A stretch of DNA of 29,651 nucleotides from a virus, in the IMG/VR virus record IMGVR_UViG_3300048026_000138, positions 1-29,651 of that record, one strand, 5' to 3'. The notes below the pieces were generated by a model. The model made no database searches. It saw only the letters and a program-made list of their open reading frames with translations, and was not told where the DNA came from. Below, one piece after another: positions 1 to 29,651 of the stretch; the first letter of the stretch is position 1, and every line of letters begins with the position of its first letter. Position numbers and translations under genes: made by a program.

Positions 1-3000
1 AAATAAGCTGTGTTATTACTGTCGTAGAAAAGAGGAGCGCGAGATGACCCGGGAGTATATGTGTATGAGTTGTACACATAAAATTCTACGTTATTGTCAC
101 AGCTTAGCATCATGGGATTCGTGCCAGTCTGTATTTTTACAGCAAAATTCCCATCATTATCTAAAAGCCCGAATCTACCACTCCCATCACCATAGATATA
201 ACCGTGTAGTGTATTATCGCCATCAAGAAACTTAATGCCTCCTGATCCAGAGTCACCCCATTTAAAGTTTAGATAATTATCATTACCATCATCATAAAAT
301 CTTACGTTGTCATTGAAATGAACTTGACCGCAGTAATCAAGAGTATAGTTATTCATGTCAATAGAACCGCCCATATTTAGACGGTAGCCTGAGGTGTTAG
401 CATTGGCTCCTATGCCAAGCCAGTTAACTCGCTCAACGTTTATGTTGGATGTATCGAGAGGATTAACGTAATAAGCTGTGTCATTGCTATCGTAGAAAAT
501 TGGCGATCTTACAGAATTATTACCATATACATGGCCAGTGCTACCGGAATTTAAATATAAAACACCACTAGCAGAAACAGTCCTTATCGTTACATCAAAA
601 TCCCCGTCAGTATCTCCGTCTGTGCCTATATACAAGTTTGACGCTTGTATACCGTATTGGAAGTCGGGAACACCTGAGTCTTTTCTAGCGAATGATGAAG
701 CGTGTACACCATCAAGCAAATCAGCATCTAAACCAGAGCCAGAGCCATCATTGCCTGCATGCCAAATCTTATATCTACTTGCACCCTTAGACCATCCACC
801 AACGAATAAATCATTAGTATCGCCATCAAGCCCAAAGTATGTTGCGTAATCTCCACCAACATGAAATGCCATAAAAGCATCATTACCTGCACCAGAAGAG
901 TAACACTCTAAACTAGCTTGGCTACCAGAAGTTGTTGCCGCATTGGTGTTAGAATAGAAAGTAACTTTGTTACCATAATTAGTTACTGAATTACTTGTGT
1001 CGTTTCTAATAAATGAACTTGCTTGAATGCCATCTACAGTATCGGCATCTAAGCCAGAGCCAGAACCATCGTTAAAGCTATCCCATACTGTGTACAGCGT
1101 ACCTCCGTGGTCAACCTGAAGGTTACCCCCGACAATTTTCTTTAAATCCCAAGCTCCCCATTTTGATTTTAAGAAGCCGGTACTACTTCCATCTCCGTAA
1201 ATATTAAAAATATGTGTGTCAGCACTATTGCCTAACCAGATGCCTCCACCACTATTTGTCCCACCAGTATTAAAGTTTAAATTTCTGTCTGAGTTAGTTA
1301 AGTCTCTATACAAGAAACCAGTAGCTTGAATACCATCAAGAGTATCAGCATCTAGGCCACTGCCGGAGCCATCATTGCCCTCGTGCCAGACATTGTTTAA
1401 GTTATACTTTAGTACACCCCCAGAAACGTAATTAACAGCATTGGAGCCTGACCAGTTAAAACCTGTGTCTTGGTCACTAGTGCCTGTCAGGGTTACGTCT
1501 GTAAGAGATGTGTTATTAGGGAGTCTGAGTTCATTGCCAACTTGAACGACATCTAGTGTAAGTGTGCCTGAGTGACTGTCCGACACATCACTTCTTAGGA
1601 ACTGGCTACTGTCAATACCATCAAGAGTTGCGGCATTTGTAGTATCAGTCCACGGTACATTAACATACATCTGTCCACTAGAAAGCTCGACAGGGTAGTT
1701 CTTACCATTCTCTGTGTAGCCAATCTTGACGAGACCTAGAGTGCTAGCTGTCGCTGTGGAGTATGTAGTGTTAGTGTCAGTATCTGTACTGGAGATTGTG
1801 AAGTTGGGGTATGTACCAGTAACTGTAGTGGCACCAGAACCTGTTAAAGTAACAGTCTGATCAGGAGCAGTATTTGCAAAGGTTGTTCCTGTAAGACTTA
1901 GGCCGCTTCCTGCTGTATAAGTCGTATCTGTTGTAACATAACCTGCATCATTAGTTAAACCGGAAATGTTATCACCGGGTTGAACTGCAGAATCCGCAAG
2001 TGTTCCTTGTGCGGCTGTAGCGTAGTCTGTAGATGCCGTAGTAGCCGCAGTGCCTAACCCAAGATTAGTACGAGCCGCGCCTGCATTATTCAAATCACTT
2101 AAGTTATTTACAACAAGAAGCGCACCTGAGAGTGACGCATAAGCGGCTACCCAAGTAGACCCTTCATAAACCTTCATTACATCATCAGTTGTATTAAAAT
2201 ACAAAGCCCCTGCAACTAAAGCATTACCATCGTTGTCTACAGTAGGGTCTGTGGTTTTAGTTCCAAGATAACGGTCATCAAAAGAATCAAGAGCCGCTAA
2301 AGCCGCATCTTTAGCAGACTCAGCCGCTGTTGCTGATGTAGACGCAGAAGATGCACTATTAGATGCATTGGTTGCTGAAGTAGAAGCTGAAGTAGCAGAA
2401 GTTGCCGCATTAGTAGCAGAAGTACTTGCACTAGTTGCTGAAGTAGCCGCTGAAGTTGCGCTATTGGATGCGTTGGTTTCTGAAGTAGCGGCATTGGTTT
2501 CTGAAGTAGCCGCATTAGTTGCGCTAGTGGATGCCTCAGATGCTTTAGTAGTTGCTGTAGATGCGGAAGTTGATGCAGAGGTTGCGCTAGAAGCCGCTGA
2601 AGTAGCGGATGTGGCCGCATTAGTCTCTGCAGTCTCTGCTCCAGTTTGCGCTGTTTCTGCGGCAGTCTGAGCAGTCTCAGCCGCTGTCTGTGCGGTACTA
2701 GCAGAAGTTGCTGAAGTAGCGGCATTGGTTGCAGAAGTAGCCGCTGAGGTAGCAGAAGTAACCGCTTCAGATGCTTTAGTCGTAGCAGTAGTTGCTGACG
2801 TTGATGCACTTGTTGCGGAGGTTGCCGCAGAAGTTGCAGAAGTTGCCGCATTGGTTTCTGAGGTTGCCGCATTGGTCTCACTAGTTGCGGCGTTGGTTGC
2901 AGAGGTTGAAGCTTCAGATGCTTTGGTAGTTGCAGTAGAAGCAGAAGCGGCAACACTAGATTCGGATGCCGCCGCATTCGCCGCACTGGTAGATGCTTCA

Positions 3001-3164
3001 CTTGCTTTAGTAGTTGCGGTGCTTGCGGAGCTAGATGCGCTCGACGCAGAGCTTGCGGCATCACTGGCAGACTGAGCGGCGTTAGTAGCCTGTTGGGTTA
3101 CTTCAGTAATTGTAGCATCAGTAGTAGAATCACCTGTACCACCTGTTCCACGAAAAATACCCAT
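1..3164 (-). CDS. Tail fibre protein, C-terminus beyond the window
   Basis: This open frame starts at an ATG at 3164 and I found no stop in the stretches I translated down to base 1, so the product has at least 1,054 residues and is partial. The N-terminus begins MGIFRGTGGTG and is followed by about 250 residues of low-complexity Ala/Ser/Thr repeats (units such as TSATNAATS and TTKASEAS), as in the shaft regions of phage side fibres. Next comes a segment with DDRYLGTKTTDPT and GALYFNT motifs, then repeated modules each carrying LDADTLDG-type and F-x-R-x-D sequences. Near the window edge there are two FYDSN(D/N)TAY motifs. Host adsorption is the expected role, inferred from family architecture. 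It lies downstream of the capsid gene in the late leftward operon. The Ala-rich frames readable on the other strand and in other phases here are shadows of this gene. Confidence 0.88.
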   Translation of the reverse strand, partial: MGIFRGTGGTGDSTTDATITEVTQQATNAAQSASDAASSASSASSSASTATTKASEASTSAANAAASESSVAASASTATTKASEASTSATNAATSETNAATSETNAATSATSAATSATSASTSATTATTKASEAVTSATSAATSATNAATSATSASTAQTAAETAQTAAETAQTGAETAETNAATSATSAASSATSASTSASTATTKASEASTSATNAATSETNAATSETNASNSATSAATSATSASTSATNAATSATSASTSATNASNSASSASTSATAAESAKDAALAALDSFDDRYLGTKTTDPTVDNDGNALVAGALYFNTTDDVMKVYEGSTWVAAYASLSGALLVVNNLSDLNNAGAARTNLGLGTAATTASTDYATAAQGTLADSAVQPGDNISGLTNDAGYVTTDTTYTAGSGLSLTGTTFANTAPDQTVTLTGSGATTVTGTYPNFTISSTDTDTNTTYSTATASTLGLVKIGYTENGKNYPVELSSGQMYVNVPWTDTTNAATLDGIDSSQFLRSDVSDSHSGTLTLDVVQVGNELRLPNNTSLTDVTLTGTSDQDTGFNWSGSNAVNYVSGGVLKYNLNNVWHEGNDGSGSGLDADTLDGIQATGFLYRDLTNSDRNLNFNTGGTNSGGGIWLGNSADTHIFNIYGDGSSTGFLKSKWGAWDLKKIVGGNLQVDHGGTLYTVWDSFNDGSGSGLDADTVDGIQASSFIRNDTSNSVTNYGNKVTFYSNTNAATTSGSQASLECYSSGAGNDAFMAFHVGGDYATYFGLDGDTNDLFVGGWSKGASRYKIWHAGNDGSGSGLDADLLDGVHASSFARKDSGVPDFQYGIQASNLYIGTDGDTDGDFDVTIRTVSASGVLYLNSGSTGHVYGNNSVRSPIFYDSNDTAYYVNPLDTSNINVERVNWLGIGANANTSGYRLNMGGSIDMNNYTLDYCGQVHFNDNVRFYDDGNDNYLNFKWGDSGSGGIKFLDGDNTLHGYIYGDGSGRFGLLDNDGNFAVKIQTGTNPMMLSCDNNVEFYVYNSYTYTPGSSRAPLFYDSNNTAY
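688..1640 (-). repeat. Four protein-level LDG modules in the tail fibre
   Basis: Four modules of roughly 95-110 residues carry the core L-D-G-x5-F-x-R-x-D. Core positions are near 1600-1640, 1314-1379, 1014-1074 and 688-757. Three of them are preceded by NDGSGSGLDAD. Similar LDG repeats occur in fibre proteins of several phage groups and generally belong to the trimeric fibre stem. The module order suggests duplication within the gene. Confidence 0.7.
2340..3085 (-). repeat. Imperfect coding repeats of the tail-fibre shaft
   Basis: This stretch encodes many short units ending in Ala, Ser or Thr. A longer block coding TATTKASEA recurs near 2531-2562, 2761-2790, 2908-2940 and 2992-3022. Spacing is irregular, which suggests repeated duplication and deletion of units. 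The DNA copies have diverged at silent positions, so the repeat is older than a recent tandem expansion. Confidence 0.75.
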
Positions 3165-3180
3165 TCAAATCTCCAGTGTG

Positions 3181-3214
3181 TAGAATAAGACAGGGGAGCC
3201 TGAATAGACTCCCC
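3181..3214 (-). terminator. Possible weak terminator or attenuator after the capsid gene
   Basis: On the leftward strand, GGGGAG (3214-3209) pairs with CTCCCC (3198-3193), followed by a moderately U-rich stretch, TGTCTTATTCT. It lies in the 62-base gap between the major capsid stop and the tail-fibre start. The U-tract is interrupted, so it may only reduce fibre transcription relative to capsid. The alternative is an mRNA-stabilising hairpin. Confidence 0.45.
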
Positions 3215-3226
3215 CGGATCAGTAGA

Positions 3227-4162
3227 TTAAACTACTACTGAAAGTACGTTTTCTTCACGGAGTACCTTAGTACCATACAGAGTATCTGCAGTGAAGAGGT
3301 TAGCAAGGAACTCTTGCTTGTACTGAGTCTGTGAACGAACAGCCATCTGCTCAGCAAGAACGAAAGCATCCTTGTGCATGATAGTTGCTACACGTCCAGA
3401 AGTGTTAGTTCCAGTGACAGTTGGAGCATTAGATGTAACGTAAACGTCTACACCGTAAAGCTGACCAATCTGACCGTTGTTAACACCACGACCGTTTACA
3501 AAGTCAGAAGACACGTAACGCTCAATGCCCATGATTGCATTGCGGATTGAAGGAGGAATGATAAGAACACGATTGTCCATAGGAACATCCGCATCATCCA
3601 ACGCTTGAATCATGTTGCGGAAAGCCGCATCAGAAAACGCTTCAAGAGCAGTGGAGTCATCATAGTCAATCAATGCGTCAGAAGCACCGTTGATCTGGTA
3701 GTGAGACTGAGTAGCATCAGAACCATCAGCAGTACCTGCATCGTTTGACACGTTCAACAACTCCGCGAACAGATCGTCATCGACTTGCTTAGCAAGAGCG
3801 TAACCTGCATCGTCAGTGTAAAAACGGCGGAGTGAATCCAACGCTTGTACTTCTGCAATGTCTTCAATCAAACGAGAATATTCGTAGTGATTGTCGATAA
3901 CTACTTGCACTTCTGTGTTAGCAGTCTGCTGAATTGTTACTGTGTCAGCCGCTGTCTTAGCATTAGCCGCGCCACGAGTAGGCTTAGGAATGTGAAGAGT
4001 GTCACCCTTCTTGCCAGTCATAGGCATTTTGTTTACGAGGTTAGCGAGAACGAGGTTCTGCTTGTACGCCGCAATGATTTCATCTGACCACAGTTCTGGA
4101 ATGAACGTGCCTGCGTTTGCTAAAGTAACCGTATTGTTACTTGCGGGGGTTAAGTTTGCCAT
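3227..4162 (-). CDS. Major capsid protein
   Basis: The 311-residue product begins MANLTPASNNTVTLANAGTF and carries a PELWSDEIIAAYKQNLVLA segment followed by MTGKKGDTLHIPKP. These are typical of major head proteins in podovirus-like phages with an HK97-type fold. A strong ribosome binding site (AGGAG) lies about 10 bases before the ATG. It follows the acidic scaffold gene by 19 bases and precedes the tail fibre, the standard head-gene order. The length suits a capsid subunit without extra decoration domains. The fold assignment rests on sequence flavour and gene order, not on a structural search. Confidence 0.9.
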   Translation of the reverse strand: MANLTPASNNTVTLANAGTFIPELWSDEIIAAYKQNLVLANLVNKMPMTGKKGDTLHIPKPTRGAANAKTAADTVTIQQTANTEVQVVIDNHYEYSRLIEDIAEVQALDSLRRFYTDDAGYALAKQVDDDLFAELLNVSNDAGTADGSDATQSHYQINGASDALIDYDDSTALEAFSDAAFRNMIQALDDADVPMDNRVLIIPPSIRNAIMGIERYVSSDFVNGRGVNNGQIGQLYGVDVYVTSNAPTVTGTNTSGRVATIMHKDAFVLAEQMAVRSQTQYKQEFLANLFTADTLYGTKVLREENVLSVVV

Positions 4163-4181
4163 TGTAAATATCTCCTAAAGG

Positions 4182-5015
4182 CTATTTAACTCGACCCTCA
4201 GCGTATGCTTGGCGAATCTCAGCCGCCATATCTTGATACCTGTTAGGGTCTGTTTGCATAAGTTTAATAATATCAGCACGACGATAGATTTTACGACTTG
4301 GTTTCTCTGTTGAACCCTTGGCTGTTCCGGTTGAAGCGGCCTTTAACTGACGCTTACGATCAGCCTCTTGCATCTTTCCAGTTTCAGCTACGATGTTTTG
4401 ACGTTCTTTCCACAACGTGAGAAGTTCATCAGCACTATCATAATCAAACTTTTGATCCGCTCTCTGGTACAATTCAGTTCGTACCTTTGAGCTTGCTACC
4501 CACTCCCCAAACTTAGCGTCCTGAATAATATCTTGGAAGTCAGGATGGTTTGCTTGTAGCGTATTATAAATCTCAGCTTGTTTCATTGAGCGAGATAGCT
4601 CTTCCGCTTCCTTAATTTTAGGATGGTTTGCTAGCTTATGCTCAATGTATTTGTCCGGGTCATCAAAAATGTCGAACTCTTCGTCTTTTTCTTGTGGGCT
4701 ATTCTTGGCTTCTAGTTGCGTCTTTACGAAATCATCAACAATCTTGCGGAGTTCGCCAACTTCTGAGGATTGTTTTCCTAAGAGCTTTTCAGCTTCTTGA
4801 TGCATTCGGACAACATCTTGGATGTCCTTACCCTGATACTTTTCAGGAATATCATCTTCTGCTTCTTGTATCTCTTCAGGTTCTGCAGGTTGTTCCTCTT
4901 CAGGAATCTGCTCTTCCTCTTCTAGTGTAGCGAGTGCTTCCCCGTCCTCTGGTTGATATTCGGGACTCTCATCTAAAAAACGTGCCATATTGTTAAACTC
5001 CGTGGCGTTAGCCAT
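4182..5015 (-). CDS. Capsid assembly scaffolding protein
   Basis: The 277-residue protein is very acidic at its N-terminus, with Glu-rich runs between about residues 24 and 55. It is predicted to be largely helical with coiled-coil stretches. The basic C-terminal part (RKIYRRADIIKLMQ) would suit the electrostatic capsid-binding helix known in P22-type and T7-type scaffolds. It sits immediately upstream of the major capsid gene, where scaffolds are normally encoded. No protease motif is seen, so scaffold removal probably does not depend on this protein itself. The role is inferred from composition and position. Confidence 0.85.
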   Translation of the reverse strand: MANATEFNNMARFLDESPEYQPEDGEALATLEEEEQIPEEEQPAEPEEIQEAEDDIPEKYQGKDIQDVVRMHQEAEKLLGKQSSEVGELRKIVDDFVKTQLEAKNSPQEKDEEFDIFDDPDKYIEHKLANHPKIKEAEELSRSMKQAEIYNTLQANHPDFQDIIQDAKFGEWVASSKVRTELYQRADQKFDYDSADELLTLWKERQNIVAETGKMQEADRKRQLKAASTGTAKGSTEKPSRKIYRRADIIKLMQTDPNRYQDMAAEIRQAYAEGRVK

Positions 5016-5024
5016 TATGGATTA

Positions 5025-5237
5025 CTATTTACGTGCGGCTCTCTCATGATCCTTAGCCCACCTATCGTCTTGATCCGGCCAACCGTGACCAACGAAATGT
5101 GTTCGGACAGGAGAGATTATCCGTACTGATGTTTCACCGCAGGTCTTACAGGTTGAGAAGTCACAGTCTGAAGTATCAGCCCAGTCTTCTTCTGTATGAT
5201 TACATACGGTGCATTTATAATCGTATCGCCTAAGCAT
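5025..5237 (-). CDS. Small zinc-ribbon protein, FmdB-like
   Basis: A 70-residue protein with paired CxxC motifs at Cys9/Cys12 and Cys30/Cys33 in the pattern YDYKCTVC...CKTCG. This resembles the short FmdB-type zinc ribbons often encoded among phage head genes. The C-terminal tail is rich in His, Asp and Lys. It overlaps the preceding 77-residue gene by one base, so translation is probably coupled. Function is unknown: DNA or RNA binding, or a minor structural role, are both possible. Confidence 0.75.
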   Translation of the reverse strand: MLRRYDYKCTVCNHTEEDWADTSDCDFSTCKTCGETSVRIISPVRTHFVGHGWPDQDDRWAKDHERAARK

Positions 5238-5470
5238 TATTTCTGCCCCTGCAATACGTCATAAGCTGATTTGATGCCTGTCTCAAAGCGTCTTACTCTG
5301 AACAGTGCATCGCGTTCACCTTTGACAAACGCTAAATGTGTTTCATTTTTAATATCTTCTATACGATGTCTATCAAGAATTTCATTGATCTCTTCCATGA
5401 ATTGTTTCCAACCATCTGACATAAAAAGATCAAAGTAAGTTTCGTAATACTTTTGTTCTTCAGGACTCAA
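5237..5470 (-). CDS. Hypothetical 77-residue protein with a TTG start
   Basis: I do not recognise this protein. It is charged and mostly helical by composition (YYETYFDLFMSDGWKQF, then EINEILDRHRIEDIKNE). The start codon is TTG at 5470, chosen because GGGGG at 5482-5478 is well spaced as a ribosome binding site and no better in-frame ATG lies near. It is the first gene after the sigma70-type promoter at 5499-5527, so it heads a transcript that continues into the zinc-ribbon, scaffold and capsid genes. Confidence 0.75.
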   Translation of the reverse strand: MSPEEQKYYETYFDLFMSDGWKQFMEEINEILDRHRIEDIKNETHLAFVKGERDALFRVRRFETGIKSAYDVLQGQK

Positions 5471-5498
5471 AGAGTTTCCCCCTAATTTAGATGCAACT

Positions 5499-5527
5499 AT
5501 TATACCACACTTTTATTCATTTGTCAA
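5499..5527 (-). promoter_or_regulatory. Consensus sigma70-type promoter for the capsid genes
   Basis: On the leftward strand TTGACA (5527-5522), a 17-base spacer and TATAAT (5504-5499) match the sigma70 consensus exactly. The -10 is preceded by TGG, giving an extended -10. The expected transcript start is near 5492, about 22 bases before the TTG start at 5470. The site overlaps the last codons of the upstream 51-residue gene. It would give the scaffold and capsid genes a dose of transcription independent of the terminase promoter. The spacer resembles that of the promoter at 9779-9807. Confidence 0.85.
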
Positions 5528-5668
5528 GTCTTTTGGCACACTTTTTGCAGTCTTTGTTGTACGAGGGGTTTTAACATCTTCTAATTGCTTAATACGTTGA
5601 TCAAGTTTTATCAAGATACCATTCATTTGTTCAATGATTTCTTGGAACTCTTTCTTAGTTACTACCAT
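5513..5668 (-). CDS. Hypothetical 51-residue protein
   Basis: This short frame starts MVVTKKEFQEIIEQMNGI and ends at a TAA at 5515-5513. The first 35 residues have a heptad-like pattern of I and L (IIEQMNGILIKLDQRIKQLE), suggesting a short coiled coil, and the tail is Lys/Thr-rich. The ATG lies three bases after the portal stop. Its last codons double as the -35 region of the capsid promoter. No family is recognised. Tight packing after the portal gene makes a real gene likely. Confidence 0.65.
   Translation of the reverse strand: MVVTKKEFQEIIEQMNGILIKLDQRIKQLEDVKTPRTTKTAKSVPKDLTNE
5533..5549 (+). promoter_or_regulatory. Possible sigma54-type promoter, antisense
   Basis: TTGGCACACTTTTTGCA has GG and GC separated by exactly ten bases, as in the -24/-12 sigma54 consensus. 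It points rightward, opposite to the genes around it, and lies inside the 51-residue coding frame. An antisense transcript toward the portal gene, or chance, are both possible. A single match of this quality could arise by chance in a window this size. Confidence 0.3.
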
Positions 5669-5671
5669 AAA

Positions 5672-7576
5672 TTAATCTTCTCTTTGCTCTAGTTCACGTT
5701 CACGTAAGACAAGCTCTGCAACTTTTGCAGTTTGGTCAAACTGTTTATCTGTTTCAGACTTCATACCCTTAGCCATAACAGCTAGTCGTTTTGTTTCTGA
5801 ATCAAGTGGAAGTAATTGTGATTCAATTGCATTCTGTTCAACTCGTGACATAATCTCTGCAGTCTGCGCTTGAATGTTTGCAATGGTTGCTTCTTTCTGA
5901 GCCATTTCCATTTGCATAGCCGCTTGCTGAGCTTGTTGTGCTTGAGGGTTAGGTTGATTCGCTTGACGTAAACCTTCAATTACTTGCTCACGATTACTCA
6001 AGTTCATGTTGTCTACAATTGATTCAATCAACATTGGATACATTGGAGACTCAGGACTCATAGTCTGAAGCAATTGTACTAACTGAGTAACCTCATACTC
6101 ACGAGCAATGATACCCAAAGAACTACTTGCAACAAACTTATAATCTTTTGCGGGATACAACTCAGGGTTAAACTGCATGTAACGATGTGCAGACTTAGAT
6201 ACAAACGGAAGTAAGAAAGACTCTTGGAAGTTAATCAATGTACGCTTGTGGCGTTTGATGATGGCCCCCAGTGACATACTGATACCTGCGGCTGTGGCGT
6301 CTCCATTAATACTTCCTGGGATACCTGCCGCATCAATAGCTCCAGTTGCCATCTGAACCATTTGTTGCAAAGAGGCTGACTGGTTAAACGTGTTAGGGTC
6401 AAGTTTTCCAAAGTTAAAGGGTTGTAATATTTCTGCGGGATTACCATTCGTAAGGATGGCCTTGCCGGGTCTAACTTCCATTTTAGCTCCGCGAGGTAAG
6501 CGTGAAGCATCAACAGCAAGCATAGGGTGTACAGTAAGCGCAAGCGCATCAATTCTAGCTCTCAATTCAGTGTCAAGGGCTTTCTGCGCATTATATCCTT
6601 TCTCGCATACACCACGTCCCCAGAAACGTCCCGGTACTACATCCCAAGGGAAAGCCACAACAGGACGGTCTTGCATCATGTAGGGATTCTCTTCGGCTTT
6701 TAAAAGCACTCCGCCGTTAGCAATAACAACGATAGCCTCAACATATAGTTCTTCGCTTTCTGGTACTTCTTCTACATCTTCGCCATACACTTCTTTGTAT
6801 AACAAGTCAGCAGGAACAAGGCCATAGTATTTAGTAACACGAACCTTGTCATCTTCATAGATATTAATATCTTGGTCTGGCTCAAGATCAACATCAGTTG
6901 CAGGAGATCCAATATCTACATCACGGTAAATACCTTGCTGTTGAGCAATCTCTACCTGATGTGTAGGAAGGAACTCATCAATTGCTACACCAAGAGCCTC
7001 ATCAATACTGGTAGCAACAGGATCAATCAAAAAGTTCTGAGGCATTACCGGACGTAGCTTACAAACTGTACGTGGTTTTTCCATTACTCCAACAGCTTGC
7101 ATTTCTCCGCCCATGACAGGCTGAGTAGCAGGAGTTAGTTCTTTGGCTTCATCCAGTACAATTTCTCCAATGCCTGTACCAAAGACAGCCGAGTTAAGTA
7201 AGCATTCAGCAATCGCCTTACGTGCGGCAACAAACTTCATGTCTTCATCTAATTGATTACGTAACTGTTGGATGTCTTGTGGCTGTTGATCCGCTAAGTC
7301 ATCCTTGATGTCGAACCACTTACCACGACCAAAGGTAGCTTCTTCAACCTCAGCAACGCTAGACTCTACTGCTTGTTGCAGAGCAGGAGAGATTAAACGT
7401 GAACGCTCTGACGCTCGCATTGAATCTTCTTCAGCCCAGATACCACGCCAAAGACGATAGTATTCATCAAATCGCTCAGAGTAGTTAGATTCAAAATGAT
7501 CACGCCACTGGTTACATTTACCAATAACCCATGATTCTAGTGTGCTGTCAAAAGTGCTGTCGTTTTCATAGTCCAT
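5672..7576 (-). CDS. Portal protein (head-to-tail connector)
   Basis: The 634-residue protein lies directly downstream of the large terminase, the usual portal position, and its length fits a podovirus portal. It opens with a helical segment containing WIGKCNQWRDHFE-like and RLWRGIW motifs. A central region includes PVVAFPWDVVPGRFWGRG followed by EKGYNAQKALDTELRARIDALAL, typical of the portal core. The C-terminal part, after about residue 540, is Gln/Ala/Met-rich and probably a coiled coil, similar to the barrel helices of P22-like portals. As a dodecamer it would form the DNA channel and terminase docking site. The identification rests on motif resemblance and order. Confidence 0.88.
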   Translation of the reverse strand: MDYENDSTFDSTLESWVIGKCNQWRDHFESNYSERFDEYYRLWRGIWAEEDSMRASERSRLISPALQQAVESSVAEVEEATFGRGKWFDIKDDLADQQPQDIQQLRNQLDEDMKFVAARKAIAECLLNSAVFGTGIGEIVLDEAKELTPATQPVMGGEMQAVGVMEKPRTVCKLRPVMPQNFLIDPVATSIDEALGVAIDEFLPTHQVEIAQQQGIYRDVDIGSPATDVDLEPDQDINIYEDDKVRVTKYYGLVPADLLYKEVYGEDVEEVPESEELYVEAIVVIANGGVLLKAEENPYMMQDRPVVAFPWDVVPGRFWGRGVCEKGYNAQKALDTELRARIDALALTVHPMLAVDASRLPRGAKMEVRPGKAILTNGNPAEILQPFNFGKLDPNTFNQSASLQQMVQMATGAIDAAGIPGSINGDATAAGISMSLGAIIKRHKRTLINFQESFLLPFVSKSAHRYMQFNPELYPAKDYKFVASSSLGIIAREYEVTQLVQLLQTMSPESPMYPMLIESIVDNMNLSNREQVIEGLRQANQPNPQAQQAQQAAMQMEMAQKEATIANIQAQTAEIMSRVEQNAIESQLLPLDSETKRLAVMAKGMKSETDKQFDQTAKVAELVLRERELEQRED

Positions 7577-7577
7577 A

Positions 7578-8831
7578 TTAATATCCTGCTACTGGATCAA
7601 GTATTTCAAATTCATCTTCTTCGTAATCGTAGTGATACGAAACCTTTGCTAACTGGTCAATGTATGCAAGAGCATCTACCAAGTCATCATGTACTAACGC
7701 ATTAGGAAACTGAAACAACTCATCAAGAAAGTTAGCAGTCCAGTCACCTTTGTTTAATGTTATCTGTCCGTGTTCAAAACGTCCTTGCAACGCCCATACT
7801 ACACGATCAGTTTTCTTTTTGTTACCATGTGTAAGTTCCTCCACCCGAAAGAACCTCTGCCCAGATTTCATGATGTCTGTTAAGTAAGGAAGTACGGCAT
7901 TCTTGAGCGCACCTTTTTCTATACCAACTGCAACTGGACGATAGTATTCGACAGCATCAAATATTTTCTTGGCGGTCTTCTTGATATCCCATCTACCATA
8001 AATAATATCTGCTACCCACCAACCATCTTCGTTGGCTTTGACAATCGCAATTGCTGTTTGGTCTAGTTTTTTTGCACGTGACTTAGTGGCTGATTCGACA
8101 TCCGCAAAACCCGCGAGGTCAACTGCAATATAATAATCACCAAACTCAGGTTCTTCATCATCAAACTGTACCCAATTCTCTTTGAAGATTTCTGACCCCA
8201 TAGCTTCAAACGATGCCATAAATTCTTGGCGGAATGCATATGAGGACATGGACTTCTTAGCTGTGTCAATCTCTTCTGGATCAAGCAACGGGTTATCATA
8301 AGATGTAAAATGCCAAGCCTTATAGCTCTCATCATCTCCCAACGTGGCGTAGTGATAGAGGTCATAGAAATGGTTTCTCCCCATAGGCGTACCAATAAAC
8401 ATGGCATCACCCTTTTGGTCAGCGAGTGCAGGACGTAGAATCTGTTCCCAGACACTAGGCTTCATATCCGCATATTCGTCCATAACAAGGAACTTAAGGG
8501 ATACACCACGCATGGTCTCTGGTCTATCAGCACCCTTCAGTGAGATAGTGCAACCATTGACTAGCGTAATTTGCAAGTTATTTATGTGAGAAGTTTTAAT
8601 GACTGGATGTGCTAACTCTAGCAGAGTAGACCACATGATGTCACGAGCCTGTCCTTGAGTTGGCGCAACATAAAACACATGCCCGCGTTCGGTTTGCAGC
8701 GCATAGATGATAAGTTGCCACGCGGCTAAACGGGACTTACCAGTACGACGACCTGCGGCGACAATCTTAAAACGGGCTTTATCATTGAAGACATCTTGTT
8801 GCCACGGGAGCAACTCAACATTAAGCTCCAC
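7578..8831 (-). CDS. terL: Terminase large subunit (packaging ATPase and nuclease)
   Basis: The 417-residue protein has a Walker A motif GRRTGKS at residues 27-33 and a Walker B motif LVMDE at 115-119, with the catalytic Glu119. The coupling segment FIGTPMG follows near 145-151. The C-terminal nuclease domain shows IAVDLAGF with acidic Asp238, a second Asp near 257, and HDDLVDALAYID near the end, the usual three-carboxylate RNase H-like layout. It would drive ATP-dependent DNA packaging and cut the concatemer. It overlaps the lysozyme gene by 11 bases and lies two bases before the portal start. Confidence 0.96.
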   Translation of the reverse strand: MELNVELLPWQQDVFNDKARFKIVAAGRRTGKSRLAAWQLIIYALQTERGHVFYVAPTQGQARDIMWSTLLELAHPVIKTSHINNLQITLVNGCTISLKGADRPETMRGVSLKFLVMDEYADMKPSVWEQILRPALADQKGDAMFIGTPMGRNHFYDLYHYATLGDDESYKAWHFTSYDNPLLDPEEIDTAKKSMSSYAFRQEFMASFEAMGSEIFKENWVQFDDEEPEFGDYYIAVDLAGFADVESATKSRAKKLDQTAIAIVKANEDGWWVADIIYGRWDIKKTAKKIFDAVEYYRPVAVGIEKGALKNAVLPYLTDIMKSGQRFFRVEELTHGNKKKTDRVVWALQGRFEHGQITLNKGDWTANFLDELFQFPNALVHDDLVDALAYIDQLAKVSYHYDYEEDEFEILDPVAGY

Positions 8832-9273
8832 GCATGATCTCTACAAGTTCTTCGCCACGGCGTTTCACCTGACGATACCACTTTGAATCTACCATTTCAT
8901 CTGCGGCCTTAGAGTAGTTACCTTCATTCACAGCAGTGATCATATTCTTAAACTTACCTAAACGTGAACGTCCTAGATTAAAAGCCATGTTAACCAACAC
9001 ACGTTGTACATCATCAGGATGTGAGCTAAAGTTTAAAAACAAAGCACTTGCATCAGTACAAGCGGCATTGCAATCGTCATGAAATACTTGGAGGATACGC
9101 TCATCAGTCACAGGAGTTCCAACAGGCCACGTATGTTCCATGTCATCTTCTGTTACCATGTGACCAATACCAAAGGTAGGGTAGTTCTCAGAGCATAGAT
9201 AGATTTCTGTGACGTACCCTTCGTGTCTTACCAAGTCTTCCTTGATAGTTTCAATCAGATTCTGGGGTAACAT
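8821..9273 (-). CDS. Phage lysozyme (T4-type endolysin, glycoside hydrolase 24)
   Basis: The 150-residue protein has the T4-lysozyme active-site layout E-8aa-(D/C)-5aa-T: Glu18 in RHEGY, Cys27 and Thr33 in PTFGIGH. The residue matching T4 Asp20 is Cys, a natural variant compatible with muramidase activity. It would cleave the glycan chains of peptidoglycan. No signal peptide or signal-anchor segment is visible, so it should need a holin. The gene sits between the small and large terminase genes, overlapping both (23 and 11 bases), which is an unusual place for an endolysin. Confidence 0.92.
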   Translation of the reverse strand: MLPQNLIETIKEDLVRHEGYVTEIYLCSENYPTFGIGHMVTEDDMEHTWPVGTPVTDERILQVFHDDCNAACTDASALFLNFSSHPDDVQRVLVNMAFNLGRSRLGKFKNMITAVNEGNYSKAADEMVDSKWYRQVKRRGEELVEIMRGA

Positions 9274-9634
9274 CTATAATATCCTCGTCATTAGTAACAA
9301 CAGTCTCTCCACCTACGCCTTTAATAGTAATAGACACAGATGATCTTCCAGTATTATTCTTATCTTTTTCAAAATAACTTACAGGCAACATACGATCCAT
9401 CAACAACTTCCATGCCGCCGCCTGATTCTTATGCTCATCATCTAGTGCCGCGCTCATGATACTGTCCAGAACCTTTTGAGATCTAGGACTGGCTAACAAG
9501 CGAGCTTTAAATTCATTAATCGCCGCCGCATCTCCGGGAGGTCTTCCACGAACACCTCGATTGCCTGCTTTCTTAGCCTCAACAAGACTCTTCTTGGGGC
9601 GACCACGTTTCTTTGGTTGAGTATTCTCAGTCAT
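9251..9634 (-). CDS. Probable terminase small subunit
   Basis: The 127-residue protein starts with two AT-hook-like basic motifs, KKRGRPKK and RGRPPGDA. A helical region, FKARLLASPRSQKVLDSIM followed by HKNQAAAWKLLMDRMLP, comes next, with an acidic C-terminus. This arrangement is common in DNA-recognising small terminase subunits of marine podovirus-like phages. It is the first gene of the leftward late operon and lies just upstream of lysozyme and the large terminase, which supports the role. Sequence alone does not exclude another DNA-binding protein. Confidence 0.75.
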   Translation of the reverse strand: MTENTQPKKRGRPKKSLVEAKKAGNRGVRGRPPGDAAAINEFKARLLASPRSQKVLDSIMSAALDDEHKNQAAAWKLLMDRMLPVSYFEKDKNNTGRSSVSITIKGVGGETVVTNDEDIIDVTPESD

Positions 9635-9668
9635 TCTGTACTCTATGTAGTTTTACGCAACACACATC

Positions 9669-9705
9669 GCAAGAGGTTATTGCTTATATACAATATTTCT
9701 CTTGC
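9669..9705 (-). promoter_or_regulatory. Leader hairpin 2 of the terminase operon
   Basis: GCAAGAG and CTCTTGC are perfectly complementary, with an inner ATTG/CAAT pairing beneath a small interior loop. It lies in the untranslated leader between the promoter at 9779-9807 and the small terminase ATG. No U-tract follows, so it is not a classical terminator. A role in mRNA stability, RNase III processing or protein binding is possible. Confidence 0.6.
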
Positions 9706-9714
9706 ATCTTATCT

Positions 9715-9759
9715 CAAGAGTGTAATATTATTTGCAAATGGTTTTAATATTGTCTCTTG
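9715..9759 (-). promoter_or_regulatory. Leader hairpin 1 of the terminase operon
   Basis: CAAGAG/CTCTTG pairs at the base and AATATTA/TAATATT pairs higher up, separated by a 3x2-base interior loop. On the leftward transcript the structure begins about 13 bases after the predicted start. It has the same GCAAGAG base as hairpin 2 and as the leader hairpin at 13694-13728. Confidence 0.6.
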
Positions 9760-9778
9760 CGTTTCTTTAGTGACAGAG

Positions 9779-9807
9779 ATTATACCATACTTTGTAGCAT
9801 TTGTCAA
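9779..9807 (-). promoter_or_regulatory. Consensus sigma70-type promoter for the late operon
   Basis: Leftward strand: TTGACA (9807-9802), a 17-base spacer, TATAAT (9784-9779), with TGG before the -10. It is an exact consensus match, and its spacer ends AAGTATGG, close to AAGTGTGG of the promoter at 5499-5527. The start would be near 9772, giving a leader of about 138 bases with two hairpins. Confidence 0.88.
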
Positions 9808-9900
9808 GCATTATTTAATATTCAGTGCAGATTCCTTTTACTCAGCGGGTTTCAGTAGTTTGTTCTCCGCAGTGCGCGATTGATTTTTAGTAATAAGAAC

Positions 9901-9929
9901 ATAATACTTATAACGCAAAAGCATATCAA
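9901..9929 (-). promoter_or_regulatory. Second, upstream leftward sigma70-type promoter
   Basis: Leftward strand: TTGATA (9929-9924), 17 bases, TATTAT (9906-9901). Upstream on this strand is an A-rich tract (complement of T-runs at 9943-9969) that could act as an UP element. It would read toward the terminase operon through the downstream promoter. One mismatch in each hexamer makes it weaker than the promoter at 9779. Confidence 0.6.
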
Positions 9930-10008
9930 CTTATCCTTATATCTTTTTTTTTAATTTCACTCTTTTTTGTATCTGAGTAGGTACTCTATATGCGCGATAA
10001 GACCTGTG

Positions 10009-10022
10009 CCGCCCCCGCCCCC
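10009..10022. repeat. C-rich tract (CCGCCCCCGCCCCC)
   Basis: A striking C-rich run in otherwise A+T-rich surroundings, directly upstream of the first sigma54-type site. The complementary strand carries two G5 tracts followed by shorter GG pairs, so a two-layer G-quadruplex is conceivable. It also lies within a GTGCC/GGCAC inverted repeat reaching 10006-10036. Confidence 0.6.
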
Positions 10023-10029
10023 TTGTGAG

Positions 10030-10046
10030 TTGGCACGGTTGTTGCA
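10030..10046 (+). promoter_or_regulatory. Sigma54-type promoter 1
   Basis: TTGGCACGGTTGTTGCA fits the sigma54 consensus YTGGCACG-N4-TTGCW at every defined position. GG at 10032-10033 and GC at 10044-10045 are ten bases apart, the required -24/-12 spacing. The predicted start is near 10057. Transcription from such sites needs RpoN and an AAA+ activator; no activator gene is seen here, so a host protein is implied. Confidence 0.75.
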
Positions 10047-10055
10047 TGAAAAAAG

Positions 10056-10072
10056 CTGGCATAGTTCTTGCT
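10056..10072 (+). promoter_or_regulatory. Sigma54-type promoter 2
   Basis: CTGGCATAGTTCTTGCT keeps GG (10058-10059), a ten-base gap and GC (10070-10071). It lies 26 bases after the first site in the same orientation. The predicted start is near 10083. Confidence 0.7.
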
Positions 10073-10083
10073 AGTCTTCAAAG

Positions 10084-10100
10084 TTGGCACGATAATTGCA
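10084..10100 (+). promoter_or_regulatory. Sigma54-type promoter 3
   Basis: TTGGCACGATAATTGCA matches the consensus fully, with GG at 10086-10087 and GC at 10098-10099. It lies 28 bases after the second site. The predicted start near 10111 gives a leader of about 160 bases to the first gene. The first palindrome (10159-10175) would sit inside the transcribed leader. Confidence 0.75.
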
Positions 10101-10158
10101 GAGTGTGAGTGTCGAGACAGTACCCTACAGATACCCCACACTATGAAAAGCGCCCCAT

Positions 10159-10175
10159 GGTTAACGGCGTTAACC
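10159..10175. promoter_or_regulatory. Palindrome copy 1, GGTTAACGGCGTTAACC
   Basis: Intergenic copy between the sigma54-type promoters and the first rightward gene. The core GTTAACGNCGTTAAC is perfect and the centre base is G. It lies about 50-65 bases after the third predicted start, so a bound protein could block elongation. It is the leftmost of ten copies. Confidence 0.9.
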
Positions 10176-10272
10176 TATGAAAATAATTGAGCGAATCGCT
10201 TGCAATGCTCGCGCATAAGAGTATTATGTACATATGGCGTTGAGGCCATTCATAGATAAACAAGAGGACATT

Positions 10273-10803
10273 ATGAAAAACTCAAACTTTGACCAATACC
10301 TAAACGCGGACGTTGAAGCCACTCTTGCAACTCAAGAGAAATTGACCTCTCACGTTGAGAACATGAAAAACCTAGTTAACGACGTTAACCTGACCAAGGA
10401 ATCTATCGCCGAATACTTAAAGGCTTTCGAGTCAGCAGTAATTGCGGGCGGTATGAAAAAAGAATCGGTTAAGGTTCTCAAGTCTAATCGTAAATGCATC
10501 CTTGAATTCTCAATTGGGGAGCGCAAGGGCCAAGAGGACAAAGCATTCTGGACGGCGAAAGCCTGTAAGGAAATGGCAGTATCCATGGCCTCTGATGCAA
10601 GCGACATTGCAAGTTATGCGAAAGCCTGCCGCCAAGCATTGCAGGACGAGCAAGACCCGAAAGCATGGATCCTTGAAGAGAAACTAGCCAAGCTAATCGA
10701 GAAAGCCTTAGAAGAATCCTACACGATGAAGAATATCGAGGACGCACTCAAGGCTATCAAGTCCGGCGGGTTGAACGAAGCGATACTGGATAAGGTGGCA
10801 TAA
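10273..10803 (+). CDS. Unknown 176-residue early protein
   Basis: I do not recognise this protein. It is the first gene of the rightward module and is followed at once by its own terminator, so it is probably expressed strongly and separately from the rest. The start at 10273 (MKNSNFDQYLN) is preferred over an upstream ATG at 10234 because AGAGGA precedes it at good spacing. The protein is helical and charged, with coiled-coil tendency in residues 1-60 and 115-170, and has a central GERKGQEDKAFWTAKACKEM stretch. Palindrome copy 2 is inside it, read as VNDVN. The position suggests an early host-takeover or regulatory role, which is inference only. Confidence 0.85.
   Translation: MKNSNFDQYLNADVEATLATQEKLTSHVENMKNLVNDVNLTKESIAEYLKAFESAVIAGGMKKESVKVLKSNRKCILEFSIGERKGQEDKAFWTAKACKEMAVSMASDASDIASYAKACRQALQDEQDPKAWILEEKLAKLIEKALEESYTMKNIEDALKAIKSGGLNEAILDKVA
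10375..10390. promoter_or_regulatory. Palindrome copy 2, centre A
   Basis: GTTAACGACGTTAACC lies inside the first early gene and is read as Val-Asn-Asp-Val-Asn. It is 216 bases after copy 1, the closest pair in the set. Confidence 0.88.
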
Positions 10804-10811
10804 CGGAGGAG

Positions 10812-10834
10812 GAGGGCGAAAGCCCTCTTTTTTT
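10812..10834 (+). terminator. Rho-independent terminator after the first early gene
   Basis: GAGGGC-GAAA-GCCCTC followed by seven T forms a stable GNRA-capped hairpin with a U-tract. It lies about ten bases after the stop of the preceding gene. This isolates that gene from the following operon, which seems to have its own promoter near 10950. Confidence 0.92.
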
Positions 10835-10946
10835 GTGCCTGAATTTTGAGCAAGAAAAAAATCTCAAAAAATTTTGAACGCAAAAAAAATTAGACGATTT
10901 GTGATTCATAAGCGATTTGAGATTGACAGACGCGGGCGTTTGCCTG

Positions 10947-10955
10947 TGATATACT
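10947..10955 (+). promoter_or_regulatory. Extended -10 promoter for the second early operon
   Basis: TGATATACT fits TGn-TATAAT with one mismatch in the hexamer. A TTGACA at 10923-10928 is 21 bases upstream, too far for a standard -35, so the extended -10 probably carries the activity. A-tracts at 10855-10889 could add bending or UP-element function. The start would be near 10962. Confidence 0.5.
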
Positions 10956-10966
10956 GATTCCATCAG

Positions 10967-10983
10967 TTGGCAAGCTGTGCCGA
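10967..10983. promoter_or_regulatory. Inverted repeat near the second early start
   Basis: TTGGCA-AGCTG-TGCCGA is nearly palindromic and lies just after the predicted start of the promoter at 10947-10955. It could be an operator or a small leader hairpin. It resembles a sigma54 site at first glance, but its GG and GC are only eight bases apart. Confidence 0.35.
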
Positions 10984-10994
10984 TTGGTTGGATT

Positions 10995-11010
10995 GTTAAC
11001 GACGTTAACC
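10995..11010. promoter_or_regulatory. Palindrome copy 3, centre A
   Basis: GTTAACGACGTTAACC lies in the untranslated leader. GGAGG at 11014-11018 and the ATG at 11025 follow directly, so binding here could block elongation or cover the ribosome binding site region. Confidence 0.9.
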
Positions 11011-11024
11011 ACTGGAGGTTACAA

Positions 11025-11318
11025 ATGATTACAGTTAAAACATTACTGAGTGCATTCATCAATGAGGTTACTGAGGATATCTCAAAGCCTGAACACGTTG
11101 ATATGTATGCTTGCGCTTTCAACGAACCCAAGACTTTCGAGCCTCGCGTGAGTTGCAAGATTGGTGGGGCATACTGGGCGTTGCGCTATGTTGCGCGTGA
11201 CTTATCATATGACCAGTCGAATGAGCTTGAGCGTAGAATGCAAGACTTCTTTCACTCGCATTGTCGGCAGGTGATGGATGCTTACGAAGGGCTAGATACT
11301 CCGGAGTTTCAAGACTGA
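11025..11318 (+). CDS. Hypothetical 97-residue protein
   Basis: No family recognised. The start at 11025 (MITVKTLLSAFINEV) follows GGAGG at an ideal distance; the longer frame from 10977 would read through the palindrome and has no ribosome binding site. The protein is mixed helical with several aromatic and Cys residues (CKIGGAYWALRYVARD). It overlaps the tiny membrane-peptide gene by one base, so the two are probably translated together. Confidence 0.75.
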   Translation: MITVKTLLSAFINEVTEDISKPEHVDMYACAFNEPKTFEPRVSCKIGGAYWALRYVARDLSYDQSNELERRMQDFFHSHCRQVMDAYEGLDTPEFQD

Positions 11319-11419
11319 TGGATTTGTTTACAACAATTGCAATTATTACGGTGGTGTGCTTTGTCTTTGCGGGCGGAGCATACCTTGGGGAAAAGTATTT
11401 GGAGAATAAAGATGTTTAA
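11318..11419 (+). CDS. Tiny membrane peptide, 33 residues
   Basis: ATG at 11318 overlaps the TGA of the preceding gene. The peptide has one hydrophobic helix, FTTIAIITVVCFVFAGGAYL, and a short charged tail GEKYLENKDV. The stop overlaps the start of the next gene (11412), fitting the tight packing of this operon. It would be a single-pass inner membrane peptide with the tail probably cytoplasmic. A regulatory or lysis role cannot be assigned. Confidence 0.6.
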   Translation: MDLFTTIAIITVVCFVFAGGAYLGEKYLENKDV

Positions 11420-12041
11420 GAAACATAACCCAATCATCAATGAGTACATGCAAGAGAACCATGAGCAAATGAGCATGGGAATAATGTTTGTTGTGTTGTC
11501 TGTCAAGACACCATTCCATACGATGAAGCGTCAGATGGACGACTACAAAGTTAACGGCGTTAACTCTAAGTACGTCTGGGGTTTCAAGATTGACACGCAT
11601 CACTACCTGCAAGATCACGGCAAGGAATTGTATGATGATCTCATGCAGTTATGGATGACACCGAAGAAAGAGTTTGGTGGTACTCAAGACCAGAAGGACG
11701 CGGCGATGCTGTTGCGTCTGATTGAAGTTCCGGGACTCCGCGCTGTCAAGGCAGGATTTGTCATGCAGATGATGTTCGGTCGTGTTGGGTGTATGGATGT
11801 TCATAACTTGCGACGGTTCCGCAAAGTAAATCCAAAGGACTTTACGTTCTCTGATATCACAAGGCCGGAGACTAAGTTTGCCAAGTTGATGAACTACGTC
11901 AGTTTGTGTAAGGTCAACCGTAGTACAGAGAAACTGTGGGACTCATGGTGTGAGCAATTAGTTTACAAGCCATGTAACCGTGGTCGTTTTGCAGATGGCA
12001 ATGAAGTATCCCAGATGCACGTTGCCGCACTAATCGGTTAA
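11412..12041 (+). CDS. Unknown 209-residue protein with helix-hairpin-helix-like motif
   Basis: The start at 11412 (MFKKHNPIINEYM) follows GGAG at good spacing. Residues around 110-140 read PGLRAVKAGFVMQMMFGRVGCMDVHN, resembling the hairpin and the following Asp-containing helix of helix-hairpin-helix DNA glycosylases, but this is similarity by eye only. The rest is helical and basic, fitting nucleic acid binding. Palindrome copy 4 is read as VNGVN near residue 48. The full catalytic domain of a glycosylase is not evident. A DNA-binding or DNA-repair-related protein is a reasonable but uncertain guess. Confidence 0.75.
   Translation: MFKKHNPIINEYMQENHEQMSMGIMFVVLSVKTPFHTMKRQMDDYKVNGVNSKYVWGFKIDTHHYLQDHGKELYDDLMQLWMTPKKEFGGTQDQKDAAMLLRLIEVPGLRAVKAGFVMQMMFGRVGCMDVHNLRRFRKVNPKDFTFSDITRPETKFAKLMNYVSLCKVNRSTEKLWDSWCEQLVYKPCNRGRFADGNEVSQMHVAALIG
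11550..11564. promoter_or_regulatory. Palindrome copy 4, centre G
   Basis: GTTAACGGCGTTAAC, read as Val-Asn-Gly-Val-Asn inside the helix-hairpin-helix-like gene. It is the only copy whose right flank, oriented by the centre purine, is not C. Confidence 0.88.
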
Positions 12042-12109
12042 CCTCCGCCTCCTGAGCAAGAGGCTAAACTGCTCGCCTTTAAAAAGTGTATGACATATAG
12101 GTACATAAT

Positions 12110-12319
12110 ATGATGATATTTAATTACAGCAGTAAGAAAGAAATGCGTGAGCATATTGGTCAGCGTCTCAACTACACTGAGACATCCTACTTTGGTCCAG
12201 AATACAAGACCAATGGGGTATTGACAGGCTCTAACAGGCCGCAACTTACGAATAACAAGGGGCGAGAGTTCTTTGCACAGGTCACAATGCGTGACGGTTT
12301 GATAGCAGGAGTGAAGTAA
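12110..12319 (+). CDS. Hypothetical 69-residue protein
   Basis: Starts MMIFNYSSKKEMREHIGQRL; either of two adjacent ATGs (12110 or 12113) may be used, with a modest AGG upstream. The middle contains YFGPEYKTNG and LTGSNRPQ, and the end is FFAQVTMRDGLIAGVK, giving the impression of a small beta-rich protein. Its stop overlaps the ATG of the following gene. No function can be assigned. Confidence 0.75.
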   Translation: MMIFNYSSKKEMREHIGQRLNYTETSYFGPEYKTNGVLTGSNRPQLTNNKGREFFAQVTMRDGLIAGVK

Positions 12320-12672
12320 TGAAAGCAGTATTAGTAGATCCATATCTCAAGACGATTGAGAATGTAGAAGTGAATGACTATAAGGACATCAGTAAGCATT
12401 TGCAGTGCGATATATTCGGCAGTGGTGGGTACGATGAGGGCGGTGATGCTATCTATGTCAATGACAATGGGTTGTATGAGGAGTCTGCATTCTGGTATGT
12501 CCCTGATGTGTACCCTGATCCGTATGCAGGTCGTGTGTTGTTCCTTGGTATTGATGCGGGAGGTAACTCCAAGGATGCATGGTTGGATGCTGAGGATGTG
12601 CGGGATATTGACCACAAGTTCATGACTCGTGATGAGGTCGGACGTATGTATGGAGTGATGTATGTTAATTAA
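12319..12672 (+). CDS. DUF3846-like hypothetical protein, 117 residues
   Basis: The N-terminus MKAVLVDPYLKTIENVEV and the later D-A-I-Y-V-N-D-N-G and RVLFLGIDAGGN segments resemble small phage proteins of the DUF3846 type. Family membership is by eye and not certain. GGAG precedes the start, and the next gene begins inside its last codons. The function of this family is not known. Confidence 0.7.
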   Translation: MKAVLVDPYLKTIENVEVNDYKDISKHLQCDIFGSGGYDEGGDAIYVNDNGLYEESAFWYVPDVYPDPYAGRVLFLGIDAGGNSKDAWLDAEDVRDIDHKFMTRDEVGRMYGVMYVN

Positions 12673-12943
12673 TGATGCAGTTTATGAGTGTACCCATTGT
12701 TGGTATGACTCAGAGGACAATGACTTTACGCTACGTGCAACGTGGAAGTTTGAGAAGAACTATCCTGATATGCCAGACTACTGGCACTTGCAAGAGGTAG
12801 AGCTTGACATGGCAGAGGATGGATTGCCTGTGCATATTGTTGAGCTTGTCAAGTCTGGTTGTGAACACAGCGGATCAATATGGTGCGATGTTGAGAGAGA
12901 TGGTCCTGACTTGGAAGCACTAAAAGAGGTAGATTACTCATGA
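12662..12943 (+). CDS. Hypothetical 93-residue acidic protein
   Basis: Starts at 12662 (MLINDAVYECTHCWYD), overlapping the preceding gene by 11 bases. Four Cys residues, including a CTHC pair near residue 10, hint at weak metal binding, but the second pair is not spaced as a ribbon. It is acidic with many Trp residues. Its stop overlaps the ATG of the helix-turn-helix gene that follows. Confidence 0.72.
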   Translation: MLINDAVYECTHCWYDSEDNDFTLRATWKFEKNYPDMPDYWHLQEVELDMAEDGLPVHIVELVKSGCEHSGSIWCDVERDGPDLEALKEVDYS

Positions 12944-13170
12944 GTAAAGTTAACGGCGTTAACCACGATTGGTTACCAAAAGGATCGCAACATTGGAAAT
13001 CAAAACTGACTGAAGAAGATGTGGAACTAATACTTGCGTTGAACAAAGAACGATTACGATTGAGAGAGGAGTTATCTCGTGTTACTACAGTCGCTATGGC
13101 TGAGAAGTTTGGTGTATCAAACAGTGTAATCTCTCGTATATGCTCCGGTCATGACTGGAGACACGTATGA
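12940..13170 (+). CDS. Small helix-turn-helix DNA-binding protein
   Basis: The 76-residue protein has a basic N-terminus and a helix-turn-helix near residues 50-67 (VAMAEKFGVSNSVISRICSG) ending in DWRHV, a pattern common in phage HTH proteins. The region KLTEEDVELILALNKERL would form the preceding helix. Palindrome copy 5 lies at codons 4-8 (VNGVN), only nine bases after the ATG, so binding there could shut off its own expression. It is the best local candidate for a protein that recognises the palindromes, but nothing shows this directly. Confidence 0.8.
   Translation: MSKVNGVNHDWLPKGSQHWKSKLTEEDVELILALNKERLRLREELSRVTTVAMAEKFGVSNSVISRICSGHDWRHV
12949..12964. promoter_or_regulatory. Palindrome copy 5, centre G
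   Basis: GTTAACGGCGTTAACC at codons 4-8 of the helix-turn-helix gene, read as VNGVN. The position just after the start codon suits an autoregulatory site. Confidence 0.9.
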
Positions 13171-13415
13171 AGTGGGAGCAGTGGGAGATTGACAGGGCCG
13201 TTGAGATGTGGAATCAAGGTGCTACTTCTGCTGAGATTGGAGAAATGGTAGGTAGGACAGGGGCGTCAGTGCGCGCCTTTGTCAAGAACAACAGGGAGAA
13301 ATATGATCTGTCCCCTCGTCAAGACCACAACGATGAGACTCCGCACTACGATCCAGAATATTATTATCTTCCGAAATATCATTGGCTTATAAGCAAAAGT
13401 TGGAGTGGGACATGA
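13167..13415 (+). CDS. GcrA-like helix-turn-helix protein, 82 residues
   Basis: The first 45 residues (WEIDRAVEMWNQGATSAEIGEM then RTGASVRAFVKNN) resemble the helix-turn-helix of GcrA-type regulators and of the Trp-containing Myb-like folds. The C-terminal part is Tyr-, His- and Asp-rich without a recognised domain. The start overlaps the TGA of the preceding HTH gene (ATGA), so the two regulators are probably co-translated. It may bind DNA and affect phage or host transcription. Confidence 0.75.
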   Translation: MKWEQWEIDRAVEMWNQGATSAEIGEMVGRTGASVRAFVKNNREKYDLSPRQDHNDETPHYDPEYYYLPKYHWLISKSWSGT

Positions 13416-13504
13416 AGTCCTTCTACTATTTTTTATTGGCCTATGCTATCCTTGTTGTCGTATCAATAGTAAGGAGTAATACGTATGCGTTGTCGCAGTT
13501 GTGA
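13412..13504 (+). CDS. Tiny membrane peptide, 30 residues
   Basis: ATG at 13412 overlaps the TGA of the preceding gene (ATGA). The peptide is hydrophobic (FYYFLLAYAILVVVSIV) with a short polar tail RSNTYALSQL. It resembles the 33-residue peptide at 11318 in design but not in sequence. The stop lies inside the next gene, with AAGGAG at 13471-13476 within it serving that gene. Confidence 0.5.
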   Translation: MKSFYYFLLAYAILVVVSIVRSNTYALSQL

Positions 13505-13670
13505 TGTTGCACTGACTGATTTTGAATCCACTCGCAAATTCGCAGAGACTGGAGAGTTTGTCGATCTGTGTAACACCTGCTTCAAAGGATTGGGTGATGT
13601 ACCTGTACGCGAGCGATTCGATTTGATGGAAGCCGCTGATGAAGTAACAGACTTTGATGAGGATTCGTGA
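13485..13670 (+). CDS. Small zinc-ribbon-like protein, 61 residues
   Basis: Two CxxC pairs, CRSC at residues 3-6 and CNTC near 29-32, suggest a single zinc ribbon. The rest is acidic (DVPVRERFDLMEAADEV then DEDS). AAGGAG lies well placed before the ATG. The function is unknown; it is the last gene before a short gap with a new promoter. Confidence 0.75.
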   Translation: MRCRSCDVALTDFESTRKFAETGEFVDLCNTCFKGLGDVPVRERFDLMEAADEVTDFDEDS

Positions 13671-13676
13671 TATAAT
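13668..13676 (+). promoter_or_regulatory. Extended -10 promoter before the primase operon
   Basis: TGATATAAT is a perfect extended -10 (TGn-TATAAT). No good -35 is seen 17 bases upstream, as is usual for extended -10 promoters. The start near 13683 is followed about 11 bases later by the GCAAGAG hairpin. It overlaps the TGA stop of the zinc-ribbon gene. Confidence 0.65.
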
Positions 13677-13693
13677 ATTTTCTCATTAGTTAT

Positions 13694-13728
13694 GCAAGAG
13701 GTTATTAATATCTTTAGTAATCTCTTAC
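13694..13728 (+). promoter_or_regulatory. Leader hairpin of the primase operon
   Basis: Bases 13696-13707 pair with 13715-13726 over 12 pairs including two G-U, with a 7-base loop. It begins GCAAGAGGTTATT, which is also present at 9669-9681 in the terminase leader. No U-tract follows. It lies between the predicted start and the ATG at 13751. Confidence 0.65.
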
Positions 13729-13750
13729 ATACTACTTAGTAGGAATTCAT

Positions 13751-13981
13751 ATGATTGATTTACCAATTGAAGAAATGACTCTTGCGTTTGAAGAACACAG
13801 CAATCACGATACTCTTGTGTGTTGTCGTGATATGATCTACCAATATGGTCTGTTGCGTGTACTTCAATCACTTGCAGATTATGTTGAGGACAACAAGGAG
13901 GCTTATGCGCTGACTGTGTTGTGTAATTACTACAAGGAGAACGAGCATGCCTTTTGTAAAGACGCACCTACCATGCAATGA
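13751..13981 (+). CDS. Hypothetical 76-residue protein
   Basis: Starts at 13751 after TAGGA at suitable spacing. It is an acidic helical protein (PIEEMTLAFEEH, then GLLRVLQSLADYVEDN) without recognised motifs. Its last codons overlap the start of the primase-helicase gene by 35 bases, and an AAGGAG for that gene lies inside it. Coupled translation with the helicase is likely. The function is unknown. Confidence 0.75.
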   Translation: MIDLPIEEMTLAFEEHSNHDTLVCCRDMIYQYGLLRVLQSLADYVEDNKEAYALTVLCNYYKENEHAFCKDAPTMQ

Positions 13982-15533
13982 TTGCGGTAGCAGTGATGGT
14001 CTCGCTATCAATGATGATGGATGGATGCATTGCTTTGTGTGTGAGGCACGTACAGCCCCTACAACAGACGTTAACGACGTTAACCATAGAGAGGTACAGG
14101 TGGAAGCTAAACAACTAGATGTGACGCAAGAGAACTACGTCACGATTATCGAGCGTGGGATTAGTAGTGATACTGCTCGCGCATACAAGTGTTCTAAGAA
14201 TGGGAAAGATTACCACTTCAACTACACCAACGAGCGTGGTGATGTGATTGCTGAGAAGGTACGCACAGCAGACAAACGCTTCATGGTCAATGGTGATTGG
14301 AAAGGTGCAGGTCTATATGGTCAGCATCTATTCAGCAAGTCAGGTAAGTACGTCACATTGGTCGAGGGTGAGTTCGATGCGATGGCGGCATACCAGATGC
14401 TTGGGTCTAAGTATCCAGTAGTCTCGATCCGTAATGGTGCATCCTCTGCTGTCAAAGATGTGCAGAAGAATTTTGAGTGGCTCGATTCGTTCGACAATAT
14501 TGTGGTGTGCTTTGATGCTGATGAAGCAGGACAACGTGCGGCATCACAGGTAGCTGAACTGTTTGGTGCTAAGGCAAAGGTGTTCAAGCATCTCGATGGT
14601 ATGAAGGATGCGTGTGACTACTTGAAGAACAAGACCATGAAGGAGTTCACAGACAAGTGGTGGTCTGCTGAACAGCATGTACCTGATGGGATTGTCGTAG
14701 GGTCTGCGTTACTAGATGAGGTGATGAAGCCTCTTGCTCCTGCAGATTGTTCATATCCATTTGCAGGGTTAACGGCGTTAACCTATGGCATACGCAAGGG
14801 TGAGCTAGTCACTATCACTGCAGGATCTGGCTTAGGTAAGTCACAGTTTGTACGTGAGATTGTATGGCATGTGCTAAACAAGAGTGAAGACAACATTGGC
14901 TTGATGTTCTTGGAAGAATCAGTACGCAAGACAGGCTTATCAATGATGTCACTTGCGGCTAACAAACCTCTCCACCTGCCAGACAACGATGCAACTGCAG
15001 AGGAGAAGCGCGATGCTTTTGACAAAACACTTGGGACTGATCGTGTATATCTGTTCGATCATTTTGGTAGTACCTCTGTCGATAATATTGTTAATCGAGT
15101 ACGGTATCTTGCCAAGGGATTGGGGTGTCGTTACATATTCCTCGATCATATTAGTATCGTGGTGTCTGCTCAAGCCAGTGGTGATGAACGAAAAGCAATA
15201 GATGAGATCATGACCAAGCTACGCATGCTTGTTCAGGAGACAGGTATCTCTTTGATTGTGGTATCACACCTCAAGCGTCCTGAGTCTAAGGGGCATGAGG
15301 AAGGTGCGGCTACATCACTAGCACAACTACGCGGCTCTGGTTCTATTGCACAGCTATCCGACATGGTGATTGGATTGGAGCGTAATGGTCAAGCAGAAGA
15401 CGAGACAGAACGCAACACCACTAAGGTTCGTGTACTGAAGAACAGATTCAGTGGTACGACTGGGCCTGCAGGTAGCTTGCTTTATTCCCGTATTACTGGT
15501 AGGATGACTGAGGTTAAAGAAGATGATTTGTAG
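13947..15533 (+). CDS. DNA primase-helicase, T7 gp4-like
   Basis: The 528-residue protein begins with a zinc finger, Cys10-x2-Cys13 and Cys29-x2-Cys32. A TOPRIM primase domain follows, with VEGEFDAM and VCFDADEAGQ motifs. The C-terminal RecA-like helicase has Walker A GSGLGKS near 293-299 and a FLDHIS motif further on. It would unwind the fork and prime lagging-strand synthesis as a ring hexamer. Two palindrome copies lie inside: copy 6 as VNDVN in the linker between the zinc finger and the primase domain, and copy 7 as LTALT just before the helicase Walker A. AAGGAG before the ATG supports the start. Confidence 0.96.
   Translation: MPFVKTHLPCNDCGSSDGLAINDDGWMHCFVCEARTAPTTDVNDVNHREVQVEAKQLDVTQENYVTIIERGISSDTARAYKCSKNGKDYHFNYTNERGDVIAEKVRTADKRFMVNGDWKGAGLYGQHLFSKSGKYVTLVEGEFDAMAAYQMLGSKYPVVSIRNGASSAVKDVQKNFEWLDSFDNIVVCFDADEAGQRAASQVAELFGAKAKVFKHLDGMKDACDYLKNKTMKEFTDKWWSAEQHVPDGIVVGSALLDEVMKPLAPADCSYPFAGLTALTYGIRKGELVTITAGSGLGKSQFVREIVWHVLNKSEDNIGLMFLEESVRKTGLSMMSLAANKPLHLPDNDATAEEKRDAFDKTLGTDRVYLFDHFGSTSVDNIVNRVRYLAKGLGCRYIFLDHISIVVSAQASGDERKAIDEIMTKLRMLVQETGISLIVVSHLKRPESKGHEEGAATSLAQLRGSGSIAQLSDMVIGLERNGQAEDETERNTTKVRVLKNRFSGTTGPAGSLLYSRITGRMTEVKEDDL
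14070..14085. promoter_or_regulatory. Palindrome copy 6, centre A
   Basis: GTTAACGACGTTAACC in the primase-helicase gene, read as VNDVN around residues 42-46, in the variable linker after the zinc finger. Confidence 0.88.
14767..14783. promoter_or_regulatory. Palindrome copy 7, read in another frame
   Basis: GGTTAACGGCGTTAACC in the helicase part, read as Leu-Thr-Ala-Leu-Thr rather than VNxVN. Different amino acids from the same bases show that selection acts on the DNA. Confidence 0.92.
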
Positions 15534-15726
15534 TCCAAGTTTAAAAAGTAGGAAGTGGTTAGTCATTGGTGACGAGTATGCTTGCGATGGTGTATACGTC
15601 AGCGATGCACACTTTATGGGAACATACAGACAGTGTGAAGAATGGGTAATGTTTGAGGATGGACTTGGGCAATATCTTAATCTCAGGATTACGCACGAGT
15701 CTGAGTTAGAGGATGAGGATGAATGA
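15523..15726 (+). CDS. Hypothetical 67-residue protein
   Basis: The frame starts at an ATG inside the last codons of the primase-helicase gene and ends overlapping the DNA polymerase start (ATGA). It contains KWLVIGDEYACDGVYV and a very acidic C-terminus ESELEDEDE. No family recognised. The overlapping arrangement on both sides supports a real gene. Confidence 0.68.
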   Translation: MICSPSLKSRKWLVIGDEYACDGVYVSDAHFMGTYRQCEEWVMFEDGLGQYLNLRITHESELEDEDE

Positions 15727-17354
15727 ATGTATTGGTACTCGACATTGAGACCAACCTCGCACATGACAAGATATGGTGTTGTGGTTGTAACTACGATAAC
15801 TACACGTCTGTGTATACAGATGCAGGCAAAGTCCAAGAGCTAGTGGACAAGGCTGATGTAGTGGTAGGACATAACATTATAGGGTTTGACGGACCAGTGC
15901 TGTCACGGCTTTGGGGAGTAACGATTCCCCTCTCCAAGGTACGTGACACTCTGGTCATGTCAAGGCTATGGAATCCACAACTGGAGGGTGGTCATAGTCT
16001 ACGTGCATGGGGTGAAAGGCTTGGTGATTTCAAGGATGACTTCACTGATTTTGATGGTGGGTACACTGATGAGATGGCTGACTATTGTATGCAGGATGTC
16101 AATGTAACCGTGAAACTGTATGACAAGTTGTCAAGAGAACTCAAGGACTACGGTCACTCTGTTGATCTTGAACATCAAGTTGCACACATCATGAAGAAGC
16201 AGGAAGACAATGGGTTTAAACTTAATGAGAAAGAAGCTCTCTCTTTGTTGGCTGAACTTAAGGATCGCATGGCTTATATCACTGACCACTTGCAAAATAT
16301 ATTTCCTCCGATTGTGGAAGAGCGTTGGTCAGAGAAGACGGGCAAGCAACTCAAGGACAGGGTTACCGTATTCAATGTGGGGTCACGTAAACAAATCGCA
16401 GAGCGTCTGCAGGAACGTGGCGTTAAGTTTACTAAGACGACTGAGAAAGGTAGTATCATAGTTGATGAAGGTACGCTCAAGGGTATTGATTTACCTGAAG
16501 CACAATTGATTGCTGAGTACCTGATGATTCAGAAGCGCGTTGGCTTACTTGATTCGTGGATTGATAGCATCAAAGATGATGGTAGGGTACATGGTAGAGT
16601 GATCACCAACGGTGCTGTGACTGGACGCATGACACATCAGAAGCCTAACATGGGACAGATCCCCAGTGTTAATAGTGAGTATGGACCTGAGTGTCGTGGT
16701 CTTTGGACTGTTGATGAGGGTAACGTCTTATGCGGGACGGATCTTTCAGGGATCGAGTTGAGATGCTTATCGCATTACATGCAAGATCCAGAGTGGCAAG
16801 AGGAATTATTGAATGGAGATATCCATCAGAAGAACGCAGATGCCGCAGGTATTACGAGGCCGCAGGCTAAGACTCTCATCTATGCAACCCTTTACGGTGC
16901 GGGACCCGCAAAGATTGGTAGTATTGTCGGGGGAGGTGCGCGTGAAGGGCAAGAGGTCTTGTCTCGCTTTTATGCTAACACCCCTGCGCTATCAAGGCTC
17001 ATGGAAAAAGTTAAGAAAGTGGCGGTCAAAGGGTACGTACCGGGGTTGGATGGTAGAAGAATCATTGTTAGATCTGAGCATGCCGCGCTCAACAGCCTCC
17101 TTCAAGGTTGTGGGGCTATCATTGCAAAGCAGTGGTGTATTGAAGCACACCAACAATTCAAGCGAGTTCGCTTACCTGTGCGGCAAGTTGCATTTGTACA
17201 TGATGAAATTCAGATTGAAACAACGGAACGCTATGGCGAAGAAGTTGCGGCAATCATGATTGACTCTGCCCGCAAAGCAGGGATTACCTTGGACATTCGA
17301 TGTCCAGTAGATGCTGAGTCTAAGATTGGTAAGACTTGGTATGATACACACTAA
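15723..17354 (+). CDS. Family A DNA polymerase with 3'-5' exonuclease
   Basis: The 543-residue protein has all three exonuclease motifs: LDIET at the N-terminus (Asp7, Glu9), VGHNIIGFD near 48-56 and the YCMQD motif near 120. The polymerase domain has motif A GTDLSGIELR near 338-347, motif B RPQAKTLIYATLYGAG near 378-393 and motif C VHDE near 490. It would replicate the phage genome with proofreading. It is shorter than T7 gp5 (about 704 residues), and I see no separate processivity insertion. Context with the primase-helicase, SSB and exonuclease supports a T7-type replisome. Confidence 0.96.
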   Translation: MNVLVLDIETNLAHDKIWCCGCNYDNYTSVYTDAGKVQELVDKADVVVGHNIIGFDGPVLSRLWGVTIPLSKVRDTLVMSRLWNPQLEGGHSLRAWGERLGDFKDDFTDFDGGYTDEMADYCMQDVNVTVKLYDKLSRELKDYGHSVDLEHQVAHIMKKQEDNGFKLNEKEALSLLAELKDRMAYITDHLQNIFPPIVEERWSEKTGKQLKDRVTVFNVGSRKQIAERLQERGVKFTKTTEKGSIIVDEGTLKGIDLPEAQLIAEYLMIQKRVGLLDSWIDSIKDDGRVHGRVITNGAVTGRMTHQKPNMGQIPSVNSEYGPECRGLWTVDEGNVLCGTDLSGIELRCLSHYMQDPEWQEELLNGDIHQKNADAAGITRPQAKTLIYATLYGAGPAKIGSIVGGGAREGQEVLSRFYANTPALSRLMEKVKKVAVKGYVPGLDGRRIIVRSEHAALNSLLQGCGAIIAKQWCIEAHQQFKRVRLPVRQVAFVHDEIQIETTERYGEEVAAIMIDSARKAGITLDIRCPVDAESKIGKTWYDTH

Positions 17355-17361
17355 CATCTGT

Positions 17362-17378
17362 GGTTAACGCCGTTAACC
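17362..17378. promoter_or_regulatory. Palindrome copy 8, centre C
   Basis: GGTTAACGCCGTTAACC in the 60-base gap between DNA polymerase and SSB. From here rightward the centre base is C on the plus strand, meaning the site lies in the opposite orientation from copies 1-7. Confidence 0.9.
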
Positions 17379-17414
17379 TATGTATACTACAACCACTGAC
17401 TGAAGGAGTCATAT

Positions 17415-17825
17415 ATGAGTAATATCTTCAAACTATCTAATGTCGAAGTGTTCTGGGCTAACCTGTACACTCGCAACAAACTCAGCAACAAGTTCCAAGT
17501 GGACTTGGTTAATCTCACAGAAGATCAGATCAAGGCTGTCGAAGACTCAGGTGTATCTGTCCGTAGCAAGGACGATGAGCGTGGGTTCTTTGTCACATGT
17601 AAGTCTTCTAACTATGAGATCAAACCTCATGACAAGAACGGCGACGTGATTGGTCCTGACATCTTGGTGGGTAACGGCTCACGTGCTGACGTGATGGTCA
17701 AGCCTTACTCGTGGACTAATCCGCAGGGTAAGAAAGGTATGTCGCTTGGTGTAGCCAAGTTAGTTATTACTGATCTGAATCAGTATGTCCCAGAGGAGAA
17801 CATGGAGGAAGAAGAGACCCTGTGA
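17415..17825 (+). CDS. Single-stranded DNA-binding protein, T7 gp2.5-like
   Basis: The 136-residue protein has a beta-rich core compatible with an OB fold (MSNIFKLSNVEVFWANL, then KSSNYEIKPHDKNGDVI) and an acidic C-terminal tail EENMEEEETL, the part that in T7-type SSBs contacts the polymerase and helicase. GAAGGAG precedes the ATG. It is placed between DNA polymerase and the 5'-3' exonuclease. The assignment rests on size, tail and context more than on sequence identity. Confidence 0.85.
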   Translation: MSNIFKLSNVEVFWANLYTRNKLSNKFQVDLVNLTEDQIKAVEDSGVSVRSKDDERGFFVTCKSSNYEIKPHDKNGDVIGPDILVGNGSRADVMVKPYSWTNPQGKKGMSLGVAKLVITDLNQYVPEENMEEEETL

Positions 17826-18577
17826 TAGCTCTCGTGGACGGTGACATCCTCTGCTATCGGATAGGATTCGCAACGCAAGAGGAGTCTGAAGATGTGGCTA
17901 TCAGGACGATGGCCTCCTTCATGGAAGACTTGGTTATGTTCCAACTGAATGTATCTGAATGGATTACGTTCTTAACTGGTAAGACCAACTTCCGAAATGA
18001 TATAGCAGTCACCGAGCCATACAAGGGAAACCGCAAAGGAGAAAAACCAAAGCATCATACTCTGTTGCGGGAGTACCTTGAGTATTCATGGAACGGTCAA
18101 GTATCTGAGAACTGTGAGGCTGACGATGAGATTGCTATTGCGGCAACAACGCATGGCGATAACTCAATCATTGTCTCATTGGACAAGGACTTTGATCAGG
18201 TGCAAGGATGGCACTACAACTTTGTCAAGCGTGATAAGTACTACGTTACACATGATGAAGGCTTGCTTAACTTCTACTGTCAGTTCTTGACAGGTGATCG
18301 AATTGATAACATCGTAGGTGTCAAAGGTATTGGCCCTAAGAAGGCGTACAAATTACTCAATGGATTGAGTGAACGAGAGATGTTTGATGTTTGCGTTGAG
18401 AATTTAGGTAGTGTTGAGAGAGCAGTAGAGAATGGACGCCTGCTGTTCTTACAACGTACACATGGACAACTATGGGAAGCCCCTAATGAAAACGCAGAGT
18501 GCCAAAGCGAAGGGCAGAAAACTACAACAGTGGACAGCGGAGCAGATTCTGCAGACGTATCCACATCTGGAGAGTGA
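17822..18577 (+). CDS. 5'-3' exonuclease, T7 gp6-like
   Basis: The 251-residue protein has the FEN/PIN-type pattern: LVDGDILCYR at the N-terminus, PYKGNRKGEKPKHH in the middle, then NCEADDEIAIAA, IVSLDKDFDQ and LTGDRIDNIVGVKGIGPKKA, with the metal-binding Asp residues and the helix-hairpin-helix-like GIGPKKA. It would remove RNA primers and resect DNA. The start is GTG at 17822, overlapping the SSB stop (GTGA). The last 30 residues (Ser/Asp/Thr-rich) are encoded in DNA shared with the following nuclease gene in a different frame. Confidence 0.93.
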   Translation: MIALVDGDILCYRIGFATQEESEDVAIRTMASFMEDLVMFQLNVSEWITFLTGKTNFRNDIAVTEPYKGNRKGEKPKHHTLLREYLEYSWNGQVSENCEADDEIAIAATTHGDNSIIVSLDKDFDQVQGWHYNFVKRDKYYVTHDEGLLNFYCQFLTGDRIDNIVGVKGIGPKKAYKLLNGLSEREMFDVCVENLGSVERAVENGRLLFLQRTHGQLWEAPNENAECQSEGQKTTTVDSGADSADVSTSGE

Positions 18578-18869
18578 CGATGTTAGATCAACCAGTATGG
18601 GTGTTAGTGGCAGTGATGTTCAACTTAGCCCTTTGGCTCGCAAGTCTTTCTCGTATGATGTCGAATGCAAATCGCTTGCAAGAGTTGGAGTCTATCGTTA
18701 TGTTGACCAGTGCAACAATCGAGGTGATGCACAGCCACTTGTCGTCGTTAAAGAAAACAGACGAAGACCTCTCGCAGTCGTAGACGCAGAGCATTTCTTT
18801 GAACTACTGAGTAAGGTTAACGCCGTTAACCACTCCGGAGAGAATGATGAAACACATGGTAATACCTGA
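18486..18869 (+). CDS. PD-(D/E)XK endonuclease, possible Holliday junction resolvase
   Basis: The 127-residue protein opens MKTQSAKAKGRKLQQW and carries SGSDVQLSP (Asp44) and VECK (Glu60-x-Lys62), the D...E-x-K core of this nuclease superfamily. Similar small nucleases occur in T7-like modules, where they resolve branched DNA before packaging as T7 gp3 does. The start at 18486 lies inside the exonuclease gene, a 92-base overlap in a different frame. Its C-terminus contains palindrome copy 9 as VNAVN and overlaps the metallophosphoesterase start by 26 bases. Confidence 0.87.
   Translation: MKTQSAKAKGRKLQQWTAEQILQTYPHLESDDVRSTSMGVSGSDVQLSPLARKSFSYDVECKSLARVGVYRYVDQCNNRGDAQPLVVVKENRRRPLAVVDAEHFFELLSKVNAVNHSGENDETHGNT
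18815..18831. promoter_or_regulatory. Palindrome copy 9, centre C
   Basis: GGTTAACGCCGTTAACC within the nuclease C-terminus (VNAVN), ending 12 bases before the metallophosphoesterase ATG, with CGGAGAG between them. Binding could affect translation or elongation at that start. Confidence 0.9.
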
Positions 18870-19608
18870 CACTCAAGTCAAGCCGGGTAATCCAACGGAT
18901 CACTTGAGATGGGCAGGAGAATACGCAGTTGAAAAGAAGCCGGATGTAATCATACACATTGGTGATCACTTTGATTTACCTAGTCTATCAACGTATGATG
19001 TAGGCAAGAAGTCCTTTGAAGGTAGACGATATATCAATGATATCAATTCAGGTATCGAGGCAATGCAAGAGTTTCTTGCACCTATTGAGAAAGAACAAAA
19101 GCGATTATCGCGTAACAAACACAAGCAGTGGACCCCTCGTTTAGTATTCACACTTGGTAACCATGAGTATCGTATTGCTCGTGCAATCAACGCTGACCCT
19201 AAGCTAGAGGGCTTGATGTCCTTTGACGATCTGTACTTGAAAGAGATGGGGTGGGAGGTCTATGATTTCTTACAACCTGTGGTTATTGATGGTGTCTGTT
19301 ACAGCCATTATTTTGTTAGCGGTGTTATGGGAAGACCAGTAAGTTCATCTAATGCATTGATCAACAAGCAACATATGTCGTGCGTTATGGGACACGTACA
19401 GGATCGTAGCATCTCTTACGCTAGACGTGCTGATGGTAAGCGCATCACTGGATTGTTTGCAGGTATCTACTATCAACATGATGAGGACTACTTGAATCCA
19501 CAGACTAACGGATCATGGTCTGGTATCTGGATGTTGCATGAAGTCATGGACGGTACATTCGATGAGATGCCTGTGTCTATTAACTACTTGAGGGAGCGCT
19601 ATGCCTGA
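18844..19608 (+). CDS. Calcineurin-like metallophosphoesterase
   Basis: The 254-residue protein has the metal motifs of the family: PDTQ (Asp9), GDHFD at 40-44 and GNHE at 105-108, then a late GHVQ in place of the usual GHxH. The change in the last motif, with Gln11 where His is frequent, may shift metal use or activity. The substrate is unknown; phage relatives of this family hydrolyse nucleic acid ends or nucleotides. CGGAG precedes two adjacent ATGs (18844, 18847). It overlaps the next gene by eight bases. Confidence 0.87.
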   Translation: MMKHMVIPDTQVKPGNPTDHLRWAGEYAVEKKPDVIIHIGDHFDLPSLSTYDVGKKSFEGRRYINDINSGIEAMQEFLAPIEKEQKRLSRNKHKQWTPRLVFTLGNHEYRIARAINADPKLEGLMSFDDLYLKEMGWEVYDFLQPVVIDGVCYSHYFVSGVMGRPVSSSNALINKQHMSCVMGHVQDRSISYARRADGKRITGLFAGIYYQHDEDYLNPQTNGSWSGIWMLHEVMDGTFDEMPVSINYLRERYA

Positions 19609-19831
19609 TATAAGTTCTATGGCTCGTGAGTATCAACTAGGCGGTAGTCATTACACGAACAAAGATATTCAGCCTTGGGATGCTATGCAATCTTGGATGA
19701 CTGAAGAACAGTTCAAAGGATTCTTGATGGGTAATGTAATCAAATACATTGCTCGATTCCAAGACAAAGGCGGTGTGCTTGATCTGCAAAAGTGCAAGCA
19801 TTACCTTGACAAACTGATAGAAGTATGGTAA
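19601..19831 (+). CDS. DUF3310-like protein, 76 residues
   Basis: QLGGSHYTNKDIQPWDAMQSW followed by GNVIKYIARFQDKGGVLDLQKCKHYLDKLIE is the typical pattern of DUF3310, a small phage family of unknown function sometimes labelled as a nucleotide kinase. A GGGAG ribosome binding site precedes the ATG. Its location before ribonucleotide reductase fits a link to nucleotide metabolism, which is inferred only from position. Its last codons contain the promoter-like sequence at 19806-19834. Confidence 0.85.
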   Translation: MPDISSMAREYQLGGSHYTNKDIQPWDAMQSWMTEEQFKGFLMGNVIKYIARFQDKGGVLDLQKCKHYLDKLIEVW

Positions 19832-19834
19832 GAT
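19806..19834 (+). promoter_or_regulatory. Possible sigma70-type promoter for the nrd genes
   Basis: TTGACA, a 17-base spacer ending AAGTATGG, and TAAGAT. The spacer end is the same as in the late promoter at 9779-9807, and TGG before the -10 gives an extended -10. It overlaps the last codons of the DUF3310-like gene. The start near 19841 would lie just inside the next small gene, so it would mainly serve nrdA and nrdB. Confidence 0.5.
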
Positions 19835-19836
19835 AG

Positions 19837-20013
19837 ATGCTTACGCTTGAAGAAATTAAAGACAAACTCAAGCAATTGGATGAGGTAACTCTACTGGAAA
19901 CTTTAGAAGTTACCTCAGAAGATTTAGTAGAACGATTCCTAGATCGAATTGAACAACAACAAGATACACTGGAGAATGATTTCGATGAGTCAACACCTTG
20001 GGATAACGATTGA
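19837..20013 (+). CDS. Hypothetical 58-residue acidic protein
   Basis: Starts at 19837 (MLTLEEIKDKLKQLDEVT) five bases after the DUF3310-like stop. The protein is acidic and helical, with leucines spaced as in a coiled coil (LLETLEVTSEDLVERFLDRIE), ending DESTPWDND. Such short Glu/Leu-rich proteins are common before nrd or replication genes in phages. Its end overlaps the nrdA start by 29 bases. No function assigned. Confidence 0.7.
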   Translation: MLTLEEIKDKLKQLDEVTLLETLEVTSEDLVERFLDRIEQQQDTLENDFDESTPWDND

Positions 20014-21742
20014 TTATGAAAGAGATAATCGCCTCAGTGAACAAGCTACTACGCTTATGCGTGACTACTATATGCTTGAACATGAAGAGTCTCCTCAACA
20101 GGCTTTCGCTCGTGCGGCAGTGGCTTACTGCGCTGACGATTTCGATTTGGCACAACGCATTTATGACTATGCCTCGAAAGGTTGGTTCATGTTTGCGTCA
20201 CCTGTCCTCAGCAATGCCCCAGAACCGAATGGAAAGATTAGTGGGTTGCCTATTAGCTGTTTCCTTACTTATGTGGGGGACAATCTTGATAGCCTTATTG
20301 AACATAATGGTGAAGTAGCATGGCTTTCCGTAAAGGGCGGAGGTGTGGGTGGGCATTGGTCAGACGTGAGAGGGATCAGCGACAAAGCCCCCGGACCGAT
20401 ACCGTTCATGAAAGTAGTAGACGCACAGATGACAGCGTACAAACAAGGAAAGACAAGAAAGGGTAGCTATGCCGCATACATGGATGTGGCGCACCCTGAC
20501 ATCGAGGAGTTTGTGTCTTTCAAAGTAGCCACTGGTGGTGACATCAACCGCAAGTGTTTCAATTTATTTAATGCTGTGAACATCACAGATGATTTTATGG
20601 AGAGTGTAATCAATGATACAGAATGGAATCTTACAGACCCAAGTACAGGAATTGTTAGAGAGACAGTCAAAGCTCGTAGACTGTGGCAACGAATCCTTGA
20701 AGCTCGCTTCAGAACTGGCAGTCCTTACCTTAACTTTATCGACACAGCCAGACGCGGCTTACCAGAAGCTCAAAGAAAACTTGGATTGTCAATTAATGGC
20801 AGTAACCTCTGCAATGAAATCCATCTCGCAACAAGTGAAGAACGCACAGCCGTCTGCTGTCTCTCCTCAGTCAACCTTGAAAAGTATGACGAGTGGAAAA
20901 CAACAGGAATGGTTGGAGACCTTATCCGATTCTTGGACAACGTGCTTCAATTCTTTATTGACAACGCACCAGAAGAACTATCAAAAGCTGTGTACTCAGC
21001 TTACAGAGAACGCTCAGTCGGTCTCGGAGCAATGGGCTTCCACGGTTACCTCCAGTCCAAAGGACTAGCTTGGGAATCATGGCAGGCCGCAAGTGAGAAC
21101 TACCACATCTTCCAAGACATCAAAGCCCAGTCCCTTGAGGCCACATACAGTCTCGCTGTGGAGCGCGGCGAGTGTCCTGATGGGGTGGGTTATGGTGTTA
21201 GAAATATGCATCTGTTGGCTGTTGCTCCTAACGCTAATTCTAGTATCCTATGCGGGTGTTCTGCTAGCATTGAACCACGTATTAGCAACTGCTATGTCCA
21301 TCGTACTCGTGCCGGGAGTCATACTGTACGTAATCCGTATCTGGAGGAACTTCTAGATGACAAAGGACAGAACACAAAGAAGGTGTGGAAAAGCATCCTT
21401 GAGAATGAAGGCTCTGTTCAACACTTAGAGTTTCTATCTGAAGATGAGAAAGCAACGTTCAAGACAGCGTTTGAACTCGATCAGGGATGGGTGGTTGAAC
21501 ATTCAGCAAAGCGACAGGAGTTTATATGTCAGGGACAGAGTGTTAACGTGTTTTTCCCATCGGGTACTGACAAGGCTATTGTCAATCAGGTACACCTCAA
21601 GGCGTGGAAGGAAGGGCTTAAGGGATTATATTATCTACGCACGACTGCAGGTGTTACAGCGGAGAAGGTCGGGACTAAAGTGGACCGTAATGCATTGAAA
21701 GATTTTGAGGATGAAGAAGTATGTGTGAGTTGTCAGGGATGA
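19985..21742 (+). CDS. nrdA: Ribonucleotide reductase class I, large subunit
   Basis: The 585-residue protein has the catalytic cysteines of NrdA: Cys92 in GLPISC, the NLCNE motif with Asn274, Cys276 and Glu278, and Cys291/292, of which one pairs with Cys92 in the redox cycle. The radical-transfer tyrosines are Tyr549-Tyr550 and the C-terminal swinging cysteines are in CVSCQG. It reduces ribonucleoside diphosphates together with NrdB. The N-terminal ATP-cone of the cellular enzyme (about 100 residues) is missing, so dATP inhibition is probably lost. The start at 19985 (MSQHLGITIDYER) is chosen over 19949 because the family begins there and the upstream part overlaps another gene. Confidence 0.97.
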   Translation: MSQHLGITIDYERDNRLSEQATTLMRDYYMLEHEESPQQAFARAAVAYCADDFDLAQRIYDYASKGWFMFASPVLSNAPEPNGKISGLPISCFLTYVGDNLDSLIEHNGEVAWLSVKGGGVGGHWSDVRGISDKAPGPIPFMKVVDAQMTAYKQGKTRKGSYAAYMDVAHPDIEEFVSFKVATGGDINRKCFNLFNAVNITDDFMESVINDTEWNLTDPSTGIVRETVKARRLWQRILEARFRTGSPYLNFIDTARRGLPEAQRKLGLSINGSNLCNEIHLATSEERTAVCCLSSVNLEKYDEWKTTGMVGDLIRFLDNVLQFFIDNAPEELSKAVYSAYRERSVGLGAMGFHGYLQSKGLAWESWQAASENYHIFQDIKAQSLEATYSLAVERGECPDGVGYGVRNMHLLAVAPNANSSILCGCSASIEPRISNCYVHRTRAGSHTVRNPYLEELLDDKGQNTKKVWKSILENEGSVQHLEFLSEDEKATFKTAFELDQGWVVEHSAKRQEFICQGQSVNVFFPSGTDKAIVNQVHLKAWKEGLKGLYYLRTTAGVTAEKVGTKVDRNALKDFEDEEVCVSCQG

Positions 21743-21912
21743 AAACGGAAGAACAAATATTACTTGAGAGGTTAGCGATCATTAAAGACTCTGACCCCTT
21801 TAACAAACGATTACTTAATGACTGCTTTACAGTCGTACAACAAATGTCCAATAAACTGGACGCACTGGAGAAACAATTATATGAGCTTGCAGGAACAGAG
21901 CAAAAGTTATAA
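21739..21912 (+). CDS. Hypothetical 57-residue protein between nrdA and nrdB
   Basis: The ATG at 21739 overlaps the nrdA stop (ATGA). MKTEEQILLERLAIIKD and later QMSNKLDALEKQLYELAG give a helical, probably coiled-coil protein. It ends 32 bases inside the nrdB gene. No known role; it may simply couple translation between the two reductase subunits. Confidence 0.65.
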   Translation: MKTEEQILLERLAIIKDSDPFNKRLLNDCFTVVQQMSNKLDALEKQLYELAGTEQKL

Positions 21913-22834
21913 ACCATTCGCATACCCTTGGGCAGTGACATACGCAACAGAACATGAGCGTATCCACTGGATCGAGGATGAACTGGAGTTACAGACCGAT
22001 GTCAACCATTGGAAGTCAGGGGCATTATCGCAGGCAGAGAAGAACCATATCACTCAGATCTTGCGGTTATTTACACAAACGGACGTGGCGGTTGGAACAA
22101 ACTATCTTGAGTATTATATACCCAAGTTCAAGAACAATGAAATCAGAGCCATGCTCACAGCCTTTGCTTCTCGTGAGTTCATCCACCAACGAGCATACGC
22201 CTTACTTAATGACACTCTCGGACTTCCGGAAGAGGAGTTTACAGCGTTCTTAGAGTATGAACAAATGTCTGCAAAACTGGAGTTCATGTCCGGATTAGAC
22301 GTAAATTCTATAAGCGGTACAGCCCTTGCAATTGCACGTTCAGTGTTGAATGAAGGCATGAGTTTGTTCTCAGCATTTGCGATGCTACTTAACTACCAAC
22401 GCTTCGGTAAGATGCCGGGTATGTGTACTGTTGTTGAGTGGTCAGTACGTGATGAGTCACAACACGCAGAGGGGATGGCTAAGTTATTCAGGGAGTATTG
22501 CAATGAACATCCGCGAATCGTTAATGACGATTTCAAAAAGAGTATCTACGAGATGTTCCGCACTGCTGTCAAACTGGAAGACAAGGTTATTGATCTTGCG
22601 TATGAGATGGGTGACTTGGAAGGTTTGTCGTCGGCAGATGTCAAGCAGTACATTCGCTACCTCGCAGACAGACGTCTACTACAACTTGGTCTCAAGACGA
22701 ACTGGAAGGTTAAGGAGAATCCTCTACCGTGGATGGAAGAGTTACTAGGCGGATCGTCAATGAGTAACTTCTTTGAGAAGCGAGTGACTGATTATAACGC
22801 ACATGGATTGGAAGGAGATGATTGGGGATGGTAG
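21881..22834 (+). CDS. nrdB: Ribonucleotide reductase class Ia, small subunit
   Basis: The 317-residue protein has the six iron ligands of NrdB: Asp68, Glu99, His102 (EFIH), Glu158, Glu192 and His195 (DESQH), plus Tyr106 as the radical tyrosine, four residues after His102 as in E. coli. This places it in the tyrosyl-radical class Ia type. It generates and stores the radical for NrdA. The start at 21881 (MSLQEQSKSYKPF) is preferred to an upstream ATG at 21818, which would extend far into the preceding gene. The C-terminus DDWGW is the likely NrdA-docking tail. Confidence 0.97.
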   Translation: MSLQEQSKSYKPFAYPWAVTYATEHERIHWIEDELELQTDVNHWKSGALSQAEKNHITQILRLFTQTDVAVGTNYLEYYIPKFKNNEIRAMLTAFASREFIHQRAYALLNDTLGLPEEEFTAFLEYEQMSAKLEFMSGLDVNSISGTALAIARSVLNEGMSLFSAFAMLLNYQRFGKMPGMCTVVEWSVRDESQHAEGMAKLFREYCNEHPRIVNDDFKKSIYEMFRTAVKLEDKVIDLAYEMGDLEGLSSADVKQYIRYLADRRLLQLGLKTNWKVKENPLPWMEELLGGSSMSNFFEKRVTDYNAHGLEGDDWGW

Positions 22835-23019
22835 TACAGTTTAGCTTTTGGCACGTCTTCGGATTGTCTGTTGAGTCTGTGGAAGCACAGCCTGTGTATG
22901 GCCATCAGCGTGGAGAATCAGAAGAAGACGCTACGATTTATTTCTTTGATGGTTATATTTTTAATGTACCATTTGTAAAGGTTATGGTTGGCACTGTCTA
23001 CGGACTTGCTGACGACTGA
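22828..23019 (+). CDS. Hypothetical 63-residue protein, last of the rightward module
   Basis: Starts at 22828 (MVVQFSFWHVFGLSVES), overlapping the nrdB stop; a TTG at 22822 is also possible. The protein is rich in aromatic residues (FDGYIFNVPFVKVM) without clear membrane segments. GGAG upstream fits the ATG. It ends 18 bases before the strong terminator, so it closes the rightward transcript. Confidence 0.68.
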   Translation: MVVQFSFWHVFGLSVESVEAQPVYGHQRGESEEDATIYFFDGYIFNVPFVKVMVGTVYGLADD

Positions 23020-23037
23020 ACCACCCTCCAGTGGACT

Positions 23038-23059
23038 GCCCCCGCAAGGGGGCTTTTTT
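23038..23059 (+). terminator. Strong rho-independent terminator of the rightward module
   Basis: GCCCCC-GCAA-GGGGGC followed by six T, an all-G/C stem with a tetraloop. It ends the 12-kb rightward module at the meeting point with the leftward genes. There is no U-tract for the other direction, so leftward transcripts are not ended by it. Confidence 0.95.
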
Positions 23060-23061
23060 AT

Positions 23062-23077
23062 GGTTAACGCCGTTAAC
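23062..23077. promoter_or_regulatory. Palindrome copy 10, centre C
   Basis: GGTTAACGCCGTTAAC between the rightward terminator and the stop codon of the leftward 729-residue gene. It marks the right border of the palindrome-containing module; none is found beyond it. Confidence 0.9.
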
Positions 23078-25267
23078 TTACTCTAACCGTCCGCGCTTAC
23101 GTAGCATCTCTACTTTAAATTTCTGGGCCATCTCTGGATCACTACGACGTAACATGTTGTAGAATCTCTGGCGTGGTCCACGCTTTAGCCTATCAATTTG
23201 TTTTTCTAATAGAACCTTTTGTCTAGCTTTAGACTGCCGCGAAAAGAATGGTGAGCTAACATAACGCTCAAGACGTGGACTGATATAGTCATTACTCATC
23301 TTACGTAGCATTGACAATTGATCATTGTTTAACTCAACGCTTTTTAAGTCATCATCCTCACGCATCTTTGTAACACCAAGATCATAGACAGCCTTTTGCA
23401 ACGGAGTCTGATCTGCTGACTGAACATTAAATGAAGTCAACGCCTGTGCCATGTTACGCTCACGAGGGCCACCTGTTAGACCATACTCAATGGGTAACTC
23501 TTCACGCAACCCTGGGATTCGTTGTTGAATCTTTTCTACTACTGTAGTTGCTTGTCGATCATAAGGATCAATTGAACGTGCTACTTGATTAAGAATTGCA
23601 GGAGTAAACTGTCTACCAATTGCAACCGCTACGCTTGATGGATCACCTCGCTCAATAGCAGTAACAGTATCACCTACAAGCGTGTTGATACCTTCAAAGA
23701 AAGTCTTCTGTAAGATCTGTGACTTGATAGCAAAGCCCATACCCTTACCAACTTCTTCACCCCATACGTCCCACTTCTGATCTGCTTCAGGTAGACTAGC
23801 AACGTCATCCCATAAGCGTCCCATCTCAGCAATTAAACCAAGTGGAGTTGCAAGAGGTTCAATACGATCATATGCAACCCATACATCACCAATACGAATA
23901 GATGACTGGGGTATACCTGCGTCTTTCCAAGCCTGTGCTTCTGCCGCATTTCTAGGTTTACCTGTCAGCATGCCCTCTTGCACCATACCCATTCCCATAG
24001 CGAATAACGTACCGCCTAAGATGTTACGCGCAAGGAGTTCTTCATTTGTAAACTCATAGTATGCACCCATATTCTTCATGTCATTGGGAATACCCTTCTC
24101 ATCAACTTTAGGACCAAGGTATTTCTTTGCTACTTGTGGCAATCCCGGAATAAATGTAGTACCTTCCTTTACAATATTCCAAGGGGTCTTCATAAAAGGT
24201 ACAAATAGGTGAAGTAATGGGTACTTGTTACGTGCATCTTGAACAGCTTGTACGCTACCAGTCAGACGTTGCTGAAACATCTCACGCAGTGCATACTCTT
24301 TAACGGTTTTGTATGCAGTAACGTCAGCACCAAATACTTTATCAAGGTCTTGCTGAAGTTTACCAAATGATCTTTTAACAGCTTCTGCCCTAAGCATATC
24401 CGCATCAGGCTTCCCGGCAAAGTCATCATCAATCTTGATATGCTCCATACTATCTGTCATGTATTGGTCATACAGTTCTTTGTACTTCTTAGCATTGCCT
24501 TTAGATTCTGATCTAGCTTTCTGTGAAGCAAGCATAGCAATCTTGTAACGCCTAAAACGAGCCTTACCATATTCATCAATTGCAACTGACAGACGTGTAG
24601 GCATACGTATAATGTTTCCACCAAAACGAGCAGGGATAGCTCCACGTACATAGTCATAGCTTTCTTTTACAAACGCATTGATTTCATCATCAGTCGGCTT
24701 GTAGTTTTTATTTAACGTGTCGTAAACAGATTGACGATTTAAGTTAGGCTCACGTTGTAATGCAAGACCAACACGTTCTTCAATAATAGCTTGTCTAAAC
24801 TTTTCCCTAGCGTCTGCTTCTGAGATATTCAAACGCTTAGCTGAATCACGAATGTTTAGATCAATGTCCAATGGGTATGCGTTAGTCCACCCTGCTTTGA
24901 AGTACATTGCATCTGAGCCAAAGCCTTGGAGCATTGCTTGGATACCTGCAACAACATCACCAAACTCTTTCTGTGACTTAGGGTTGAGAGACTCAACAGC
25001 ATCAATCATTGGATTTGTGATTTGTTTATAGATAACAGATGCGGCGTTAGCGATTGGTGTACCAAAGCCAGAGAGAAGGGAGTTAATCTGAATCTCAATT
25101 GCTACATCCCATGCATTCTTAGGGCGACCAATTTGTCCAAGCGCATTATTAACAGCAGTGTCTAGTTCTTTCTTAGTGAATGCCGCAGGGTCTAGTGCGT
25201 GTGCAAATGTACCAATACTATTAGCGCATTCTCCAATCATTACATCATCTGGTTTTGCTTTAGCCAC
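23078..25267 (-). CDS. Large virion protein, LPD38-like, probable ejection protein
   Basis: The 729-residue protein includes PLLHLFVPFMKTPWNIVKEGT near the middle, then hydrophobic GGTLFAMGMGMVQEGML and a long stretch with GRQFTPAILNQVARSIDPYDRQ. This resembles by eye the LPD38-type domain found in large phage polyvalent and internal virion proteins. It may be carried in the head and ejected with the DNA. The start overlaps the preceding 698-residue gene by eight bases, so expression is coupled. No enzymatic motif is evident; a lytic transglycosylase domain was not found. Confidence 0.7.
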   Translation of the reverse strand: MAKAKPDDVMIGECANSIGTFAHALDPAAFTKKELDTAVNNALGQIGRPKNAWDVAIEIQINSLLSGFGTPIANAASVIYKQITNPMIDAVESLNPKSQKEFGDVVAGIQAMLQGFGSDAMYFKAGWTNAYPLDIDLNIRDSAKRLNISEADAREKFRQAIIEERVGLALQREPNLNRQSVYDTLNKNYKPTDDEINAFVKESYDYVRGAIPARFGGNIIRMPTRLSVAIDEYGKARFRRYKIAMLASQKARSESKGNAKKYKELYDQYMTDSMEHIKIDDDFAGKPDADMLRAEAVKRSFGKLQQDLDKVFGADVTAYKTVKEYALREMFQQRLTGSVQAVQDARNKYPLLHLFVPFMKTPWNIVKEGTTFIPGLPQVAKKYLGPKVDEKGIPNDMKNMGAYYEFTNEELLARNILGGTLFAMGMGMVQEGMLTGKPRNAAEAQAWKDAGIPQSSIRIGDVWVAYDRIEPLATPLGLIAEMGRLWDDVASLPEADQKWDVWGEEVGKGMGFAIKSQILQKTFFEGINTLVGDTVTAIERGDPSSVAVAIGRQFTPAILNQVARSIDPYDRQATTVVEKIQQRIPGLREELPIEYGLTGGPRERNMAQALTSFNVQSADQTPLQKAVYDLGVTKMREDDDLKSVELNNDQLSMLRKMSNDYISPRLERYVSSPFFSRQSKARQKVLLEKQIDRLKRGPRQRFYNMLRRSDPEMAQKFKVEMLRKRGRLE

Positions 25268-27356
25268 AGGTTACTCCAAAGAATAGGTCAGTGATGATCT
25301 TACCCTCCATCAACTGGCGTTGGTGTTTTTGTTGATACTTGTTTGCCAGTTTGTAACTGTTCAGCGCACGTGAGATATTAGTACGTGATGCTTCATCAAT
25401 ACGTTCTAGTTGACGCATGAGTGTCATAAGTTCCTTGGTTACCTGTAGATCATCTGTCATTCGCACAGCTTCAGCAGTGTTGAGTGCATCTTCTTTTGCG
25501 AGCTTACGGAACATAGGCATTAGTCTGTTTAAGTTGTCTGATGCAATAGCAAAGATACGTGATGCCGCTAGTTGCTCAACAGGTGTAAGAGTTTTAGTTC
25601 TTGACTCATTAAATGTTTTAATTAACCAGTCACCTGCATCTTTATAGTTGCCCTCAGTAATCATTTGATTAATATCATCTTGCATAATCCTTGCCGCTTC
25701 TTCTACGTTGGCAAAGCTATACTTCATATCAAGCAAGTCTTCAGGCTGAAAGTAATGCTGTCGTCCAGTCTCTTCCGCATTCTGATACATCTTACGTCTG
25801 CGTAATTCTGCTTCCGTAAAGACACGGCCACCTTGTCCCGGTACTTCCCCTTCTAGTTCTTTAGCACGAGTGCTTCTAAATGGAATACGATCTGTGGCTT
25901 CTGTGTCTACACCTGCAATAGCTTTACTTGTTTCCATTGCACCAACAGAACTGTCTTCTGCTCTGCGCTCTAGGATACGACGACCAACATCAGTCTCTGT
26001 AGTACGTACATTAGGAGGCGGAGTTGGCTCTGCTTCAGGACGTTGGAATGGTCTTGCAGGAGTAGGTTCTTCTACTTGTGTTACAGGCTCAGATACACCT
26101 GTTGTTCTAGCCTCACGAGTTGCCGCCGCCTTTGCAGATGGACGAGGTTCTTTAGGCTTAGACTCCTGTACTGCACGTGCAAGAGGTTTCTTCTTAGCTA
26201 CGTTAGCAACACGATCGAGTATAAGAGGAGAGACCTGTCCATTGTCTAAGCGAGTTAGTTCTTTTTTAGCTTGCTCGCCTGTCTCCCATTTCTTGATTGT
26301 TTCATTTGGATCTTTAAGTTTAGCTTCTGCTTCTTTTAAATCTTTTTGTAGTTTCTTTTGCTGTTGGGAACCACGCTTACTCTTAGCAATGTCTTGGCGT
26401 AGTTTTTCAATCTGACCACTAAGATTACGGGCTTGTACTTGCGCTCTACGGTAGTCAGCTTTTTCAAGACCTGTGTCAGTCAGGTTCATCAAGTCAGCAC
26501 GTACTTGACCTAATGCATCAAAGGAATCTTGCTCGTTAAACTCAACAGGGCGGATTGGTGTTGCACTACCGCGTGGAGCAGGTACGCCCGGAGCCGCAGG
26601 AACCCCTGCAGGATAGCCCTGTATAGGAGCAAGGCCCGTAGTTTCCTGAGTCATTGGTACTGTCCCACCCGCAGTAGCAGGTTTACCCTCAGTACCCGGC
26701 TGGAATGGTAAACGAGGAGTAGCTACTTCTGGAGATGGTAGTAATGCAACAGGTGCTTCTGGAGCAGGTAACGCTAACTGTCTTTGTTGTGTAGGAGGAC
26801 TTGGCGTAGGAATTGTAGGAGTAAGGAGTTTACCAATACCATATGCCGCACCGCCTAGTACACCACCAAAGGCTGTACCTGCCGCGACATTCATAGCAGT
26901 GCTATCTTCTTCAGTAAGAATAGGCTCTAAGAAACCACCAATTGCACCGCCCGCTAAACCTTGTGTAAATAGGTTATTCCAACCAGACTTACCGAGTGCT
27001 GTTGTAACTCGACCTAGCCCGCCAAGAATACCCCCACCTACAAGATCAACAGATCCACCAACTAACTGGCCTGCAAGAGATGCAAGTAAATTATCTTCTC
27101 CTGCAATCTCAGCCATGTCACGGTAGAGCAGAGCTTCATCTTCATCAAAGTCAATTCCAAGACCCAAGTCTTCTGCAATTTGCGCAAGACCCATAAATGA
27201 TGATGCGGCAGAATATTGTGCCCAACGTGTAAAACCAGTTTCTTCTTTAGTCTCACGAATAATATCGTCAACTAAACGAGTAGACTCTGTAGACTGAGGC
27301 GTCTTCTCTTCAGCGTCTTGCTGAATCAAACTGTTTACAAGCTCTTCCCGTGTCAT
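25260..27356 (-). CDS. Large internal virion protein with Gly-zipper segments
   Basis: The 698-residue product has Gly-rich hydrophobic stretches in the first 170 residues (VGGSVDLVGGGILGGLG, GLAGGAIGGFLEP, AFGGVLGGAAYGIGKLL), which could insert into membranes. A Pro-rich linker follows (about 190-280), then a charged coiled-coil region and a helical C-terminus. This is typical of ejection proteins that help DNA cross the cell envelope. It overlaps both neighbours by a few bases. No family name can be given with certainty. Confidence 0.68.
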   Translation of the reverse strand: MTREELVNSLIQQDAEEKTPQSTESTRLVDDIIRETKEETGFTRWAQYSAASSFMGLAQIAEDLGLGIDFDEDEALLYRDMAEIAGEDNLLASLAGQLVGGSVDLVGGGILGGLGRVTTALGKSGWNNLFTQGLAGGAIGGFLEPILTEEDSTAMNVAAGTAFGGVLGGAAYGIGKLLTPTIPTPSPPTQQRQLALPAPEAPVALLPSPEVATPRLPFQPGTEGKPATAGGTVPMTQETTGLAPIQGYPAGVPAAPGVPAPRGSATPIRPVEFNEQDSFDALGQVRADLMNLTDTGLEKADYRRAQVQARNLSGQIEKLRQDIAKSKRGSQQQKKLQKDLKEAEAKLKDPNETIKKWETGEQAKKELTRLDNGQVSPLILDRVANVAKKKPLARAVQESKPKEPRPSAKAAATREARTTGVSEPVTQVEEPTPARPFQRPEAEPTPPPNVRTTETDVGRRILERRAEDSSVGAMETSKAIAGVDTEATDRIPFRSTRAKELEGEVPGQGGRVFTEAELRRRKMYQNAEETGRQHYFQPEDLLDMKYSFANVEEAARIMQDDINQMITEGNYKDAGDWLIKTFNESRTKTLTPVEQLAASRIFAIASDNLNRLMPMFRKLAKEDALNTAEAVRMTDDLQVTKELMTLMRQLERIDEASRTNISRALNSYKLANKYQQKHQRQLMEGKIITDLFFGVTCG

Positions 27357-28105
27357 GGCATCACCGGACGATCTACTGTAGATTGTGCTTCAGTTGGGAT
27401 TTGCCTTACCTCTTCTAGTGTTAGTTCTACTATATCATTAGGGCCGGGGCCTATACGTCTAATGTAGCGTCCGCCAATGTTCTCTACCCCACCTACAGGA
27501 ATACGATCAATACGATCCAGTAATTCAGAACGTGCGCGAGACTCAGGACTTTCGCTTTCAACCTCTACCTTAACTCCACCTGCTTGCTCTTGTGCCATTG
27601 ACTGCATAGTTTCTTCATCAAAGATCGGTGTAAGCTCATCAGTAAGAATGTTAAACTTATGAGGTACATTAATTTTTACTGCTGTAGTACGGGTTTCGCC
27701 AAACTCATCAACTGTTGTAACAGGGCGAGTAACTTGCTTGTCAATAATCTTGATTTGACTAATATCTCTTGCTTGTTCTGCAGTAGCTTTACGATCTGCC
27801 ATATCAAGAATCTGTAATGCACGATCTTCAAAGCCTGCCTCTTGTAAACGTCTAGCCGCATCGCGCATGCCTTCTTCTGTTGTCAGATCAAGACCTTCTC
27901 TTACGCCCTGTAACTTACGAGCTTCAACAACATCAGCAGACTCGCCACCAAACAAACGAGCTAGTCCTAAACCAATAGCACTCCCTGCAATTGTCTCTGG
28001 AGTACGCTGAGACGCAAGAAATTCTCGGAGCTGTTCCCGCTCTCTTTGTTGAATTTGCTCCGGTGTTGCACCAAAGAGAGATAATACTTGTTGTCTAGTT
28101 GCCAT
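27353..28105 (-). CDS. Probable virion-associated protein, 250 residues
   Basis: Starts MATRQQVLSLFGATPEQIQQ and is highly charged and helical in the first 110 residues, with a short hydrophobic stretch IAGSAIGLGLARLFGG. The later part is more beta-like and ends with Pro and Val-rich sequence. The ATG at 28105 overlaps the TGA of the frameshifted extension of the upstream gene (TGATG), supporting coupled translation. It overlaps the 698-residue gene by four bases. Placement among virion proteins suggests an internal or tail-tube-associated role. Confidence 0.65.
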   Translation of the reverse strand: MATRQQVLSLFGATPEQIQQREREQLREFLASQRTPETIAGSAIGLGLARLFGGESADVVEARKLQGVREGLDLTTEEGMRDAARRLQEAGFEDRALQILDMADRKATAEQARDISQIKIIDKQVTRPVTTVDEFGETRTTAVKINVPHKFNILTDELTPIFDEETMQSMAQEQAGGVKVEVESESPESRARSELLDRIDRIPVGGVENIGGRYIRRIGPGPNDIVELTLEEVRQIPTEAQSTVDRPVMP

Positions 28106-28218
28106 CAGAATGATCCCATATATCCAGTTGGGTTTCTATAAAATTGAAATGCGTTACTTGCACCTGTTCCGCCATAACCCCCTAAGCCATAAACTTCACC
28201 GGGGGTACTACGAAAAAA
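28105..28218 (-). other. Probable +1 frameshift or slippage extension
   Basis: On the leftward strand the T6 run (28218-28213) is followed by an open frame one base forward: 35 codons, containing GLGGYGGTGASNAF and ending NPTGYMGSF, with TGA at 28107-28105. That stop overlaps the next ATG as TGATG. The zero frame instead stops at once and leaves a 102-base gap, unlike every other junction in this tightly overlapping block. Causes could be ribosomal frameshifting, polymerase slippage on the homopolymer, or a one-base sequencing error. Confidence 0.65.
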
Positions 28219-28960
28219 GGCCACCAGTCACGGCACTTCCTAACATTGATCCAAAAAATCCCATATTAGATGAACGTCTACCTTCTTGCATTTGAGCCGC
28301 TGTTTGATATGGAGCTAACTGCATTTGACCTGAGCCATACGCCGCCGCCGCACGAGCAGTTTCAGCATCAACACCTTGAGCCATTAGTGCGCGTTCCATA
28401 TCGCTGATGCCCATACCTGCACCTAGCATACCACCTGCTAGTTGTTGTAGTTGTGCTTGCTCACCAAGAGCTTGTCCACGTGATCCTGCCGCAAGCTGTG
28501 CCAATGTTTGTTGTTGAGCGCGTCCAAGACCTAATGCATCAGGTTGTACCATACCGGAGCCTGCACCTAAGCCTGCTGATTCGCCTGCAAGTCGTAGACC
28601 TAATCGACCAGAGCCAAACAAAGATTGCTGTAGCTGTTGTGCTTGCTGTTGGAACTGAGGCTGTAACAAAGCAGATTGCTCTGCAAATATTTCTTGCCCT
28701 CGTTGTGTAGGATCAAACGCCGCCGCTTGTTCAAACAAACTTCCTGCACCTGTTAAAGCTGTTCCAAGAATATTTTGATAAGGAGCCGCAAGAGTTGTTT
28801 CAAATCCTTGATCTGGTGTATATTTAGCCATACCTGCAGATGTAGTAACTGTGTATGGTTTAAATACAGACTCTGCTCCTAGCTCTCTAGCACGTGTGAT
28901 TGCTTCTTGAGAAGTACCTACACCTCCTTTGCCGAACAATCCTCCTACTAAGCTACCCAT
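28208..28960 (-). CDS. Gly/Gln/Ala-rich virion protein, zero-frame product
   Basis: The 250-residue protein begins MGSLVGGLFGKGGVG and contains Gln- and Ala-rich helical segments (PQFQQQAQQLQQSLFGSGRL, AQLQQLAGGMLGAGM). It ends GFFGSMLGSAVTGGLFS. This style is found in phage tail or ejection proteins and may be an internal virion component. Its stop (TAG, 28210-28208) follows a run of six T, after which a different frame stays open for 35 codons to the next gene's start. A longer form is therefore likely. It overlaps the upstream 95-residue gene by eight bases. Confidence 0.7.
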   Translation of the reverse strand: MGSLVGGLFGKGGVGTSQEAITRARELGAESVFKPYTVTTSAGMAKYTPDQGFETTLAAPYQNILGTALTGAGSLFEQAAAFDPTQRGQEIFAEQSALLQPQFQQQAQQLQQSLFGSGRLGLRLAGESAGLGAGSGMVQPDALGLGRAQQQTLAQLAAGSRGQALGEQAQLQQLAGGMLGAGMGISDMERALMAQGVDAETARAAAAYGSGQMQLAPYQTAAQMQEGRRSSNMGFFGSMLGSAVTGGLFS

Positions 28961-29240
28961 TTGTATATCTCCACATAGGTCTATTTATCCCATCATCACA
29001 TGAGAGTGTTTGTACATATTTATATCCAATAGACTGCACAAACTTCTCCAACTTGGGGTTGTCAGTCAAGCAAAAAAACGGTTGTCCATGCATCATCTGT
29101 AAAAGTCCATGTACTTGTTTAAATTCTTTTTTAATACTTGGTGTCCACTTGTGTACATCAGCATGTGTCCAAGTTCTATCTGCAAAGCGTTCAAAGTAAA
29201 TCGTGTATGCAGGCTGTATTGCTACTGGAGTTTTAATCAT
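28953..29240 (-). CDS. Small virion-region protein, 95 residues, faintly acetyltransferase-like
   Basis: Starts MIKTPVAIQPAYTIYFERFAD and ends FVQSIGYKYVQTLSCDD...MWRY, a C-terminal pattern that recalls GNAT-type proteins (a Gly-Tyr-Lys turn and a final aromatic strand). It is too short for a complete acetyltransferase domain and lacks the acyl-CoA loop. Similar small proteins lie among tail genes in related podovirus-like genomes. It overlaps the upstream gene by one base (TAATG). Confidence 0.62.
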   Translation of the reverse strand: MIKTPVAIQPAYTIYFERFADRTWTHADVHKWTPSIKKEFKQVHGLLQMMHGQPFFCLTDNPKLEKFVQSIGYKYVQTLSCDDGINRPMWRYTNG

Positions 29241-29651
29241 TAACTCAGTTTTTCAACGGTAACTTTTAATCCTTTACTATCAGGAATAACTTCAGTGTTT
29301 GGATCTCCAGTTGTTAAAGTGCTAGTACCTGCGGCAATTGACAACGTAAACGTATCTGCAGTAGATACAGTTGTTGTTGCAACACCAATGTCGGTTCCAG
29401 TTTGTGTATAACCGTGTCCCGCACCTCCACTTCTTTGGAAATTAATACTAGTTGAGACCGTAGTGCCATTTAAAGTAACGTCTCTTTCGTGATCTGCAGT
29501 ATACTGTTGGGGTAATACGTCATAAACACTAGCGGCACTAGTTACAATAATTTGCCAATCACCTGCAGTAAGATAAATATCACGAGTTGCTGTAGAGTTA
29601 TCAGTCACTGCAAAGTTATAAGATGTAGGATTGGTATCAAGTGCATTGGTA
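29240..29651 (-). CDS. Partial beta-rich protein at the right edge
   Basis: The frame is open to the window edge, so the N-terminus is missing; a GTG at 29608 is probably internal because in-frame codons continue upstream (ending NFAVTDNSTATRDIYL). The visible 136 residues are Thr-, Ser- and Gly-rich and beta-like (IYLTAGDWQIIVTSAASVYDVL, then FTLSIAAGTSTLTTGD), resembling tail or decoration proteins. No family assigned. Confidence 0.65.
   Translation of the reverse strand, partial: TNALDTNPTSYNFAVTDNSTATRDIYLTAGDWQIIVTSAASVYDVLPQQYTADHERDVTLNGTTVSTSINFQRSGGAGHGYTQTGTDIGVATTTVSTADTFTLSIAAGTSTLTTGDPNTEVIPDSKGLKVTVEKLS

Follow-up and report, generated by a model that had tools for sequence, protein, structure and literature searches.

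Does the gap behind one virion gene of an uncultured phage contain coding sequence that ribosomes reach by changing frame? The DNA analysed here, called the window, is a 29,651-nucleotide stretch of the IMG/VR record of an uncultured virus of bacteria, and it carries a virion gene cluster on the minus strand. In this cluster, one gene, which we call the body, is separated from the next ATG by 102 nt, and the remaining junctions touch or overlap by 1–8 nt (29240/29240, 28960/28953, 27356/27353 and 25267/25260). An earlier note on this DNA had called the gap out of character and had proposed a probable +1 frameshift or slippage at a run of six T (T6). The comparison of the junctions bears out the first point. 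As for the second, the main reading at which we arrived is that a programmed +1 ribosomal frameshift would produce, as a minor form, a probable ejection protein with a C-terminal extension. We put the probability of this reading at roughly 80%. The features of the locus are collected in Table 1.

Table 1. Features of the body locus and of the surrounding virion gene cluster in the window.
Feature	Position	Strand	Remarks
95 aa protein	28953..29240	-	upstream of the body, 8 nt overlap with it; T7 run in uninterrupted frame
Body, zero-frame gene, 250 aa; helical protein rich in Ala, Gln and Gly; probable gp14-like ejection (internal virion) protein	28208..28960	-	gene order: precedes the gp15-position and gp16-like genes
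GGTGG, candidate weak Shine-Dalgarno-like 5' stimulator	28221..28225	-	just 5' of the site; invariant in four phages
+1-frame GTG, sole candidate for the internal start of a separate tail ORF	28222..28224	-	no conserved Shine-Dalgarno before it
Proposed shift site CTT_TTT_TCG_TAG	28208..28219	-	T6 at 28213-28218; same in L002/L073, L072 and L074
+1-frame extension, 35 codons + TGA; Gly/Tyr-rich tail	28105..28212	-	gap-free in four phages; for dN/dS see text
Predicted hairpin, candidate 3' stimulator	28175..28210	-	UAG(U/C)NCCCC(C)...GGGGG(U/C)UA, starts at UAG
Next gene after the body, 250 aa (MATRQQVLSLFG...), gp15 position	27353..28105	-	ATG overlaps the extension TGA
698 aa protein, ejection cluster member	25260..27356	-	no convincing family match
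gp16-like internal virion protein, 729 aa	23078..25267	-	phrog_6651, E 2.6e-30

The 3' end of the body gene reads ...GGC CTT TTT TCG TAG. Starting from CGT (28212), the +1 frame encodes RSTPGEVYGLGGYGGTGASNAFQFYRNPTGYMGSF*, 35 aa, and its TGA has an A in common with the next gene's ATG at 28105 (TGATG). Thus, the sequence agrees with the earlier description of a zero frame that ends just after T6 and of a next frame open for 35 codons to TGATG. The -1 frame was rejected as a candidate: it stops 26 nt beyond the zero-frame stop and has no sign of selection. The window has a single copy of the string CTTTTTTCGTAG, also when one mismatch is permitted. When the 102 nt were base-shuffled, 11% of the versions stayed open in the +1 frame. 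Therefore, the openness of this frame alone is weak evidence, and the recoding case draws its weight from the relatives.

A search of viral contigs with the body found 70 relatives, among them L002, in which CTTTTTTCGTAG is identical to that of the window. A scan with the site pattern recovered L072 and L074 in addition to the contig of L002, which appears there as L073. All three are IMG/VR contigs that share T6, TAG and an ungapped homologous tail of 35 residues with the window. The tails of this type stop just short of the next gene, and the distance from the body stop to that gene is 102–104 nt. A looser site scan returned the same three contigs, as did a scan with the conserved end of the tail peptide, where every match (3/3) had the T6 site and no T5 version was found. 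The contig of one near-relative, L003, ends inside the T run. Identity of the bodies to that of the window falls to 48% in L074, the lowest value in the T6 set, and the tails of the four phages differ at up to 26 of 108 nt. The earlier note had advised looking for T6 or T5 in relatives and had named relatives lacking the extension reading as evidence against it. It turned out that T6 is kept in the relatives found and that they retain the tail reading. Among cultured phages, the body had no match by DNA or protein, and a scan of genome contigs for relatives gave one distant match only.

The way in which the tail varies shows that it is under purifying selection at the protein level in the +1 frame. 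Among the four phages, 32 of the 105 tail columns are variable, and they are distributed over the +1-frame codon positions as 5/9/18 (P = 0.0012). For the same frame, dN/dS of the pairs is 0.11–0.48, which is below the values for both other frames in each pair with a computable ratio; the -1 frame of the window/L072 pair has zero synonymous changes and gives no ratio. Around the site, the pattern GGTGG.CTTTTTTCGTAG..CCCCCGGTGA.GTT..GGCTTAGGGGG is nearly unchanged across the four phages, despite the divergence of the L074 body. Synonymous variation was found in 2 of the 9 usable codons among the first 11 tail codons, against 9/14 in the rest of the tail and 18/26 at the body end. This points to an added nucleotide-level constraint on the 5' end of the tail, perhaps imposed by the predicted hairpin that begins at UAG. 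The hairpin folds in all four phages but is only weakly more stable than shuffled sequences (fold z from -0.4 to -2.1). The invariant GGTGG is a weak anti-Shine-Dalgarno match, and its conservation may merely reflect Gly-Gly codons.

We also measured the distance from the body stop to the ATG of the next gene in 72 distinct loci of the family. This distance is nearly always from -8 to +25 nt. It is 41–60 nt in six further loci, and two loci listed at 314 nt have mis-assigned next genes. A distance of 100–170 nt was found in only 12 of the 72 loci, and all 12 have a recoding site: T6 (+1) in four and -1 heptamers in eight. The eight carry an in-phase canonical X_XXY_YYZ heptamer no more than 3 codons from the stop, whereas such a heptamer lies within 12 codons of the stop in only 3 of the 60 other loci. 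The heptamer is GGGGGGA in L009, L022, L026 and L098, GGGAAAG in L005 and L083, and CCCAAAG in L019 and L021; each time, the -1 frame stays open until the next gene. These loci, with conserved tails of 40–55 codons, are themselves recoding sites. For the tails of the GGGGGGA and GGGAAAG groups, dN/dS is 0.05–0.12, which corresponds to strong purifying selection. In the GGGGGGA group, a short hairpin also follows the stop, and L026 has one compensatory pair in it. There is no ATG, GTG or TTG near the start of the tail in the GGGGGGA group or in L083, and because a usable start is missing these loci need a shift. L050 (E 9e-17) and L139–L141 (E about 1e-8) carry the tail of the GGGGGGA group (type B, ..GTRYGTNPFSQQSRMLAAQEF) as an in-frame fusion to the body. 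These fusions suggest that the purpose of the shift may be to join the tail to the body. An in-frame version of the T6-type tail was not found among the relatives examined. A separate case is L150, where the body end GGGGGGAAAAACATAATGG has two overlapping in-phase slippery heptamers directly ahead of the stop, no tail and an immediate next gene.

Thus, the earlier reading of a probable +1 frameshift or slippage at T6 is supported by the kept T6 and tail, by selection in the +1 frame, by the -1 heptamers of the sister lineages and by the in-frame fusion of one -1 tail. We infer that the ribosome, and not the polymerase, slips, that it does so with UUU in the P site, that the flanking elements act as stimulators and that the extended form has a minor role. 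Ribosomes on the body mRNA would arrive at CUU UUU UCG UAG. With UUU and its Phe-tRNA in the P site and the slow, rare UCG in the A site, a fraction of them would slip +1 onto UUU. The common codon CGU would then be taken, and 35 more codons would be read to the UGA that overlaps the next AUG, while unslipped ribosomes would terminate at UAG. The two products would be a main form of 250 aa and a minor form of about 285 aa with the Gly/Tyr-rich C-terminal tail. UCG accounts for 24 of 7529 codons and CGU for 176. The forward-shift criterion of PRFect uses such a pattern of rare and common codons, and UUU is cited among the slipperiest +1 codons (PMC10885494). A rare UCG together with a common CGU fits this criterion.

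It is also possible that RNA polymerase adds or drops U at T6, so that part of the mRNAs encode a continuous protein by normal decoding. The site is indeed a homopolymer, and one U lost or two gained lead into the tail frame. However, the reported runs are longer, over 7 for A and over 8 for T (PMC3711429), and genes with transcriptional slippage would be expected to contain about 8–9 or more A or T; the four phages all have six T. In addition, an uninterrupted T7 is present in the adjacent gene and another T6 within the body gene itself. Slippage by the polymerase also does not account for the conservation of CG_UAG and of the GC-rich stretch downstream, and GGGAAAG and CCCAAAG in the sister lineages are ribosomal signals, not long homopolymers. 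We therefore regard transcriptional slippage as unlikely, and slippage by the ribosome at T6 is probably the more likely of the two.

A further possibility is that the tail is a separate overlapping ORF, a protein of about 40 aa translated from the +1-frame GTG or by re-initiation after UAG. All four phages have this GTG ahead of the tail, in L074 it is preceded by AGGAGG at about 11 nt, and the stops of L005 and L019 are overlapped by ATG or GTG. However, the GTG is a by-product of the conserved Gly-Gly codons, and the Shine-Dalgarno sequence is not conserved. A separate ORF also finds no usable start in the GGGGGGA group and L083, disagrees with the fusion of the type B tail to the body elsewhere and leaves the invariant T6-CG-TAG of the window without a reason. 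Such an ORF is very improbable. Scarcely more credit, and if anything a little less, can be given to a -2 ribosomal shift, which would reach the same frame as the +1 shift with one extra Phe (...GGLFFRSTPG). A -2 shift is known in phage Mu. It is also known at GUU_UUU sites (PMC10885494). However, after a -2 shift the A-site Ser tRNA (UCG) re-pairs with UUU at one position only, whereas the +1 shift is a perfect UUU-to-UUU slip of a single P-site tRNA. Finally, homopolymers are error-prone and a frame that opens in 11% of shuffles could be accidental, but the same T6 and TAG in different contigs, with so many differences between their tails and no T5 version, together with a tail that evolves as a +1-frame protein, practically rule out a sequencing error (a true T5) or a gene that has recently lost its frame.

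Which protein would carry the tail under the +1 ribosomal shift? The body had no match in Pfam or PHROG, and the 698 aa protein of the cluster had no convincing match to any family in these collections. The cluster begins with a small protein and ends with the gp16-like one (phrog_6651), as in podovirus ejection clusters, where gp14-like proteins of 181–240 aa come first (PMC8954989). The gene downstream of the body is placed in the gp15 position by gene order as the sole basis. Relatives of the body that bear a Peptidase_S74 (chaperone of endosialidase) domain match the PHROGs 'DNA ejection protein' (phrog_4287) and 'virion structural protein', partly via the S74 domain. Of the three ejection proteins annotated in the Pseudoalteromonas phage H6/1, the first carries an S74 tail. 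Its homology to the body was rejected, as the match is limited to the S74 domain. The AlphaFold model of the body alone is of low confidence (pLDDT 58.7). It weakly matches an internal virion protein of Roseobacter phage CRP-4 (E 0.018), and its matches to PDB structures are meaningless. Known gp14/gp7 proteins gave no sequence match and no confident structural match to the body. Taken together, it is somewhat more probable than otherwise that the body is a gp14-like ejection protein. A role as a G/GT tail assembly chaperone was considered and rejected: there is no tape-measure match, and an ejection cluster comes after the gene instead. Ahead of the shift site, the body has a hydrophobic, Gly-rich segment (GFFGSMLGSAVTGGLF) like a membrane helix, and the tail would lie beyond this putative membrane-helix segment. 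In the virion, a minority of the subunits of the core or ejection pore would bear the tail. Elsewhere in the window, a long fibre-like gene with many Ser/Ala/Thr repeats (ATSATSAATSAT...) occupies 3–3164 on the minus strand and is open at the window edge. On the plus strand, 19949–22834 encodes two proteins that by eye resemble both subunits of ribonucleotide reductase and adjoin a T7-like replication set (DNA polymerase and helicase-primase, also by eye).

The extension of phage virion proteins by frameshifting is known for capsid, tail tube and tail chaperone proteins (PMC5009743, PMC9965538). In the Listeria phages PSA, A118 and A500, a +1 frameshift takes place in the capsid (cps) and tail (tsh) genes at CCC_UGA or CCC_UCC (PMC5009743). 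As in our locus, a virion gene shifts +1 by a P-site slip on a homopolymeric codon and gives a second form with a different C-terminus. In contrast to the Listeria phages, the gene here is that of a probable ejection protein, the site is UUU_UCG and not CCC, the tail is not Ig-like and the genome is podovirus-like. The Kuravirus major capsid gene shifts -1 at GGGAAAG, and gene 10A/10B of T7/T3 also shifts -1 (PMC9965538). These are likewise short-tailed phages with a minor extended structural protein, and GGGAAAG is also present in L005 and L083; however, the protein is the capsid protein, the direction is -1 and the gene is another one. The heptamer of Lambda G/GT is GGGAAAG. This frameshift, too, occurs just before the stop and shares its heptamer with L005/L083, but G/GT is an assembly chaperone of long tails, whereas here no tape-measure gene was seen and the ejection cluster follows. 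The order of a small gp14-like, a gp15-like and a large gp16-like protein resembles that of the T7 gp14 and P22 gp7-type genes, in contrast to the absence of a sequence or confident structural match to these proteins; the review mentions no frameshift for these genes (PMC8954989). In influenza A PA-X, +1 frameshifting takes place at UCC_UUU_CGU (PMC3498833). PA-X is similar in shifting +1 at a UUU codon and different in the eukaryotic ribosome and the codon phase. A limited literature search found no report of frameshifting in ejection-type proteins and no CUU_UUU_UCG_UAG or T6 +1 site in phage.

The relatives also indicate how the extension may be acquired. L074 and L027 have near-identical flanks, and L027 is cleanly without the site and the tail, so that the body runs straight into the next gene. 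Between the two phages, the whole cassette of site and tail is a clean indel. On the body tree, the tail types are scattered: six classes require 15 changes, against a minimum of 5, and the T6 group at least 3. Other relatives have an in-frame Peptidase_S74 domain, or a look-alike, at the C-terminal end (L004, L011–L014, L020, L024, L046, L087, L092, L188, L191 and others; confirmed by Pfam in L004, L012 and L191), so that a probable ejection protein bears a domain of the tail-fibre type. The scattered tail types, the L074/L027 indel and S74 at the same place identify the 3' end of the gene as an exchange point. Judging from these comparisons, the shift signal appears to travel together with its tail, and the cassette to come, go and be exchanged in one piece. 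For the Ig-like domains of phage proteins, which occur in frame, at -1 or at +1, a similar idea has been suggested (PMC5009743). We tentatively propose, with somewhat less than even confidence, that the gene 3' end is a swapping site where whole recoding cassettes move between phages and would decorate a minority of pore or core subunits with interchangeable tails (T6 +1, the three -1 kinds, in-frame tails or Peptidase_S74), with the low tail dose set by the frameshift rate.

Conserved coding sequence of the kind described here would escape gene callers. A single gene family with four recoding signals, with in-frame versions and with the pair L074/L027, which differ in the presence of the cassette, is a natural experiment that bears on the origin of recoding and on the purpose of the minor extended form.
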